Source of the DNA: Nitrospirota bacterium
Lineage (GTDB): Bacteria > Nitrospirota > Thermodesulfovibrionia > Thermodesulfovibrionales > JdFR-88
Assembly (NCBI GenBank): GCA_014874185.1
Contig: JACWAF010000019.1
Location: 62,001-126,000, forward strand
DNA length: 64,000 nucleotides
Direction: 5' to 3'
A program made the translations under genes and the position numbers. The stretch's first letter is position 1. Each line of letters opens with the position of its first letter. Below are positions 1 to 64,000 of this stretch, piece by piece. Below the pieces are notes generated by a model. That model did no database searches, was not told the origin of the DNA, and saw only the letters and a list, made by a program, of their open reading frames with translations.

Positions 1-1
1 C

Positions 2-247
2 GCCAATATTGACAGGCGCATGAACCAGTACGACCTCTGGCCCGGCTTCGAGGGGCTTATCCGCGAGAACGCCCTTTTTGTTACAATAGGGGATTCCGAT
101 CTGCCCGAAAAACTGAAGGCGGCCTTCGGCGGGTATGAGAAAAAAAGCTTTACAGCTACGGAAAAGGGCAAGGTGCTGAGGCAATATTCCATATTCATCT
201 GCCGGGACTTCAAGGGGCTCAAGAAAGAGGAGTTCACAAGCTTTTGA
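2..247 (+). CDS. Glycosyltransferase family 39-like protein, C-terminal fragment
   Basis: The frame is open from base 2 with no start codon and ends at TGA 245-247, so this is the tail (about 81 residues) of a gene entering from the left. The stretch RRMNQYDLWPGFEGL resembles the soluble C-terminal part of bacterial GT39/PMT-type membrane glycosyltransferases (ArnT-like), which move a sugar from a polyprenyl-phosphate carrier in the inner membrane. This is recognition from memory on a short fragment. The stop overlaps the TTG start of the next gene by four bases. The two genes after it (a polyprenyl-phosphate sugar synthase type and a flippase-like protein) fit a lipid-linked sugar pathway. 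Confidence 0.5.
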   Translation, partial: ANIDRRMNQYDLWPGFEGLIRENALFVTIGDSDLPEKLKAAFGGYEKKSFTATEKGKVLRQYSIFICRDFKGLKKEEFTSF

Positions 248-1209
248 CCGCTCACAGGGACTTTTCAGTAGTAATTCCCCTCTATAACGAGGAAGAGAAC
301 GTCAGGCCGCTTTACGAGGCCCTGAAACCCGTCCTCGACAAAACGGGAAAGGAATACGAAATCCTCTTTGTGGACGACGGAAGCTCCGACCGCACCCTCC
401 CCCAACTGGAAGATATCTCTAAAATTGACAAAAAGGTAAAAGTCCTCTCATTCAGGCGTAACTTCGGCCAGACCGCGGCCTTCGCCGCGGGCTTCGACTA
501 CGCCCAGGGGGACGTGATAATCACCATGGACGGCGACCTGCAAAACGACCCCGCCGACATCCCCCGGATGCTGGATGCCATTCAGGGCTATGACCTTGTA
601 AGCGGCTGGCGGAAAAACCGCAAAGACCCTTTCCTGAGCCGCAAATTCCCTTCCAGAGTGGCCAATTGGCTGATAGGGCGGGTGACAGGGGTCAGGCTTC
701 ACGATTACGGCTGTTCCCTTAAGGCCTATAAAAAAGACGTGGTCAAAAACCTGCGCCTTTACGGCGAGATGCACCGCTTCATCCCCGCAGTGGCCAACTG
801 GTACGGCGTGCGCGTGGCCGAGTTGGAGACCACCCACCACCCGCGTTTAAGGGGCAAATCCAAATACGGGATCTCAAGGACGGTAAAGGTCTTTCTGGAC
901 CTTATCACGGTAAAATTCCTGCAGAGCTTCTCCACCAAGCCAATTCAGTTCTTTGGCCCCATCGGGCTATTGAGCACAACGGCCGGCTTTTTCATATCGT
1001 TCTATCTCGCCGTGCAAAAGATATTCTTTGGCACTCCCATCGGCGGCAGGCCGCTTCTTCTGCTGGGGGTGCTGCTGATAATAGTAGGCATTCAGCTTAT
1101 CGGGATGGGGCTCCTTGGCGAGATGCTCGTCAGGGTCTACCACGAGAGCCAGCGAAAACCCATCTACGCCCTCAAGAAAGTAATTGGCGCAGACAGCGAA
1201 CAAGCCTAA
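244..1209 (+). CDS. DPM1/GtrB-type family 2 glycosyltransferase
   Basis: 321 residues. The N-terminal GT-A domain has the GT2 landmarks FSVVIPLYNEEENV, the nucleotide-binding VDDGSSD, and TMDGDLQNDP with the metal-binding DxD-like motif. Two hydrophobic helices near residues 225-250 and 262-295 form the membrane anchor typical of GtrB/ArnC-like synthases. Family members load a sugar onto undecaprenyl (or dolichyl) phosphate at the cytoplasmic face of the membrane. The start is TTG at 244, overlapping the previous stop; no closer ATG precedes the conserved VIPLYNE. Its 3' end overlaps the next gene by 26 bases, so the three genes look like one transcription unit. The sugar is not known. Confidence 0.85.
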   Translation: MTAHRDFSVVIPLYNEEENVRPLYEALKPVLDKTGKEYEILFVDDGSSDRTLPQLEDISKIDKKVKVLSFRRNFGQTAAFAAGFDYAQGDVIITMDGDLQNDPADIPRMLDAIQGYDLVSGWRKNRKDPFLSRKFPSRVANWLIGRVTGVRLHDYGCSLKAYKKDVVKNLRLYGEMHRFIPAVANWYGVRVAELETTHHPRLRGKSKYGISRTVKVFLDLITVKFLQSFSTKPIQFFGPIGLLSTTAGFFISFYLAVQKIFFGTPIGGRPLLLLGVLLIIVGIQLIGMGLLGEMLVRVYHESQRKPIYALKKVIGADSEQA

Positions 1210-2092
1210 GCGCATCCTTCTGCTGGCATTAAAATTCCTGGTAAGCGGCACTCTCCTGTTCTTCGTCCTCAGGAAGGCCGGCTTCAAAGAGGTCTATTCG
1301 CTTATAAGCCGGATAAACCCGCTTGCGTTCCTGGCCGCAGTGCTCTTCTATGCCCTGGGGCAGCTTGTCTCCAGCGCCAGATGGAGGCTTCTGCTCACAT
1401 CAAGAGTTCCCATGAAGAGGCTCTTCTCCCTCTATATGGTGGGAAGCTTCTTCAGCATGATCCTGCCCGGCCTCGTCGGGGGCGACGCGGTAAAAGGGTT
1501 CTATCTTTACAAGGACACCGGCAAGGCGCCGGAGACCATGGCCTCGATCTTCATGGAGAGATACCTGGGCTTCACGGCCCTCTTGATACTTGGCGCGCTG
1601 GCCTACCCCTTCAGCCTGCCTTATATAAAAGGCTCGCCCCTGGCATGGTATTTTCCTCTTATCGTGGCCGCTTTCCTGGTGTTCAGCCTGGCCTTCTTCA
1701 ATCTGAAAATCGGCCGCAGGATAAAGATGCTCTCCGAGGTCTACGGCTACTTCGGCCTGTACCGGAAACCCGTGCTGGCAAGAGGCGTCCTCCTCTCGTT
1801 CGGCGTGCAGGGGCTTGCCATAATTTCCGTAATTACCATCTCAAAAGGACTGGGGCTGTCCATCCCGGTCCCCCTCTTCTTCGCCTTCGTCCCGATGATC
1901 GTAGCCTTCTCCTCACTGCCGGTATCCGTCTCGGGGATCGGCCTCAGGGAGGCGTCATTCGTGCTCCTCTTCGGCGGGGCTGGCTTGAACGCCGAATCGG
2001 CTGCCGCCATGTCCTTCTCCTGGTACCTATCAATGATGGCCTGCTCACTCATCGGAGCCGTCGAATACCTGAGACTGCATAAGAAAGGCTAA
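1184..2092 (+). CDS. Lysylphosphatidylglycerol synthase TM-domain/UPF0104 flippase-like membrane protein
   Basis: 302 residues, almost entirely hydrophobic, with about eight predicted membrane helices. The pattern SSARWRLLL, followed by PGLVGGDAVKGFYLYK and FMERYLGF, is typical of the LPG_synthase_TM (AglD-like, UPF0104) family. These proteins are the membrane half of MprF without the synthase domain and are thought to act on lipid-linked substrates; the exact substrate here is unknown. The start is TTG 1184, inside the previous gene. Its position after a polyprenyl-phosphate glycosyltransferase suggests a role in moving or handling the lipid-linked sugar (inference). A pair of terminator-like hairpins follows the stop. 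Confidence 0.8.
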   Translation: MAQTANKPKRILLLALKFLVSGTLLFFVLRKAGFKEVYSLISRINPLAFLAAVLFYALGQLVSSARWRLLLTSRVPMKRLFSLYMVGSFFSMILPGLVGGDAVKGFYLYKDTGKAPETMASIFMERYLGFTALLILGALAYPFSLPYIKGSPLAWYFPLIVAAFLVFSLAFFNLKIGRRIKMLSEVYGYFGLYRKPVLARGVLLSFGVQGLAIISVITISKGLGLSIPVPLFFAFVPMIVAFSSLPVSVSGIGLREASFVLLFGGAGLNAESAAAMSFSWYLSMMACSLIGAVEYLRLHKKG

Positions 2093-2094
2093 TC

Positions 2095-2215
2095 CTTCTT
2101 TCTCTTGTAAGAGAAAGAAGCAAAGAGAACTTTTGTATTTTTTCGCCCGTTCGGGCGAAAAAATCTAAAAGTTTTTTCCCTTGCTACTTCCCTTTTTTAC
2201 AAAAAAGAGAAGTAG
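2095..2215. terminator. Cluster of three hairpins between convergent genes
   Basis: Three palindromes lie between the convergent stops at 2092 and 2228: 2095-2120 (11-bp stem, loop TGTA); 2137-2164 (stem ATTTTTTCGCCCG against CGGGCGAAAAAAT), with A/T tracts on both sides, so a terminator in both directions; and about 2185-2215 (CTACTTC... GAAGTAG). The first belongs to a repeat also found at 36682-36724. Confidence 0.75.
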
Positions 2216-2227
2216 TCCTCTGCCTTT

Positions 2228-3139
2228 TCAAGGCGGGCATTTGCCGCAGACGGAGGTGAAGAGGCTGGTGGAGAGATATCTGTCCCCCCTGTCCGGGAGG
2301 ATGACGACCACTGTGCCGTGGTTGAGCTTTTTCGCAACCTGGAGGGCCACGTGCATGGCGGCCCCGCTGGACATGCCAACGAAGAGCCCTTCCTCGACGG
2401 CCAGTCTGCGCGTGGTGCCATAGGCCTCGTCGTCTTTTACTATATGGCGCTCGTCCAGCTTGGAGGGGTCGAATATCTTGGGCACGATGGACTCGGTCAT
2501 GTTCTTGAGGCCCTGTATGCGGTGGCCCAGCACCGGTTCGGCGGCGATTATTCTTATAGAGGGGTTGAACTCTTTCAGTCTCCTGCCCACGCCCATAAGG
2601 GTGCCGGTGGTGCCCATCCCGGCCACGAAGTGGGTGACCTCGCCTTTGGTCTGGTCTATTATCTCGCGCCCTGTGGTCTCGTAATGGGCAAGGATGTTGG
2701 CCTGATTCGAGAACTGGTCCGGCATGAAGTACTTGTCGGGGTTTTCAGAGAGTATCTTGCGGGCCAGCCTGATGGCGCCGTCCGTGCCCTCTTCGGCGGG
2801 GGAGAGGACAAGCTCCGCTCCGAAGGCCTCGAGGGTGCGCCTGCGCTCTATGCTGACGCAGGCGGGCATCACAAGCTTCACGCGGTAGCCTTTGGCCGCG
2901 CCCACCATGGCCAGGCCGATGCCGGTGTTGCCGCTGGTTGCCTCCAGGATTACCTTCTCTCTTGAGAGACCACCTTCCTTCTCGGCCCGGTCTATCATGT
3001 ACAGGGCGATGCGGTCCTTGACGGAGCCGCCGGGGTTGGCCCCCTCAAGCTTGGCCAATAGCCGCACGCCGGGCCTCTTCTCCACAAGGTTCTCGATGAG
3101 GACGAGGGGCGTGTTGCCTATGGAATCAAGGACGCTCAC
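2228..3139 (-). CDS. cysM: Cysteine synthase, PLP-dependent (CysM/CysK family)
   Basis: 303 residues. Converts O-acetylserine (or O-phosphoserine) plus sulfide, or another sulfur donor, to cysteine in the cytoplasm. Evidence: GNTPLVLIENL at the N-terminus, the PLP-lysine motif GGSVKDR, the substrate loop EATSGNTGIGLAM, the phosphate-binding GMGTTGTLMGVGR, and the C-terminal VVILPDRGDRYLST, all at normal spacing. The CysM (B-type) label rests on overall feel and is less certain than the family; the tail ends CGKCPP. The start is GTG 3139, directly after an extended -10 element (3148-3156) with no Shine-Dalgarno, so translation may be leaderless. Divergent from mnmA across only 39 bases; cysteine supplies the sulfur that MnmA uses. 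Confidence 0.9.
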   Translation of the reverse strand: MSVLDSIGNTPLVLIENLVEKRPGVRLLAKLEGANPGGSVKDRIALYMIDRAEKEGGLSREKVILEATSGNTGIGLAMVGAAKGYRVKLVMPACVSIERRRTLEAFGAELVLSPAEEGTDGAIRLARKILSENPDKYFMPDQFSNQANILAHYETTGREIIDQTKGEVTHFVAGMGTTGTLMGVGRRLKEFNPSIRIIAAEPVLGHRIQGLKNMTESIVPKIFDPSKLDERHIVKDDEAYGTTRRLAVEEGLFVGMSSGAAMHVALQVAKKLNHGTVVVILPDRGDRYLSTSLFTSVCGKCPP

Positions 3140-3147
3140 AGGAAAAT

Positions 3148-3156
3148 ATTATACCA
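3148..3156 (-). promoter_or_regulatory. Extended -10 promoter of cysM, leaderless configuration
   Basis: On the minus strand the sequence reads TGGTATAAT, eight bases before the GTG start at 3139. A start site about seven bases downstream would leave a leader of 1-3 bases. No convincing -35 is seen; the TG extension would compensate. Confidence 0.6.
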
Positions 3157-3163
3157 GAGCGGA

Positions 3164-3172
3164 TGTTAATAT
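3164..3172 (+). promoter_or_regulatory. Extended -10 promoter of mnmA, leaderless configuration
   Basis: TGTTAATAT ends six bases before the ATG at 3179, placing the expected transcription start at or within a base of the start codon. There is no purine-rich ribosome site in the A/T-rich spacer. Confidence 0.55.
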
Positions 3173-3178
3173 AAAAAT

Positions 3179-4234
3179 ATGCGCGTGGCAGTTGGCATGA
3201 GCGGCGGCGTGGACTCCTCCACGGCCGCCCTGCTCCTGAAAAATCAGGGCTTCGATGTGCTTGGGGTAAGCCTGCTTTTATTCGAGACACGGGGAAGGAC
3301 CGGCCCAAAGTCCTGCTGCTCGATTGAGACCGTGCGGGATGCCGCCGAGACCGCCAGGATACTTGGCATAGGGCACAAGGTGGTGGATGCCCGGGACCTG
3401 TTCATAGAGAAGGTGATAAACCCGTTCGTGGATGCCTACTCCCGCGGCCTCACCCCGAACCCCTGCATCCTCTGCAACCGGCACATAAAATTCCCCATCC
3501 TGCTGAGAGAGGCGGATATTTGGGGGGCAGAGTTTATAGCCACTGGCCACTACGCCCGCATTGCGCGGGAGGACGGGCGCTCGCTCCTCATGCGGGGAAT
3601 TGACCGGAAGAAGGACCAGTCATACGTGCTCTACGCCCAGACGGAAGAAGAGCTTCAGAGGCTCATTCTCCCGCTTGGGGGATATAAAAAAGAGGACGTG
3701 CGCCGGATGGCGAGGGAGGCCGGGCTTCCGGTCTTCAATCGGCCCGAAAGCCAGGAGATATGCTTCGTTGAGGGGGGGGACTACCTGCCTTTCGTGAGCC
3801 TGCTGGCGCCGGAGGCGGCGGAGCCGGGCCCCGTGATAGACGAGGCGGGAAACGTCCTGGGCACGCACCGGGGGATTTACGCCTACACCATCGGGCAGAG
3901 GAAGGGCCTGGGCGTGCCGTCCCTAAAGCCCCTGTATGTGAACCGGATAGACCCGGCGGGAAACGCAGTGCACGTGGGCCCGCGCGAGCTGGCCGAAAAG
4001 AGGGAAGTAAGAGTTACGGAACTGGTCTGGCACATCCCCTGTAAAAACCCGTTCGGGGCGTTGGTAAAATTTCGCTCCATGATGGCCCCCGTCCCGGCAA
4101 TGGTTACCCCTGAAAGCGGCATGGTGAAGATAGAGTTCGATCAGCCCCAGTGGGCCCCCGCGCCCGGCCAGAGCGCAGTCTTCTACGATGCCGAGACGGT
4201 GGTTGGCGGGGGAATAATCACTTCGGCCAGTTAA
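3179..4234 (+). CDS. mnmA: tRNA-specific 2-thiouridylase MnmA
   Basis: 351 residues, normal for the family. Thiolates U34 of Lys, Glu and Gln tRNAs using ATP and sulfur relayed from cysteine desulfurase. Landmarks: PP-loop MSGGVDSS for ATP at the N-terminus; NPCILCNRHIKF containing the first catalytic cysteine; ATGHYARI; DQSYVLY; SQEICFV with the second catalytic cysteine; and the C-terminal beta-barrel region starting around IGQRKGLGV. The start ATG 3179 is fixed by MRVAVGMSGG. It shares a 39-base divergent promoter region with cysM. No unusual residues were seen. Confidence 0.96.
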   Translation: MRVAVGMSGGVDSSTAALLLKNQGFDVLGVSLLLFETRGRTGPKSCCSIETVRDAAETARILGIGHKVVDARDLFIEKVINPFVDAYSRGLTPNPCILCNRHIKFPILLREADIWGAEFIATGHYARIAREDGRSLLMRGIDRKKDQSYVLYAQTEEELQRLILPLGGYKKEDVRRMAREAGLPVFNRPESQEICFVEGGDYLPFVSLLAPEAAEPGPVIDEAGNVLGTHRGIYAYTIGQRKGLGVPSLKPLYVNRIDPAGNAVHVGPRELAEKREVRVTELVWHIPCKNPFGALVKFRSMMAPVPAMVTPESGMVKIEFDQPQWAPAPGQSAVFYDAETVVGGGIITSAS

Positions 4235-4367
4235 CCCTCACCCCTCCCCCTCCCCCTCAGAGAGAGGGCAGGGGACAATGAAAGTAGTTATAGTTGTTTC
4301 CTTTGGATACGATTGTTTTTGTTGCATTCCCGGTTTTTTTCGGAGAGAATGTATGTAGAAGAAAGCC
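4235..4367. repeat. Intergenic C/T-rich repeat remnant
   Basis: The 133 bases after mnmA begin with a run of CCCCTCCCCCT units followed by CAGAGAGAGGG, resembling the arms of the C-rich palindromes at 8193 and 37948. The rest is A/T-rich leader before the glycosyltransferase gene. Confidence 0.4.
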
Positions 4368-5282
4368 ATGGAATTATCTGTGGTAATCCCCTGTCTTAAT
4401 GCTGAAGCTACCCTGGCCGTCCAGCTCGAAGCGCTTGCCAGCCAGAAATGGTCCAGGCCCTGGGAGGTGGTACTGGCAGACAACGGCTCGACGGACCAGT
4501 CCCTTCTGATAACCCGCAAGTACGCGGAGAGGATATCGAACCTGCGCATAATAGACGCCTCCGGCAGGAGGGGCCCATCGCGCCCCAGGAACCTGGGCGT
4601 GAAGGCCGCGGCTTCGGACAGGGTAGTCTTCTGCGACGCGGACGACGAGGTCGCGCCCGGATGGGTGGCGGCGATGGGGGAGGCCCTCTCAAAGAACGAC
4701 CTGGTCTGCGGCGATACGCGGTTTGATAAATTCAATCCGCTGGAGATGGCCGAGGCGTATGCCCGGCTGTGGCGGGGCGGCCTTTACAGAGAGCAGTTCA
4801 TGCCCCACGCCAGCACCTGCAACATGGGCATAAGGCGCGCGGCACACGAGGCCATAGGCGGATTTGACGAGGCCCTGCCCCGGTATCAGGACGGCGACTA
4901 CTGCTGGCGGCTGCAGTTTGCGGGATACCAGTTCACATATGTCCCGGAGGCCGTCGTCCAGTACCGGATAGACCGCGCGAGCCACTCATTCGGCTACCAT
5001 TACCGGCGTTCACGCACCTCGGCGGCGGCCGAATACTGGCTTTACAAGAGATACAGGCCGCTTGGGATGGGGTTCTCGCCCTACTCCAATATGAAACAGT
5101 CCTTTCTCTCGTTTCTGCACGTGGTCCGGAAGATGCCGGACGCGCTGGCCAGGCATGAACTCACGATCTGGATGGAGCAGTTTGCCATGTGCACGGGCGA
5201 TGTGGTGGGCCAGTTCCAGGGAAGGCTCACAAACCCGGTGAGTCATATACCGTCTCCAAAACAGGATACCGGCCATCCCTGA
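4368..5282 (+). CDS. Family 2 glycosyltransferase
   Basis: 304 residues, soluble. GT-A fold signs: LSVVIPCLNAEATL at the N-terminus, the nucleotide-binding ADNGSTD, the metal motif FCDADDE, and the later GGFDEALPRYQDGDYCWRL, which matches the acceptor/catalytic ED-type region of polysaccharide GT2 enzymes. The product sugar is unknown. It stands alone between mnmA and a convergent gene, away from the lipid-sugar cluster at the left edge. The ATG at 4368 is preceded by GAAGAAAG, a modest ribosome site. A repeat element follows the stop. Confidence 0.82.
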   Translation: MELSVVIPCLNAEATLAVQLEALASQKWSRPWEVVLADNGSTDQSLLITRKYAERISNLRIIDASGRRGPSRPRNLGVKAAASDRVVFCDADDEVAPGWVAAMGEALSKNDLVCGDTRFDKFNPLEMAEAYARLWRGGLYREQFMPHASTCNMGIRRAAHEAIGGFDEALPRYQDGDYCWRLQFAGYQFTYVPEAVVQYRIDRASHSFGYHYRRSRTSAAAEYWLYKRYRPLGMGFSPYSNMKQSFLSFLHVVRKMPDALARHELTIWMEQFAMCTGDVVGQFQGRLTNPVSHIPSPKQDTGHP

Positions 5283-5295
5283 AGATTATTATGGA

Positions 5296-5455
5296 TCTCA
5301 TAATTGAACAGACATTTTGACAGGAAAATCTCCCCTCTCCCCTCTTTTCCAAAGAGGGGTAACCCCTCCCTTTGACAAAGGCCCTTTGACAAACGGGAGG
5401 TCAGGAGGGATTTTCTAATAATTAAGTGCACCCTATTATGAAACCTTTAACAAGT
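5296..5455. repeat. Interspersed repeat, about 150 bp, copy A
   Basis: Matches copy B at 45842-45985 in order and orientation: a leader with CATTTTGACA, an AAATCTCCCCT block, AAGAGGGG, CCCTCCCTTTGACAAAG, GGAGGTCAGGAGGGATTT, then CACCCTATTATGAAACCTTT. The CCCTCCCTTTG...GGGAGG parts can pair. Copy A carries an extra CCCTTTGACAAA. No protein was found in it. Confidence 0.65.
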
Positions 5456-5512
5456 CCGGTTTCCCGGCATTTCGGATTCCGTGGAATCCACTCAATCAAC
5501 CGGAAACAGTTT

Positions 5513-6070
5513 TCATTTCCTTTTTGTGAATGCCGGTTCCGGCCTGGTCCTTGTCACCCTTGCCGCCCGAAACAGCTCGCCCAGAAAGGAGATTATCAGG
5601 ACGCCTATCAGTACGTTTACCGCGTCTTGAAAGGTCCTGAACGCGCCAAGAGCGATAAGGAGTGTAGTGGCCGCCGCGGGAGGGTGCGTACATTTCAGGG
5701 CCAGATTTCCAATCAGCGTGAGCATTACCGCTATAAGGGAAGCCCAGACCCTGGGGGCCGTGAGGATGTGGGTGGAAAGCACAATGGGGGCGCTGTTCGC
5801 GCCCGTTGCCCAGACTGCGAAGAACCCCGCCAGAAGCCCGATTACATGTCCAGCAAGGGTATTGTAGAACCTGGAGCTGGGAAGACGAGGGGCTGCGGCC
5901 TGCAGGTACGCCGTGGGGCCAAGGCTCGGGAAAATCCATGGCCTTCCGGCCAGCAACCCGAAGAGGCCAGCGGCAAGCATCAGTACGCCGCCAGCGAAAG
6001 GGGCCCAGACCAGGTCCGGAATCTTCCCCGTCAGCTCCGTCATCCTCTTGTAAATATTTTTAAAGGCCAT
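5513..6070 (-). CDS. HPP family integral membrane protein
   Basis: 185 residues with four to five membrane helices. The family-defining segment CTHPPAAATTLLIAL is present near residue 130, with SLGPTAYL earlier, both diagnostic of the HPP family. Some members move nitrite across membranes (established in plants and cyanobacteria); the bacterial role is otherwise unclear. ATG 6070 has a ribosome site, GAGG, seven bases upstream. It sits alone, convergent with the glycosyltransferase and divergent from the hydrolase at 6181. No CBS domains are fused, unlike some family members. Confidence 0.85.
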   Translation of the reverse strand: MAFKNIYKRMTELTGKIPDLVWAPFAGGVLMLAAGLFGLLAGRPWIFPSLGPTAYLQAAAPRLPSSRFYNTLAGHVIGLLAGFFAVWATGANSAPIVLSTHILTAPRVWASLIAVMLTLIGNLALKCTHPPAAATTLLIALGAFRTFQDAVNVLIGVLIISFLGELFRAARVTRTRPEPAFTKRK

Positions 6071-6142
6071 TTCAACCTCTTTTTTCCCCCTCAGAGTTTA
6101 CCCCGATCAACTCCGGTTAACAACACGCATTTCCCCTCCCGC

Positions 6143-6172
6143 TTGAACAAACATCCTCCGTGCTGGTAGAGT
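6143..6172 (+). promoter_or_regulatory. Promoter of the YycJ-like gene, leaderless configuration
   Basis: TTGAAC (6143-6148), an 18-base spacer ending TGG, then TAGAGT (6167-6172), with the ATG at 6181 eight bases later. This placement argues for the ATG rather than the GTG at 6160 as the start. Confidence 0.5.
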
Positions 6173-6180
6173 ACTTGCCC

Positions 6181-6936
6181 ATGCTGGCCATCTCGCTGCA
6201 GTCCGGAAGCAACGGAAACTCCATATATGTCGAGACATGCGGCCTGAAGCTCCTCTTCGACGCGGGGATAAGCGGCGTGCAGGCAGAGCAGAGGCTTGCC
6301 GGGTTCGGAAAAGAGATAAGGCGGGTGGACGCGCTTATAATCTCCCATGACCATTCGGACCATATGGAATACGCGGGCGTCTATGCGCGAAAATTCGGGA
6401 TCCCCGTATATCTGACCCCGCCCACCATGAAGGCCGGGAAGCACATCTTCAGCGGGCGCGAAAGGCTCGTCCATTTCAAATCCGGCGAACGGATAGACTT
6501 CGGCAGCGTGGAAGTCCGCACCGTCCCCACCCCCCACGACGGGGCGGACGGGTGCGCCTTCGTAATTTCCGCAAGAGGGAAAAGGCTTGGGATATTTACA
6601 GACCTGGGGCACATCTTTGAAGGCCTCGGGAGATGCCTTTCCACCCTGGACGCGGTCTTTCTTGAGAGCAATTACGACCCGCAGATGCTCAACGACGGCC
6701 CTTACCCCTGTTTTCTGAAGAAGCGAATATCAGGGCCCGGCGGGCACATCTCCAATATGGAATCCGCAACGCTTCTCAGTGAGTTCGGGAAGGCCCTGAA
6801 GTGGGCGTGCCTGGCGCACCTGTCCGGCAACAACAACACGCCCGAACTGGCGATGAAGACACATAAGAAGGTCAACCCCGCGTTGACGCTGGCAGCCGCA
6901 AGCCGGTACGGCGCGACGGGGGCCCTCAAGGTCTAA
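6181..6936 (+). CDS. MBL-fold metallo-hydrolase, YycJ/WalJ-like
   Basis: 251 residues from ATG 6181 (an in-frame GTG at 6160 would add seven). The start MLAISLQSGSNGNSIYVE is the family pattern. The metal-binding SHDHSDHMEY (HxHxDH), the later TPTPHDGADG, FTDLGH and a final HLSGNNNTPE supply the remaining ligands of a two-metal beta-lactamase-fold phosphodiesterase. YycJ-like proteins are proposed DNA/RNA exonucleases or cell-wall regulators; no experiment settles it here. The last 11 bases overlap the 3' end of the convergent propeller gene. Confidence 0.87.
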   Translation: MLAISLQSGSNGNSIYVETCGLKLLFDAGISGVQAEQRLAGFGKEIRRVDALIISHDHSDHMEYAGVYARKFGIPVYLTPPTMKAGKHIFSGRERLVHFKSGERIDFGSVEVRTVPTPHDGADGCAFVISARGKRLGIFTDLGHIFEGLGRCLSTLDAVFLESNYDPQMLNDGPYPCFLKKRISGPGGHISNMESATLLSEFGKALKWACLAHLSGNNNTPELAMKTHKKVNPALTLAAASRYGATGALKV

Positions 6937-8125
6937 GGGGCATGTCGCCCTTTCTTTCCGTGAGCAGGCGGCCGGAACCGGTGTCCTTCAGCGTGAATAC
7001 ATTCAGCCTTCCGGCCGTGTAATCTCCAACCCAGACCTCGTATATGTCCCCGCCCTGATATACGTCCACCGCCACCGGGCGCCCCGGCGACTTCCACGCG
7101 CCCTGCCCCCTGAGGGAACCGCCCGAGAAGGCCTGAAGCTCGCCTCCCTTGTAGCAGACGGCGAAGATGAACCTCTTGTCCCTGGAGATGGCAACCGTCC
7201 GGGGGGCCATGTCGGTATCCGCTGAATCAAGGACCCTGTCTGTCCTGGTATCCACCTTCACCAGTCTGGACGCCATATTAAGAGAAGCGTACAGGTAATG
7301 GCCGTCCAGCAGTATATGCCGGGGGTTTACGCCCACCCTGATGTCATGGACGGGCTTGAAGGTGTCCAGGTCAAAAACGCGCACGGCGTTTCCGCCCATT
7401 ATCGCCACGTACAGATAGCGGGAATCCGGCGAGACGGCAAGCCCCCTGGGCACAGGGCCCGCTTTAAAGTCCGCTATCTTCGCCCAGTCCGCCGGATTGG
7501 GGGAGGCTATCCTGATCACGCTTACCGTGTTGGAGTGCCAGTTGGCCACGAACAGATACCGCCCGTCAGGGCTTGCTGCTATTACCTTGGGCGTCCTTCC
7601 GGTCTTTATAAGAAGGAGTTTTATCTTCCTGGACGAAAAGACCGGCTTTCCGCCGGCTGTTGCGTTAACTATCCGTTCATGGAGCCATGCCTCTTTGCAC
7701 GGCCTCCCATCCACGCAGGTGTCCCCGCCCTGAAGGTCCCAGACAACCACTCCCCCGGCATTGTGGAGGGAAGCCCAGAGGAACCGCCCGTTGTGCGTGA
7801 TGTGCGCCTCGACCGGTTTTTCCTGATAAGAGTCTATCCATTTCTTCTTCTTGTAATCGAACCCTTTCCCCTTATGGGGGACAAAGACCAGCTTTCTTCT
7901 AATCTCTCTTGACGCCCTGTCGAAGTCGTAAATGCTCATGGCCTCCAGGTTGAGGGAATAGACGTCCGCGCCGTCCGGGCTTATGAGGACGGACTTGACC
8001 CCGTATCCGGCCTTGAGGGTTTCTTTTCTGATAAGTTCAAGCCGCGGGTAGGCTGGTTTGGAGAAGAACAGAAATACAAATAAAAAAGCCAAAAAGGACT
8101 TTTTGAGGAGTGAAGGATTTTTCAT
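6926..8125 (-). CDS. Exported YVTN-type beta-propeller protein
   Basis: 399 residues. A signal peptide (KKSFLAFLFVFLFFSKPAYP) is followed by repeated propeller blades: SPDGADVYSLN, ASPDGRYLFVANWHSNTVSVI, SPDSRYLYVAIMGGNAV, DGHYLYASL, SRDKRFIFAVCYKGGEL. The SPDGRYLYVAN... motif is the 40-residue YVTN/lactonase-type repeat, giving about seven blades. Such periplasmic propellers usually bind proteins or cofactors, but some are dehydrogenase or nitrite-reductase-like; no heme motif (CxxCH) or catalytic residue stands out. Monocistronic, with its tail overlapping the hydrolase gene. Confidence 0.8.
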   Translation of the reverse strand: MKNPSLLKKSFLAFLFVFLFFSKPAYPRLELIRKETLKAGYGVKSVLISPDGADVYSLNLEAMSIYDFDRASREIRRKLVFVPHKGKGFDYKKKKWIDSYQEKPVEAHITHNGRFLWASLHNAGGVVVWDLQGGDTCVDGRPCKEAWLHERIVNATAGGKPVFSSRKIKLLLIKTGRTPKVIAASPDGRYLFVANWHSNTVSVIRIASPNPADWAKIADFKAGPVPRGLAVSPDSRYLYVAIMGGNAVRVFDLDTFKPVHDIRVGVNPRHILLDGHYLYASLNMASRLVKVDTRTDRVLDSADTDMAPRTVAISRDKRFIFAVCYKGGELQAFSGGSLRGQGAWKSPGRPVAVDVYQGGDIYEVWVGDYTAGRLNVFTLKDTGSGRLLTERKGDMPLRP

Positions 8126-8538
8126 TTTTATCTAGTCCCGCCACCCCTTATCTGTATGAGGGGCAAGCCACTCATACTCCCATCACCCTCCCCCGGCCCC
8201 TCCCGTCAAGGGAGGGGCCGGAGAAAAGGATCCAACCGTCAAACATTTCTCATTCCGGCCCAAGGGGCTTTAGCCCCGTTTTGTGTCCTTTGCAGGTTCA
8301 GGTTTGTAACCTGAACCTTGGATAATTCGCGGTCTGAAAACCAACTATTCGGGTTCAAGTTGCAAACTTGAACCCGCCGAATCCTTTAATTTGTCATTCC
8401 GGCCTGTCCGGAATCATTCTTTTGAATACTTCCTTAGTACTTCTACAAACCTTCGAGATTATATCAGACCTGCCCTGTTCAGCTCAAAAAAAACCCGGCC
8501 CCCCTCAGGGGGGCCGGGCGAAATAGATAAACGGTATT
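8126..8538. repeat. 413-base intergenic region packed with palindromic repeats
   Basis: No gene is seen here. Palindromes: 8193-8221 (12-bp stem CCGGCCCCTCCC, loop GTCAA); 8264-8277 (GGGGCT/AGCCCC); 8294-8318 (11-bp stem AGGTTCAGGTT, loop TGT); 8350-8376 (12-bp stem CGGGTTCAAGTT, loop GCA); 8396-8414 (ATTCCGG/CCGGAAT); then the acs terminator at 8494-8518. Several belong to families seen elsewhere in the window (52749-52829, 37948-38028). Confidence 0.75.
8494..8518 (-). terminator. Rho-independent terminator of acs
   Basis: An 11-bp G/C stem (CCCGGCCCCCC paired with GGGGGGCCGGG) with a 3-base loop, followed on the minus strand by eight T residues (A-run 8486-8493). It begins 20 bases after the acs stop. 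Confidence 0.9.
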
Positions 8539-10503
8539 TTACAGCCTGTTTGCGACGAGGCTGTCCACCACGGTGGGATCGGCAAGCGTGGAGACGTCTC
8601 CAAGCTCCTCTATCTGGCCGTGGGCGATCTTCCGGAGTATCCTTCTCATTATCTTTCCGCTTCGGGTCTTCGGGAGGCCCGGGGCGAACTGCAGCTTGTC
8701 GGGCGTTGCGATTGGACCGATGACAGCCCTTACGTGCCCTACCAGCTTCTTCTTAAGGTCGTCCGAGGGGGCGAAGCCGTCTTTCAGGGTGACGTAGACG
8801 TAGATGCCCTCGCCCTTGATGTCGTGCGGATAGCCCACGACGGCGGCCTCGGCCACGGCATTGTAGCTTACCAGGGCGCTTTCCACTTCTGCAGTCCCAA
8901 GCCTGTGCCCCGAGACGTTCATCACGTCATCGATGCGGCCCGTAAGCCAGTAATCGCCGTCCTCGTCCACCCTGGCCCCGTCGCCGGTGAAATACCTGCC
9001 TGGGAAGCGGCTGAAATAGACATCCGTCACGCGTTTGCCCTCGGCATCGCCATAGGTGCCCCGGATCATACCGGGCCAGGGCTTTTCTATGCAGAGATAA
9101 CCGTTCTCGTTCACTGCGGCCCGCTCGCCTTTCTCGTTCAGCACTATCGGCACCACGCCGAAGAACGGCCTGCTGGCCGAACCGGGCTTGGTGGTCATCG
9201 CGCCGGGAAGGGCCGCTATCAGATGGCCGCCCGTCTCGGTCTGCCACCAGGTGTCCGTTATCGGCAGCTTCTCCTTACCCACCCACTTGTGATACCACAT
9301 CCAGGCCTCCGGGTTTATGGGCTCGCCCACCGTGGCGATCACCTTCAGCGACGAAAGGTCGTGCTTCAAGACCCACTTCTCGCCTTCTTTCATTAATGCC
9401 CTGATGACCGTGGGGGCCGTATAAAAAATGTTTATCCTGTGCTTGTCCACGATCTCCCAGAACCTGCCCGGGTCAGGATAGGACGGGATGCCCTCGAACA
9501 TCACCGATGTGGCCCCCAGGGCAAGCGGCCCGTAAACAATATATGTGTGCCCCGTTATCCAGCCGATGTCCGCCGTGCAGAAATGGATATCTTCGTCATG
9601 GTAGTCGAAGACGTATTTTGTGGTGAGGAGCCCGTACAACAGATAACCCGCCGTGGTGTGCAGGACACCCTTCGGTTTTCCGGTGGAGCCGGAGGTATAA
9701 AGGATGAAGAGCGGGTCTTCGGCGTCCATCTCTTCAGGCTGACACCAGATTGGCAGGTCTTTGGCGTTCATCAGTTCGTGATACCAGAGGTCCCTCTCCG
9801 GGCTCATGTCCACACTGCCGGAACCCCTTTTTACGACTATGCACTTCTCTATCGAGGGGCATTCGTGAAGGGCCTGGTCCACATTGCCTTTCAGCGGCAC
9901 CTTCCTGCCGCCCCTTACGCCCTCGTCGGCGGTTATAACGATTTTGGCCCCGGCGTCGTTTATCCTGTCCCGGAGGGCCGAGGAGCTGAAACCCCCGAAT
10001 ACCACGTTATGGATGGCCCCTATCCTGGCGCAGGCCAGCATCGATATGGCCAGTTCGGGTATCATGGGCAGGTAAATGGAAACCCTGTCGCCCCGTTTTA
10101 CGCCCAGGTTTTTGAGCACGTTTGCGAACTTGTTCACCTCGTAAGAGAGCTGCTGGTATGTATAGGTCTTGTATTCGCCCCCGTCGGACTCCCATATGAG
10201 GGCCGCCTTGTTGCGGGTGGGAGTGGAGAGATGCCTGTCCAGGCAATTTACCGAGGCGTTCAGTTTTCCGCCCCGGAACCATTTCACGTTGAACTTGCGG
10301 AAATCCCAATCAAGGACCTTGTCCCATTTCCTGTTCCACAGGAGATGCCTCTCCGCCATCTCGCCCCAAAACCCGTCGGGGTCCGCAATGGACCTCCTGT
10401 ACATTTCATCGTACTGCTCCATGCTGTTTATCCATGCGTGCCTCTGGAATTCGGGGGACGGTGGGAACCGCCTGTCTCCGGCAGCCTTTTTCTCGTCTGA
10501 CAT
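8539..10503 (-). CDS. acs: Acetyl-CoA synthetase (AMP-forming)
   Basis: Makes acetyl-CoA from acetate, ATP and CoA through acetyl-AMP, allowing growth on or recapture of acetate. About 654 residues, standard length. Landmarks: the P-loop [10 protein letters not shown], the active-site [24 protein letters not shown], and the C-terminal [13 protein letters not shown] containing the regulatory/catalytic lysine acetylated in other Acs enzymes. A first ATG at 10509 sits only three bases from AGGAGG, whereas the ATG at 10503 is nine bases from it; I choose 10503. Monocistronic, with a strong terminator. No acetyltransferase or deacetylase gene lies nearby. Confidence 0.97.
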
Positions 10504-10509
10504 ATGCAT

Positions 10510-10829
10510 CAGCCTCCTCTAATGCGCCAAGAATTTATCAAGGTTTGATTCTTGATTATAATCTATTCAGGCCGACTCCCAAAATACTGCAAAACTTCTC
10601 TCTGCTCAGGCATTCAATAAACCGCCAGCGGCAGGGGCGCGTATCCAAAACATTCTCCGGGTTTTATTAGGATAAAATCAAGCCCGGGTTTGATTTGAGG
10701 GGGCATTTGGAGTATCATAAAAAATTGTTTTTAACTTATTATCCTGCCGAAGGTTTTTTCGGCACAAAGGCAGAAGTGCTAATCATTGACACCAGAACCT
10801 TCTCAGGCACCCGGGGTGCGGATGCATAA
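10510..10829. other. Divergent intergenic region between acs and efflux operon 1
   Basis: 320 bases without a gene, A/T-richer than its surroundings. It holds the acs ribosome site (AGGAGG on the minus strand, 10513-10518), a small hairpin at 10745-10764 (TGCCGAA/TTCGGCA) and a TTGACA at 10786-10791 without a matching -10. I see no clear operator. Confidence 0.5.
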
Positions 10830-12200
10830 ATGGCCCTCGTGAAAAACAAGACGCTTTTTTTCATCGCTTTAATCCTGGTCCTTCAGAGCTGCGCAACTTA
10901 TCATCCAAAGCCGCTGGACCAGGCCGCTGTCCGAAGGGCCCTCGCGCCTCCGGACCTGGAATCCATCCGCATCCGGGCCAGGGAGATCCGGCACCCAATG
11001 CTGAAACCCGTTGACATCGATTTCAAAAAGGGGCTCTCTGCGGATGACGTGGCCATAATGGCCGTGATTGCGAACCCGGGGCTTCGCGTCCTGCGGGACC
11101 AGAACGGTATCGCGGCAGCCCAGCTTTTACAGGCCGGCATACTTCCAAACCCAACTTTCACATACAGCCTTGACGTGCCGACGGGCGGAAACAGCCAGGG
11201 GGCTTTTAACGCTTACGGGCTGACCCTGGACTGGGACATCAAATCCCTCCTGACCCGTGGGGCAAGGGTGAGCAGCGCGCGTGCGCAGGCCGCATCGGTC
11301 CGCCTCGATATCGCCTGGAAGGAATGGCAGGTGGCCGAGCGGGCCAAAGAGCACGTATTCAGCTGCATTTTTCTTCAGAAGCAGCTTTCGGTTGCAAGAG
11401 GTGAGGAGAAAAGACTCCGGGTGAATCTGGATGAGATAAAGAAAGCGGTTGACCTTGGGGACATGACGGTGATCGACCTCGATGCCGCGGACGCCGCCCT
11501 GAGGAGAATACACTCCTCCGTCCTGGATATAAAAAAGCGGCTGGAAGAGGAGAGGCTTGCGCTGAACAGGACTGCCGGATTTCCGCCGGAGGCCGTTTTG
11601 CCGCTTCAAAAAGGAATAACGGCGCCGTCCATGAAGGCCCTCCCGACCGTCGAAGAGATCATGAACGGGATAGAAGCGAGGCGGCTAGACCTCCTTGCGT
11701 TCAGGATGGGATATCAAAGCCAGGAGGAACGCCTGAGGGCCGCCGTGCGCGCCCAGTTCCCAGCCATAAATATCGGGCTTACACACCTTCGCGACACGAG
11801 CGATGTGGTGACAACGGGTTTTGCCGTGGCTATAAGCCTGCCCTTCTTTGACCGCAACCAGGGCCGCATCGCGATAGAGCGGGCAAGCCGCAGACAGCTC
11901 TATGACGAATACATGGACCGTCTTTTCCAGACCAGGGCCGACGCGGCCGGCATCCTTGCCGGCATACGGTCCCTGGGGAAACAGGCCGATGCGGCAAAAA
12001 AGGCAGTGCGGTCTTTAAAAAAACTCGTTCAGGCCTCACATAACGGCCTGCTGGAAGGGAATATCGATGTCCTCAGCTACTACAACGAGCTGGACAGGCT
12101 GACAGCCAAACAACTGGAAGTCCTCAAGCTTCAGCAGGGCCTGGCGGATTTGAATATCGCCCTTGAGATAACAGCCGGCCGGTACCTGGGGCATTCATAA
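10830..12200 (+). CDS. TolC-family outer membrane efflux lipoprotein
   Basis: 456 residues. A signal peptide with lipobox (LVLQSC, Cys around residue 21) predicts lipidation and outer membrane anchoring, as in OprM/CusC. The rest is helical with the duplicated OEP pattern; NPGLRVLRDQNGIAAAQLLQAGILPNP and NIGLTHLRDTSDVVTTGFAVAISLPFFDRNQGR are typical channel segments. It forms the exit duct of the tripartite pump made with the next two genes, 20 bases and then a 4-base overlap away. The ATG at 10830 has a weak ribosome site; GTG 10839 is a possible alternative. The substrate is not evident. Confidence 0.88.
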   Translation: MALVKNKTLFFIALILVLQSCATYHPKPLDQAAVRRALAPPDLESIRIRAREIRHPMLKPVDIDFKKGLSADDVAIMAVIANPGLRVLRDQNGIAAAQLLQAGILPNPTFTYSLDVPTGGNSQGAFNAYGLTLDWDIKSLLTRGARVSSARAQAASVRLDIAWKEWQVAERAKEHVFSCIFLQKQLSVARGEEKRLRVNLDEIKKAVDLGDMTVIDLDAADAALRRIHSSVLDIKKRLEEERLALNRTAGFPPEAVLPLQKGITAPSMKALPTVEEIMNGIEARRLDLLAFRMGYQSQEERLRAAVRAQFPAINIGLTHLRDTSDVVTTGFAVAISLPFFDRNQGRIAIERASRRQLYDEYMDRLFQTRADAAGILAGIRSLGKQADAAKKAVRSLKKLVQASHNGLLEGNIDVLSYYNELDRLTAKQLEVLKLQQGLADLNIALEITAGRYLGHS

Positions 12201-12220
12201 AAAGAGGAGGTGGTCATAGA

Positions 12221-13312
12221 ATGAAACGGCCTGCGCGGAGTATTTTTATAATAGCGGTCATCGCCTGCATACTGGCCGGCTTCTACGGGCTTTACCGGAC
12301 GGAGCAGGCATCAGGAGAAAAAAAACCCGGCGCACCGGCGGAGACAGCCGGCCCGGCTGCAGGCGTTAAAGTTGTCCCCATAAAAGACGCTGCGATCACC
12401 GCCTCTATTACCGCATACGGGGAGGTGGTCCCCGCCCCCGGCGCGGTCCAGGTTGTTTCCGTGCCGTATGAGAGCCGGATCCGCCATGTCATGGTCAGCA
12501 CCGGGCAGAAGGTCTCCGCAAAAGACGTCCTCCTGGAACTGGATTCCAGCCCGGATACGTACCTTCAGCTTGAGCAGGCCCGGAACGCCTATAAAATGTC
12601 GAGGCAGAGCCTTACCCATGTGCGGCAGCTCTTCGACCTCAAGCTGGCCACCAACACCCAGCTCTTGCAGGCTGAACAGAAATTCAAACAGGACTCACTG
12701 CGCCTGGACAGCCTCAATCAAAGGGGCATCGGCGGGAAACGGATATTACGCGCGGACGTTACCGGGCTGGTCAGCAAAGTATATATCAGTGAGGGCGCAA
12801 TCGTTCCGGCGGGCAATCCGCTTGTGGAAATCGTGGCCCAGAACCGCCTGGAAGCGCGCCTTGGCGTGGAACCAGAAGACATCTCCCGCGTTTACGCGGG
12901 CCAGTCCGTCCTGCTCAGTTATGTGGACGTGCCCTCTTCAAATGAAGTCACGGGCATGATCAGAAAGATATCCCGCGCCGTGAACCCGGAGACCCGTCTC
13001 GTGGACGTTTTCGTTACATTGCCCGGTTCGGCTAGGTTTCTGCTTGGCGAGTACATAATGGGCAGGATAACCGCGGCCTCTTCACGCGGCATGGTCGTGC
13101 CGCGCAGCGCGGTGCTCCCCGAAAACGGACACTATGTCCTCTATACCGTGAAAAACGGGCACGCCGTAAAGCATGTCGTACAGGTGGGCATTAAAAACGC
13201 CAGCGAAGCGGGAATATCCGGCGCGGGCATCGTACCCGGGGAAGAAGCCGTTTACCTTGGCAATTACGAGCTTAAGGACGGGATGGCGGTAGCGGTGGAA
13301 AGCACCCGATGA
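12221..13312 (+). CDS. RND efflux periplasmic adaptor (membrane fusion protein)
   Basis: 363 residues. An N-terminal membrane anchor (IFIIAVIACILAGFYGL; VIAC could also serve as a lipobox) is followed by a split biotinyl-lipoyl domain (VVSVPYESRIRHVMVSTGQKV and later ILRADVTGLVSKVYISEGAIV), a helical hairpin, and beta-barrel and membrane-proximal domains. It couples the inner-membrane pump to the TolC-like duct. A strong ribosome site, GAGGAGG, precedes ATG 12221. The last four bases overlap the pump gene (ATGA), implying translational coupling. No His- or Met-rich metal-binding extension is visible. Confidence 0.9.
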   Translation: MKRPARSIFIIAVIACILAGFYGLYRTEQASGEKKPGAPAETAGPAAGVKVVPIKDAAITASITAYGEVVPAPGAVQVVSVPYESRIRHVMVSTGQKVSAKDVLLELDSSPDTYLQLEQARNAYKMSRQSLTHVRQLFDLKLATNTQLLQAEQKFKQDSLRLDSLNQRGIGGKRILRADVTGLVSKVYISEGAIVPAGNPLVEIVAQNRLEARLGVEPEDISRVYAGQSVLLSYVDVPSSNEVTGMIRKISRAVNPETRLVDVFVTLPGSARFLLGEYIMGRITAASSRGMVVPRSAVLPENGHYVLYTVKNGHAVKHVVQVGIKNASEAGISGAGIVPGEEAVYLGNYELKDGMAVAVESTR

Positions 13313-16300
13313 CCTTTTCCGGATGGGTGCAGTCGCACCGCCGCTCGATCCTCTTCCTGCTGGCGGTACTGATACTGGGCGGCATCGCGAGCAGTTTCAA
13401 GCTTCCCGTGGCCCTCTTCCCCAATGTGGATTTCCCGCGTGTTGTAGTGCTGCTGGACTCGGGCGACCGCCCGGCGGAGCGCATGGCCATCGAGGTTACC
13501 TGGCCCGTTGAGGAGGCCGTAAGGTCAGTCCCGGGGGTTGTCAACGTCCGCTCCACGACCAGCCGCGGAAGCGCCGAGGTCTCCATCGATTTCGGGTGGG
13601 GGCAGGACATGGTGGCGGCGATGCTGCAGGTTGAATCGGCCATAAACCAGACGATCCCGTCCTTGCCCAAGGGCACGGTTTTCAGGGTCAAACGCATGGA
13701 CCCCACGGTCTTCCCCGTACTGGCTTACAGCCTGACCTCGGACACCCATTCCCTGATCGAACTCCGCGATCTTGCCCGGTACCAGCTCCGGCCCCTGCTT
13801 TCCACCGTGAAGGGGGTGGCTAGGGTGAGCGTCCTTGGGGGCAACGTGGAGGAATACCGCGTGACCGTGAACCCGGCAAAGCTTGCCTCATACGGCCTTT
13901 CCCTCTCCGATGTGGCGAAGGCCCTCTCGGCAACAAACGTCATTACCGCCGTTGGGCGGCTTGAGGACAATTACAAGCTCTACCTGGTCATGTCCGACAC
14001 GAGGCTCAAGGGGCTTCCCGAGATACAGAAGACGGTCCTGCGCTCCGGCAGGAACGGGCTGGTGCTTCTGGAGGACGTGGCGGTGGTGAGCAGCCAGAAA
14101 GCACCCCAGTGGACGCGGGTGACGGCTGACGGCCATGACGCCGTAATACTTCAGGTCTTTCAGCAGCCGGGCGGAAACACGGTCCGGATAGCGCGCGAAC
14201 TGAAGGCGAAACTGGCCGGGTTCCAAAGCCAGATACCCCCCGGGGTTAAAATCGCCAACTGGTACGACCAGAGCCAGCTCATACTCTCCTCGGCGGGCAG
14301 CGTCCGGGACGCCGTCCTCATAGGCATAGTGCTCGCCGCGCTGATCCTGCTCATCTTCCTCAGGAACCTGAAGATAACACTGATAGCCGTCATCTCGGTG
14401 CCAGGCGTGCTGGCCGCAACCGTCCTGCTCCTTAACGTGCTGCACCAGAGCTTCAATATAATGACCCTGGGCGGCATGGCGGCCGCCGTAGGGCTTATTA
14501 TCGACGACACGATTGTAATGCTGGAGCATATCATGAGGCGGCTCCGCGGAAACCCGGGCGACCACTACCGCAAAGTGATGCATGCCGCAAACGAGTTCAC
14601 CAAGCCCCTTGCGGGCTCATCCGCCTCCACCATCATCATCTTCGCGCCCCTTGCATTCCTCTCGGGGGTTACGGGGGCGTTCTTCAGGGCCCTGTCGCTG
14701 ACCATGGCCTCAAGCCTCCTGATCTCTTATTTCGTGGCCTGGCTGGCCGTCCCCCTGCTGGCCGACCATCTGCTGGGGCAGAAGGACGCCGACCAGAAGG
14801 AAGGCGGCCTGGTCACGGAAAAGGCCCATAAGACATACGAGAGATTGATGCACCGCTTCCTTGCGCGGCCCTGGCTTATATTGCTGCCCCTTGTCCCCCT
14901 GATACTGGCGGGGTGGCTGAGCTATAAACATCTGGGCTCAGGGTTCATGCCGGTGATGGACGAAGGTGGGTTCATCCTGGATTACTGGTCTCCGCCGGGC
15001 ACCTCACTTACCGAAACGGACCGCCTCCTGCGCAAGGTGGAGGGCATTTTACGCAGGACGCCGGAGGTGGACACATATTCAAGGCGCACCGGCCTTCAAC
15101 TGGGGGGCGGCGTTACGGAGGCCAACGAAGGCGATTTCTTCGTGCGGCTGAAGCCTTTTCCGAGGAGGCCCATATCTGCCGTAATGGATGACGTGCGCAG
15201 ACAGGTGGAGGGTTCCGTCCCCGGATTGCACATCGAGATGGCCCAATTGATGGAAGACCTTATAGGGGACCTCACCGCGGTCCCGCAGCCCATAGAGATA
15301 AAAATCTTCTCCGACAACGGCAAACTGCTCAGTGTGCTGGCCCCCATGGTGGCCGGTGCGATCAGCAATGTGCCGGGCGTGGTGGACGTGAATGACGGGA
15401 TCGTCCTGGCTGGCGACGCCCTCGACATAAAGGTGAACAGGGTAAAGGCCGCCATGGAAGGCGTGGACCCTGAATCCGTAACAAAGACACTGGACAGCCT
15501 TTTGAGCGGCCGTGTCACAACAAAGATTCAGAAGGGGCCAAAGATGATCGGGGTCAGGGTGTGGGTCCCGAAGGACATAAGGGCGACCGAAGGGGACATC
15601 AGCCGTCTTCAACTGAGGGCCCCCGATGGCCATCTGTTCCCGCTTGGCCGCATAGCCGTTGTAAACGCGGTCATTGGGCAGCCGCAGATAACTCGCGACG
15701 ACCTGAAGAGGATGGTTGCCGTTACCGGGCGCATAAGCGGCCGGGACATGGGTTCGGTGGTCCGCGACGTGAAGGGCGTCCTTGCGCGTCCCGGCCTGCT
15801 CCCCAAAGGCGTCTATTACACCCTGGGAGGGCTTTACAAGCAGCAGCAGATCGCCTTTGCCGGACTGATGGCGGTATTTGCGGCCGCCGTGGCGCTCGTC
15901 TTTCTGCTCTTATTGTTCCTTTATGAAAAATTCCGGGTTGCCGGGGTCATCCTGCTGACCACCCTGATGTCGCTGTCCGCGGTCTTCATCGGGCTTTGGC
16001 TCACCGGGACGGAGATGAACATATCATCGATGATGGGGATGACCATGATCGTGGGCATCGCCACGGAGGTGGCGATCTTTTATGTCTCGGAATATTATGA
16101 ACTGCCCTCGGAGCTGGACAGGAAAGAGGCCCTGATAATCGCCGGCAAGAACCGCATGCGCCCGATCGCCATGACCACCATAGCGGCCATCCTGGCGCTT
16201 CTTCCGCTTGCGCTCGGGATTGGACAGGGGGCGGCCATGCAGCGGCCGCTGGCCATCGCCATCATCTCTGGACTGGCCATTCAGCTCCCCCTTGTATTGG

Positions 16301-16347
16301 TCGTCCTGCCGGTCATATTCCATACCCTGAACATAAAAAAGGAGTGA
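13309..16347 (+). CDS. RND-family efflux pump, inner membrane transporter
   Basis: 1012 residues with the RND plan: TM1, a large periplasmic loop, TM2-6, a second loop, TM7-12. PVALFPNVDFPRVVV follows TM1, and TM4 holds the proton-relay pair in GLIIDDTIVMLEHI. It uses the proton gradient to expel substrate through the adaptor and TolC duct. The subfamily is uncertain: it reads closer to the Czc/Cus-to-HAE1 border (APLAFLSGVTGAFF) than to classical AcrB, and I see no clear Met triad for copper or silver. The stop lies within a hairpin shared with the convergent kinase gene. Confidence 0.9.
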   Translation: MTFSGWVQSHRRSILFLLAVLILGGIASSFKLPVALFPNVDFPRVVVLLDSGDRPAERMAIEVTWPVEEAVRSVPGVVNVRSTTSRGSAEVSIDFGWGQDMVAAMLQVESAINQTIPSLPKGTVFRVKRMDPTVFPVLAYSLTSDTHSLIELRDLARYQLRPLLSTVKGVARVSVLGGNVEEYRVTVNPAKLASYGLSLSDVAKALSATNVITAVGRLEDNYKLYLVMSDTRLKGLPEIQKTVLRSGRNGLVLLEDVAVVSSQKAPQWTRVTADGHDAVILQVFQQPGGNTVRIARELKAKLAGFQSQIPPGVKIANWYDQSQLILSSAGSVRDAVLIGIVLAALILLIFLRNLKITLIAVISVPGVLAATVLLLNVLHQSFNIMTLGGMAAAVGLIIDDTIVMLEHIMRRLRGNPGDHYRKVMHAANEFTKPLAGSSASTIIIFAPLAFLSGVTGAFFRALSLTMASSLLISYFVAWLAVPLLADHLLGQKDADQKEGGLVTEKAHKTYERLMHRFLARPWLILLPLVPLILAGWLSYKHLGSGFMPVMDEGGFILDYWSPPGTSLTETDRLLRKVEGILRRTPEVDTYSRRTGLQLGGGVTEANEGDFFVRLKPFPRRPISAVMDDVRRQVEGSVPGLHIEMAQLMEDLIGDLTAVPQPIEIKIFSDNGKLLSVLAPMVAGAISNVPGVVDVNDGIVLAGDALDIKVNRVKAAMEGVDPESVTKTLDSLLSGRVTTKIQKGPKMIGVRVWVPKDIRATEGDISRLQLRAPDGHLFPLGRIAVVNAVIGQPQITRDDLKRMVAVTGRISGRDMGSVVRDVKGVLARPGLLPKGVYYTLGGLYKQQQIAFAGLMAVFAAAVALVFLLLLFLYEKFRVAGVILLTTLMSLSAVFIGLWLTGTEMNISSMMGMTMIVGIATEVAIFYVSEYYELPSELDRKEALIIAGKNRMRPIAMTTIAAILALLPLALGIGQGAAMQRPLAIAIISGLAIQLPLVLVVLPVIFHTLNIKKE

Positions 16348-16381
16348 AACTCCCGCGGCTTGCCACGGGGAGTTTCACTCC
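16341..16381. terminator. Hairpin covering the stop codons of two convergent genes
   Basis: A 14-bp perfect stem, GGAGTGAAACTCCC (16341-16354) with GGGAGTTTCACTCC (16368-16381). The RND stop (16345-16347) lies in the left arm and the kinase stop (16375-16377 on the minus strand) in the right arm. There is no long T-run on either side, so it may act as a bidirectional block or as an mRNA 3' stabiliser. Confidence 0.65.
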
Positions 16382-18030
16382 CTGCAACCGGGAAAGAAAA
16401 GGTTTACAGCGGTCCCCTGGCCCGCCTGACTAAAGATCTCTACATCGCCGTTCATCTTTGCCATCATTTTTTTTACCATTACAAGCCCGAGGCCTGTACC
16501 CTTGGCCTTTGTCGTATAGAATGGCTTGAACAGATTTTTTCTGTTCTCTTCCGGTATGCCCCGGCCATTGTCTTCCACTTTTATCAGGATTGTGTCCTTG
16601 ATCCGATAAAGGAAGAGCTTTATGGCCGGCTCTTGTCTTTCTTCAAACGCATCGGCCGCGTTAATCATCAGATTCAGCAGCACTTGCTGAAGCGCCCTTG
16701 GGTCGGCTAAAGCCGTTATGCTTTCATCCGTCAGGGAGGCCTCAAGTTTTATTCCCTTTGCTCTGAAGTCATCTTCCACAAGGGTTAAAAACCTTCTCAA
16801 AAATGCGTTCATCTCAATTTTTTCAGGCTCAAGGTTCTCGTACATATTAAAATTTTTTAAGGATTTGAGCAGGAACTCCATTTTGCCTATTTCAGCAATC
16901 GCATGATCCAGGTAATTCATGGCTTCCACGGCGGAGAAATTGTTGAAATTTTTCCTGAGTACCGTCAGGATCGTTTTCAAGGTGTTTATCGGATTTCCCA
17001 TCTCGTGCCTTACTCCGCTGAAAATATAACCTATATTGTCCATCAGACTGGCCGCCTGGGCAATCGACTCCAGGCGTTTTCTCTCCGTAATGTCCAGAAG
17101 CATGCTTACGGAGCCGATGAACTGTCCGTCCCTGTCCAGACGTGAATTTATCGAAATTATTGCAAACACGGTCGAACCGTCTTTTGTTCGAAGCCTCAGA
17201 TCAAACTGCTCCGCGGTTCCCGTCCGCCGCTCCAGTCTCGGACGAAATTCCGAAATGGAGGGTTCGTCCATGAATTCATATACGGAACACCCCAGGAGTT
17301 CCTCTTCCTTATAACCCAGTATCGCCGCGAGACTCCGGTTTACAAAAGTGATCCGGGCCTCCGCGTCCAGGAACCAGATGCCTTCCTGAGCGGTTTCCAG
17401 CACCTTCCTGTAGCGCTCTTCGCTTTCAGCCAGCTCCGCGGTCCTCTCCCTGACTTTGTATTCGAGCTGCTCATTCAGCACTTTCAATTCCTGCTGGGCA
17501 ATCCTCAGCTGCCGGTTTTTCATCACGGCCGTTTCGTAAGTGGACAGGAGGAGATCGAGGATGTGCTCCCGTCTGGAGTTAATAAAATACCTCTGCTCTC
17601 TGAAGAGTATCTCGACCCCGGTTTTGGTTTGTTCTTCTTTTCCGGTACCGGCAGCGGAGGGCACCCTGTGAATACGGTCAAGGAGGTATTTCTCGTTATA
17701 TGGCTTCGTTATGAAATTGTCCGCTCCGCATTCAAGTCCCTTGAGGATGTCCTCGGTGTCCGATAAGGCCGTGAGAAGAATTACCGGAATGTCCCTAAGG
17801 TCATCTTCAGCTTTTATCCTTTTGCACAGGGTGAAGCCATCCATCTCAGGCATCATAATATCGCTGATCACAAGATCTGGTTTATGCCCCCTCATGGACT
17901 CAAACGCCTCTTTCCCGTTTTTCGCCACCGATACGGCATAGCTGCGCCGCTCCAGCATATATTTAAGGTCTTCAGCCTGGGTGGGACTGTCCTCTACGAT
18001 CAGGATCTCCATGGCATTAAGACGGGCCAT
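16375..18030 (-). CDS. Receiver-PAS-histidine kinase, last gene of the chemosensory operon
   Basis: 551 residues. Residues about 8-125 form a receiver (EILIVEDSPTQ, phosphoacceptor in DLVISDIMMPEMDG, later NFITKPYN). A coiled coil follows, then a PAS domain (about 205-330), a kinase dimerisation segment with H-box VRHEMGNPINTL, and an ATPase domain (NLMINAADAF, DNGRGIPEENR, GTGLGLVMVKK). There are no membrane helices. A receiver at the front of a kinase suggests it is phosphorylated by the CheA of this operon and passes the signal to a further partner not present here. Position-wise it replaces the diguanylate cyclase WspR of classical Wsp operons. The start may be ATG 18030 or the ATG six codons later. 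Confidence 0.88.
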   Translation of the reverse strand: MARLNAMEILIVEDSPTQAEDLKYMLERRSYAVSVAKNGKEAFESMRGHKPDLVISDIMMPEMDGFTLCKRIKAEDDLRDIPVILLTALSDTEDILKGLECGADNFITKPYNEKYLLDRIHRVPSAAGTGKEEQTKTGVEILFREQRYFINSRREHILDLLLSTYETAVMKNRQLRIAQQELKVLNEQLEYKVRERTAELAESEERYRKVLETAQEGIWFLDAEARITFVNRSLAAILGYKEEELLGCSVYEFMDEPSISEFRPRLERRTGTAEQFDLRLRTKDGSTVFAIISINSRLDRDGQFIGSVSMLLDITERKRLESIAQAASLMDNIGYIFSGVRHEMGNPINTLKTILTVLRKNFNNFSAVEAMNYLDHAIAEIGKMEFLLKSLKNFNMYENLEPEKIEMNAFLRRFLTLVEDDFRAKGIKLEASLTDESITALADPRALQQVLLNLMINAADAFEERQEPAIKLFLYRIKDTILIKVEDNGRGIPEENRKNLFKPFYTTKAKGTGLGLVMVKKMMAKMNGDVEIFSQAGQGTAVNLFFPGCRE

Positions 18031-18041
18031 CCCCTATTTTC

Positions 18042-19103
18042 CTAAGTGCTCCCTTTTTTTGCAAGCCCATTGAGTGCATCCGTTATCTGCTCCGGAGAAA
18101 GCACCAACGTCGCCGCGTCCAGTTGGGCAGCAGCCTCCGGCATGCCATAGACTGCGGAGCTCTCTTTATCCTGTGCGATCGTGACCGCGCCTTTTTCTTT
18201 TAGCAATTTCATCTCTGCCGCCCCGTCCTTCCCCATGCCTGTCAGCAATACCGCCCCGGCATTCCCGCCGTAGGCCCTGGCCACGGAACGAAACAGATAG
18301 GAGATGGAAGGGCGCGCCCCATGCTCTGGTTCTCCGGATGATAAAAATATCGTATCATCACCACTGACTCCCATGTGCAGCCTATCCGGAGCAAAATAAG
18401 CGGTCCCGGAGAGCACTGCCTCTCCAGCTTCCGCTATGCGGAGCTGGATGCGGCTTGTTTCGCCAAACCAATTCAACATTCCCGGAAGAAAACCCGGGGT
18501 GATATGCTGCACGATCAAGAGGGGAAATGGGAGATCAGCATTGAGCCCGCTCAGTATCCTCTGAAGGACTGGTGGACCGCCAGCCGATGCACCGATAGCT
18601 ACCAGTTTTATCTCATGCCCCATATCCTTACCGGCGGATTTCAGGACTGAAGGCCGGACCGATCCTTCCGTAAATTTGGAATTGGAACGGAACCAGCGGC
18701 GCACCACCTTGACTTCAGACATGAGCTTCACTGTCTTCACCAATTCCTGAACGGATGACTCGTGCTCCGGATGGCCAATTCCATATGGCCTTCGCACAAC
18801 GGAAAGGGCCCCCGCCTCCATCGCGCGAAAGCTTGTATCCACCTCTCCGGGATCCCAGTTGCCGCTCACGATCACTATTGGGACGGGATTTGTTTCCATT
18901 ATCCGCCGCGTAGCCTCAAGGCCGTTCATTCTGGGCATGTAGATGTCCATCGTTATGACATCGGGCCGCCGGCGTTCCACGAATTTCACGGCCTCCTCTC
19001 CATCAGGAACGGCGCCTATTACCCTGATCCCGGCTTCTGAAAAAATATGGACCAGGAATTCGCGTGTGACCGGGGAATCATCCACTACAAGAATGTTTAT
19101 CAT
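18042..19103 (-). CDS. cheB: Chemotaxis protein-glutamate methylesterase CheB (WspF-like)
   Basis: 353 residues. N-terminal receiver (NILVVDDSPVTRE, phosphoacceptor in PDVITMDIYMPRMNG), a linker, then the methylesterase domain with catalytic serine in GASAGGPPVLQRIL, histidine in IVQHITPGF and aspartate in LLTGMGKDGA. It removes methyl groups that CheR puts on the receptor, resetting sensitivity. Twelve bases after cheA and eleven before the kinase gene, so it belongs to the same operon. In Wsp systems loss of this protein locks signalling on. Confidence 0.95.
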   Translation of the reverse strand: MINILVVDDSPVTREFLVHIFSEAGIRVIGAVPDGEEAVKFVERRRPDVITMDIYMPRMNGLEATRRIMETNPVPIVIVSGNWDPGEVDTSFRAMEAGALSVVRRPYGIGHPEHESSVQELVKTVKLMSEVKVVRRWFRSNSKFTEGSVRPSVLKSAGKDMGHEIKLVAIGASAGGPPVLQRILSGLNADLPFPLLIVQHITPGFLPGMLNWFGETSRIQLRIAEAGEAVLSGTAYFAPDRLHMGVSGDDTIFLSSGEPEHGARPSISYLFRSVARAYGGNAGAVLLTGMGKDGAAEMKLLKEKGAVTIAQDKESSAVYGMPEAAAQLDAATLVLSPEQITDALNGLAKKGST

Positions 19104-19115
19104 CTCATGTGGTGC

Positions 19116-21392
19116 TTATAGAAGTCTTCTGATCACTTCGAGGAGATTGCTTTGTTCAAAACTGCTCTTCACAATATAGGCATTGGCCCCCACGTCTATG
19201 CCCCGCTCACGGTCCTCGCGGGATTCCAGTGCGGTCACCAGCACCACAGGGAGGCGGGAAAACCGTTCGTCCGCACGGATTTTTGCGGTAAGGTCCAGCC
19301 CGTTCATTCTGGGCATATCCACATCGGATGCTACCAGATCGAAGTCCCCGGTCTTGAGCATTGTAATTGCATCGATGCCATCCACAGCGGTCTTTACATC
19401 ATATCCCGCTGCTTCGAGGATATTTTTGAGAAGCGTCCTCGCCGTGATCGAGTCCTCCACGACCAGAATGGATTTTCTGCTGGCGGGCGCTCCTTCGGCT
19501 TTAACCTGCACGGGCGCTGACGGGGATGTCTTCAGGGCGGACTTCAGGAGATCAGATATATTGAGAATCGTAACTACCTGGCCCGTGCTGAGGACGGTGG
19601 CGCCGATAACGTTACGTATCCTGACAAGCTGTTTCCCCAGGTCCTTCACCAGAACTTCCTGCTCATATAGGACGTCATCCACGCTGAACGCGATCCGATG
19701 CTCTGCCGTGCCCAGGACTGCCGCTTGCAAAAAATCTCTTCCGGGCGCTTTCGGCCCCGGAATTTCAAGGACTTCCCGAAGAGCCAGCAGGGGCACCGTC
19801 TGCCCATCGATCAGGACCGTCTCCCTGTTTTCAACCGTCCTTATATCATCCCGCTTAATTCGCACCGCACGATCAAAACCCGTCAGGGGAATGATGAACA
19901 ACCGTTCGGCGGCCCGGACAAGGACACCCCTGAAACTTGCAAGGGTAAGAGGCAAGAGGATGCGGAAAGTGGTCACCTCCTCAGTTGGCTCGCAGAAAAC
20001 GGCCCCGCCCAGCTTTTCCACTTTCTCCCGCACAATTGCAAGCCCCAATCCCCTTCCCGAGATATCGGTGATGATCGGGCTTGTTGTAACTCCTGATCGG
20101 AATATAAGGGAAAGGAGTTTTTGTTCATGCGTCTTTTCGGCTTCATCCCGCGAAATGATTTCAAGCCGCAGGGCGGAGTCACGGACCTTGTCGATATCTA
20201 TCCCGGCGCCGTCATCCGAGACGAGCATTTCCACCATTTTCCCTTCCTTGTGTGCTATATCTATCCTGATTGAACCTATGGGTCCTTTTTTTCTCGCGAT
20301 CCTTTCCTGCCGTTTTTCGATCCCGTGGTCAATTGAGTTTCGCAGCAGATGGATAATAGGCTCTCTGATCTCATCAAGAATACGCCGATCGATTTCGAAC
20401 TCTGCCCCGCTAATCGCAAGGGCCGCTTCTTTTCCCTGGTCGCGGGCAAGATCGTGTACGAGTTTGGGCATAAGCTCAAGGATGGAAGAGAACGGGAGCA
20501 TGGAGATCGTCTTTACGTTTTCCATAAGGCCGTCCACCAGCCCGGAGGTTGATCGGTAATCGTGCTCAAGGGCCTTTTCGTAATCCAGGAGGGAATCGTG
20601 AAGCCGCGCCACCTGGCCGCCTTTTCTTTCAAATAATTCAATGGTCCTCTTTATCACATCAGCCGAATCAGCAGCATAGCCTCTTTTTTGGAACGCTTCC
20701 TCAAGGGCCCGTATTTCCGGCCCTATCTTTGCCCCATCTTTTTTTAATGATTCCATTAAGGCGATGATCCCGCGTAATTCGGCAGTCCTCTGGCCCAGAA
20801 CCTGCTTCACGGAGAGGAGGCCTTCGGTTTGAAGCAGAATGGAATCCAGCTTCTGCTTTGATACACGGATGGTTTCGGCAGTCATCAGGGGAGCGGCAGG
20901 GGCCCTCAGATGGGCTTCCTCTTCAAATATCGGAGTGGTAGCCGCCTCTTTCCCCTGGTCTGCCCCCTTCCCCTCCTCCCTGGCCCGCTTTGTTATGCCC
21001 TCAAAATCCCGAAGGACATCTCTGATCTTGCCCCTTTCGGGGGATGCCATTTTTTCACCGATACCGGAAATGAGATCTCCAAGGATATTAATCGAGCGGT
21101 GGAGGAGGTCTATTATCTTCCCTGTAGGGGTGATCTGATTACGCTTCAGGCCGGAAAGGATATCCTCAAAGGACTGGCAAAGGGTCTCTATTGTGGAGAG
21201 ATTCACGGCCCTTGCGGCACCTTTCATGCTGTGCGACTCCCGGAAGACCCGTTCGATGATCCCTGCCTGCAAGTTGGAAGGGGCCTTCTCAAGCTCCATT
21301 AGACCGGACGAGATCGCAGTGATGTGCTCCGCCGCCTCCGTCTTGAAGGTTGCGAGGAGCTTTTTCAGGAAAGCGGCATCTTTCTCTTCCAT
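19116..21392 (-). CDS. cheA: Hybrid chemotaxis histidine kinase CheA-receiver (WspE-like)
   Basis: 758 residues: an HPt domain with phospho-histidine at about residue 54 (RESHSMKGAARAVN), a long helical linker with no clear CheY-binding P2, a dimerisation region, an ATPase (HLLRNSIDHGIE, DDGAGIDIDKV, GRGLGLAIVREKVE), a CheW-like regulatory domain, and a C-terminal receiver (SILVVEDSITARTL, DLVASDVDMPRMNG). It autophosphorylates when the receptor complex signals. A CheA fused to its own receiver is the arrangement of WspE and FrzE-type kinases. The fused receiver can act as phosphate sink or relay to the separate receivers of CheB and of the terminal kinase gene. Confidence 0.94.
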   Translation of the reverse strand: MEEKDAAFLKKLLATFKTEAAEHITAISSGLMELEKAPSNLQAGIIERVFRESHSMKGAARAVNLSTIETLCQSFEDILSGLKRNQITPTGKIIDLLHRSINILGDLISGIGEKMASPERGKIRDVLRDFEGITKRAREEGKGADQGKEAATTPIFEEEAHLRAPAAPLMTAETIRVSKQKLDSILLQTEGLLSVKQVLGQRTAELRGIIALMESLKKDGAKIGPEIRALEEAFQKRGYAADSADVIKRTIELFERKGGQVARLHDSLLDYEKALEHDYRSTSGLVDGLMENVKTISMLPFSSILELMPKLVHDLARDQGKEAALAISGAEFEIDRRILDEIREPIIHLLRNSIDHGIEKRQERIARKKGPIGSIRIDIAHKEGKMVEMLVSDDGAGIDIDKVRDSALRLEIISRDEAEKTHEQKLLSLIFRSGVTTSPIITDISGRGLGLAIVREKVEKLGGAVFCEPTEEVTTFRILLPLTLASFRGVLVRAAERLFIIPLTGFDRAVRIKRDDIRTVENRETVLIDGQTVPLLALREVLEIPGPKAPGRDFLQAAVLGTAEHRIAFSVDDVLYEQEVLVKDLGKQLVRIRNVIGATVLSTGQVVTILNISDLLKSALKTSPSAPVQVKAEGAPASRKSILVVEDSITARTLLKNILEAAGYDVKTAVDGIDAITMLKTGDFDLVASDVDMPRMNGLDLTAKIRADERFSRLPVVLVTALESREDRERGIDVGANAYIVKSSFEQSNLLEVIRRLL

Positions 21393-21405
21393 GCGGCCAT
21401 TTCCC

Positions 21406-23163
21406 CTATATCTTGTATTGAGCCATGAGCAGCTTCAGTTTTTGCCCTAATTCATGAAGAGCGTGGGCTGCGGTCTCGGTCTGCTTTGTGCCGGTGACAT
21501 TATGCTCGCTTGCAAGTTTGATGCTGTTCATTGCCGAGATGACCTGCTCCATGCCGACAAGCTGCTGCTGGCTTGACGCCGCGATCTGTGTTGCGGCCTG
21601 GGCCGCCTCGGTGATGACTCCCGCCAGTGCCTTTATGGCTTCACCGGCATGCCCGGACTGCTTCACTCCCTCTTCAACCGTCTTGCTCCCCCGTTCCGTT
21701 GCCAGTACGGCCGCGCTGGTTGCCTTCTGGATATCATTAAGGATCGTGCGCACCTGCGCAGTTGCCTGCTTTGACTGTTCGGCGAGGCTCCTCACCTCCT
21801 GCGCCACTACGGTAAATCCTTTCCCGTGCTCGCCCGCCTTCGCCGCCTCTATCGAGGCATTCACGGCGAGAAGGTTGGACTGTTCTGCCAGATCGCTTAC
21901 CGTTGAGATGATCTCCCCGATCGCCTGGCTCTGTTCGCTCAGCTTCACGATGCTTCCGGCTATGGATTCCATCTGCCGGCGAATATCGGTCATTCTTTCA
22001 ATGGTTCCATCCACCGCTTTCCCGCCCGTTTGCGATACCTGAACGGCCTTCTGCGCGGCTTCAGATACCTGCTTTGCCTTCTGGGAGGCTACCTGGGCCG
22101 TCTGTTTTACCTCTTCCACTGTAGTCGTGGTCTCGTTTACCGAAGTGGCGGTTTCCGTAACGCTTGAGGCTACCTCCGTGGTGGAAGAAAGTATTTCGCC
22201 CGCTGAGGACGCCAGAATGTTTACGGAGTCCAGGATTTCAAGGTTCATTCTCTTCAGATTCGCGACCATATCGGCAAAGGCGCTTCCAAGGATGTCCCTG
22301 GAGGACAAGGGCCTTGCCGCAATCGTAAGGTCGTTATCAGCAATCCGCCTGGCCATTCCGGCTATTTCCTGAAGATAAGCGATCATCCCCTCAAATGCCC
22401 CGGAGAGCATTCCGACCTCATCCTTCCGGTCTTCATGCGCTATGTTCACCGCCAGATCCCCCTTGCTCATTCTGTCAGCCGCCTCCGCAATGTTCTTAAG
22501 CGGGTTGGAGATCATTCTGTTAAGGGCAAGAACCGTTAGCAGACTTAGTACAAAAGCCAAAACTCCTGCCAGGATGAACGTCAGGAGCAGTCTCCTGGCC
22601 GTAACCTCGGAATCAGCCAGACGGGTTTTTGCGCGGTTCATCTCGACATCCCTGAGCCCTAACGCAAGCTCCCGGATCCTGTTATAGCGCTGATCCTGCA
22701 CCCCGACGCTGAGTTTTCTCGAGTCTTCTATCTTTCCTGCACGGATAAGTGCGAACTGTTCATCTCTCGTTTTTTTGTAATCATCCCTTACAGACATTAA
22801 TTCATCCAGTTTTTTCATTGCTTCGGTATCATTCTCGGACCTTAATTTTTCGGAATAAGCATTGATCAATTTCCCAATCTCTTTTTCCCTGTCCTTTATG
22901 TCCTGCTCTATACTCTGCTGGCTTACACTGTCCTTTGTGAGCATCATTTCCTCTATATCCGCGCGGGTCCGGTTCTGGTCTGCGATGAGTTCGACCAGAT
23001 TTAACGCGGGAAGGAAATTTTTCAGATACAGATCGCTCTGTGATCTTTGGATGCTTATGAAACCGGAATATGCCGTGAGAATTACAGCCAGCAGGATAAT
23101 GAATACCAGTCCAAATCCGATGAATAGTTTGGTCCGTGTAGCCAGGTTAACGAACCATTTCAT
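21406..23163 (-). CDS. Methyl-accepting chemotaxis protein (WspA-like)
   Basis: 585 residues. TM1 (FIGFGLVFIILLAVILTAY), a helical periplasmic sensor of the four-helix-bundle type, TM2 (about 192-214), HAMP, and a long cytoplasmic coiled coil with the hairpin tip NASIEAAKAGEHGKGF that binds CheA/CheW. The ligand is unknown. It is the only receptor in the operon, as WspA is in Wsp. There is no C-terminal CheR-tethering pentapeptide (it ends LLMAQYKI), which fits a dedicated CheR with its own TPR domain. Fourteen bases before cheA in the reading direction. Confidence 0.93.
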   Translation of the reverse strand: MKWFVNLATRTKLFIGFGLVFIILLAVILTAYSGFISIQRSQSDLYLKNFLPALNLVELIADQNRTRADIEEMMLTKDSVSQQSIEQDIKDREKEIGKLINAYSEKLRSENDTEAMKKLDELMSVRDDYKKTRDEQFALIRAGKIEDSRKLSVGVQDQRYNRIRELALGLRDVEMNRAKTRLADSEVTARRLLLTFILAGVLAFVLSLLTVLALNRMISNPLKNIAEAADRMSKGDLAVNIAHEDRKDEVGMLSGAFEGMIAYLQEIAGMARRIADNDLTIAARPLSSRDILGSAFADMVANLKRMNLEILDSVNILASSAGEILSSTTEVASSVTETATSVNETTTTVEEVKQTAQVASQKAKQVSEAAQKAVQVSQTGGKAVDGTIERMTDIRRQMESIAGSIVKLSEQSQAIGEIISTVSDLAEQSNLLAVNASIEAAKAGEHGKGFTVVAQEVRSLAEQSKQATAQVRTILNDIQKATSAAVLATERGSKTVEEGVKQSGHAGEAIKALAGVITEAAQAATQIAASSQQQLVGMEQVISAMNSIKLASEHNVTGTKQTETAAHALHELGQKLKLLMAQYKI

Positions 23164-23205
23164 GCCTCTTCCTCCTTGGGTCCTCTAAATTTATTTTCTT
23201 TATAG

Positions 23206-23826
23206 TCAAACTTCTTCGTCCACCAGGATACGTTTATCTGAAAGGACGCGCTCGGCATCCAGAAGAATCAGACGGTCCTCGGTGACCCCCCTAAGATACT
23301 CCTCGCCGATCCCGGTCAGTGTGGGAACGCTCTGCTGCAACCCCCTTAGAGGCATGCTCCGGATCCCGAAAATCACATCGGCCAGGATGCCGAATTCCAT
23401 TGTATCTGATTTAAGAATGATGACCTTGTTGAGATCGCCCAGGCCTTTTTCCGGAAGATTAAGGAATTTCTTCAGGTCAAGGACAGAAAGTATCCGTCCC
23501 CGGACGCTGATGATTCCCAGGACAAAGGGCGGAGTACATGGAACTGGCGTGAGGTCATTAACAGGCCATACCTCGCGCACATATGAGGACTCCACACCAT
23601 ATCGCTCGTGGGCGAGAAGGAATTCTAAAACATCAATATGCTCTCTTCTGTCCCGGGCTTCCGGCTCTTTTGCCAGAGCCATAGCGCGCTTCTTTAAAAT
23701 ACTTTTCCTTTTCTCCGGGCCGGCCGCCTGGTCAAGTGCAGACTGTGCCTCTCGGAGGCGCCTGTGGACTTGCGCCCAATCGATCCCCGGTGAGAACTCT
23801 TCCCGTGATACGCCTTCGCCGCTCAT
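23206..23826 (-). CDS. CheW-type adaptor with N-terminal extension (WspD-like)
   Basis: 206 residues. The CheW beta-barrel fold starts near residue 65 (DVLEFLLAHERYGVESSYVREVW) and contains the hallmark LGIISVRGRILSVLDLKKFL. The about 60-residue charged helical extension before it parallels WspD. CheW adaptors bridge the receptor tip and the kinase. It overlaps the cheR stop by four bases (ATGA). It is the second of two CheW genes here; WspB/WspD-type systems also carry two. Confidence 0.9.
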   Translation of the reverse strand: MSGEGVSREEFSPGIDWAQVHRRLREAQSALDQAAGPEKRKSILKKRAMALAKEPEARDRREHIDVLEFLLAHERYGVESSYVREVWPVNDLTPVPCTPPFVLGIISVRGRILSVLDLKKFLNLPEKGLGDLNKVIILKSDTMEFGILADVIFGIRSMPLRGLQQSVPTLTGIGEEYLRGVTEDRLILLDAERVLSDKRILVDEEV

Positions 23827-25328
23827 GCCGCCGCCATCTCCCTCATATTCGTCTTGATTATTTCCGCAAGCCTCCCCGCAGTGATCCCTTCGGATCCCGG
23901 AATGAGATCGTCATGCCCGTATCTGCCTATAGCCGACAGGGCGTTCTCAAATTGTTTTTTGGACTCGCCGGTTCTTCCCTGCCTGCGTGCGAGATCTCCC
24001 GAAACGAAATAAGCGAGCACGAAACCCGGATCCAGATAAAGAACCCGTTTCAGCGACGTTGCTGATTTTTCAAGCAGTCCCATTTCCTGCTGTATGGTCG
24101 CAAGCAGGTAGTATAGCCCGGGGTTCAATTTATCAGAAGAAATGGCCTTTTCACAAACTCCCAGCGCCTCGTCCAATTTCCCCTGGTCGGCATATATTCG
24201 GGCCAGAAGCACCAATGCCCTGTTCTCGTCATCCCCGGAGCTTAAGGGCCGGCTCGCCTCATCCCCGGCCTCTGCATAGCGGCCTTGTTCATACAGAGCG
24301 AGGGCATTCTCATAAGGTGCGGAAGACTGAGCGGCGGGGAGAGTGTCCTTTTGCCCGGTATTTTTTAAAAGGGTCCCGGGCCCGGTAACCCATCTTTCAG
24401 GCACTGGCTCTGTTGAAAATTCTTCTGCGTAAGTCTCAGCACAAGACGCAATCGTTTGGGTAAGAACAGGCAGCTCTGTTCTGGTTTTTTCAGTATCTTT
24501 CTTGCAGAGGGTGGCGCCCTGGAAATTGACTTGTACAAAAGATGAAAAGAGAGTGGCGGAGATTTCAACCGGGCTCACGATCAGCCAGCCGCCTTCAACA
24601 AGACTCCGACAGAGCTTCCGGCTGACCTCCGTTTGGCCTTCGCGGGGAAAATACATCAGTACGTTTCTGCAGAAGACCATGTCCATAGCGTTTGTATTGT
24701 TTGCAAAAGAAGGGTAGGCGTCCTCAGCGAGGTTGTGATACTGGAAGATCACCCGTTCTCTTATCCTGGGAAGCAGCTCGAAACGGCCCTGGGCGGTCTT
24801 GCGAAAATAACGTTCCTTAAATGAAGAGGGCACATCCCGAAATGACCATTCGCCGTATATGCCCATGGCCGCCTTCCGCAGAAAAGACGGGTTTATGTCA
24901 GTGGCAAGGATGCTGATCTTCCATTCCTCGAAATCAGGGATCATGCCGTGGATCAGAATGGCAATCGAATAAGGCTCTTCGCCTGTAGCACAACCGGCAG
25001 ACCAGATTCTCAGATAACGGCCGGCCTCCCGGCGTGACCGGATGAGATCCGGCAATATCTGCTCTTTTAAGATATCAAAAGTTTTTTTATCTCGAAAGAA
25101 ATAGGTCTCGCCCACGGTTAAATGGCTGGCCAGTATACCTGTTTGTGCCCTGGTCACAGGTGAAAGCAAAAAGGACCGAATGCATGACTCCGGATCTTGA
25201 AAGCCGAGATCGGAGGCAGCCCCCTGCAATGCCCGTTCAATATCTCCTGCCCGCTCCTTGGGAAAATACAGGCCCAGGTGGTTTTCAATATAATGGCTGA
25301 AAATATCGATCAATTCCTCGGAGATCAT
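23823..25328 (-). CDS. cheR: CheR methyltransferase fused to TPR repeats (WspC-like)
   Basis: 501 residues. The first 270 are a CheR-type methyltransferase with N-terminal helical domain, SAM-binding WSAGCATGEEPYSIAI, ILATDINPSFLRKA and DMVFCRNVLMYFPRE. A low-complexity linker leads to about four TPR-like helical pairs (ALALYEQGRYAEAGDEA, GLYYLLATIQQEMGLLEKS, FVLAYFVSGDLARRQGR). It methylates receptor glutamates using SAM. A TPR tail on CheR is characteristic of WspC and FrzF. It starts ten bases after the first cheW stop. Confidence 0.94.
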   Translation of the reverse strand: MISEELIDIFSHYIENHLGLYFPKERAGDIERALQGAASDLGFQDPESCIRSFLLSPVTRAQTGILASHLTVGETYFFRDKKTFDILKEQILPDLIRSRREAGRYLRIWSAGCATGEEPYSIAILIHGMIPDFEEWKISILATDINPSFLRKAAMGIYGEWSFRDVPSSFKERYFRKTAQGRFELLPRIRERVIFQYHNLAEDAYPSFANNTNAMDMVFCRNVLMYFPREGQTEVSRKLCRSLVEGGWLIVSPVEISATLFSSFVQVNFQGATLCKKDTEKTRTELPVLTQTIASCAETYAEEFSTEPVPERWVTGPGTLLKNTGQKDTLPAAQSSAPYENALALYEQGRYAEAGDEASRPLSSGDDENRALVLLARIYADQGKLDEALGVCEKAISSDKLNPGLYYLLATIQQEMGLLEKSATSLKRVLYLDPGFVLAYFVSGDLARRQGRTGESKKQFENALSAIGRYGHDDLIPGSEGITAGRLAEIIKTNMREMAAA

Positions 25329-25337
25329 TACTGCTTA

Positions 25338-25808
25338 TTATTCCTGCTCCGCCTCTCTCATCAGGGCATTATCGAGATCCCTTTTCTCATCCAGAGAGAG
25401 AAAACGGTCGAGTCCGTGGATGAGGACCATTCCATTATCCAGTTTCATGACCCCTTCAACATATTCCATTCCCGGATGTCTCTTATCAGGAGGGACGACC
25501 TTTTCGTGAGGCCATTCCATAATGCCCTCTACTTCATCGACCACGAATGAGACCGTGCGGCTGGACGCCTTTGCCACGATCATCTGGTCGTCAATGTCAA
25601 TTTCTTTTTCGGGCAGCCGGAATCTTTTTCGCAAATTGAAGACCGGGATAATTCCGCCTTGCATATTAATGATGCCGGAAACAATCTCCGGGGCCTTGGG
25701 CAGGGGAGTTATTTCGACAGAGCGGATAACCTTTTCGAGAGAGGAAAGGGAAAGAGCATACCTCTGGTCTTCAAGAACAAAAACCACAAGTTTAAGGGAA
25801 CTGTTCAT
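25338..25808 (-). CDS. cheW: CheW adaptor protein (WspB-like), first gene of the chemosensory operon
   Basis: 156 residues, one CheW domain: LVVFVLEDQRYALSLSSLEKVIR at the N-terminus and VSGIINMQGGIIPVFNLRKRFRL, the usual CheW core, then DDQMIVAK and SFVVDEVEGIM. ATG 25808 follows the purine-rich AAGGAAAGGAGC. A TATAAT lies 33 bases upstream of the ATG (25842-25847, minus strand). It heads an operon of seven tightly spaced genes ending at 16375. Confidence 0.93.
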   Translation of the reverse strand: MNSSLKLVVFVLEDQRYALSLSSLEKVIRSVEITPLPKAPEIVSGIINMQGGIIPVFNLRKRFRLPEKEIDIDDQMIVAKASSRTVSFVVDEVEGIMEWPHEKVVPPDKRHPGMEYVEGVMKLDNGMVLIHGLDRFLSLDEKRDLDNALMREAEQE

Positions 25809-25841
25809 AGCTCCTTTCCTTAAACCATATTCTGAAAAACT

Positions 25842-25847
25842 ATTATA
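25842..25847 (-). promoter_or_regulatory. Likely -10 box of the chemosensory operon
   Basis: A perfect TATAAT on the minus strand in an A/T-rich stretch before the first cheW. The best -35-like hexamer (TTGCAA) is 21 bases away, which is too far, so the -35 is uncertain. Confidence 0.5.
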
Positions 25848-25860
25848 TCTAATTTCTTAA

Positions 25861-26273
25861 GTTTTTTCTTGCAAAACAGGTACTTAGTTCAAAATCAGCG
25901 CAGGGCGTATTTGATTGATTATGCCCGCCACTAGAAAGACCGGAAATCCAAGCCCCCCCAAGAACAAGGACAATAAAGAACCCAAGGTACGGGAAATGTG
26001 CTATTAGATCGGCATACCCCCGTTATCCATCAAAAAAAGGATGAAGACTTACTGCCTGATGGCTTCGGTCATTGTTTTTGCGCTCCACATGAGCGGCCTC
26101 TGATTATAGAGTTCGAGAGGGGGAGCGGGACATAGGCAAGCTCATCGGATGTGATCTGTGAATTATTCTATGGCAATTTGAGCAGACAATTGACATCGAT
26201 GTGTATTTGGGATAAGCTTGCTTTAAAAGCCTTTGTACTATTTATAAGGGCACTGCAAAATATGGAGGAATAA
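25861..26273. other. Intergenic region with a short signal-peptide-like ORF
   Basis: About 410 bases with no solid gene. At 26041-26103 an ATG preceded by AAAAAAAGG opens 20 codons (MKTYCLMASVIVFALHMSGL) resembling a cut-off signal peptide, then stops at TGA. At 25921-26004 there is a 27-codon lysine/proline-rich ORF with no ribosome site. The former may be a relic of an exported protein; I do not call either as a gene. Confidence 0.35.
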
Positions 26274-26594
26274 ATGAAGAGATTTATAAAGGTGTCTGTC
26301 CTTGGTCTTCTTCTGGTAATTGCGGCAGGTGTTTGTTATGCCGGGACCGGCCAGGCCGCCGCTTCCTCTTCCACGAAAGACACGGTGGCCGCTACTGGCA
26401 CCACAAACGCCGGACAGCCCCCAATACCCAAAATGCGCGGCTATTTAAGCGAGGTCTTCAACGCGCCCTCCTGGCAGGATGCCGAAGCCGTCTGTAAGCG
26501 TGTCGCCAAGGCAAACCATAAAAAGATATGCGGTGCGATGGAGGCCGCGGGCTCCATATCCGAGAGCACAATGTTTTATTGCACCTGCGAATAA
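26274..26594 (+). CDS. Small exported protein of unknown function
   Basis: 106 residues. A clear signal peptide (MKRFIKVSVLGLLLVIAAGV, cleavage near CYA-GTG), a Ser/Ala/Thr-rich linker, then a compact C-terminal part with four cysteines if the leader cysteine is excluded (VCKRVAKA, KKICGAMEA, FYCTCE), which could pair as disulfides in the periplasm. GGAGG precedes the ATG by seven bases. I do not recognise the family. It stands alone; a GGGGGC/GCCCCC hairpin without a T-run lies at 26614-26628. Confidence 0.7.
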   Translation: MKRFIKVSVLGLLLVIAAGVCYAGTGQAAASSSTKDTVAATGTTNAGQPPIPKMRGYLSEVFNAPSWQDAEAVCKRVAKANHKKICGAMEAAGSISESTMFYCTCE

Positions 26595-26697
26595 GATATG
26601 ACGAGATCGCCACGGGGGCTCTGCCCCCTCACTGTAATTAAATGGCCCGATTACCTGCCCGAAGCCATAAAAAGTGGGCACAGCAACAAGAATAAAG

Positions 26698-26771
26698 TGG
26701 CGGTGCAGGGATTTGAACCCCGGACACTGCGGATATGAGCCGCATGCTCTAACCAACTGAGCTACACCGCC
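26698..26771 (-). tRNA. tRNA-Met (CAT), elongator type
   Basis: Minus-strand cloverleaf: acceptor GGCGGTG/CACCGCC with discriminator A at 26698; D arm with GCTCAGTTGGTTAGAGC; anticodon stem TGCGG/CCGCA with loop CTCATAT (anticodon CAT); T arm CCGGG-GTTCAAA-TCCCTG-type. No CCA is encoded. The overall sequence matches elongator Met rather than initiator or Ile2, which share this anticodon, but that is a judgement by eye. It lies just after rodA on the same strand. Confidence 0.9.
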
Positions 26772-26803
26772 TCCGAACGGATATTATAACAAAAACACTT
26801 TCT

Positions 26804-27946
26804 TCAATAAAACAGCTCGAAGCGCCTGAGGCGCACGTTTATCAGGAGCCCTACCGCTATGAAATTGCTCAGGATAGCCGTCCCCCCGTAGCTCATGAAC
26901 GGAAGCGGTATGCCCACCACGGGCATCATCCCCATGGTCATCCCTATGTTGAAAAAGAAATATATCCCGAACATGAAGGCTATCGAGAGCGCAAGGAAGG
27001 CCCCGAAGTCGTCCTTGGCCTTGCGGGCTGTGTCCAGCGCCCGCAGAAGAAACCCGAAATAGAGGAGGAACAGCACCAGGCTGCCGGCAAGCCCCCACTC
27101 CTCGGCAAAGACCGAAAAGATGAAGTCCGTGTGTTTTTCGGGCAGGAACCTGAACGGCCCCTGCGTGCCGTGCATATAACCCTTCCCAAGTATCATGCCG
27201 GAGCCGATCGCTATCTTGGACTGGTTAAGATGATAGCCGATCCCGGCGGGGTCAACCTCCGGGTCCATGAAAGCCACAATCCTGTTCCGCTGGTAGTCCT
27301 TCAGGAAGTCGTCCCAGAAGATGTCCCCCAAAAAGGGGACGGAGATTATGCCGACCAGCACCAGCACGGCCACGAGCTTCTTCTCCATCTTCCTTGCAAG
27401 GCATGCCGCCAGGAACACGCCCCCCATCGTGCAGGCCGTCCCAAGGTCCGGCTGTTTCACCAGCAAACCGAACGGAATGAGCCCAAGGACCGGGAGCATC
27501 TTCAGGAATTTCACAATGGTTATCGGCGGCCTCATTTCGCTCAGATATCTGGCCAGGATGATTATGAAAGAGATCCTGAACAGCTCGGATGGCTGGAACG
27601 AGAACCCTCCCACGCTTATCCACCTCTGCGCGCCCATCCCCATCCGGCCTTTGGCCAGCACTACAAGGAGCAGGAAGATGCCCAGCCCGTAGATTATCCA
27701 GGCGAACCGGCCAAACCACTGGTAATCGGCCTTTACCGTAAGGAACATGACAAAAAGGCCCACAACTATCCAGATGAGCTGTTTTATAAAATAAGGGGCC
27801 TGCCTCGCGCCTTCAACCTCCGGGCGGGTGGAGCTGTAGATGGTAAGCAGCCCCATGATTGAGATGGCCATCACGAGCCCCAGCGTGAGCCAGTCGAAAT
27901 TCTTAATTGACCTTCTGTCTACCTGCATCCTGCCTGTCCTGCTCAT
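26804..27946 (-). CDS. rodA: Rod-shape peptidoglycan polymerase RodA (SEDS family)
   Basis: 380 residues with about ten membrane helices. SEDS signatures: MGMGAQRWISVGGFSFQPSEL, LVKQPDLGT, EEWGLAGSLVLFLLY, GIPLPFMSYGGTA. RodA is the glycan-strand polymerase of the elongation machine, working with the transpeptidase encoded just upstream. It overlaps mrdA by 44 bases; ATG 27946 is preceded by TAGAGG, and an ATG six codons in (27928) is a second choice. It ends the mre operon 33 bases before tRNA-Met. Confidence 0.96.
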   Translation of the reverse strand: MSRTGRMQVDRRSIKNFDWLTLGLVMAISIMGLLTIYSSTRPEVEGARQAPYFIKQLIWIVVGLFVMFLTVKADYQWFGRFAWIIYGLGIFLLLVVLAKGRMGMGAQRWISVGGFSFQPSELFRISFIIILARYLSEMRPPITIVKFLKMLPVLGLIPFGLLVKQPDLGTACTMGGVFLAACLARKMEKKLVAVLVLVGIISVPFLGDIFWDDFLKDYQRNRIVAFMDPEVDPAGIGYHLNQSKIAIGSGMILGKGYMHGTQGPFRFLPEKHTDFIFSVFAEEWGLAGSLVLFLLYFGFLLRALDTARKAKDDFGAFLALSIAFMFGIYFFFNIGMTMGMMPVVGIPLPFMSYGGTAILSNFIAVGLLINVRLRRFELFY

Positions 27947-29654
27947 AAGCCTCTATGGCTTTCTTCGCTATCGGCGCCGCCGCGGTCCCGTGGCCGCCGT
28001 GTTCCAATATAACCGAAACGGCTATATCGGGGGAATTGGAAGGGGCATAAGCGACGAACCAGGCGTCATCGGGCCCCTTCCTTGAAGAAATGGTCTGGGC
28101 CGTCCCCGTTTTCCCTGAGATGGGCACGATGTCCGAATGCCCGGCCAGCCTTGCCGTTCCGCCATCTTCGTTCGTAACCCCGTAAAGCGCGTCCTGTATG
28201 ATCTGTATGGTGCTGTCACTCACATGAATGGGTATCTGTTTGCCCTTTACCGGACCACCCTCGTATTTCTTGAAAGAGATGTCCGGCATGAACCTGCCGC
28301 CCGTGCCCACGGCGCCCACCATCCGGGCCATCTGAAGCGGGGTCACAAGCACATAGCCCTGCCCGATTGAGGCGATCAGCGTCTCGCCCATGTACCAGGG
28401 CTGTTTCATAACCTTCTCTTTCCATGCGGTATCGGGGATGAGGCCGGCCTTCTCGGAGCCAAGCCCGATCCCTGTCCTGCTGCCCAGTCCGAAGGACCTG
28501 GCATAATAGGCTATGTTGTCTATCCCCGTGCGCATCCCCACATTATAGAAGAATACGTCGCATGACTCCACGATGGCCTTGTGGATATCCAGGGGGCCGT
28601 GGCCCTCATGCCTCCAGCAGCGGAATATATGCCCTCCCAGATCCAGACTCCCGCGGCAGACGATCTTCTCGTCCGGCGTGACCGAACCGGTCTCAAGCCC
28701 GGCCATGGCTGTAATTATCTTGAAGGTGGAACCCGGCGGGTACATGCTCTGGAAGGCGCGGTTCAGAAGCGGGTGTTCCGGGCTGAAGACCAGGCTTCTC
28801 CATTCGTCCTGGCTTATGCCAAAGACAAAGGAATTCGGGTCGAAGGCCGGGCGGCTCACCATGCCAAGGAGTTCTCCGGTTTTGGGGTTTACGGCCACAA
28901 GCGCGCCCACCCTGTTGGCGAACGCCGATTCCGCCGCCATCTGCAGATTCATATCCAGGGCCAGATGGATGTCCTTGCCTTTCTTCGGTGGGATTTCGCC
29001 TACCGCCTTCAGCTCCCTGCCCAGGGCATCCACCTCGATAATCCTCTCCCCTGGCGTCCCCCTCAGTTCTGAGTCGTAATATTTCTCTATCCCCCACTGC
29101 CCGACAAAATCGCCCCTGGGGACATCGGCGTAGGCCGGGTCTTTTGCCTGCTTTTCCGTGAGCTTGCCGATATAGCCTATAAGATGCGCCGCCATTTCCC
29201 CGTAAGGATAATCCCTGGCCACGTCGGCATTTACCGATAGTTCGGGATAATCCGAGAGCCTGGCCTCTATGCGGGCAAGCTCATCAAATGGTATGGTCTC
29301 TTTCAGAAGGACGGGCTCAAGCGAATTCCTGTTCTCGTCTATCTCCTTCCTGACATCTTCCCGGTCCAGCCCAAGAAAGGCCGCTATCCTCACCGGGTCC
29401 GCGGTCTTTATGGCCTCCGGCAGCAGGTAGACGCAGAAATTGGGGACGTTCTTCACCAGCGCATTCCCGTTGCGGTCATAAATTATGCCCCTTGGGGCGA
29501 ATATGGGCACTATGCGAAGATGGTTCTCCTCCGAGGCCTGCCGCAGCTCCTTCCCCTCTATCACCTGCAGCTGCCACAGCCTGAGCACGTAGAGAAAAAA
29601 GAAGGCGGAGAACACCAGGGCCGCAAGCTTTACGTTCTGCCTGTCAAAACTCAT
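27903..29654 (-). CDS. mrdA: Penicillin-binding protein 2 (elongation transpeptidase)
   Basis: 583 residues. One N-terminal membrane anchor (AALVFSAFFFLYVLRLW), the PBP dimer domain (ARGIIYDRNGNAL), and a transpeptidase domain with active-site SxxK in MYPPGSTFKII, SxN in VESCDVFFYN, and KTG in SGKTGTAQT. It cross-links new peptidoglycan during rod elongation and is paired with RodA (overlap 44 bases). It overlaps mreD by 11 bases. All catalytic residues are present. Confidence 0.96.
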   Translation of the reverse strand: MSFDRQNVKLAALVFSAFFFLYVLRLWQLQVIEGKELRQASEENHLRIVPIFAPRGIIYDRNGNALVKNVPNFCVYLLPEAIKTADPVRIAAFLGLDREDVRKEIDENRNSLEPVLLKETIPFDELARIEARLSDYPELSVNADVARDYPYGEMAAHLIGYIGKLTEKQAKDPAYADVPRGDFVGQWGIEKYYDSELRGTPGERIIEVDALGRELKAVGEIPPKKGKDIHLALDMNLQMAAESAFANRVGALVAVNPKTGELLGMVSRPAFDPNSFVFGISQDEWRSLVFSPEHPLLNRAFQSMYPPGSTFKIITAMAGLETGSVTPDEKIVCRGSLDLGGHIFRCWRHEGHGPLDIHKAIVESCDVFFYNVGMRTGIDNIAYYARSFGLGSRTGIGLGSEKAGLIPDTAWKEKVMKQPWYMGETLIASIGQGYVLVTPLQMARMVGAVGTGGRFMPDISFKKYEGGPVKGKQIPIHVSDSTIQIIQDALYGVTNEDGGTARLAGHSDIVPISGKTGTAQTISSRKGPDDAWFVAYAPSNSPDIAVSVILEHGGHGTAAAPIAKKAIEAYEQDRQDAGRQKVN

Positions 29655-30102
29655 CTTTTTCCGGCCTGAGCAGGATGCCGATGAATCCGTTCAGGGCGCC
29701 CTGGGCGATAAGAAGGGCAATGCCAGGCACGAATCCGCCCTTTATATCCTCGAATATGGAAAGGCTTGCGTATTCGGCCAGCCCGCCCACGATAGTCAGC
29801 GCAAAAGGGCCCAGAAACCCCAGCACCGGCGTCCATCTGAAGAAGCCGCGTGAAAGAAAGGGGGATGCAAACCCCACAAGCCCTTTGCCAAGCAGGGCTG
29901 GCCCGATCATCATGCCCGAGAGCGCGTCCTCCGCCGCGCCCAGGACAGACCCGAAGAGCATGCCTCTTGCGGGCGTGCTGGTAAGCGCGTAGCGGTACAC
30001 GACCAGGGTGACCAGGTCGGTCCTGAACCCGGAGATGCTTAGATTCATGTCTATGAGGAAAGCGGCGAGGGTGAGGAGGACGAGCCAGAGGGCGTGCTTC
30101 AT
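29644..30102 (-). CDS. mreD: Rod shape-determining protein MreD
   Basis: 152 residues, five to six membrane helices, with the MreD-type segment GMLFGSVLGAAEDALSGMMIG and the later GFASPFLSRGFF. It is the membrane link of the elongasome. Sequence conservation in this family is low, so the call rests mainly on length, topology and position between mreC and mrdA. It overlaps both neighbours by 4 and 11 bases. Confidence 0.9.
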   Translation of the reverse strand: MKHALWLVLLTLAAFLIDMNLSISGFRTDLVTLVVYRYALTSTPARGMLFGSVLGAAEDALSGMMIGPALLGKGLVGFASPFLSRGFFRWTPVLGFLGPFALTIVGGLAEYASLSIFEDIKGGFVPGIALLIAQGALNGFIGILLRPEKDEF

Positions 30103-30878
30103 CTTTTTATGATCATTACCTCTTCGACAGCGGCAGGGTTTACGAACGGGACCACTTCCGCGTTTTTGAAAAGCCCTTCGTCGGGACCCAGTCCAGAGAC
30201 CCAGCCAACCTTGAGGCCCTCCGGGAAGAGCCCGTCCAGCCCCGAACTTATGAGCACGTCGCCTTTTTTTACGGCCTGGTCATAGGGAAAATATTTGAGC
30301 ATGCAGCCGCTCCCCCCGGTCCCTGAGACGATCGCCTCGACCCTGGACTCCTGGAACCTCGCGGCCACCGAGAACCTGATGTCGTTGATGAGCAGGACGG
30401 AGCTGTATTCGCGGCCGGCCCTCATCACCTTGCCCACCAGGCCCTGCGGGGTGATAACGGCCATGTCCTTTTGCACCCCCTGTGCACTCCCTGCGTCTAT
30501 TATCACCGTGTTGGCCCAGTGCCTGGCCCCCCTGGCAACCACGTTTGCCGAGGCCACGCAGGCGGGCGTATGCTGTTTCAGGTCAAGGAGCGCCTTAAGC
30601 CTTTCATTCTCCTTTTTCAGCTCGATCATCTGGTCATTCTGCCTTTTGAGCATGGCTATCCGGTCTTCGAGGACCTTTATATCGTCCTTGCCCGTGGTGA
30701 GGTTCCGGAACAAATCCCCCGTCCGGGAGACAGCGGTCCCTATCCCTCCGGAGAGGCCGTAGAACGCGGAATCGACTCCGGCCAGAGGGTTCAGAGGGCC
30801 CCGTCTGGCCTGCCAGGTCATCAGGAAGGAAACCAGCGCTATCAGTACGACAAGGGGTAGAAGCTTCCTCCCCGGCAT
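30099..30878 (-). CDS. mreC: Rod shape-determining protein MreC
   Basis: 259 residues. An N-terminal membrane helix (LLPLVVLIALVSFLMTW), a coiled coil (about 65-100, IAMLKRQNDQMIELKKENERL), then two beta-barrel domains with VITPQGLVGKVMRAGREYSSV and DVLISSGLDGLFPEGLKVG, the MreC signatures. It scaffolds PBP2/RodA activation in the periplasm. Its start directly abuts the mreB stop. Confidence 0.95.
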   Translation of the reverse strand: MPGRKLLPLVVLIALVSFLMTWQARRGPLNPLAGVDSAFYGLSGGIGTAVSRTGDLFRNLTTGKDDIKVLEDRIAMLKRQNDQMIELKKENERLKALLDLKQHTPACVASANVVARGARHWANTVIIDAGSAQGVQKDMAVITPQGLVGKVMRAGREYSSVLLINDIRFSVAARFQESRVEAIVSGTGGSGCMLKYFPYDQAVKKGDVLISSGLDGLFPEGLKVGWVSGLGPDEGLFKNAEVVPFVNPAAVEEVMIIKR

Positions 30879-31913
30879 CTAGTTTATGGCTATCTTCTTC
30901 AGGAGTTCCAGTTCATCGAGCATCTTGCCAACGCCCTTCACGACGGCCGTAAGCGGGTCTTCCGCAACAACGACGGGAAGGCCGGTGGACTCCTTTATCA
31001 ATATGTCCAGCCCCCTTAGAAGGGCCCCGCCGCCAGCCAGCACGATGCCGCGGTCCACTATGTCCGAGGCAAGCTCCGGGGGCGTGTTCTCAAGGGCCAT
31101 CTTGATCGTCTCCACTATTATGTTCACCGGCTCCTGGAGGGCCTCTATTATCTCTTCCTCATTGATGGTGAAGGTCTTGGGTATGCCGGAGACCAGGTCC
31201 CGGCCCTTTATCTCCATGGTGCGCGGGGCGGCCCCGTTCACCCGGTGCGCGGCCCCAAGCTCTATCTTGATAAGCTCGCTCGTGCGGTCCCCGATCATCA
31301 GGTTATATCTGCGCTTTATGTAGGCCATTATGGACTCGTCCATCTTGTCCCCGCCCACGCGGGCCACCTTGCTTATGACGATGCCGTCCAGACTGATGAC
31401 CGCTATATCGGTGGTGCCGCCGCCTATATCCACTATCATATTGCCGGAGGGCTCACCCACCGGAAGACCAACGCCCAGGGCGGCCGCCATGGGCTCTTCT
31501 ATCAGGTATACTTCGCGGGCCCCGGAGGCCTGCGCCGCGTCCTTCACGGCCCGCTGCTCCACCTGTGTTATGCCCGAAGGGACGCCGATTATCACCCTGG
31601 GGGAGATGAAGCTTCTGCGGTTATGCACCTTGGCGATAAAGTATTTCAGCATCTCGCCGGTTGCGTCGAAATCCGCTATTACGCCCTCTTTCATCGGCCT
31701 TATGGCGTAGATGTTGGCCGGGGTCTTGCCGAGCATCCTCTTGGCATCGACCCCCACGGCCACAACCTTCTTGTTGTCCTTGCGGACGACCACGACGGAG
31801 GGCTCGTTGCATACTATGCCTTTGCCTTTCATGTAGACAAGCGTGTTCGCGGTGCCCAGATCTATCGCAAGGTCGTTGGAGAACCATCCCATTATCCTGT
31901 TGAAAAACATCAA
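30879..31913 (-). CDS. mreB: Actin-like rod shape protein MreB
   Basis: 344 residues, standard MreB length. Actin-fold motifs: phosphate-1 [27 protein letters not shown], phosphate-2 [15 protein letters not shown], and adenosine motif [14 protein letters not shown]. It polymerises under the membrane and orients cell-wall synthesis. A ribosome site, GAGGAGG, precedes the double ATG. The last four bases of the RDD gene overlap its start, so it is the second gene of the operon. Confidence 0.97.
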
Positions 31914-32347
31914 ACCGCCTCCTCGTTTAAACGGGCTTCCACTACCCAGGTGCCCGCCATCTCATCACCCGCTCTCTTGCCTTCGGGGCTCCCGACGAGC
32001 ACCACAAACTCAAAAGAGAATATCCCCAAGGTAATTATCCAGCCGACAAACGGCACTTTCCACAAAACAAGGCCCAGCGCCGGAATAAGGTTCCTGATTA
32101 TGGATTCCTTTGCCGTGCAGGGCTCTCCCTTACCGCTCAAGACCTGAAGGCCAAGCAGCTTTTTGCCTATGCTCCTGCCCCCGAAGAGGCCGTCCCCTAT
32201 CAGGATATAGCCTATGCCTGCAAGGAAGCCGGCCTTCGGAAGAATCTCTGCCGCGGCGATTATCAGTATGAGGTCGACGGATTTGGCTATAACCCGCATG
32301 AGGAGCCCGGCTCTTCTGGCCTTCTCCATATCAGGAAATTGTAACAT
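31910..32347 (-). CDS. RDD-domain membrane protein heading the mre operon
   Basis: 145 residues, three predicted membrane helices. The RDD pattern is visible: an early Arg followed by [36 protein letters not shown], and a final [24 protein letters not shown] proteins are thought to be small transporters or membrane regulators; the function is open. AAGGA precedes ATG 32347. The four-base overlap with mreB implies co-translation, which is not a standard member of this operon. Confidence 0.85.
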
Positions 32348-32398
32348 CCGAAATCCTTGTTTTTCAACCGGAACGGCACATCGAGGACGCGTAAAATC

Positions 32399-32407
32399 TG
32401 TTAAACT
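32399..32407 (+). promoter_or_regulatory. Extended -10 promoter of the GroES-like gene, leaderless configuration
   Basis: TGTTAAACT ends five bases before GTG 32413. There is no ribosome site at a workable distance (AAGG is only two bases from the GTG). Confidence 0.45.
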
Positions 32408-32412
32408 AAGGC

Positions 32413-32769
32413 GTGAAAACGAAAAAGAACCTTATAGTGGTGGGTGACAGGGTCCTTATAGAGCCCGACGAGGGCTCCGAGCGCAGCACGGCCGGCCTCT
32501 ACCTGCCGCCCACGGTCCGGGAGAAAGAGAAGGTCCAGGGTGGCAAGATAATGAAAAAAGGCCCGGGCTATCCCATCCCGGACGCCAGCGAAGAACCCTG
32601 GCGTGAAAAGAAATCCGTTAAATACATGCCCATTGAGGCCCAGGAGGGCGACTACGCCATCTTCCTCCGCAACGAGGCCGTGGAGATAGAGTTCGAGGGA
32701 AAGAAATACGTCATCGTACCCTACTCTTCCATCCTGGCCTTGTTAAGAACGGAGATCGAAGAGGAATAA
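32413..32769 (+). CDS. GroES-like co-chaperonin family protein, divergent
   Basis: 118 residues, longer than the usual 95-100. The Cpn10 barrel is recognisable from VVGDRVLIEPDEGSERSTAGLYLP (the GroES core reads xPLxDRVLVkp...ERTAGGIxLP), and later from EGDYAIFLRNEAVEIEFEGKKYVIV. The mobile loop region is replaced by a longer charged segment, and the central insert IPDASEEPWREKKSVKY is unlike GroES. No groEL lies beside it. It may be a housekeeping paralogue or a specialised cofactor; its partner is unknown. Start GTG 32413. Confidence 0.78.
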   Translation: MKTKKNLIVVGDRVLIEPDEGSERSTAGLYLPPTVREKEKVQGGKIMKKGPGYPIPDASEEPWREKKSVKYMPIEAQEGDYAIFLRNEAVEIEFEGKKYVIVPYSSILALLRTEIEEE

Positions 32770-32798
32770 TATCCGGGCCGGAATCCAATTTCGCGCCT

Positions 32799-33890
32799 TC
32801 AGTTCACTGATACCGGCTGGTTCGCGCCCTGTGCCTGGGCGGGCTTGACCACGGTCGTAACCTGCTCTACCTTGTATCCCTTGTCCCGCAGTATCTGTAT
32901 GATCCCCCTCTTGCCCACCATGTGCCCGGCCCCGGCGATTACAAGAATACTTTCCTTTCCGGCCAGATAACCCTCTATCTTCCGGGCCATCCCCCTGTTG
33001 CGCTCGAAGAATAGCTTTTCGAAGATGGGCTTAAGCTCGGGGTCCTTTTGCATGTCGCCGAAAATAAGCTCTTCCATCTTCCGGGTATCGCCCCTGGCCC
33101 AGGCCCGCACCATATCGTCCACCTGGCTGTCTTCGCGCGCCTGAAGCGTGTAAAGCAGCATCGTCTCCTGCTCCTTGTCCGTGAACCTCTTGAACATTTC
33201 TATCTGGAAATCAATCCCCTCAAGCTCCAGTATCTTCTTTCTGCCCTCGGCCTTTCTCAGGAAGTATTTATCTATGCCCTCTTCGGGGGAATAGCCCTGC
33301 CGGGCCACGCCGGCGCCCTCCAGTACCATGCTCAGAAACCAGGGCCTGAAGCTCTTCATATTTTCAAGTGAGGTCCCCATCTGCCGGAGCCTTGAATCCA
33401 GCAGGCCATAGGTCTTCCGGGAGATGTGGTTGTTTATGATGTCCCCTTCCGGATACAGGGCGCTGTCGATAAAGGCCTTCTGTATCCCGCTTGTGTTCCT
33501 TATCATATGGCTCATGTTGATATTGGCCTCCACGGCTATGGCGCCCGATTTCCTGTAGGCCTCCTCTATGCTGGGGCTCAAAGGGTACATGCCGGGCTTT
33601 GCCACGTGTATGGAGCCAAGCACGTACACCGTGGTGGTCCTGGACTGCACCTTCCACAGGAAATTCTTGTAGCTGCCCTCCCTGGGATAAAGGGGCTCCT
33701 TCTTCCGGCCCGGCTCTTCGTCCGGGCTGCGCGGGACATAGCCCTGCTCTTTGAGTTCCCGGGGAAGATAATCCCCCATGTATATCTCCCCGTTTGGGCC
33801 CTCGTAGATGCGCGCGCCCCGGGCAGGGGCTGTAAGGAGTGACAGGAAGAGGATCCCCAGGAAAACCCGAAAGGCTCTTTTGAGTCTCAT
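32799..33890 (-). CDS. TraB/GumN family protein, exported
   Basis: 363 residues. A signal peptide (FLGILFLSLLTAPARG) is followed by a short N-terminal module (YEGPNGEIYMGDYLPREL) that looks like an N-terminal DUF4124-type segment, then the TraB/GumN domain: VYVLGSIHVAKPGMYPLS, AVEANI, LELEGIDFQIEMF, and the C-terminal VIAGAGHMVGKRGI. These GxxH and GxGH motifs carry the conserved histidines of the TIKI/TraB metallo-protease-like fold. Activity is unproven in most bacteria. A CGGGAGA ribosome site precedes ATG 33890. It stands alone, convergent with the GroES-like gene. Confidence 0.85.
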   Translation of the reverse strand: MRLKRAFRVFLGILFLSLLTAPARGARIYEGPNGEIYMGDYLPRELKEQGYVPRSPDEEPGRKKEPLYPREGSYKNFLWKVQSRTTTVYVLGSIHVAKPGMYPLSPSIEEAYRKSGAIAVEANINMSHMIRNTSGIQKAFIDSALYPEGDIINNHISRKTYGLLDSRLRQMGTSLENMKSFRPWFLSMVLEGAGVARQGYSPEEGIDKYFLRKAEGRKKILELEGIDFQIEMFKRFTDKEQETMLLYTLQAREDSQVDDMVRAWARGDTRKMEELIFGDMQKDPELKPIFEKLFFERNRGMARKIEGYLAGKESILVIAGAGHMVGKRGIIQILRDKGYKVEQVTTVVKPAQAQGANQPVSVN

Positions 33891-33995
33891 TCTCCCGCTC
33901 CGGAAAAACAGATTTAAAACCGCTGGATTATAACATGGCTGCCCCTGTTCGGTATCTTAAATAAGAACTAAAATCAGAACTAAAATATACGAGCG

Positions 33996-35279
33996 CTATT
34001 TCTTCTTCAGCGCCCGCTGCACCGTCCTTACCGCGCAGAACTCGCCGCACATGCTGCAGACGTCCTTTTCGGTGGGCGGGATGGCCGCGCGATATTCGCG
34101 CACCTTATCCGGGTTGAAGCTCATCCCGATCATCCCCTCCCAGTCCAGTGCCTTCCTCATCCGGGCCATCTTTTTGTCCTTCTCCAGAGCGGACGGAATC
34201 CCTTTTGCCAGGTCGGCCGCATGCGCCGCTATCTTGGATGCGATAAGCCCCTCTTTTACGTCCTCCAGATCGGGTAATCTTATGTGCTCGGAGGGAGTGA
34301 GATAACAGAGAAAGTCCGCACCCGCCGCGCCCGCGATGGCGCCGCCTATCGCGCCAACGATATGGTCATAGCCAACGCCTATGTCAGTCACAAGAGGCCC
34401 AAGCACATAGAACGGCGCGCCCTTGCACAGCTCTTTCTGTATCTTTATATTCAGCTCTACCTGATTCAGGGGCACATGCCCCGGCCCCTCTATGATCACC
34501 TGCACACCCGCGGCAAGCGCCCTGTCCCGAAGGTCCGCCAGCGTCAGGAGTTCCTCAAGCTGCGCCCTGTCCGTGGCGTCTTCAATGCAGCCCGGCCTCA
34601 TCGCGTCGCCAAGGCTCAGGGTCATGTCGTACTCCTTCGCTATCTCCAGCACGCGGTCGTACTGCTCGAAGAGGGGGTTCTCCTTCTGGTTATAGATCAT
34701 CCACTCCAATAAAAAAGAGCCGCCACGGCTCACCACGTCCAGCACCCTGCCTTCGGCCATCAGGTGCTCGATCGCCTTCTGTGTGATGCCCGCGTGCACG
34801 GTTATGAAGTCCACTCCGTCTTCGCCGTGTTCGCGGATGACCTCGAAGATGTCGTCCGGCCTCATCTTCGATATCTTCCCGTCCCGCGAGGCCGCGCGCA
34901 CTGCCGCCTCATAGATGGGCACCGTGCCGAAACAGAAGGAATACTCTTTCAGGATCAGCCTTCTAAGCTCTTTTATCTTCCCGCCGGTGGAGAGGTCCAT
35001 CACGGCGTCGGCCCCGTATTTTGCAAGCAGGTCCAGCTTGGCCGTTTCTTCATCCAGGTGGTCCCTGTCCCTGGATGTGCCGATATTGGCGTTTATCTTC
35101 GTGCGCAGCCCCTTGCCGATCGCAAGCGGAGGCACATTATGGTTTTTGTTCCTGGCTATCACGCTAAGCCCGTTCGCCAGGTCTTCGGTCAACCGCTCCG
35201 GCGTAACCCCCTCGGCCTCAGCCGCCTGTATCACCTCTTCCGTTATAATGCCGGCCTTTGCAAGCTCTATTCTCGTCAT
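33996..35279 (-). CDS. thiC: Phosphomethylpyrimidine synthase ThiC
   Basis: 427 residues. A radical-SAM enzyme that turns aminoimidazole ribotide into the pyrimidine half of thiamine. The C-terminal cluster motif CSMCGEFCAVR (CxxCxxxxC) binds the 4Fe-4S; also GTVPIYEA, DFITVHAGIT, VSRGGSFL, EGPGHVPLNQ. It is of the shorter class lacking the long N-terminal domain of E. coli ThiC. ATG 35279 overlaps the thiE stop (ATGA). Last gene of the TPP-riboswitch operon. Confidence 0.97.
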   Translation of the reverse strand: MTRIELAKAGIITEEVIQAAEAEGVTPERLTEDLANGLSVIARNKNHNVPPLAIGKGLRTKINANIGTSRDRDHLDEETAKLDLLAKYGADAVMDLSTGGKIKELRRLILKEYSFCFGTVPIYEAAVRAASRDGKISKMRPDDIFEVIREHGEDGVDFITVHAGITQKAIEHLMAEGRVLDVVSRGGSFLLEWMIYNQKENPLFEQYDRVLEIAKEYDMTLSLGDAMRPGCIEDATDRAQLEELLTLADLRDRALAAGVQVIIEGPGHVPLNQVELNIKIQKELCKGAPFYVLGPLVTDIGVGYDHIVGAIGGAIAGAAGADFLCYLTPSEHIRLPDLEDVKEGLIASKIAAHAADLAKGIPSALEKDKKMARMRKALDWEGMIGMSFNPDKVREYRAAIPPTEKDVCSMCGEFCAVRTVQRALKKK

Positions 35280-35899
35280 TTCTCAAGCTCCATGAATTTT
35301 TCTGCTTCCCTTTTAATGTCCTCCGCCCCCCCTGCCCCGAATATCGCCGATATCAGGGCTATCCCATGCGCCCCAGCATCTAAAACCGCCGGGGCAGAGG
35401 GCAGCTTTATCCCTCCAAGAGCATATACCGGAATGAAAATTTTTTGCACCGCTTCCCTCAGCCTTTTCAGTCCAACAGGGCTCCCGTATTTCATCTTCGA
35501 AGGGGTCTCGTATACCGGACCGAATGTGATGAAATCCGCCCCCTCACTTTCCGCCTGGCGCGCCTCTTCCAGCGAATGCGTGGACACGCCGATCATCAGC
35601 CCGCCTCCGCATATCTTTCTCACCGCCTGGGGCGGCATGCTTGTACCGCCAAGATGCACCCCGTCCGCTTCCGCGGCGAGCGCCGCGTCCACCCTGTCGT
35701 TTATAAACAGCATCGCGCCGTACTCCCGTGTTATCTTCCGCAGCCTCTTTGCCGTCTCAAGCAATTCCCTCACCGGCATGTCCTTCTCCCTTAACTGGAC
35801 CGCCTTCACTCCGCCGCTCAATGCCTCTTCAACCGCGCTCTCCAAGCCGGGCGTGAGGGTTCTGTCAGTTATCAGATAGAGTCTGAAGTCCGGCCTCAA
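35276..35899 (-). CDS. thiE: Thiamine-phosphate synthase ThiE
   Basis: 207 residues, TIM barrel. Joins the pyrimidine diphosphate and thiazole phosphate. Landmarks: [49 protein letters not shown]-like [26 protein letters not shown]. The start is a TTG at 35899 overlapping the thiG stop by four bases; no better start exists before LYLITDR. The operon has no thiD in view. Confidence 0.95.
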
Positions 35900-36669
35900 A
35901 TCATCCCCTCGAAGGGGCTGCTGGCCGTGGCATAGAGTTTCTTCCTTATCCTGCCCGCCTCAAAGGCAAGCCTTCCCGCAATGGTGGCGTGCTTCATCGC
36001 TGAGGCCATCTTCACCGCGTCCTCCGCCCCGGCAATGCCTGTATTTATCAGCACCGCGTCGCAGCCAAGCTCCATCGCCAGGGCCGCGTCAGAGGCCGTC
36101 CCCACACCCGCGTCCACCACCACGGTAACATCCTTCATCGTCTCGAGAATAATTTTTATATTGTAGGGGTTTCTTATACCAAGCCCTGAGCCTATCGGCG
36201 CACCAAGCGGCATCACGCAGGCCGCCCCCGCGTCCATCAGCCGCTTCGCCATTATAGGGTCGTCATTAGTATAAGGCAGGACTATGAACCCTTCCTTGGC
36301 CAGTATCTCCGTCGCCTTCAAAAGCCCGATAACGTCCGGAAACAGGGTCTTCTCGTCCCCTATCACCTCGAGCTTGATCAAATCCGAAAGGCCGGCCTCG
36401 CGCCCGAGCCGCGCGTACCGGAGCGCGTCCTCCACCGTGTAGCAGCCCGCCGTATTGGGCAGTATCTTATATTTTTTCGTATCCACATAGTCCAGGATGC
36501 TCCCGGAGCCCTTCTTTAAATCCACCCTCCTCACCGAGACCGTCACCACGTCCGTCCCCGATGCCTCCAGCGCACGCACCATCTCCTCGTTCGACCGGTA
36601 CTTCCCCGTCCCTACCCACAATCTGGACTTGAACTCCACCCCGCCTATTACTAATTTCCTAAATTCCAT
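35896..36669 (-). CDS. thiG: Thiazole synthase ThiG
   Basis: 257 residues. Builds the thiazole phosphate ring from DXP, dehydroglycine and ThiS-thiocarboxylate. Landmarks: [84 protein letters not shown]. The start is ATG 36669 (an adjacent upstream TTG is unlikely), with AAGGGG nine bases before. A 282-base gap full of repeats separates it from thiS, unusual inside an operon. No thiH, thiO or thiF is seen in this window. Confidence 0.96.
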
Positions 36670-36951
36670 CAAGACCCCTTTCCCTTCTTTTTCTTGTAAG
36701 AAAAAGAAGCAAAAAGAACTTTTACTTTTGAAATCCTTTCTTTGGAGGTTTCCTCTTTCCAGAAGAGTTTACTGTCATAGCAAACTACTAATAGGGCAGA
36801 GGCGGGACATGGTTGAGGGCGGTTTGTTTGCCGGATGAGACCTTGCGGGGTTTTGATGACCGCACTCATCCGGCAAACTCCTCGGAATTATGGGGCGGAG
36901 CCCCGTAATGAGAATGAGCCCGAATGCCATGCCCGTCTCGCCCTGTCATAT
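36670..36951. repeat. Repeat-bearing spacer between thiS and thiG
   Basis: Holds (a) copy 2 of the CTTGTAAG palindrome family at 36682-36724, whose first arm pair 36685-36710 is a perfect hairpin; (b) a 14-bp stem GTTTGCCGGATGAG (36826-36839) with CTCATCCGGCAAAC (36865-36878) and a 25-base loop; (c) a GGGGC/GCCCC hairpin in ATTATGGGGCGGAGCCCCGTAAT, about 36888-36909. No protein-coding signal was seen. Confidence 0.65.
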
Positions 36952-37149
36952 TTATCCGCCTCCGACGAAGTTCACAATCTCTATCACGTCGCCCTCTTTG
37001 AGGGCGTACACGGCGTAGTCCTTCTTCTTCACTATATTCAGGTCCACCTCGACGGCGACCATGCCGCTGGTGATGCCCAGTTCCGAAAGCAGCTCGGCGA
37101 CCGTCTTCGCCTCCGTTTCCAGCATGTCTCCGTTTACCTGCAATCTCAT
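36952..37149 (-). CDS. thiS: Sulfur carrier protein ThiS
   Basis: 65 residues, ubiquitin-like fold, ending in the required Gly-Gly (NFVGGG). The C-terminal glycine is adenylated and converted to a thiocarboxylate that delivers sulfur to ThiG. The start MRLQVNGD matches the family. There is no Shine-Dalgarno: the ATG at 37149 is six bases after the T-run of the riboswitch terminator. First gene of the thi operon. Confidence 0.93.
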   Translation of the reverse strand: MRLQVNGDMLETEAKTVAELLSELGITSGMVAVEVDLNIVKKKDYAVYALKEGDVIEIVNFVGGG

Positions 37150-37154
37150 ATAAA

Positions 37155-37187
37155 TAAAAAAACCGCACCCTGATGCGGGATACGGTT
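37155..37187 (-). terminator. Attenuator terminator between the TPP riboswitch and thiS
   Basis: On the minus strand, a 10-bp stem (AACCGTATCC pairing with GGGTGCGGTT, two G-T pairs) followed by seven T residues (A-run 37156-37162). Placed between the TPP aptamer and the thiS ATG, it fits transcription termination when TPP is bound. Confidence 0.8.
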
Positions 37188-37210
37188 TTCGATTTTCAGA
37201 ATCTTCGAAG

Positions 37211-37296
37211 CCCTATCCCTACGGCGGCATTATCCGCATCAGGTTCAAGGGGTTCTCCAGAAGGAGTCTCAGGCCATTTGGCCTCCCCCAAGGGTT
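37211..37296 (-). promoter_or_regulatory. TPP (THI-element) riboswitch
   Basis: Minus strand: P1 CCCTT...TAGGG, the pyrimidine-sensing segment GGCCTGAGAC, the helix CTCCTTCTGGAG, then CCCCTTGAACCTGAT and GCGGATAATGCCGCCGTAGGG. These match the conserved THI-box core (CUGAGA, ACCUGAU, GnUAAUGCnnnCGnAGGGA) in order. It binds thiamine pyrophosphate and controls the thiSGEC operon through the following attenuator. Confidence 0.95.
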
Positions 37297-37434
37297 TAGT
37301 AAAGTATATTGCAGAGGGGGGCGGGGTGTCAAACCTTGTTTTCCATCCTTCATAAAAAATATAATATTCACAGGCAAAATATGGCGGGCTGTATGCCTAT
37401 GTAATTTTCCGAAAAAGATTGAGGGAGGACGTAT

Positions 37435-37854
37435 ATGAAAAAGCTGGTTTCGTTCTCATTGATATTATCCATGCTTACATTCCTCGTTGCCGCCTGTGCC
37501 GGGCCGGAGGGCAGGGGCGCGGGCATAGGCGCCGCCGTGGGCGGACTGGCAGGGGCCATCCTTGACAGAAGAAACCCCTGGCGGGGCGGCGTGATAGGCG
37601 GCGCATTTGGGGCCATTGCCGGCGCCTCCGTGGCCGACATAGCCACGCAGGGCGAAAGGCAGGCTGTGGATACCGGGCGGCCTGTAGAGTACAGGACCGA
37701 GGACGGCCGGGGCGTCTACAGGGCCGATCCCATGCCCGAGGACGAAAGCACCCACTGCAAAAAGGTGCATGAACGAATTTGGGAAGACGGGAAGCTGGTC
37801 AAGGACCGGGTCAAGGAGATCTGCGAAGGCGAGAAGTACGAGAACAGATATTAG
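37435..37854 (+). CDS. Glycine-zipper lipoprotein
   Basis: 139 residues. Lipoprotein signal with lipobox LVAAC (Cys about residue 20), then a glycine-zipper hydrophobic stretch (GAGIGAAVGGLAGAILDRR, GGVIGGAFGAIAGASVADIA) of the kind found in OmpA-linked or 17-kDa-antigen-like surface proteins. The C-terminal half is charged, with CKKVHERIWEDGKLVKD. Probably an outer-membrane lipoprotein; the function is unknown. GGGAGGA lies seven bases before ATG 37435. A 19-bp perfect terminator hairpin follows. Confidence 0.82.
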   Translation: MKKLVSFSLILSMLTFLVAACAGPEGRGAGIGAAVGGLAGAILDRRNPWRGGVIGGAFGAIAGASVADIATQGERQAVDTGRPVEYRTEDGRGVYRADPMPEDESTHCKKVHERIWEDGKLVKDRVKEICEGEKYENRY

Positions 37855-37874
37855 GGCAGAAACTTCTTTTTAGC

Positions 37875-37916
37875 TTATAATTAAAAAGGGCGGCCAGCCG
37901 CCCTTTTTAATTATAA
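37875..37916. terminator. Perfect 19-bp terminator hairpin
   Basis: TTATAATTAAAAAGGGCGG (37875-37893), loop CCAG, exact complement 37898-37916. The G/C core is flanked by A and T runs, so it works in both directions. It ends the lipoprotein transcript. Confidence 0.9.
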
Positions 37917-37947
37917 CCGCGACCGGGATTGCGGGCTATTTAAAAAA

Positions 37948-38028
37948 CACCCTCCCTTGACGGGAGGGGTTGGGGGAGGGTGAACCGTTATCACCCCCAC
38001 CCTCACCCTCCCCCGTCAAGGGAGAGGG
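37948..38028. repeat. C-rich inverted repeat
   Basis: CACCCTCCCTTGACGGGAGGGG...GGGAGGGTG, then CACCCCCACCCTCACCCTCCCCCGTCAAGGGAGAGGG. The two halves are an imperfect inverted repeat of about 33 bases each and each half also contains an internal palindrome. It shares CCCTCCCGTCAAGGGAGG with the palindrome at 8193-8221. Confidence 0.6.
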
Positions 38029-38088
38029 AAATAGCGGAAACCTCCGTGGCAAGACCACGGAAATATCGAATTAACTGAAGAGGTGCTT

Positions 38089-38520
38089 ATGAACAGGGCT
38101 GCTAAAGGGAATACCGTAAAAGTGAATTACACGGGCAGGTATGATGACGGGGAAGTGTTCGATTCGTCGGAGGGCAGAGGGCCCCTGGAGTTCACGATTG
38201 GTTCGGGGCAGATCATAAGGGGTTTCGAAAATGCCGTGGCAGGCATGTCCGAAGGTGAAAAGAAGACGGTGAAGATACCGGCCTCGGAGGCCTACGGCCC
38301 TTATGTAAAGGAGCTTACGAGAAAGATGAAGAAAAACCAGTTCCCGCCCGCTTTGAAACCGGAGCTTGGCCTCAGTGTTCAACTGAGGCATCCGGACGGC
38401 GGCGTGCTGGATATGGTGGTCACCGAGATAGAAGACGATGTCGTTACGCTTGACGCCAACCATCCGCTGGCCGGAAAAGACCTGGTATTCGATATCGAGC
38501 TGGCGGAGATAGAGAAGTAA
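38089..38520 (+). CDS. FKBP-type peptidyl-prolyl isomerase, SlyD-like
   Basis: 143 residues from ATG 38089, six bases after GAGG; an in-frame GTG at 38083 is overlapped by that ribosome site and is unlikely. VKVNYTGRYDDGEVFDSS and the IGSGQIIRGFENAVAGMSEGEKKTVKIPASEAYGPY segment are the FKBP core, followed by the insert-in-flap domain (KMKKNQFPPALKPELGLSVQLRHPDGGVL) and VTLDANHPLAGKDLVFDIEL, the SlyD closing motif. It catalyses proline isomerisation and acts as a folding helper in the cytoplasm. There is no histidine-rich metal tail as in E. coli SlyD. Confidence 0.93.
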   Translation: MNRAAKGNTVKVNYTGRYDDGEVFDSSEGRGPLEFTIGSGQIIRGFENAVAGMSEGEKKTVKIPASEAYGPYVKELTRKMKKNQFPPALKPELGLSVQLRHPDGGVLDMVVTEIEDDVVTLDANHPLAGKDLVFDIELAEIEK

Positions 38521-38641
38521 AAAAGGGTTAACCTGTAAATCTCATCCCCTTCAGAAAAGAGGGGAGTTTCAAATCCCAAAGCGAGATTGCTTCAGGACTC
38601 CGTCCCTCGCAATGACAATAACGTGCGGTTTTGAAACACCC
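38521..38641. repeat. Interspersed repeat fragment between slyD-like and rnd genes
   Basis: Contains GCGAGATTGCTTCAGGACT and CCCTCGCAATGACA, whose ends GCGAGATTGC...CGCAATGACA are imperfectly complementary. This motif recurs in intergenic spaces of many bacterial genomes (from memory). No gene is seen. Confidence 0.45.
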
Positions 38642-41600
38642 CTATGCGCCCGCTTCCTTGGCGCGGAAGAGGCCGAACCGTTCCCTCATCCATACCTGGA
38701 ATTTATCCATGTATATGTAGATGACCGGCGTTATGTAAAGGGTAACCAGCTGCGAGAACAAAAGTCCGCCAACAACCGCCAGGCCGAGAGGGCGGCGGGA
38801 CTCCGAGCCCGCGCCTATCCCAAGGGCTATCGGGAGCGTCCCCATCAGTGCGGCCATTGTCGTCATCATGATCGGACGGAAGCGGATTAAACAGCCCTGG
38901 TAGATGGCCTCCTCGGGCGTCTTGCCCTCCTTGCGCTCGGCCTCCAGCGCGAAGTCTATCATCATGATGGCGTTCTTCTTCACTATGCCCACCAGCATTA
39001 TTATGCCCACGTAAGAGTACATGTTCAGTTCCGCCCCGAAGATGTAAAGCGTCAGGAGCGCGCCGAAAGCGGCCGAAGGCAGCCCCGAAAGAATCGTAAG
39101 CGGGTGTATAAAGCTCTCGTAGAGGATGCCAAGCACTATATAGATGACCAGTATGGCCATTATGAGGAGCAATCCAAGCCCTTTCACCGAGGACTGGAAG
39201 GCCTGGGCCGTCCCCTGGAAACTGGTCGTTATGCTTGAGGGCAGGACTTCGCTGGCAGTCCTGTTCACATCTGAGACGGCCTGCCCAAGCGATGCCCCTG
39301 GTTTCAGATTGAAGGAGATGGTGACCGCGGGTATCTGCCCCAGGTGGTTTATGGTAAGCGGCCCTACGCCGGTGGAGATGTTTGCAACCGCGCTGAGGGG
39401 GACGAGTTTTCCCGTTGAGGCGCGCACGTACAGCATGGAGAGCGCCCTGGGGTCCATCTGGTACCGGGGCAGAAGCTCCATTATGACCCTGTACTGGTTG
39501 TTGGGGGCGTAAATGGTGGATATCTGCCGCGAGCCGTAGGCCGTATACAGGGCGTCCTCCACCTGCTCCGCCGTAACGCCCAGGGATGATGCCTTGTCCC
39601 TGTCTATGTCAACATTCACCTGCGGGTTCGTTATCTGGAGGTCGCTTGTCACGTCCTGCAGGGAATTAAGCGCCCGCAGTTTGGACTCCAGGAGCGGAGT
39701 ATAATGATAAAGCTCTTTCGTGTCCGGGCTCTGAAGCGTGAACTGGTACTGGCTTTTGGTGAGCATGCCGCCTATCCTTATTGGCGGCAGGTTCTGCATG
39801 AAGACCCTTATCCCAGGCACCTGGGCCAGCTTGGGGCGGAATTCCGCTATTATCTTATCCACGTTGGGCCGCATGGAGCGCGGCTTCAGGCGTATGAACA
39901 TCCTTCCCGTGTTGACGGCCACGTTGGGCCCGGACGGCCCGATGGCGGACATGAAGGAGTCCACGTAGGGGTCTTTGGCGACAATCCTCGCCAGGGCCTG
40001 CTGGTGCTGTTTCATCGAATCGAAGGATATCCCCTGGGCCGCCTCCGTAAAGGCGAATATCTGGCCCGTGTCCTCGCTGGGCAGAAAGCCCTTCGGTATC
40101 GCCCTGAAAAAGAGGACCGTCCCCGCGATCAGCAGAAGAAGCGAAAGGAGTACGGTCTTTCTGTACCTGATAACCCTTGAAAGGGTCCACCCGTAAAAAT
40201 TCAGCATCCCGGTGAATACCTTCTCTGTCGCGTAGTAGACGCGTCCGTGGTGGACCTCCTGCGGGGGTTTCAGGAACCTGCTGCAGAGCATGGGGGTAAG
40301 GCTCAGCGAGACCACCCCCGATATCAGGACGGAAACGGCTATTGTGACCGCGAACTCATGGAGAAGCCTGCCCATTATCCCGCCCATGAACAGGACGGGT
40401 ATGAAGACGGCCACAAGCGAAAGGGTCATGGAAAGGATGGTGAAGCTTATCTCCCTGGAGCCCGAGAAGGCGGCCTGCATGGGATTCTGCCCATGCTCGG
40501 CGTGGCGCACTATGTTCTCCAGCATGACTATGGCGTCGTCCACGACAAAACCCACCGAGAGGGTCAGGGCCATGAGGGAGAGGTTGTCCAGGCTGTACCC
40601 GAGGAAATACATGACCACGAACGTGCCTATTATGGACATCGGGAGGGCCACGCTGGGTATCAGGGTGGCGGAGACGTTCCGCAGGAACAGGAATATGACC
40701 AGCACAACCAGTACAAGAGACAGGAAGAGGGTGAACCTTACGTCCGAGACCGAGTCCCTTATCGAGGCCGAGCGGTCGTACAGGATGGAGAGGTTCACCG
40801 AGGCCGGTATCTCGGCGCGGAACTTCGGCAAAAGCGATTTTATTGAATCGACCACCTCAACCGTATTGGTGCCCGGCTGTTTCTGGATGGCCAGCACAAT
40901 CCCGCGGTGGTCGTTGTACCAGCTTGCGATTTTATTGTTCTCGACGCTGTCCGAGACATTGCCGATCTGGTCGAGCCGGACGGGAGAGCCGTTCCGGTAA
41001 GCCACTATCAGGGGCTTGTACGCCTGCGCGTCGTTGAGCTGACCCGTGGCCTGCACCGTAACCGCTTTATCGGCCCCCCACAAAGTACCCGTGGGCAGGT
41101 TGACGTTCCCCTGCTGGACGGCCGTCTCGGCCTCGTCTATCCCTATCCCCATTGAGGCCAGGGACTGCGGGTTAAGCTGCACCCTGACGGCGTACTTCTG
41201 CGCCCCGAAGACCGAGACCTGGGCCACGCCGCTGATCATCGAAATCCGCTGGGACATCGTGGTCTCCGCGTACTCGTCGACCTGCGAAAGGGGCAGCGTC
41301 GGCGAGTCCAGCGCCAGATATATGACCGGCTGGTCGGCCGGGTTCACCTTCTGGTATGTGGGCGGGGAGGGCATGTCCGGCGGCAGCTGGCTGCTGGCGG
41401 CGGCTATGGCGGCCTGCACATCCTGAGCGGCGGCATCTATGTTCCTGCTGAGGTTGAACTGAAGGGTCACCTGCGTATTTCCCAGCGCGCTGATGGAAGT
41501 CATTGAATCGAGCCCGGCGATCGTGGAGAACTGTTTTTCAAGCGGAGTGGCAACCGCCGAGGCCATCGTGTCCGGGCTTGCGCCCGGCAGGCCCGCGGAA

Positions 41601-41740
41601 ACCAGTATGGTAGGGAAATCCACGTTCGGCAGGTCGCTGACCGGAAGCATCCTGTATCCCACTATGCCGAATACCAAGATGGCTATCATGACCAGCGTGG
41701 TCATGATCGGCCTTTTTATGAATACTTCAGCTATGTTCAT
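38642..41740 (-). CDS. RND multidrug efflux pump, inner membrane transporter (MdtB/C-like)
   Basis: 1032 residues. Full RND topology: after TM1 the HAE1-type PVSDLPNVDFPTILVSAGLPGASPDTMAS, a TM4 proton-relay pair in VGFVVDDAIVMLENIVRH, and SVALPMSIIGTFVVMYFLGYSL. The C-terminal GIVKKNAIMMIDFALEAER and RFRPIMMTTMAALMGTLPIALG segments match the MdtB/MdtC/MuxB clade. Drives export of hydrophobic drugs or bile-salt-type compounds by proton antiport. It is the last gene of a tetR-led operon, six bases after the adaptor. Confidence 0.94.
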   Translation of the reverse strand: MNIAEVFIKRPIMTTLVMIAILVFGIVGYRMLPVSDLPNVDFPTILVSAGLPGASPDTMASAVATPLEKQFSTIAGLDSMTSISALGNTQVTLQFNLSRNIDAAAQDVQAAIAAASSQLPPDMPSPPTYQKVNPADQPVIYLALDSPTLPLSQVDEYAETTMSQRISMISGVAQVSVFGAQKYAVRVQLNPQSLASMGIGIDEAETAVQQGNVNLPTGTLWGADKAVTVQATGQLNDAQAYKPLIVAYRNGSPVRLDQIGNVSDSVENNKIASWYNDHRGIVLAIQKQPGTNTVEVVDSIKSLLPKFRAEIPASVNLSILYDRSASIRDSVSDVRFTLFLSLVLVVLVIFLFLRNVSATLIPSVALPMSIIGTFVVMYFLGYSLDNLSLMALTLSVGFVVDDAIVMLENIVRHAEHGQNPMQAAFSGSREISFTILSMTLSLVAVFIPVLFMGGIMGRLLHEFAVTIAVSVLISGVVSLSLTPMLCSRFLKPPQEVHHGRVYYATEKVFTGMLNFYGWTLSRVIRYRKTVLLSLLLLIAGTVLFFRAIPKGFLPSEDTGQIFAFTEAAQGISFDSMKQHQQALARIVAKDPYVDSFMSAIGPSGPNVAVNTGRMFIRLKPRSMRPNVDKIIAEFRPKLAQVPGIRVFMQNLPPIRIGGMLTKSQYQFTLQSPDTKELYHYTPLLESKLRALNSLQDVTSDLQITNPQVNVDIDRDKASSLGVTAEQVEDALYTAYGSRQISTIYAPNNQYRVIMELLPRYQMDPRALSMLYVRASTGKLVPLSAVANISTGVGPLTINHLGQIPAVTISFNLKPGASLGQAVSDVNRTASEVLPSSITTSFQGTAQAFQSSVKGLGLLLIMAILVIYIVLGILYESFIHPLTILSGLPSAAFGALLTLYIFGAELNMYSYVGIIMLVGIVKKNAIMMIDFALEAERKEGKTPEEAIYQGCLIRFRPIMMTTMAALMGTLPIALGIGAGSESRRPLGLAVVGGLLFSQLVTLYITPVIYIYMDKFQVWMRERFGLFRAKEAGA

Positions 41741-41746
41741 GAAACC

Positions 41747-42862
41747 CTATTTCGTGCCGGCCAGCGGCTGTTTAAAAAAGACCTTGGCGCCCGGGACAAG
41801 CCCCAGCTGGCCGTCCGTTACCACGGTATCCCCCGGGGCGATGCCGTTTGCGATAACCGCGTACTGCTTGAAGTTCCTCAACACCGTGACGGGCCGGGAC
41901 TCGACTGTCATGTCGGGCTTTACAACGAAGGCGAACTGTCCGTTCTGGCTTGCCTGAACGGCCTCCGCGGGCACGAGCACGGCGTCCTTCTGCGTCCCTA
42001 ATGTCAGCACCACATTTACGAACTGCCCGGGCCAGAGCCGGTTTGTGCGGTTCTGGAATATTCCCTTCAGGCGGATGGTGCCCGTGGCGTTATCGATCTC
42101 GTTGTTCATGAAATCCAGGGCGCCATGCTCCGGCTTGTCATCGCCCGGGATCAGTGCCTCGACAGGAAGGGTCCCACCCCTGGCATATTTCTTCACTTCC
42201 TCAAACTGCTGTTCGGGGATCGAGAAGGAGACCTTTATCGGGTTGATCCTGTCAATCACTACCATGTCCACGTCATTGGCCTTCACCACGTTGCCCCCAT
42301 GCACCATGAGGCTTCCGGTCTTCCCGTCTATGGGGGCCTTTATGGAGGTGTATTCAAGCTGCAGGCGGTTGTTTTCAACCATGGCCCTGTCGGCCTGCAC
42401 CACCGCGTTCTGCGCCGCCGCATTGGCGGTGAACTGGTCGTACTGCTCCCTGGCCACGTAATCCTTCTTGACCAGGAAGGCATACCTTTTTGCCTCCTCA
42501 TCGGCGTTCTGCGCTATGGCCATGTCCCTCTTCAGATTGGCCTCGGACTGCATCAGGGCGGCCTGGTAGGGGCGCGGGTCTATCTTGAAGAGCATCTGCC
42601 CCTTCCTGACAAAATCGCCCTCCCTGAAATAAACCTTTATCAGCTGTCCTACCACCAGGGACTTTATTCCGACTGTGGAGTCGGCCTCACCGGTGCCGAT
42701 GGCTTCTATCTGTATGGGGATGTCCTGCCGGACGGCCTTGCCGACAAGCACCGGCACGGGAGGGGCCGCGATCCGCTTTTTGGGCTTGCCGGAACAGGAC
42801 GCAAGAGCAATGAAAAACGCGCCTACCAGCACAAGCAGGAATATATGTTTCAAAGGCCTCAT
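41747..42862 (-). CDS. RND efflux periplasmic adaptor lipoprotein (MdtA-like)
   Basis: 371 residues. Lipoprotein signal with lipobox ALASC, then a lipoyl half-motif (GEADSTVGIKSLVVGQLIKVYFREGDFVRKGQMLF), a helical hairpin, the second lipoyl half (YTSIKAPIDGKTGSLMVHGGNVV) and barrel domains ending with GQLGLVPGAKVFF. It bridges the RND pump and TolC. Its start overlaps the TolC gene stop by four bases. Confidence 0.93.
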   Translation of the reverse strand: MRPLKHIFLLVLVGAFFIALASCSGKPKKRIAAPPVPVLVGKAVRQDIPIQIEAIGTGEADSTVGIKSLVVGQLIKVYFREGDFVRKGQMLFKIDPRPYQAALMQSEANLKRDMAIAQNADEEAKRYAFLVKKDYVAREQYDQFTANAAAQNAVVQADRAMVENNRLQLEYTSIKAPIDGKTGSLMVHGGNVVKANDVDMVVIDRINPIKVSFSIPEQQFEEVKKYARGGTLPVEALIPGDDKPEHGALDFMNNEIDNATGTIRLKGIFQNRTNRLWPGQFVNVVLTLGTQKDAVLVPAEAVQASQNGQFAFVVKPDMTVESRPVTVLRNFKQYAVIANGIAPGDTVVTDGQLGLVPGAKVFFKQPLAGTK

Positions 42863-44157
42863 TTATTGATTCCCCCCATCGTCCCCATCGCCCGTTCCAT
42901 ATTGGCCACGGCCACCTTGTAATCGTACAGGGCGTTGATATAGCTTGTATTGGAAGTGGCGTAAGTGGCAAGCGCGTCGGTCACTTCTATCGGGCTGCCT
43001 ACGCCGTATTTGTACCTGCCGTTTGCGATGTCCAGGTTCTCCTGGGCCTGCTTCACGGCCAGGCTGGCTGTTTGCGTCCTCTGCGCGGCGTCCACCAGGC
43101 TTACATAGGTCTGCTGTATATCCAGATAGATGCCCTGGGCCACCCCGTTCTTGTTGGCCTCCGCCACATTGAGGCTGGCTTGCGCCTCATGCGTCTGGTA
43201 TCTGGTCAAAAAGCCGTTGAACACCGGGATGGAGATGCCGGCCCCGATGCTCCAGCCGTCCTGTATGGGGGTCAGGTCTCCGGCCCAGCCATACTGGGCT
43301 ATGCCGGTGATGAAGGGCAGATTGCCTTTGGAGGCGAAGCTCAGGGCCGATCTGGCCGCGCTCTCCCTGAATACAAAAGATTTCAGGTCCGGCCTGTTCT
43401 CCATTGCCCTCTTCATGGCCTCATCCAGGTTTATGTTGTACGGCTGAAAGGCGAAATTGTCCTCAAGGTTATAGTCCGGGGCCTGCGGGACTCCCATCAG
43501 GGTATTCAACTGGGCCTTTGCCACCAGGATGGCATCCTGTGCGGTTATCAGGCTCAGCTTGGCGTTGCTCAGGTTCACCTCGGCCGTCGTAACATCATAC
43601 TGGGGCTTCACGCCGGCATTGTGGAAAGCGACCGCCTGCTCCAGGTGCAGCTTGTTCTGCTTCACCACTTCCGCCGCCACATCCCGGTTGTGCATGGCCT
43701 GAAGCACCCTGTAATAGGCCTGCCGGACCTGAAAAGCGAGCACCTGGGCAGTGTCCTGAAAGTCCTGGCGCGAGGCGTTCATGCTGTATTTCTGCAGGGC
43801 GACCTGGGATGATGTCCTGCCGAAATCATATATATTCTGATTGACGTCGGCCGACCCGGAAAACCCGCTCCCGCCTCCCCCCCTTGCGAGCGCGCCGCCG
43901 CCGGAGACCGAGGATTTCGTAATATCGGAAGAGATGTCCACCTGCGGCAGATAGGCGCTCCTGGCCTCCCCCACCCTGCTTGCGGCCGCGTTCACCGTTT
44001 CGCTGGCCGCCATGATCCCGGGGTTTTTGGAAAGGGCAATGCTTACGCACTGCTCAATGGTAAGTGTCTGGCCGGGCTTTATCAGGTCCTGGGCCCAGCT
44101 CCTGAACGGCAGAAAAACGGCTGCAAGTGAAACCAAGACAAAAAGCGTTTTCCTCAT
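42859..44157 (-). CDS. TolC-family outer membrane channel
   Basis: 432 residues. Sec signal peptide (LFVLVSLAAVFLPFRSWAQ, no lipobox, unlike the TolC homologue at 10830), then the duplicated helical hairpin/beta-barrel pattern: LTIEQCVSIALSKNPGIMAA, YLPQVDISS, NTLMGVPQAPDY, YGWAGDLTPIQDGWSIGAGISIPVFNG. It forms the trimeric exit duct. One base of its 5' end overlaps the tetR stop. Confidence 0.93.
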   Translation of the reverse strand: MRKTLFVLVSLAAVFLPFRSWAQDLIKPGQTLTIEQCVSIALSKNPGIMAASETVNAAASRVGEARSAYLPQVDISSDITKSSVSGGGALARGGGGSGFSGSADVNQNIYDFGRTSSQVALQKYSMNASRQDFQDTAQVLAFQVRQAYYRVLQAMHNRDVAAEVVKQNKLHLEQAVAFHNAGVKPQYDVTTAEVNLSNAKLSLITAQDAILVAKAQLNTLMGVPQAPDYNLEDNFAFQPYNINLDEAMKRAMENRPDLKSFVFRESAARSALSFASKGNLPFITGIAQYGWAGDLTPIQDGWSIGAGISIPVFNGFLTRYQTHEAQASLNVAEANKNGVAQGIYLDIQQTYVSLVDAAQRTQTASLAVKQAQENLDIANGRYKYGVGSPIEVTDALATYATSNTSYINALYDYKVAVANMERAMGTMGGINK

Positions 44158-44747
44158 TATCTGAATGCCCCGTGCATGAAGATTTTTACAAATTCGTCTA
44201 TCGTTTTGCGGGCCTCCTGCTTTGATATGGTCCGCCCTTTCATGATCTCTTCCGCCTGAAAATACTGAAAAACAACCCCCAGGAAGAAGCGCGCGGCCGC
44301 GTCAGGGGTTATCCCTTCCCTCAGGACCCCCTTCCCCCGCAGTCCGCTGAAATAACCGGCCAGGGTCTTCATCAACTCGTCACTAAAGGCGCGATAAAGT
44401 TCTCTTACCTTCTCCGGATAGACCGTGATCTCGGATATCATTATGCGCACGAAGGATTTCCGTTCTTTCAGGGTGTCCAGGAACCTGCGGGCTATCGCAT
44501 TAAGGGCCTCATCATGGGGAAGCCCCTCCAGTTCCGGCAGAAGCTCCTTAAGGCGGGGCAGAAAGGTGAATTTCTCCAGCACCTCTTCGAAGAGCTTCTC
44601 CTTGGAGCCGAAATGCCTGAAGATGGTCAGCTCCGCCACCCCCACCTCCTGGGCTATCTCGCGCGTCGTGGCCCCGATATAGCCCTTCTCGGAGATAAGC
44701 TTCAGGGTGGCGCCCAGTATCTTTTCTTTTGTGTCCTGCTTTTTCAT
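44157..44747 (-). CDS. TetR/AcrR-family repressor of the efflux operon
   Basis: 196 residues. The helix-turn-helix lies at residues 10-55 (ILGATLKLISEKGYIGATTREIAQEVGVAELTIFRHFGSKEKLFEEV), followed by a variable all-helical ligand domain. It leads the operon tetR-tolC-mfp-rnd, and a palindrome directly upstream (44748-44763) is the likely operator, so it should repress its own operon until a pump substrate binds. The ATG at 44747 has no Shine-Dalgarno; the operator occupies that space. Confidence 0.92.
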   Translation of the reverse strand: MKKQDTKEKILGATLKLISEKGYIGATTREIAQEVGVAELTIFRHFGSKEKLFEEVLEKFTFLPRLKELLPELEGLPHDEALNAIARRFLDTLKERKSFVRIMISEITVYPEKVRELYRAFSDELMKTLAGYFSGLRGKGVLREGITPDAAARFFLGVVFQYFQAEEIMKGRTISKQEARKTIDEFVKIFMHGAFR

Positions 44748-44763
44748 GTAAGTGCTTACTTAC
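44748..44763 (-). promoter_or_regulatory. Probable TetR operator next to the start codon
   Basis: Minus strand GTAAGT-AAGC-ACTTAC, a perfect 6+6 inverted repeat touching the tetR ATG. It overlaps the -10 and the expected start of transcription. Similar AGTAAGTnnnACTTACT-type sites occur with AcrR-like repressors. Confidence 0.7.
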
Positions 44764-44791
44764 TTTACATTCTGGATATTAAAAAAATCAA
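44762..44791 (-). promoter_or_regulatory. Promoter of efflux operon 2
   Basis: Minus strand TTGATT (44791-44786), 18-base spacer, TAAAGT (44767-44762). The start of transcription would fall about eight bases before the tetR ATG, within the operator. Confidence 0.5.
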
Positions 44792-44839
44792 GAGGGGAAA
44801 AGATCATTTTTTTGAAGGGGACCCCGGTTAAGAAACGAG

Positions 44840-45811
44840 CTAAAGCCTTATATCCCTGAGCCAGCCCCTGTTCTCCAGATACCATTCGGCGACTCTCTTC
44901 ATCCCCTCTTCGAGGGTTATCGAAGGAGACCAGCCGAGGAGCCTTTTCGCCTTCCCGATATCGGCCCAGGTGGCCTTCATGTCGGCCTTATGGAAGGCAC
45001 TCTCCTTGCGCACGGACTTTTTGCCGAGATTTTCTTCGATCAGGCCGATCATGTAATTAAGCTCGAAGGGCTTATTATTGCCAAGGTTCACGATTTCGTA
45101 CCCCGTGGTTTTTTGAAGGGCCAGCACGGTACCCTTCGCGATATCGTCCACGTGCGTAAAATCCCTCTTCTGCGAGCCGTCGCCGAAGACCTCTATCGGG
45201 TGCCCCTCGTCTATCCACTTCATGAACCTGAAATAGCTCATGTCCGGCCTCCCGGCGGGGCCGTAGACGGTGAAGTACCTGAGGACGCAAACATCCATTC
45301 CATAGAGATAATGGTACGTGTATGACAGGGCCTCTGCGCTCTTTTTGGTTGCCGCATACGGGGATATGGGCTCGTTCACCGGAAGCGTCTCTTTAAAAGG
45401 CATCGGCTGGCCGGCGTAGAGCGAGCTTGTGGAGGCCAAAACAAATTTATTTATACCGTGCCCGCGCGCGAGTTCAAGAAGATTCAAAGTCCCTCCGGCG
45501 TTCGTCCGGAGATAGACGAACGGGTCCTCGATGCTGGCGCGCACCCCCGCCCTTGCCGCCAGGTTTATTATCGCCTGGAACCGGTCGGTTTTGAACACGT
45601 CCGAGAGCGCATCAAAGTCCTCGATATCGGCCTTCAGGAACCGGAAGTCCCCGCCTGCGCCCTTCAGGTCCCTGAGCCTGTATTCCTTCAGGCGCGGGTC
45701 GTAATAGTCGTTCATGTTGTCTATTCCCGTAACCGACCAGCCCTCTTCAATTAAAAGAGAGGCCGTCCTCCATCCCACGAACCCGCAGGCCCCTGTGACA
45801 AGTACGTTCAT
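44840..45811 (-). CDS. NAD-dependent nucleotide-sugar epimerase (UDP-glucuronate 4-epimerase-like)
   Basis: 323 residues, extended short-chain dehydrogenase fold. Rossmann motif TGACGFVGWRTA, adenosine acid in GIDNMNDYYDPRLKEYRL (a hallmark of the GAE/UDP-GlcA epimerase group), NLAARAGVRASIEDP, catalytic serine in LASTSSLY and YxxxK in SPYAATKKSAEAL, then RYFTVYGPAGRPDMSY. It interconverts UDP-glucuronate and UDP-galacturonate for surface polysaccharide (family knowledge; substrate inferred). It stands alone, downstream of no sugar operon. Confidence 0.9.
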   Translation of the reverse strand: MNVLVTGACGFVGWRTASLLIEEGWSVTGIDNMNDYYDPRLKEYRLRDLKGAGGDFRFLKADIEDFDALSDVFKTDRFQAIINLAARAGVRASIEDPFVYLRTNAGGTLNLLELARGHGINKFVLASTSSLYAGQPMPFKETLPVNEPISPYAATKKSAEALSYTYHYLYGMDVCVLRYFTVYGPAGRPDMSYFRFMKWIDEGHPIEVFGDGSQKRDFTHVDDIAKGTVLALQKTTGYEIVNLGNNKPFELNYMIGLIEENLGKKSVRKESAFHKADMKATWADIGKAKRLLGWSPSITLEEGMKRVAEWYLENRGWLRDIRL

Positions 45812-45841
45812 CTTCCGCCCTTTCGACTAATTAATAGCCCC

Positions 45842-45985
45842 AAAAATTGAATTGATATTTTAACAAAATCTCCCCTTTCCCTCTTTGCCCAAGAGGGGCA
45901 AATCCCTCCCTTTGACAAAGGGAGGTTAGGAGGGATTTCCTTATATTCATCTGCATCCTATTGATGAAACTTTGATAAATAGCTC
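45842..45985. repeat. Interspersed repeat, about 150 bp, copy B
   Basis: Homologous to copy A (5296-5455), same orientation: GATATTTTAACAAAATCTCCCCT, CAAGAGGGGCAAAT, CCCTCCCTTTGACAAAGGGAGGTTAGGAGGGATTT, then CATCCTATTGATGAAACTTTGAT. The centre CCCTCCCTTTG-ACAAAGGGAGG forms a hairpin. It lies just upstream of the cinA-like promoter. Confidence 0.65.
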
Positions 45986-46024
45986 TGATTATAAACAAAA
46001 AGCCCCTGAAGATGTGTTCAACCC

Positions 46025-46054
46025 TTGCATGATACCGCTTAAAAGAGATAAAAT
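46025..46054 (+). promoter_or_regulatory. Promoter of the CinA-like gene, leaderless configuration
   Basis: TTGCAT (46025-46030), 18-base spacer, TAAAAT (46049-46054); the GTG start at 46060 is five bases later. Good consensus on both boxes. Confidence 0.6.
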
Positions 46055-46059
46055 TCTGG

Positions 46060-46800
46060 GTGAAGACATCCATGCCAAAGACTGCGGCGATTGTGATAAT
46101 CGGCAACGAGATACTCTCCGGAAAGGTAAAGGACGAAAACTCGCACTTCCTTGCCCGCGAGCTGCGCGCGCTTGGCGTTGCCCTGAAAGAGGTAAGGGTC
46201 ATCCCGGACGACCTCCGGGTAATCGCTGGCGTTGTGGCCGAAAGCTCCCGCCGGTTCGATTTCGTCTTCACCTCCGGCGGCATCGGGCCCACCCACGACG
46301 ATATCACAATGAAGGGCATAGCGGACGGCTTCGGGCTTGGCACGGTCACCAACGAAAAACTCCGCGAACTGATTGAAAGGCGCTGCGGGCACGAGCCTTC
46401 GGATGTGGTGCTGAGGATGGCGGAACTGCCCGAGGGGGCGGAGATGATGGAGATAGAAGGCATGAGCTTCCCGCCCGTAAGGGTGAGAAACGTCTTCATC
46501 TTCCCCGGCATACCGGAACTGCTCAGGAAAAAATTCACCGCGATCCGGGAGATGTTCAGGTGCGAGCCCTTTGCGCTCAGGTGCCTTTACGTAAACGAGG
46601 AGGAATGCTTCATAGCAGGGGCACTGGACCAGGTGGCAAGGGAGTTCAGGGAGGTGGAGATTGGCAGCTACCCGAAGATGAACGAGACGGATTACAAGGT
46701 GCTTGTGACCATGGAAAGCAGGGACCCGGGCCGGCTGGAATCCGCTTTCAACAAGCTTTTGGGGCTAATCCCCCGGGAAATCATCGTCCGCACCGCCTGA
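46060..46800 (+). CDS. CinA N-terminal-domain protein (molybdopterin-binding fold)
   Basis: 246 residues. MogA/CinA-type fold: AIVIIGNEILSGKVKDENSHFLARELRALGV, RFDFVFTSGGIGPTHDDITM and NVFIFPGIPELLRKKF. Full CinA proteins add a C-terminal NMN-deamidase domain; this one stops after a small alpha/beta extension, so it lacks that activity and may be an ADP-ribose pyrophosphatase or simply a COG1058-type protein. Start GTG 46060 if leaderless, otherwise ATG 46072. The last 36 bases overlap the convergent HNH gene. Confidence 0.85.
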   Translation: MKTSMPKTAAIVIIGNEILSGKVKDENSHFLARELRALGVALKEVRVIPDDLRVIAGVVAESSRRFDFVFTSGGIGPTHDDITMKGIADGFGLGTVTNEKLRELIERRCGHEPSDVVLRMAELPEGAEMMEIEGMSFPPVRVRNVFIFPGIPELLRKKFTAIREMFRCEPFALRCLYVNEEECFIAGALDQVAREFREVEIGSYPKMNETDYKVLVTMESRDPGRLESAFNKLLGLIPREIIVRTA

Positions 46801-47082
46801 AAGCCTCTTCAGATACTCATCCCACTCGGAGGGCAGCAGGTACTTCTTTTTGTTGTTGCACTCCTTGCAGGCCGGCACCAAGTTCGATTTCACGGACTTG
46901 CCGCCCCTTGCAAGCGGCACGATGTGCTCCATCGTAAGTTCCTGCGGCTTGAACTTTCCCCCGCAGAAATGGCAGACGCCCGCTCCCCTCTTCCTCTTCC
47001 ACCAGGCTGAGGCCCTCAGTTCGCGCGCCTTCTGTTTTTCTCTTTTTATCTCTTCGGGACTGACCGGGACATGAAACTGCAT
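46765..47082 (-). CDS. Small HNH endonuclease-family protein
   Basis: 105 residues. A basic N-terminal helix region (IKREKQKARELRASAWWKRK) precedes an HNH/zinc motif: CHFCGGKF, then TMEHIVPLARGGKSVKSNLVPACKECNNKK. Both zinc pairs (CxxC) and the catalytic EH..N..N residues are present. HNH proteins of this size are often nicking enzymes, but the target is unknown. Its 3' end overlaps the cinA-like gene and its 5' end lies 12 bases from the stop of the next gene on the same strand. Confidence 0.85.
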   Translation of the reverse strand: MQFHVPVSPEEIKREKQKARELRASAWWKRKRGAGVCHFCGGKFKPQELTMEHIVPLARGGKSVKSNLVPACKECNNKKKYLLPSEWDEYLKRLSGGADDDFPGD

Positions 47083-47094
47083 CGCATGATTATT

Positions 47095-47700
47095 TTAACA
47101 CGCCCACTTCTTTTCCATCTCGAAGCACTTCTTGGCCAGGTACGGGATGAGTTCGCCCTTGGGGAGCAGGGGGTCGGTCTTCAGGGTGGAATGTACGAAT
47201 TCCATCAGGCCGACACAGACCTTCTGGTCGCCCATGTTATAGGTGAGGATGACCCCGCTCTTTCTGTCCTTGGGGCTGTAATAGGACGCGGCCCGCTTTC
47301 TGAAGTCGGACGAGGCCTCCTCCAGGATGTTATCCAGGTCCCTGGATCTGGCTATGACAACGAAGTCGTGAGTGGCCACGTTGGCCACCAGGGCGTCTTT
47401 GGATTCGCTTGCCGTGGTATGAAGTATGGCGGCCGCCCACTCGATTATCTCCGCGTGCCTCTCATAACCGTATTTAATAAGATATGGGTAGATATTCGAT
47501 ATCTTTACGTAGGCTATCCCGAACTGGCCTATTTTCGGATAGACCTTCTCCAGTTTCTGAAGTACCGCGCTCTTTCCGGGCAAGCCGGTCAGGTAATCGG
47601 GCCAGCAGTATGGGTCGTTCTGCTTCTTGTGGAGCTCGGTGATATATTTTTTTACTCCGGACAACTTCATTAGAAATAGAAAAACAAAATCGTCCGGCAT
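47095..47700 (-). CDS. Degenerate GGDEF-domain protein
   Basis: 201 residues, soluble. It has the GGDEF opening DYLTGLPGKSAVLQKLEKVY and the fold rhythm FGIAYVKISNIYPYLIKYGYERHAEIIEWAAAIL, but the active-site loop that should read GGDEF is ATHDFVVI. It therefore should not make c-di-GMP; such relics serve as GTP or protein sensors. No I-site RxxD is placed before the loop. ATG 47700 lacks a good ribosome site; ATG 47670 is an alternative. It may be co-transcribed with the HNH gene 12 bases on. Confidence 0.72.
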   Translation of the reverse strand: MPDDFVFLFLMKLSGVKKYITELHKKQNDPYCWPDYLTGLPGKSAVLQKLEKVYPKIGQFGIAYVKISNIYPYLIKYGYERHAEIIEWAAAILHTTASESKDALVANVATHDFVVIARSRDLDNILEEASSDFRKRAASYYSPKDRKSGVILTYNMGDQKVCVGLMEFVHSTLKTDPLLPKGELIPYLAKKCFEMEKKWAC

Positions 47701-47755
47701 GTGTCAACTTCAAATTATAATTAATAGAACTCCAGGAGATGGGAGAGAGCGAAAA

Positions 47756-47787
47756 AGCTGACGGCGGAATCTCTTCAGCCGTCAGCT
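47756..47787 (-). terminator. Terminator of ppdK
   Basis: A 10-bp stem AGCTGACGGC/GCCGTCAGCT with a 12-base loop and, on the minus strand, a T-run (A-run 47752-47756). It lies ten bases after the ppdK stop. Confidence 0.85.
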
Positions 47788-47796
47788 TGGATCTTG

Positions 47797-50586
47797 TCAG
47801 ACGGTTGCCCTGGAGAGGTCCTTGCCCTTCTTTTTCTCTTTGATGGCGGCCTGGGCCGCCGCAAGCTTCGCCACCGGTATCCTGTAGGGCGAGCAGCTCA
47901 CATAGTTCAGGCCTATCCTGTGGCAGAACTCCACGCTCTTGGGCTCTCCGCCGTGCTCGCCGCAGATGCCGATCTTCAGGCCGGGTTTTGCATTTCTCCC
48001 TTTCTCCACGGCTATCTTCATCAGCTGGCCCACGCCCTCCTGGTCTATCGTGATGAACGGGTCCTCCTCCAGGATGCCGTTTTCTACATAGAATGGGAGA
48101 AAGCGCCCCGCATCGTCCCTGGAGAGGCCGTAGGTGGTCTGCGTGAGGTCGTTGGTGCCGAAGGAGAAGAAGTCGGCCTCGGTGGCGATCTGGTCCGCCG
48201 TGATGGCCGCCCTTGCCACCTCTATCATCGTCCCCACGTGATAGTCCACCTTTATCTTGCATTCCTTCTGCACCTGCCGGGCCACTTCGATGGTCATCTT
48301 CCTCATCCTCGCAAGCTCGTTCACATGGGCCACCAGGGGGACCATTATCTCCGGCATGACCTTTATCTTCTGCTTCTTAAGCTCGCAGGCGGCCTCCATT
48401 ATGGCCCTCACCTGCATCTCGTATATCTCCGGGTAAGTGATGCCAAGCCTGCAGCCCCTGTGCCCAAGCATCGGATTAAACTCGTGCAGCACCTTGTTCC
48501 TGGCCTTCAGCTTATCAAAGGGCACGCCCATGCTGGAAGAGAGGTCCCTGAGCTCTTCGTCCGTATGGGGGAGGAACTCATGGAGCGGGGGGTCCAGCAG
48601 CCTTACCGTGACCGGCAGCCCCTTCATCTCCTTGAATATGGCCAGGAAGTCGCCCCTCTGCATGGGAAGGATCTTAGCGAGCGCGCTCTTTCTGCCCTCC
48701 ACGTCGTCCGAGAGGATCATCTCGCGGACGGCCTTTATCCTGTCGGGCTCGAAGAACATGTGCTCGGTGCGGCAGAGCCCGATGCCTCCCGCCCCGAACT
48801 TCATTGCAGTGGCGGCATCCTTCGGGGTATCGGCATTGGCCCATACGCCCAGTTTTTTCACCTTGTCGGCCATCTTCATCACTATGGCGAAGTCCCTCGT
48901 AAGTTCCGGCATTATAAGCGGCGCCTGGCCCAGTATTACCTCTCCCGTGGTGCCGTTCAGGGTGATAAAATCGCCTTCCCTGACTATCGCGTCTTTGACC
49001 GTGAAGTCTTCCTTTTCCTTGTCGTAAACTTTTACTTCTATGGTGAAGACCTTCTTTTCCTCATCTATGGAGATTGAGCCCGCGCCTGCCACGCAGCACT
49101 TGCCCATGCCGCGGGCCACCACGGCCGCATGGCTTGTCATGCCGCCGCGCGCGGTGAGGATGCCCTGGGCGGCGTGCATGCCGCCGATGTCCTCGGGCGA
49201 GGTCTCGGGCCTTACAAGGATCACCTTCTCGCCCCTGCCGGCCCATTCCTCGGCCTCATCGGCGGTGAAGACCACCTTTCCGACCGCCGCGCCCGGAGAT
49301 GCCGGAAGCCCCTTTTGAACTATCATTACCAGGGTTTTCGGATCTATTTTGGGGTCTATCATCGGGTGCAGGAGCTGGTCAAGCTGCGCCGGGTCTATCC
49401 GGAGGAGGGCGGTATTCTCGTCTATCATCTTCTCTTTCACCATATCCAGGGCTATCCTGAGGGCGGCCTTGGCGGTCCTTTTGCCAACCCTGGTCTGGAG
49501 CATGTAGAGGTTGCCCTCCTGGACGGTGAACTCTATGTCCAGCATGTCCCTGTAATGCTTCTCAAGCTTCTTATATATGGTGTCAAGCTCCTTGTAAGCC
49601 CTGGGGAGCCTCCTTTTAAGCTCGTCTATATGGAGGGGGGTGCGGATGCCGGCCACGACGTCCTCGCCCTGCGCGTTTATCAGGCACTCGGCGAAGAAAT
49701 GCCTGTCGCCGGTGGAAGGGTCGCGTGTGAAGCCCACGCCCGTGCCTGAGCTGTCGCCCATGTTCCCGAATACCATCGTCTGTACGTTGCAGGCGGTGCC
49801 CAGCTTGTCGGATATCTCGTGGATTTTTCTGTATTTGACCGCCCTGTCCCCGAACCAGGAGCCGAAGACCGCGTTTATCGCCATCTGGAGCTGCTGCATG
49901 GGCTCTTCGGGGAAGTCCTGCCCGGTCTCTTTCCTGTAAATGCCTTTATAGGTATCCACAAGCGCCTTGAGGTCGTCCGCGGTGAGGTCGGTGTCCTCTT
50001 TGCAGCCTTTCTCTTTTTTTACCTCATCCAGGACGTTCTCGAACTTGCGCCTGTCCACGTCCATCACGATGCTTCCAAACATGGTGATGAACCGCCTGTA
50101 GGCGTCGTAGGCGAAGCGCTCGTTATTGGTCTTCTTTATAAGCCCCTGAAGGGTCTGCCGGTTAAGGCCCAGGTTGAGGACGGTGTCCATCATGCCGGGC
50201 ATGGAGAACTTCGCCCCGGAGCGGACCGAGACCAGAAGGGGGTTCGCCGGGTCTCCGAATTTCATGCCCATGGCGCGCTCGACTTTCTTCAGGTTCTCGA
50301 TGACCTGGTCCCACATCCCCTGGGGATATTTCCTGCCGTTCTCGAAGTACTCGTTGCAGGCCTCAGTGGTTATGGTGAAGCCCGCGGGAACGGGCATCCC
50401 GAGCCGGCTCATCTCGGCAAGCCCGGCCCCCTTGCCCCCCAGGAGGTCCTTCATGTCGCCTTTCCCGTCGGCCTTGCCCATGCCGAAGAAATAGACGTAC
50501 TTCCTTTTCGGTGCGGCCTTTTTGGGAGCCGGCATTTGCCTTTTAGCCCCCTTAGCCCCCCTTGTTTTTACCATTGCCTTAGCCAT
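47797..50586 (-). CDS. ppdK: Pyruvate, phosphate dikinase
   Basis: 929 residues, typical length. Interconverts PEP, AMP and PPi with pyruvate, ATP and Pi; used for gluconeogenesis or PPi-based glycolysis. Domains: N-terminal ATP-grasp (KGAGLAEMSRLGMPVPAGFTI), central swivelling domain with the phospho-histidine in GGMTSHAAVVARGMGKCC, C-terminal PEP/pyruvate barrel (GIGLCRTEHMFFE, GTNDLTQTTYG, GICGEHGG). The start is ATG 50586 behind GGAGGGA; an upstream TTG overlaps that site. A basic Lys/Ala-rich leader of about 30 residues precedes the domain. Monocistronic. Confidence 0.97.
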   Translation of the reverse strand: MAKAMVKTRGAKGAKRQMPAPKKAAPKRKYVYFFGMGKADGKGDMKDLLGGKGAGLAEMSRLGMPVPAGFTITTEACNEYFENGRKYPQGMWDQVIENLKKVERAMGMKFGDPANPLLVSVRSGAKFSMPGMMDTVLNLGLNRQTLQGLIKKTNNERFAYDAYRRFITMFGSIVMDVDRRKFENVLDEVKKEKGCKEDTDLTADDLKALVDTYKGIYRKETGQDFPEEPMQQLQMAINAVFGSWFGDRAVKYRKIHEISDKLGTACNVQTMVFGNMGDSSGTGVGFTRDPSTGDRHFFAECLINAQGEDVVAGIRTPLHIDELKRRLPRAYKELDTIYKKLEKHYRDMLDIEFTVQEGNLYMLQTRVGKRTAKAALRIALDMVKEKMIDENTALLRIDPAQLDQLLHPMIDPKIDPKTLVMIVQKGLPASPGAAVGKVVFTADEAEEWAGRGEKVILVRPETSPEDIGGMHAAQGILTARGGMTSHAAVVARGMGKCCVAGAGSISIDEEKKVFTIEVKVYDKEKEDFTVKDAIVREGDFITLNGTTGEVILGQAPLIMPELTRDFAIVMKMADKVKKLGVWANADTPKDAATAMKFGAGGIGLCRTEHMFFEPDRIKAVREMILSDDVEGRKSALAKILPMQRGDFLAIFKEMKGLPVTVRLLDPPLHEFLPHTDEELRDLSSSMGVPFDKLKARNKVLHEFNPMLGHRGCRLGITYPEIYEMQVRAIMEAACELKKQKIKVMPEIMVPLVAHVNELARMRKMTIEVARQVQKECKIKVDYHVGTMIEVARAAITADQIATEADFFSFGTNDLTQTTYGLSRDDAGRFLPFYVENGILEEDPFITIDQEGVGQLMKIAVEKGRNAKPGLKIGICGEHGGEPKSVEFCHRIGLNYVSCSPYRIPVAKLAAAQAAIKEKKKGKDLSRATV

Positions 50587-50730
50587 TTGTCCCTCCAAAA
50601 GATCTGAAAAGTAGGATTCAGGACTTATAATCTAAACCATAAAAAGGTTAAAATTCAACCTTTTCCCCTTCAGGAGCATCACTAAGTATAGGGACAAAAC
50701 AGTCTTTAGGCAACACGGGAGACATGTTTT

Positions 50731-50759
50731 TTGCGCAACTTCGGGGCATGTGCTAAATT
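50731..50759 (+). promoter_or_regulatory. Promoter of the gsp cluster, leaderless configuration
   Basis: TTGCGC (50731-50736), 17-base spacer ending TGC, TAAATT (50754-50759); the ATG at 50766 is six bases later with no ribosome site. Confidence 0.5.
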
Positions 50760-50765
50760 AGTTGC

Positions 50766-51959
50766 ATGCCCGTATACCTGTATGAGGCCTCGGACCGCGC
50801 GGGACGGAAGACGAGGACTACGGCGGAAGCGCGCGACGAAAATTCGCTTAAGGAGAGTCTTCGCCAAAAAGGCCTTGTCCCCATCAAAATAAGTCCGTTT
50901 GAAGCCAAAAAGTCCTTTTTTTTAGAGAAAGCAACGAAAAAAGACCTGCTGAATTTCACCTCGGAACTGGGCAGTCTCCTGAACGCCGGCCTCCCGTTGG
51001 ACCGTGCCCTTTTCGTATTGTCCGGGCAGACTGGAAAGGCCGAGATGCGGCAGACGCTTAAAGAAATATACATAGACATCCAAAAGGGGCAGTCCCTCTC
51101 CCAGGCCCTCTCCAGGCATAAGATATTCCCAAAGATGTACGTGAACATGATAAAGGCCGGAGAGGCGGGCGGCATCCTGGAGCAGGTCATGAAGAGGCTT
51201 TACGAGTTCCTGCAGACCACAAGCTCCTTTAAAGAGGAAGTCGTCTCCGCCCTCATCTACCCTGCCCTGCTGGTGGTCGTCAGCAGCATCTCGGTTGCCG
51301 TCCTTATAATGTATGTCATCCCCAAATTCTCGGTCATATTCGAGGACATGGGGCAGTCGCTTCCCACTTCCACCCTGGTGTTGCTGAAAACGAGCAATTT
51401 TCTGGTGCAATGGTGGTGGGCCGTATCGCTGGGCCTCTCCGCCCTGATTGCGGCCAGCGTGAGCTATTCGAAGACCTCCGAGGGCAGGGAGGCGTTCGAT
51501 TCCATGAAGATGAAGGTCCCCCTTTTAAGGTCCCTGCACGTGAAGTTCGCCGTGGCAAGGTTCTCGCGCACCCTTGGCACGCTGCTCCAAAGCGGCGTGC
51601 CGGTGCTGGAGGCGGTAAGGATATCCAGGGAGGTCATCGGCAACGAGGTCATGAGTTCCAAACTCCTTCCCCTTGAAGAGGGGATAAAAAAAGGCAGGGG
51701 GATAGCCAGCCCGCTGAAAGAGACGGGGGTCTTCCCGGCCACGGTGTTGGAGATGATAACCGTAGGCGAGGAGGCGGGCAGGCTTGAAGATACATTCCTG
51801 CTGGTGGCCGAGAGGTTCGAGGCCGAGTCGCGCTCCACGCTGAAAAGGCTTGTGAGCCTGATGGAGCCGGCCCTTATATTAACAATGGGTTTGGTGGTTG
51901 GCTTCATCGTAATATCCATGCTGCTTGCGGTGTTCAGCCTGAATGACCTGCCGCTCTGA
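50766..51959 (+). CDS. gspF: Type II secretion inner membrane platform protein GspF
   Basis: 397 residues. PilC/GspF fold: N-terminal MPVYLYEASDRAGRK, two homologous cytoplasmic helical domains (FTSELGSLLNAGLPLDRAL and FSRTLGTLLQSGVPVLEAV) and three membrane helices (about 170, 215, 370). The platform transmits ATPase motion to the pseudopilus. ATG 50766 has no Shine-Dalgarno and lies right after a -10 box. Its 3' end overlaps gspH by 17 bases. The cluster here has no GspE, GspD, GspG or GspK. Confidence 0.92.
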   Translation: MPVYLYEASDRAGRKTRTTAEARDENSLKESLRQKGLVPIKISPFEAKKSFFLEKATKKDLLNFTSELGSLLNAGLPLDRALFVLSGQTGKAEMRQTLKEIYIDIQKGQSLSQALSRHKIFPKMYVNMIKAGEAGGILEQVMKRLYEFLQTTSSFKEEVVSALIYPALLVVVSSISVAVLIMYVIPKFSVIFEDMGQSLPTSTLVLLKTSNFLVQWWWAVSLGLSALIAASVSYSKTSEGREAFDSMKMKVPLLRSLHVKFAVARFSRTLGTLLQSGVPVLEAVRISREVIGNEVMSSKLLPLEEGIKKGRGIASPLKETGVFPATVLEMITVGEEAGRLEDTFLLVAERFEAESRSTLKRLVSLMEPALILTMGLVVGFIVISMLLAVFSLNDLPL

Positions 51960-52365
51960 TAAAGGTTTCACACTGGCCGAGATACTTATCGTCCTGTTCA
52001 TAATGGGGCTTGCCGCGGGCCTGGCCGTGGTGGGCTTCGGGAAGATACACGATAACACGCTTTTCAGGGAAGCGCTCAGGAACGTTCAGGCGGGGGCGAG
52101 ACAAGCGAGGATGCTGGCCATTGCCCGCCGGGAGCCCGTAAGCCTCATCTCGAACGGGAACTCCTTCTGGATAGAAAAGGAAGGAAGGCTATACGGAAGG
52201 AAAACCGCGATGCCAGGGAAGAGCCGGATATCCGATTCCCGGATCGTCTTTTTCCCGAAGGGAGACTCCAGCGGGGGCTCGGTGGTAATAAAAGGCCCGG
52301 ATGAGAAGAGCTATGAATTTGAAGTGGACAGGCTTACAGGCGCAGGCCGATTCAACAGGCCTTAG
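51943..52365 (+). CDS. gspH: Pseudopilin GspH-like
   Basis: 140 residues. Short leader MTCRSDKG then the prepilin peptidase site and helix GFTLAEILIVLFIMGLAAGL (glutamate at position +5). The globular part contains NVQAGARQARMLAIARREPVSL and IVFFPKGDSSGGSVVI, matching the GspH pattern of a minor pseudopilin with a Gly/Ser-rich C-terminal strand. Overlaps gspF by 17 bases and gspI by about 60. Confidence 0.85.
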   Translation: MTCRSDKGFTLAEILIVLFIMGLAAGLAVVGFGKIHDNTLFREALRNVQAGARQARMLAIARREPVSLISNGNSFWIEKEGRLYGRKTAMPGKSRISDSRIVFFPKGDSSGGSVVIKGPDEKSYEFEVDRLTGAGRFNRP

Positions 52366-52723
52366 CCTCATAGAGGTGGTGGTCGCCCTGGCCATACTGG
52401 CCACGGGCATCATCGGGCTCGTGCAGGTCTACTCGTCCTCTCTGAGGAACACCAAAACCGCCGATGATTATTCGAAAGCCGTAATCTACGCCCGCAGCCT
52501 TCTGGACGAGGAATACTACATGCCCGAACTTACTGATACCCAAACCGAGTACCCGGGCGGCTTCGTTGCCGAAAGGGAAATAGAGCCCATCGATACGGGT
52601 GAAGAGGACGATACCGAAGCGGCCACGGTTCTGAAGCTGTACGAGATAACGGTGAAAGTGAAGACGCCCGAGGGCAAGGAATTTCAGGTAACGGGCAGAA
52701 GGACAATGGTTGAGAAGAAATAG
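52301..52723 (+). CDS. gspI: Pseudopilin GspI-like
   Basis: 140 residues from ATG 52301; ATG 52313 would trim four residues and shorten the long overlap with gspH. Leader then LSLIEVVVALAILATGIIGLVQ, the class-III signal plus helix, where leucine replaces the usual phenylalanine after the cleaved glycine (GLSLIEV). A compact domain follows (ARSLLDEEYY...YEITVKVKTPEGKEF). GspI starts the pseudopilus tip complex with GspJ and GspK. Confidence 0.82.
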   Translation: MRRAMNLKWTGLQAQADSTGLSLIEVVVALAILATGIIGLVQVYSSSLRNTKTADDYSKAVIYARSLLDEEYYMPELTDTQTEYPGGFVAEREIEPIDTGEEDDTEAATVLKLYEITVKVKTPEGKEFQVTGRRTMVEKK

Positions 52724-53459
52724 GAATCTTGATCTAATCCCTTCAAGGCGGGTTCGGGTTTGCAGCCCGAACCCGGAATTTGGCTTTCAGATAACCAATC
52801 CCCGGGAGCAGGTTGCAAACCTGCTCCCGCTTAAGAGAAAAAATAAGGGCTTTACATTATTGGAGGTGCTCCTTGGGCTGACTCTTACGGCCCTGATCCT
52901 GGGTATCGTGTTCGCCTCCATGCGGCTGGCCCACCGCTCTGAGGAGAAGGGGCGTGAGCGGCAGGAGCAGAGCCAGAAGATGCGGGCCCTCACGGACAGG
53001 CTCACCTGGGTCCTGAAAGGGGCTTATCCTTACGCCTACCAGAAAGAAGAAAAGAAGGTCGTGAGGTTCGAAGGGGAAGAGGACAAGGTGACATTCGTCA
53101 CAACCAGCACGGACCCGTTCTCAAGTGCCATCGATGACACCCCCGGCCTGAAGCTTGTAAAGATATTCGCCGATTCGGACGGGCTGAAGATCGCGGAAGG
53201 GCTGTTCTATGCCAAAGACACGGATACGGAGTACCTGCTTGACCCGGACGTGGACTCGGTCTCGTTTGAATACCTGGACAAGGACGAGGAGAAGGACGAG
53301 ACCACCTGGAGCGGCCAGGAGAAGAATGCCCTGCCCGCCGCCATTAAACTCGTGATATCGGTCAAGGGCAAAGGTGAAGTGAGAAAACTCCCCGAACTCC
53401 TGGTCCCCATACGCGCCGTCTATATAGTGCCCCCGCAGCCTGGCGGCCCCAAAAATTGA
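52710..53459 (+). CDS. gspJ: Pseudopilin GspJ-like, start region invaded by repeats
   Basis: The prepilin motif GFTLLEVLLGLTLTALILG begins at base 52847, with a large C-terminal domain (AHRSEEKGRERQEQSQKMRALTDRL..., LLVPIRAVYIVPP) like GspJ. The frame is open back to TTG 52710, giving an unusually long 46-residue leader, and two palindromic repeats (52749-52775 and 52803-52829) lie within it. No ATG, GTG or TTG lies between 52713 and the GFTLLEV segment in frame other than weak GTT/CTG codons, so the true start is unclear. Last of the four gsp genes. Confidence 0.75.
   Translation: MRRNRNLDLIPSRRVRVCSPNPEFGFQITNPREQVANLLPLKRKNKGFTLLEVLLGLTLTALILGIVFASMRLAHRSEEKGRERQEQSQKMRALTDRLTWVLKGAYPYAYQKEEKKVVRFEGEEDKVTFVTTSTDPFSSAIDDTPGLKLVKIFADSDGLKIAEGLFYAKDTDTEYLLDPDVDSVSFEYLDKDEEKDETTWSGQEKNALPAAIKLVISVKGKGEVRKLPELLVPIRAVYIVPPQPGGPKN
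52749..52775. repeat. Palindromic repeat inside the gspJ leader, copy 1
   Basis: CGGGTTCGGG (52749-52758), TTTGCAG, CCCGAACCCG (52766-52775). Same architecture as 8350-8376. Confidence 0.7.
52803..52829. repeat. Palindromic repeat inside the gspJ leader, copy 2
   Basis: 12-bp stem CGGGAGCAGGTT (52803-52814) with AACCTGCTCCCG (52818-52829), loop GCA. It has the same size, loop and GTTGCAAAC core as 8350-8376, but different arms. Confidence 0.75.
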
Positions 53460-53512
53460 CCCTCGATCAATGCGATTTTAAAAAAAGAAGCAGTTCAAAG
53501 TGGCCCATTTTG

Positions 53513-53541
53513 TTGACAACCGGACCGGCCTCTAATAAGAT
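53513..53541 (+). promoter_or_regulatory. Promoter of the two-CW gene, leaderless configuration
   Basis: TTGACA (53513-53518), exact 17-base spacer, TAAGAT (53536-53541). The start site seven bases on would be base 53548, the G of the GTG start codon. Confidence 0.65.
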
Positions 53542-53547
53542 TACAAG

Positions 53548-53817
53548 GTGAAGAAGCCTCCCACCATTCAACACGTGAAGCGCCAGGGCCCGCTGGCCAA
53601 AGCCGGGGCCCCGAACTGCTGGGAATTCAACAACTGCCCCGAACCGACCCGCCTCAGATGCCCCGCCTACCCGGACAACGGCAGGGAATGCTGGAAGGTG
53701 ACCGGCACCCAATGCGCCGAAGGCAGGGACAGCAAGAAAAGCCTCTCGGAAAAGATACTTTACTGCCGGAACGAATGCCTGTTCTACAAGAAACACCTGC
53801 GCAGCATGTTCCCTTAG
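53548..53817 (+). CDS. Two-CW domain protein
   Basis: 89 residues, eight cysteines. The spacing CWEFNNC, RCPAYPDNGRECWKVTGTQC and YCRNECLFYKK is the two-CW domain (two Cys-Trp pairs, likely metal-binding). The domain is often fused to PAS, kinase or chemotaxis proteins in environmental bacteria; here it stands alone beside a sensor kinase, with the two 3' ends overlapping by four bases. The start GTG 53548 lies at the predicted transcription start; no Shine-Dalgarno. A role as redox or metal sensor partner is inference. Confidence 0.82.
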   Translation: MKKPPTIQHVKRQGPLAKAGAPNCWEFNNCPEPTRLRCPAYPDNGRECWKVTGTQCAEGRDSKKSLSEKILYCRNECLFYKKHLRSMFP

Positions 53818-54980
53818 TGCTCATTTCCGTGCAGCGTGATATGGACCATTGTCCCCTCATTTAAGACCGGCTCGAAATCTATATCGCCGTAATTCTTCCG
53901 GAGCGCCATCTTAACTATCGAGAGCCCCAGGCCAGAGCCTTTGGACCTTGTGGAATAAAACGGGGTAAGGATATTCGCGATATTGGCCAGGTTGATCACC
54001 TCGCCGTTATTGAACACATCAACCCGCACCGTGTGCGGCGGGTTTTCCTGGGGGGCCGAGCTTATGCGCACATAAGGCCCCTGCGCCGCCAGCGAGGCAT
54101 CCAGGGCGTTTTCAATCACATGGAAAAAGAGGTCGCGAAGGTCTACAGGGTCCCCCCTTACGAAGCGGGCCTCCGGGCTAAGGAGAATTTCCAGCCTTAC
54201 ACCTTCCAGTTTATTCCGGGCCCTGAGCTTTTCGAGCACGTCATCCATGATGGTCTCAAGCATGCATTTTTCAGGCTTCGCTTCGCGCTGGAAAATGTCC
54301 ATATAGGTATGTATGTCCTCTATCATGTCCTCGCAGCGTGCGGTGTAAGAGATGAGGAAATCGTAATCCTTGTAGAGGGGGTCGGCGGGGCTCATATGGC
54401 GATGCATTCTCCGGAGATTGCCGCCTATTATGGTAACGGGGTTCCTGATCTTGTCCGCTATGCCCCTCAGTATCTCTATATCGCAGCGGACCGTGGCATC
54501 TATATAGGCGCTTGTTTCAACCAGTATGCAGAAATCCATGATCTTGTTCACTATCGGCAGCAGTTCCGCGGTTGTGCCCGCGTCGAAGCTTTCCCGCATT
54601 ACTCCTTGACAGAACTGGCGGACAAGGGAGAAGCCCAGGTTTGAGAAGCGCTGGTCCAGATTTACCTCCACATGCCTCAACCCTATCCGCCATAGATAGC
54701 CGATGAAGTTTGCATCCAGGTCTTCGCGGAAGAGCCTCTCGAACCAGTTGGCCCAGGTCTGTTTCATCCGTTCCGGCTTGTAGCGCTCAAGCAATATGCG
54801 GGTGTCCGTGATCTCGAAGAATGAATTATAGAAGAACTCCGCGAATTCGGCCTTCCTGTTTATGAACACATCCTGGTGCTGGTGGAGCATGGCGATATCG
54901 GCCTCTGTCAATTTCAGCTTTCCTGTTATGAGGCCAAGACTTTGATGGGGAACCGCCGAGACAAGCCCTTTATATTCCAT
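53814..54980 (-). CDS. Protoglobin-domain sensor histidine kinase with substituted H-box
   Basis: 388 residues, soluble. Residues 20-160 form a globin-coupled-sensor (protoglobin) domain with likely heme-binding His103 in GLRHVEVNLDQ. The dimerisation segment reads GIADKIRNPVTIIGG; in related kinases this is xAHxxRNP, so Asp176 occupies the phosphoacceptor position. The ATPase domain is intact (VIENALDASL N-box, GSGLGLSIVKM). It could be a gas-binding (O2, NO, CO) regulator with a missing phosphorylation site, or use another acceptor. Monocistronic; it faces the two-CW gene tail to tail. Confidence 0.82.
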   Translation of the reverse strand: MEYKGLVSAVPHQSLGLITGKLKLTEADIAMLHQHQDVFINRKAEFAEFFYNSFFEITDTRILLERYKPERMKQTWANWFERLFREDLDANFIGYLWRIGLRHVEVNLDQRFSNLGFSLVRQFCQGVMRESFDAGTTAELLPIVNKIMDFCILVETSAYIDATVRCDIEILRGIADKIRNPVTIIGGNLRRMHRHMSPADPLYKDYDFLISYTARCEDMIEDIHTYMDIFQREAKPEKCMLETIMDDVLEKLRARNKLEGVRLEILLSPEARFVRGDPVDLRDLFFHVIENALDASLAAQGPYVRISSAPQENPPHTVRVDVFNNGEVINLANIANILTPFYSTRSKGSGLGLSIVKMALRKNYGDIDFEPVLNEGTMVHITLHGNEH

Positions 54981-55036
54981 ATTGTGATTCTAACAACGTA
55001 ATCCCGTCAGTTCAAATGAAATAAACCATGCCCATT

Positions 55037-55318
55037 TCATTTGGCGGGAGGGGGGTTCTGCCTGGCGGAGAGCTGGCTTTCAAGGTCCCTCGTCTTCCGC
55101 CTCTCCTGCCGCAGTGCGGAGCCTTTCCTGATTATGGAGGGCAGGGATGTGAGCACCCCGGCAAGGAAGCCGAATATAAAAACGATAATCAGGACGAAGG
55201 CAAGCGAGCCCTGGGTATGAACGGAAAGAAAGGTGACGGTTACGACAGCCGAGTTCTGCACCGCGAAAATGACAAGGAAGACGGCTATTATCAACGCCAA
55301 AACAAGAAAGAGCTGCAT
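55037..55318 (-). CDS. LapA-domain (DUF1049) membrane protein
   Basis: 93 residues. Two membrane helices (FLVLALIIAVFLVIFAVQN and AFVLIIVFIFGFLAGVLTSL) and a charged C-terminal coil, matching the LapA/YciS family. AVQNSAVVTVTFL is the family signature between helices. In E. coli LapA/LapB tune LPS synthesis; no LapB is adjacent here. ATG 55318 is preceded by purine-rich GGGGGGAACC. Confidence 0.85.
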   Translation of the reverse strand: MQLFLVLALIIAVFLVIFAVQNSAVVTVTFLSVHTQGSLAFVLIIVFIFGFLAGVLTSLPSIIRKGSALRQERRKTRDLESQLSARQNPPPAK

Positions 55319-55369
55319 GGTTCCCCCCTCAGACGGATTTCAAACCGATTATATCAATAATCAGGGACA

Positions 55370-56863
55370 ATGTCGCATAATATCCGGGAGGCGCTTGTGG
55401 AAAATTATTACGGTCACAAAGGCATTCTGCGGAGAATCGCCCACAAGGCGATGGTCCGGCGCGGGCTGCTGACCGGGTTTTCCAGGAGGGCACTCGATGA
55501 GCTTGGCATGATTAATTCCCCCGCAAGTGCCGCGGCAAATCAGGTGCTGGACCTGCGGGACCTCCTCTGGGCATCAATCGACAACGACGATTCGCGCGAC
55601 CTTGACCAGCTTACAGCCGCCGAAAGACTGGACCGGAACAGGACGAAGATACTTGTGGCGATAGCGGATGTTGATGCCCTTGTAAAAAAAGGCTCGGCCA
55701 TTGACGCTCACGCCCGGCATAACACCACATCCGTTTACACCCCGGCGGTCATCTTCCCCATGCTGCCCGAGAAGCTCTCCACGGGCCTCACGTCCCTCAA
55801 TTATGAGGATGACCGGCTGGCTATTATCATGGAAATAACAGTGGACGAAAGCGGATCGGCCCGGGATCCGGCCATATACGCTGCCCTTGTCCGGAATCAC
55901 GCGAAGCTTGCCTATCACAGCGTTGCAGGATGGCTGGATGGCCGGACGCCGGTCCCGGAGCAGGTTGCCGCAGTACCAGGGCTGGAAGAGAACCTGCGTT
56001 TGCAGGACCAGGCGGCGCAAAGGATGAAGGGCTTGCGGCACAGGCATGGCGCCCTTACCCTTCAGACTATCGAAGCCAACCCCCGTTTCGAGGCAGAGAT
56101 GATAGTGGACCTTGAAGCCGTAAAGAAAGACAGGGCGAATGATCTGATCGAGGATTTCATGATCGCGGCAAACAGCGCGGCATCCCATTATTTATCTTCA
56201 AAGGGGCTCCCCGTTTTGCGGCGGGTGGTCCGCACGCCGAAGGACTGGGGCAGGATCATTGAGCTTGCCTCGGAATCGGGTCATAAACTCCCGGAATCGC
56301 CCGATGCCAGGGCACTTGAGGAATTTTTGATACGCGCCAGGGCGGCTGACCCGCTCCGGTTTCCCGACCTCTCCCTGAGCATCATAAAGCTCCTTGGGCC
56401 GGGCGAATACGTGGCCGGCTTCCCCGGAGACGGGCCCGCGGGCCACTTCAGCCTTGCCGTGAAATCGTATTCTCATTCCACTGCCCCCAACCGGCGGTTT
56501 CCCGACCTCATAACCCAGCGGCTTTTGAAGACGGCATTATCCGGAGAACCCGCCCCTTACGGGAGGGGTGAACTGGATGAGCTGGCCAGGCACTGCACGG
56601 AGGAAGAGGACGCGGTGCGGAAGGTCGAACGGCAGGTAAGCAAATCCGCCGCCGCCCTGCTCCTGGAGTCCAGGATAGGGGAGCGCTTCGATGCCATAGT
56701 GACCGGTGCCGCCCCGAAGGGCACGTGGGTGCGCCTCCTGCATCCGCCGGTGGAGGGGAAACTGGTTTCCGGGTTCGAAGGCATGCGGATAGGCGAGAGG
56801 CTGAGCGTGCAGCTTATCCATGCGGACGTGGAATCCGGCTTCATCGATTTCAAGCGGATCTGA
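55370..56863 (+). CDS. RNB-domain exoribonuclease, short form
   Basis: 497 residues. The RNase II/R catalytic domain opens with WASIDNDDSRDLDQLTAAERL and contains VYTPAVIFPMLPEKLSTGLTSL, DFMIAANSAAS and SYSHSTAPNRRFPDLITQRLL. Of the four catalytic Asp positions of RNase II, Asp71, Asp77 and Asp79 are present and the fourth is Gln80, a feature I associate with this short subfamily. There are no N-terminal cold-shock domains; a short C-terminal S1-like stretch (RFDAIVTGAAPKGTWVRLL) remains. It degrades single-stranded RNA 3' to 5' (family). ATG 55370 with AGGGA five bases before. Confidence 0.9.
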   Translation: MSHNIREALVENYYGHKGILRRIAHKAMVRRGLLTGFSRRALDELGMINSPASAAANQVLDLRDLLWASIDNDDSRDLDQLTAAERLDRNRTKILVAIADVDALVKKGSAIDAHARHNTTSVYTPAVIFPMLPEKLSTGLTSLNYEDDRLAIIMEITVDESGSARDPAIYAALVRNHAKLAYHSVAGWLDGRTPVPEQVAAVPGLEENLRLQDQAAQRMKGLRHRHGALTLQTIEANPRFEAEMIVDLEAVKKDRANDLIEDFMIAANSAASHYLSSKGLPVLRRVVRTPKDWGRIIELASESGHKLPESPDARALEEFLIRARAADPLRFPDLSLSIIKLLGPGEYVAGFPGDGPAGHFSLAVKSYSHSTAPNRRFPDLITQRLLKTALSGEPAPYGRGELDELARHCTEEEDAVRKVERQVSKSAAALLLESRIGERFDAIVTGAAPKGTWVRLLHPPVEGKLVSGFEGMRIGERLSVQLIHADVESGFIDFKRI

Positions 56864-56903
56864 TTAAATCGAAGGCTCCGCAAGGCCGGCAAGCGCGCTG
56901 CTC

Positions 56904-59048
56904 CTAGTTTCTGCCTGCCCCCAGCACCTCATGAATGGTAGAGAGGAGCTTGCTTCCGGTGAAAGGTTTCTTCAGAACGGCATCGCACCTTACCTGGTCC
57001 CCGGCGCTGAAGCCCGTAATCCCTATCACTTTTACCAGCGGGTTTATTGTGCGTATGCCATCAACCAGCTGGGCCCCGTTCATCGCAGGCATCAGGATGT
57101 CGGTTATCACAAGGTCTATCGAGGCATGTTTTTCCCTGTACATGGCGAGGGCCCTCAACGGGTCTTCGGTGGCGAGCACCTGAAAACCCTTGCGGCTCAA
57201 TATCTCTTCGATTATCTGGAGGATGTCCATCTCGTCATCTATGGCCAGTATGGTCGCATGGCCTCCTATTTCAGATTCCACGACGGGCGTGATCCGGACA
57301 GGAGAACTCACATCCGAAACGGGCAGGTATATCTCGAATGTGGTCCCTTTCCCCGGCCTGCTGTTTACGGTTATATAGCCTTTGTGGGCTTTTACAATGC
57401 CGTATACCATGGCAAGCCCAAGGCCAGTTCCCTTGGCCTTTGCCTTCGTAGTGAAGAACGGCTCAAATATACGGGAAAGGTGTTTTTCACTTATCCCGAC
57501 CCCCGTATCGCTTACGGACAATCTGATGTAGCTGCCAGGCGCCATTTCAGGCAGGGGGAGCGGCGCCCCTTTCTCAAGCTCGAAGGGGGCGGTCAGAATG
57601 AGAAGCTCCCCTCCCTCCGGCATCGCGTCCCTGGCGTTCAGGATGAGGTTCATTATGACCTGCTCTATCTGATTGGGGTCACCCTTGACGGCGGGAATCG
57701 GCTCCATAAGCGCCTTCCGTATCCTTATATTCCGCGGGATGAGCCTCGAAATCATATCCACTGTGTCAGTGATCACCATGTTTATATTAAAAGGATATGT
57801 ATCGAAGTCGGCCCGTCTTGCGAAACTCAGAAGCTTCGATACCAGCTGTGCGGCCTTCCTCGCGGCGCCCTCGATCTGCTTTATGCGCCTGCCCACGCCT
57901 TCCTCCACCTCTTCGTCCAGAAGGATGATCTCGGCAAAGCCCAGGATGGAGGCCAGTATGTTGTTGAAGTCGTGCGCGATGCCCCCGGCAAGCTGCCCGA
58001 CCGAGTCCATCTTCTGTGAATGCAAAAGCTGGCTTTGAAGCCTCTTCTTTTCCGTTATGTCCCTGTGGAAGGCCTGGACAAGTATATTTCCGTCCACTTC
58101 GAGCGCCCTTGAGCTTACCTCCAGGGTGATCTTCTCCCCGTTCTTTTTGTAGTGCCTGGTCTCATACAGGAGGGATTCGCCGTCCAGAATCTGCTGCATC
58201 CTCTCGTGGAAGAGTGCCTTGTCCTCCTCTGTCTCGAAGACGGTGAGGTTGGCCCCGATGAAAGAGTCCCGGTCAAAACCGTGCAGCTCGCAAATCTTGT
58301 TGTTCACGTTCAGTATGGTGCCGCCGGTATCCATTATCATTATGCCGTCGTTTGCGTGCTCGAAGAGGGACCTGTACATCAGCTCGGATTTATTCAGCTC
58401 CCTTGTCCTCTCCTCCACCAGGTTCTCAAGCTGGTTGGAATAGAGCGCGAGGTGTTCCCTTTCCCTGTCAAGGTCGTATTGAAGGCCCAGGTTCTTTATC
58501 AGGGTCTTCTGGCTGAGAGAACGCCAGACAATGGCAAGGAGCATTGTGGAAAGGAAGAAAAAATTATTAGCTATGAAAGTAGCACGATCTGTAATAGGGC
58601 CGGAAAATAGGATAGGTATTATATAAACCAAATAAACGCTCATGCCCAGGATGGCTGAAAAAGCCAGGTTTATCAAGAAAAATCCCAGAACACAGATAAC
58701 TATAAGATTCAGCCCGGCATAATAAAAAGACTTGTGCCCTCCGAGAGCCAAGATCATTATCTCAATGGCAATTGCCGAGGCGATTGTGGCCAGTGAACTG
58801 CTTGCATACAGAAAAAATTTGCTTTTCCCAAGTTTTCGAAAGAGTTTATTTAAAAGAAAAAGGCAGAGCAGTAAACCTGCAACCGAAAGTCTCAATACGA
58901 AAAACATGCTGAATTTTTCAGGACTTACAAAATAGTCCAGTATTCCGAAAAGAAGGAATAGAACAGCCGCAAGGATAAGTATTATATCATACCAATAGCA
59001 GCTTAAATCCAAAAGGCGCGTTTTTATATATTCTTCTCTTTTCATCAA
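56904..59048 (-). CDS. Membrane-bound hybrid histidine kinase (multi-TM sensor, PAS, HK, receiver)
   Basis: 714 residues. Residues 18-175 carry five to six membrane helices with the conserved-looking [19 protein letters not shown] between them, resembling sensor regions found in cyanobacterial and deltaproteobacterial kinases. A coiled coil, a PAS domain (about 222-335), the H-box [14 protein letters not shown] with His359, the ATPase ([21 protein letters not shown]), then a receiver ([25 protein letters not shown]) follow. All catalytic residues are present. It starts nine bases after the PilZ-methyltransferase stop, so it is co-transcribed and is the likely receptor/relay of that pathway. 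No output regulator follows. Confidence 0.9.
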
Positions 59049-59057
59049 ATTAACATT

Positions 59058-60452
59058 CTAAGACTCCTTTGAGATTATAAAGAAATTTATTATGCCTGAA
59101 CGGTCATAAAAGGGATTGAGGAAATTATCGGGAATTTGGGCTTCCTCAAAAAGCCTTCTGCTCTCTGATTCCATGCGGTTCATGAGACCATCCCAATCGA
59201 CAAACCAATGATACCCTTGAGTTCTGTAATGCTCACTATTTTCAAATGCAATAATTAATTTGCCCGCAGGTTTCAGCAAGCCATAAAGAGACTTCATAAG
59301 GCCTATGCTTATTCCGTCCGCAAGATAGTTAAATACGCCTGTGCTATAAATAATGTCATGAGGGCCAAACTCTCTCATGTTCTTTTCCGCATTCAACATC
59401 CTCACCACATTGTACTTCCGGAAGCTTACCTGCGGGGCTATATCCGTATAGGAAAGCCGGTTCAATCCGAAATCCAGCGCATCCGAATCTATATCAAGGC
59501 AGGTCACAGTCGCTCCGGATTTTTTTATCTCCGGGGCGAGTTCAAACAATTCACGGCATGGACCTGAACCAATATCAAGCACTTGGGGCCTTTCCCTTTC
59601 ATCGAGATCTTTTTTCAGGATCTCTTTGAGCTTCTCAAGCCGCCCTCTAACGGCAACCGCCAATTCTGCAGAAAGGAAATATCTGTCAAGAAAATATCCT
59701 ATTCCAGTGGAAAGTGGTAAATTGCGATAAATTCCCTCGATTATCTTGTAATCTCCCTGATAACCCTGGGGCCATACCCTCGCTCTGTTAGTAAAATAGC
59801 TCTGTTTGAAAATATGATCGGTTTTCAGATGAAAATTTTTCCGGGCACTTCTGATTATTTCCAGGTCAGCCGCCCCAAGTTCAAATTTTTCAGCCGAATC
59901 CGTAAAATCGTCCATCGTTTTTTTAAAGATCTCATAATTCGAACCCGTGTTGCTTGTCCCAATGCTTTCCATTTTCTGAATAAAATTTTTGCCTTCCCTG
60001 TCTATAAAATCCAGCCATCTCTTTTCTGTTTCCTTTTTATGCAGGTCCAGATAGGCATCATCCCGGAAATTTACACTCATCCCGCAGGATGCGCATTTTT
60101 CGGCCTGCGGCCGGATTCCGTTTCCGCAATACGGGCACTCATTGTCCCTCAGGTTTTCGCGTATGTAATCCCAGAGCGCGGATGTAACCTGGGGCTCCAT
60201 ATTCATGAATTTCACGGCCGCTCCGTCGCTCTCGTTTCTGAGCACCCGGCCTTTTATCTCCAGTTCTCCCAGGTTGGGAAATGGAGCCCTGATCCTGACC
60301 ACGGTATCCTTTGGCAAAGAGAAAGAGGAATTTATGAACGCACCCCCCAGACCGACATTGGCCGTAACAGACTGGTGCTCGGCTTTCTGCCCGTTCAAGG
60401 GGGTTACGCTTACTGGAATCCTGGCGGCGCATCTTATGTCGATCCTCGCCAT
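59058..60452 (-). CDS. PilZ - zinc ribbon - PhcB-like methyltransferase fusion
   Basis: 464 residues. Residues 1-100: PilZ, with RCAAR (RxxxR, Arg7/Arg11) and ANVGLGGAF (variant of [D/N]xSxxG) for c-di-GMP. Residues 106-123: zinc ribbon CPYC...CASC. A helical region (126-285) with QGYQGDYKIIEGIYRN precedes a class I SAM methyltransferase (VLDIGSGPCRE motif I, CLDIDSDAL, DIIYSTGVFNYLADG, LLKPAGKLIIAF, YHWFVDWDGLMNRM). The C-terminal two thirds resemble PhcB-type 3-OH fatty acid methyl ester (EF) synthases; this is from memory, not a search. Strong GGAGG before ATG 60452. Co-transcribed with the hybrid kinase (gap 9); an HD-GYP gene precedes it by 182 bases. Confidence 0.85.
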   Translation of the reverse strand: MARIDIRCAARIPVSVTPLNGQKAEHQSVTANVGLGGAFINSSFSLPKDTVVRIRAPFPNLGELEIKGRVLRNESDGAAVKFMNMEPQVTSALWDYIRENLRDNECPYCGNGIRPQAEKCASCGMSVNFRDDAYLDLHKKETEKRWLDFIDREGKNFIQKMESIGTSNTGSNYEIFKKTMDDFTDSAEKFELGAADLEIIRSARKNFHLKTDHIFKQSYFTNRARVWPQGYQGDYKIIEGIYRNLPLSTGIGYFLDRYFLSAELAVAVRGRLEKLKEILKKDLDERERPQVLDIGSGPCRELFELAPEIKKSGATVTCLDIDSDALDFGLNRLSYTDIAPQVSFRKYNVVRMLNAEKNMREFGPHDIIYSTGVFNYLADGISIGLMKSLYGLLKPAGKLIIAFENSEHYRTQGYHWFVDWDGLMNRMESESRRLFEEAQIPDNFLNPFYDRSGIINFFIISKES

Positions 60453-60498
60453 AACACCCTCCGATCATGATAAATCTAACCCCGCAAAAACATAGGCG

Positions 60499-60504
60499 AT
60501 TTTA
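60499..60504 (-). promoter_or_regulatory. Possible -10 box of the PilZ-methyltransferase gene
   Basis: TAAAAT on the minus strand (60504-60499) in an A/T-rich stretch 46 bases before the ATG. No clear -35 (TTTAAA is the nearest candidate), so an internal promoter after the HD-GYP gene is possible but weak. Confidence 0.35.
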
Positions 60505-60634
60505 GCATAAGCATAAAAATTTTTAAATAACTATCGTTTAATTGCTGTTTCGATGGCAGCGAGCACCGAATGGTAGATTTGCCCGATAAGAAAGTAAATA
60601 CTGGCTTTAAAACGGCGGGACATCAAACTTCAAT

Positions 60635-61267
60635 TCACATCTTCGGTTGCTCCATATGGTCCATGCCTTCGCCGGCGCTGCACAGAGGGATGCGCCTCAG
60701 GGAAACCCGCCCGTATCTCTTTCCGTAATACCGGCAGAAGGCCTCCACTACATCCGGATCGAACTGCCTGCCGCTGCAGTCCTCCAGGAGGGCAAAGGCC
60801 ATATTTAGATCCATGGGGTTTCTGTAGGGGCGCTTTGACGTAATCGCCTCAAAGAAATCGGCTACGGCGATGACCCTGGCGCCCAGGGGGATCTCATCTC
60901 CTTTAAGCCCCAGCGGATACCCCGTTCCGTCCATCTTCTCGTGATGGTAACCGGCTATTTCCGGAACCTGCCTGTATTTTTCCTCGAGTTGTATCTCTTC
61001 CAGCATCTTCTTTGTTTTTCCAGCGTGCGATTTGACCTCTTCGAATTCCTCTTCGGTCAGTTTGCCCGCTTTTTTAAGGATGGACTTGTTTACTCCTATC
61101 TTCCCGTAATCGTGTAAAAGCGCGGCCACCCTGATGACCTCCTTGAAATCCTGATTGAAACCCAGCTCTTCACATATCCCCAATGCGTACTCCGTGACCT
61201 TTTCGGAATGCCCCTCCGTAAAACAACTGGCATCAATATTTGCCGCAAGCGCGCTGAGGGTGGCCAT
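60635..61267 (-). CDS. HD-GYP domain c-di-GMP phosphodiesterase
   Basis: 210 residues, essentially only the HD-GYP domain. TEGHSEKVTEYALGI, the metal pair His52-Asp53 in LLHDYGKIG, KSHAGKTKKML, GYHHEKMDGTGYPLGLKGDEIPLGARVIAVAD with the GYP at 116-118. It hydrolyses c-di-GMP to GMP. No receiver or PAS sensor is attached, so control is presumably transcriptional: a CRP-type palindrome sits in the promoter. GGGAGAAAG lies upstream of ATG 61267. Next gene downstream is the PilZ-methyltransferase. Confidence 0.93.
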   Translation of the reverse strand: MATLSALAANIDASCFTEGHSEKVTEYALGICEELGFNQDFKEVIRVAALLHDYGKIGVNKSILKKAGKLTEEEFEEVKSHAGKTKKMLEEIQLEEKYRQVPEIAGYHHEKMDGTGYPLGLKGDEIPLGARVIAVADFFEAITSKRPYRNPMDLNMAFALLEDCSGRQFDPDVVEAFCRYYGKRYGRVSLRRIPLCSAGEGMDHMEQPKM

Positions 61268-61338
61268 GAATTCTTTCTCCCTTGCATATGTGGAACCGAT
61301 TTTCCCATCCGAAAAACCAATTCACAAAAAAGCATTTA

Positions 61339-61368
61339 ATAATAGTGTGAACCCTATCACAAATGCAA
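61339..61368 (-). promoter_or_regulatory. Promoter of the HD-GYP gene
   Basis: Minus strand TTGCAT (61368-61363), 18-base spacer, TATTAT (61344-61339). The spacer contains the TGTGA-N6-TCACA palindrome. Confidence 0.6.
61346..61361. promoter_or_regulatory. CRP-family operator (TGTGA-N6-TCACA)
   Basis: The plus strand reads TGTGAACCCTATCACA, a perfect match to the CRP consensus half-sites. It sits between -35 and -10, where binding of a CRP-type protein would block RNA polymerase. No CRP gene lies in this window. Confidence 0.65.
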
Positions 61369-61441
61369 CCTGTATCACATAGGAGATCGCTGGTTTTGGA
61401 AGCAGTTGACGAGGTCACTGGAAATGAAATTGCAAAGGCAG

Positions 61442-61523
61442 TGCGAGAGAGGGGATTTGAACCCCTACAGGTTTCCCCACTGGATCCTAAGTCCAGCGCG
61501 TCTGCCAGTTCCGCCACTCTCGC
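61442..61523 (-). tRNA. tRNA-Leu (TAG)
   Basis: Minus strand: acceptor GCGAGAG/CTCTCGC with discriminator A at 61442; D arm TGGCGGAACTGGCAGACGCG; anticodon stem CTGGA/TCCAG with loop CTTAGGA (anticodon TAG); a class II variable arm (TGGGGAAACCTGT); T arm GGGGTTCAAATCCCC. CCA is not encoded. Confidence 0.95.
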
Positions 61524-61703
61524 TAGTACTGGATTTTAATCAAGTTTCAGCCGCTTTGTCCAACTCCCGTTTTAGACCCTTTTTAATTTTAAACGGCTGG
61601 AGGGTTTCTCATCTCTGAGCGGGGCGGCACCAGCGCTTTTGAAGGCGTAAGGGCGCTTGCAGGGCACTTCTTTTGCGCTGAAAAGCCTTATCCTCTGCGG
61701 GGC
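61524..61703. other. Intergenic region upstream of tRNA-Leu
   Basis: 180 bases, no gene. Contains TTTTTAATTTTAAA and repeated GGCGC/GCGCTT elements downstream of the pseudo-receiver stop; the tRNA promoter should be here, but I do not see a convincing pair of boxes. Confidence 0.4.
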
Positions 61704-62066
61704 CTAGTTGCTGCTTCTTACAAAATATTCGCCGATCTTCTCCTTGAGGGCCCTGCCAGTGAACGGCTTTGGCAGGCAGGAGAAGATGCCGTCATACCTG
61801 ATGAATTTCCTTTCCGTTTCCACCTCCGAAGAAAGCACCAGGATGGGGGTTTCCGGATCCATCCTGTTTATCTTCCAGAAGAATTCCTTCAGGCAGACCC
61901 CGGGAAGGTTATCGTCTATGATTACCAGGTCATAATTGAAGGCGGCAATATCCGCCAGGGCCTCCGTCCCGTTATTGATGGTTTTGAGGACATGCACTTC
62001 GGACAGCACCGTGCAGCAATAGTGGACCACGAACGGATTGCCTGAAATCACCAGTATTGATGCCAT
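61704..62066 (-). CDS. Single-domain receiver lacking the acidic pair
   Basis: 120 residues, one receiver domain. The phosphoacceptor Asp (DLVIIDDNLPG), the Ser (ILVLSSE) and Lys (CLPKPF) are present, but the two N-terminal acidic residues that bind Mg2+ are replaced: the strand reads ILVISGNP where receivers have D-D or E-D. Phosphorylation is therefore doubtful; it may act as a constitutive or protein-binding switch. Lies 201 bases after the NarL-type regulator gene on the same strand. Confidence 0.82.
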   Translation of the reverse strand: MASILVISGNPFVVHYCCTVLSEVHVLKTINNGTEALADIAAFNYDLVIIDDNLPGVCLKEFFWKINRMDPETPILVLSSEVETERKFIRYDGIFSCLPKPFTGRALKEKIGEYFVRSSN

Positions 62067-62249
62067 TCGCCCCTCCCTCTCAAAGGCCCTAAAAAAATGC
62101 TCTCCCCAATAGCCGGGCTTGATTACCCGGACAGGCCGGAACTAATAATCCAATTTAATTCTTTACACATGCTGGTTGAAGATTAACAATCTCAAAGCGA
62201 ATCAGAAAACCGCCAAAAGTAGGGTAAGGAGGACAAAACACGGGAATTT

Positions 62250-62267
62250 CTCCCACGAATGTGGGAG
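62250..62267 (-). terminator. Short hairpin after the NarL-type regulator gene
   Basis: CTCCCAC-GAAT-GTGGGAG, a perfect 7-bp stem directly beyond the stop codon. No T-run follows on the minus strand, so it is at best a weak terminator or a stabiliser. Confidence 0.45.
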
Positions 62268-62864
62268 TCAGTCGGTTGTAAGCGCCTTGAGGACGGCCGA
62301 GATCAGCGCGGCCTTGTTTTTTACGGAGAACTTGGCATAAAGGTTCTGCAGGTGCTGCTTGGCCGTGCTGTTTTTTACGGAGAGCTTCCCGGCCAGCTCG
62401 CCAATTTTTGTTACGTTCTCTTCTATAACAAGCCTCAAAAGGGCTTCCTCTTTCCTGGTAATGCGGAAAGGACCCAGCCTGGACCAGTTCAAAGAAGCCC
62501 CCCCGGATTTTTCAAGCACCTTTTTTACGGTCTCCAGTATGTCTTCGGTCCTGAATGGCTTGGTGAAATAGTCCGCCACACCCCGCTTGATCGCGCAGAT
62601 CGCGCTCTCAGCCGTAGGGTAGGCCGTTATAATGATTACCTTTGTGCCGGGGTGGTTTCCGGCTATGTGATTTACGATCTCCTCGCCGCTTTTCCCTGGC
62701 ATTACCAGGTCCGTAATGACGAGGTCGAACCTCCTTTTTTTCAGGATCTCCATGGCCTCAGTGCCGGATCGGGCCGCTATCGTGAACCAGCCGGCGCTGT
62801 TCAGTATGAAACCGAGATTTCTCCTTAACACGTCCTCGTCTTCTATGAGGAGAATATCGGCCAT
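62268..62864 (-). CDS. Response regulator, receiver plus LuxR/NarL-type HTH
   Basis: 198 residues. Receiver with acidic pair (ILLIEDEDVL), phosphoacceptor in DLVITDLVMPGKSG, switch TAYPTAESA and Lys in FTKPF. The C-terminal helix-turn-helix (RKEEALLRLVIEENVTKIGELAGKLSVKNSTAKQHLQNLYAKFSVKNKAALI) is a GerE/LuxR-type DNA-binding domain with an irregular first helix. Two bases separate it from the kinase stop at 62867, so it pairs with that kinase. Confidence 0.9.
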   Translation of the reverse strand: MADILLIEDEDVLRRNLGFILNSAGWFTIAARSGTEAMEILKKRRFDLVITDLVMPGKSGEEIVNHIAGNHPGTKVIIITAYPTAESAICAIKRGVADYFTKPFRTEDILETVKKVLEKSGGASLNWSRLGPFRITRKEEALLRLVIEENVTKIGELAGKLSVKNSTAKQHLQNLYAKFSVKNKAALISAVLKALTTD

Positions 62865-62866
62865 TT

Positions 62867-63982
62867 TCAGTTCAGGGGGAAGGAGACCTCCACGGTCGTC
62901 CCCTCGCCCGGGCGGCTTGTGAAATCAAGCCTCCCCTTGTACTTGCCCACAAGCTGCCTTGTGATGTAGAGACCGAGCCCGGCCCCCTCTTCCTTTGAGC
63001 TGAAGGTGCCTGCGGATATCCGGTTGGCCACATCGGGGGACATCCCCGCACCGGTGTCCCTGACCCTTATTGCCAGTGTCCCGTCCTCTCTGAACGTGCT
63101 GATCACAAGCCGCTTGTCCGGCGTTTCCCTCATCGCCTCCTCGGAGTTTTTTATCAGGTTCAGAAGTATCTGTTTTATATGGCCCGGATAGCATGGAAAG
63201 CCGGGCAACTCGGGCGAGAGTTCGCTTTTTATGGAAATGCCCTTCCCGGAAAGCCTCCTCCGGGTAATGTTTATCACCTTCAGTATCTCCGAATTTATGT
63301 CCACCTGCTGTATGGTCCCATGGTCAGACCGGTAGACATCGAGTATCCCCTTCACTATCCCCGACATCCGCTCTATCTCCTCAAGGAGGCTCTTCATAAT
63401 GTCTTTCCTGTACTCCCCGTAAACCCGGACCCTGTTTGCTATATACAGGCCGGTCTCCACGTTGGCAAGCGAGTTGTTTATCTCGTGCGCAATCTCGGCG
63501 GCTATCATGCCCTTGGCCGCGAAGGTCTCGGCGGCAAGAAGCCTTGCGGCATACTCTTTTTCCATGGTGATGTCTCTGGCGATCACCATCATGCCGACCA
63601 CGCTGCGCTTTTCATATATGGGCGTTGAATTGGCTGACGCGATCAGCCTGCCCCCGCCTTTTGCGATTATGGCAAGCTCCGCAATGGAAGGAGACCCGTT
63701 AAGGGTCTTCTTGAGCAGTTTTAAGGCCTTGTCCCGGTAGGGCTCCTCGATAAGGCAGAGGAAATTCCTGCCGATGGCCTCTTCCGCCGGATATCCGGAG
63801 AGTTCCACGCCCTTCTTGTTAATCGAAGTTATCACGCCTTCGGAATCGAGAAAGCAGATTACGTCGCTGGCGTTCTCCATCAGATTCCTGTACCGCTCCT
63901 CCGATTTCCATTTTTGCTCATAGGCGATCTGGAGTTTGCGGTTGCTCTCTTCCAGATAGGCTATGGCCTCCTTGAGGGCCAT
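62867..63982 (-). CDS. PAS sensor histidine kinase (may extend past the right edge)
   Basis: 371 residues visible from ATG 63982. A short coiled coil (LEESNRKLQIAYEQKWKSEERY), a PAS domain (ICFLDSEGVITSINKKGVELSGY), H-box IAAEIAHEINNSLANVE with His near 174, and ATPase motifs NLIKNSEEAM, DTGAGMSP and GAGLGLYITRQLVG. No membrane helix is in view. AGGAG lies ten bases before the ATG, so this may be the true start, but the frame stays open to base 64000 and a longer N-terminus cannot be excluded. Cognate regulator at 62268. Confidence 0.88.
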   Translation of the reverse strand: MALKEAIAYLEESNRKLQIAYEQKWKSEERYRNLMENASDVICFLDSEGVITSINKKGVELSGYPAEEAIGRNFLCLIEEPYRDKALKLLKKTLNGSPSIAELAIIAKGGGRLIASANSTPIYEKRSVVGMMVIARDITMEKEYAARLLAAETFAAKGMIAAEIAHEINNSLANVETGLYIANRVRVYGEYRKDIMKSLLEEIERMSGIVKGILDVYRSDHGTIQQVDINSEILKVINITRRRLSGKGISIKSELSPELPGFPCYPGHIKQILLNLIKNSEEAMRETPDKRLVISTFREDGTLAIRVRDTGAGMSPDVANRISAGTFSSKEEGAGLGLYITRQLVGKYKGRLDFTSRPGEGTTVEVSFPLN

Positions 63983-64000
63983 CTTATCGGTGCTCCTGCG

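Follow-up and report, generated by a model that had tools for sequence, protein, structure and literature searches.

A PilZ-fused EF-type methyltransferase and a neighbouring kinase with a PhcS-type membrane sensor in a Nitrospirota bacterium: a putative synthase-receptor pair

Positions 56904-61267 of the window (the whole stretch of 64,000 nucleotides that was analysed) hold a methyltransferase fused to a PilZ domain, next to a membrane kinase and an HD-GYP gene. This raises the question whether these genes form a signalling module in which an enzyme under control of c-di-GMP makes a product that the kinase senses.

Gene layout and the HD-GYP neighbour

All three open reading frames were found on the minus strand, with the same coordinates as in an earlier note made from the letters alone. 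Together with the Pfam domains they confirmed the gene content described there: a stand-alone HD-GYP phosphodiesterase of 210 residues (60635..61267; HD_5, E 4e-42, with the HD and HHEKxDGxGYP motifs), a 464-residue fusion of PilZ domain, zinc ribbon, helical linker and EF-type class I SAM methyltransferase (59058..60452; Pfam, EF profile, AlphaFold2) and a multi-TM hybrid histidine kinase with a PhcS-type transmembrane (TM) sensor, PAS, HisKA, HATPase and receiver domains (56904..59048; Pfam, PhcS-type profile). The methyltransferase stop codon and the TTG of the kinase frame are 9 bases apart. The ATG at 59045 is the likelier kinase start, and an AAGGAG lies within the last methyltransferase codons.

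The HD-GYP gene had been taken as a local partner of the other two. Its end and the start of the methyltransferase are 182 bp apart, so the two are only weakly linked. In the related loci examined, no HD-GYP gene stood immediately ahead of the methyltransferase gene; a conserved local partnership was thus not borne out, and the gene probably lies outside the module. The genome encodes 11 GGDEF domains, so that c-di-GMP signalling is available without the neighbouring HD-GYP protein. In three close relatives a receiver-HD-GYP gene is convergent with the kinase (L134 10718-11878, L135 3770-4873 and L137 5997-7115). Further features of the surroundings are a minus-strand tRNA-Leu (61441-61523) upstream of the HD-GYP gene and a protoglobin-histidine kinase at 53814-54980, likely an oxygen or gas sensor.

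The methyltransferase and its kinase

Pfam placed the class I methyltransferase domain at residues 290-405 of the 464-residue protein. The AlphaFold2 model (mean pLDDT 82) consists of a six-strand barrel with a helix, a helical linker and the methyltransferase, and the Foldseek match lists were occupied by methyltransferases. A broad EF profile, built without the kin of the window protein, scored 149 bits; the match runs over residues 144-463 and takes in the sequence ahead of the Rossmann core. Invariant EF residues, among them R223, P228, G230, G233, D234 and R271, are present; in the KPxGYxGD region ahead of the SAM core the window protein has W where most have the K of KP. The enzyme might also belong to an unrelated class I family and share no more than a likeness with EF proteins. 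The best named alternative in NCBIfam, CpaM, matched residues 265-404 with E 1.4e-11, but its 44 bits fall short of the cut-off of 180. The score of the kin-free EF profile, which extends beyond the Rossmann core, largely rules this reading out, and we regard it as highly improbable.

The relation to PhcB itself was assessed with loci of phcBSRQ-like order from a Paraburkholderia plasmid and other genomes, standing in for Ralstonia PhcB. The gene of the plasmid protein, reached by tblastn, precedes genes for a kinase and two response regulators, and whole-genome searches yielded 14 close homologues of it (52-59% identity), presumably from Burkholderiales. In the 11 loci examined the order was methyltransferase, kinase, receiver-kinase and response regulator, as described for phcBSRQ (PMC10653808), and in three comparison kinases the phospho-acceptor His is residue 230, in agreement with what is reported for PhcS (PMC11960443). 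A profile from the PhcB-like proteins of these operons alone gave the window protein 56 bits (E 3.8e-16). In a tree of 119 sequences, made by a quick method, the window family and the PhcB-like set formed two distinct clades (99 and 100, respectively). Because these clades separate, the window enzyme is, as judged from sequence, a member of the EF/PhcB-like superfamily outside the PhcB clade and no PhcB orthologue, and the PhcB product, a 3-hydroxy fatty acid methyl ester (3-OH PAME/MAME), cannot simply be carried over to it. The assignment to a PhcB/EF family made in the earlier note thus stands for the EF superfamily and falls for PhcB proper.

In the kinase, Pfam recognized PAS, HisKA, HATPase and receiver domains behind the membrane region. 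Five to six TM helices had been counted; a Kyte-Doolittle plot showed five strong segments within residues 1-175, and a sixth near 135-150 is our own reading. The membrane domain (residues 1-205; 58434..59048, minus strand) aligned with the PhcS-type profile with an hhalign probability of 98.8% over 191 columns, as against 0.2% for a 7TM kinase domain used as control in the same test. An HMM of the PhcS-type domain only matched the window kinase as the sole ORF in the window (E 4e-12) and had no match in 96 kb of control loci. By these profile searches the membrane part of the kinase is homologous to that of PhcS, which bears out the proposed PhcS-type sensor kinase beside the methyltransferase.

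The two genes also keep company elsewhere, as had been predicted. The genome has only two copies of the PhcS-type TM domain, each adjoining an EF methyltransferase. In relatives, 22 of 27 strong methyltransferase loci had the TM domain no more than about 8 kb away on the same contig; of the other five, several are located near contig ends. Across many phyla, 70 of 80 EF loci among the matches listed by one pattern scan, a fraction that is no population estimate, contained a TM-domain gene within the flanking sequence retrieved, and in 63 of these 70 it followed the methyltransferase directly on the same strand. The pair was found in Myxococcota, Desulfobacterota, Spirochaetota, Bdellovibrionota, Acidobacteriota, Nitrospirota and others. 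Homology of both partners, as well as their pairing, is thus well supported.

Several related families carry genes for FabG, two KS, ACP and often FabZ as well as a CrtI-like oxidoreductase between methyltransferase and kinase. The FabG/KS/KS/ACP/FabZ genes inside these operons speak for an acyl chain as substrate in these relatives. The window family has the two-gene form: biosynthetic genes are absent beside the window pair, and no convincing match to the CrtI-like protein was found in the window genome. In one related family the operon is preceded by VTT, Band-7, NfeD and histone-deacetylase-like genes (L145 7596-11386).

The PilZ domain and possible c-di-GMP binding

The PilZ domain (residues 1-100; 60153..60452, minus strand) matched its Pfam model over residues 7-98 with 34.2 bits (E 3e-8), above the cut-off, and was modelled as a six-strand barrel with a C-terminal helix, residues 1-8 having a pLDDT below 50. 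A four-cysteine zinc ribbon follows at about residues 104-126 (60075..60143, minus strand). Its Zn_ribbon_3 match (residues 105-125, E 3e-5) was slightly under the curated cut-off; the cysteines, CPYC...CASC in the window protein, are kept as CxxC...CxxC in most relatives.

The earlier note knew of no described enzyme of this family with its own PilZ domain. As a singular case the fusion did not hold up: among 81 EF-family members PilZ was matched in 24, a cNMP-binding domain in 7 and a receiver in 1 (E up to 0.01), so that PilZ-EF fusions are common rather than unique. No description of a PilZ-PhcB fusion turned up in literature searches. By inspection, some family members, including the paralogue in the same genome, have no PilZ domain, which is therefore not essential to the pair. 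The genome contains at least four PilZ domains by a search that missed the window PilZ, which hmmscan detects. The PilZ/zinc-ribbon methyltransferases of the window family were not all grouped together in the tree of 119 methyltransferase sequences, which suggests domain loss or exchange. The EF methyltransferases with an N-terminal cNMP-binding domain (L073, L083, L084, L089, L092, L097 and L100) form one clade in Desulfobacterota, and the one with an N-terminal receiver (L116 722-2161) comes from an Omnitrophota MAG. The PilZ/zinc-ribbon module was also seen joined to sigma-54 activators with AAA and HTH_8 domains in the same phylum (L159 5174-6616, L163 5170-6621); for this fusion, too, a literature search found no description.

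Whether the window PilZ domain binds c-di-GMP is uncertain. It has R7xxxR11, and its second motif reads N32-V-G-L-G-G37, with Gly replacing the usual Ser. The same EF/PhcS-type pair might therefore carry PilZ as a structural or protein-protein module without c-di-GMP binding, an alternative that we take seriously at somewhat more than one chance in three. It would fit the 13 PilZ/zinc-ribbon/methyltransferase sequences, of which 12 have NxGxxG as motif two and five have lost R11, and there are documented PilZ domains that lack intact motifs and do not bind c-di-GMP reliably (PMC3131395). It would also fit a PhcB-like protein (L037 2934-4376), for which a six-strand barrel is predicted at the same N-terminal place and Pfam sees no PilZ. 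Its strands resemble those of the window barrel in number and spacing, a likeness that we treat as a lead only. The PhcB-like N-terminal region had no Pfam match to PilZ and gave an hhalign probability under 1%, a test of little power, as two sets of Pfam-supported PilZ domains also gave only 0.5%. On the other side, the window protein keeps RxxxR and the Asn of motif two, and in related families both motifs are intact: RxxxR and (D/N)xSxxG were found by eye in six of six PilZ-EF proteins (L144-L146, L148, L149 and L170), three of which were scanned, with two above the Pfam cut-off. Binding would be likelier in such relatives with both motifs.

Proposed mechanism and comparison with known systems

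We propose, with a probability of about 0.58, that the two genes, like those of PhcB and PhcS, encode a synthase and its receptor: the kinase would sense the acyl-ester product, and PilZ would confer control by c-di-GMP. The methyltransferase would take an acyl chain from the fatty acid pathway and methylate its carboxyl group with SAM; the resulting acyl ester would be diffusible or soluble in the membrane. The TM domain of the kinase, a PhcS-type sensor by homology, would sense this ester or its effect in the membrane and would pass the input on through PAS, kinase and receiver. PilZ would set activity or location of the enzyme according to the c-di-GMP level and so tie signal output to the second messenger of surface and biofilm life.

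The product might instead stay in the cell, as a membrane lipid, polyene or other bound compound, with the kinase monitoring product or membrane and no signal passing between cells. The KS pair, ACP, FabG, FabZ and CrtI-like genes of the relatives would suit a specialised lipid or polyene as well, and in anammox bacteria an ACP-binding SAM methyltransferase is known, along with FASII clusters proposed to make ladderane lipids (PMC9821293). However, the TM domain of the kinase is of the type of PhcS, which is reported to sense a methyl ester, and the two-gene form exists without extra biosynthetic genes; we consider a cell-bound product unlikely, though worth keeping in mind. The proposed synthase-receptor pair can be extended to a broader and more tentative view, to which we would give about one chance in three: the fused PilZ would let c-di-GMP directly gate a diffusible acyl-ester autoinducer synthase, and EF-synthase/PhcS-type-kinase pairs would make up a large class of systems for signalling between cells, for the most part unstudied and spread over many phyla, some with a dedicated fatty-acid or polyketide synthase in the operon. 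PhcB/PhcS signalling in the literature found concerns Ralstonia and its kin, whereas the pairing seen here spans many phyla, and the input domains of the synthase (PilZ, cNMP-binding, receiver) appear interchangeable across them. If the product is a signal, intracellular second messengers would be wired straight to signal synthesis, and the loci collected here form a list of systems to test.

The closest known counterpart is the Phc quorum sensing system of Ralstonia, with PhcB as methyltransferase and PhcS as kinase, which the window resembles in having a homologous enzyme and TM sensor encoded by adjoining genes in the same order. It differs in that the methyltransferase belongs to a separate clade and carries a PilZ domain and zinc ribbon detectable by sequence, and the kinase includes a PAS domain and a receiver of its own. 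Of the order phcB-phcS-phcR-phcQ, the window shows just the B-like and S-like genes side by side, with no PhcR- or PhcQ-like genes next to them. Alg44 and cellulose synthase are examples of PilZ-domain proteins that control an enzyme, and the likeness lies in PilZ as presumed c-di-GMP input; in the window, the output is an EF-type methyltransferase and motif two is altered. The EF methyltransferases with cNMP-binding or receiver domains likewise have a sensor domain ahead of the same kind of methyltransferase and often a PhcS-type kinase next door, as in the window, but differ in the input domain.
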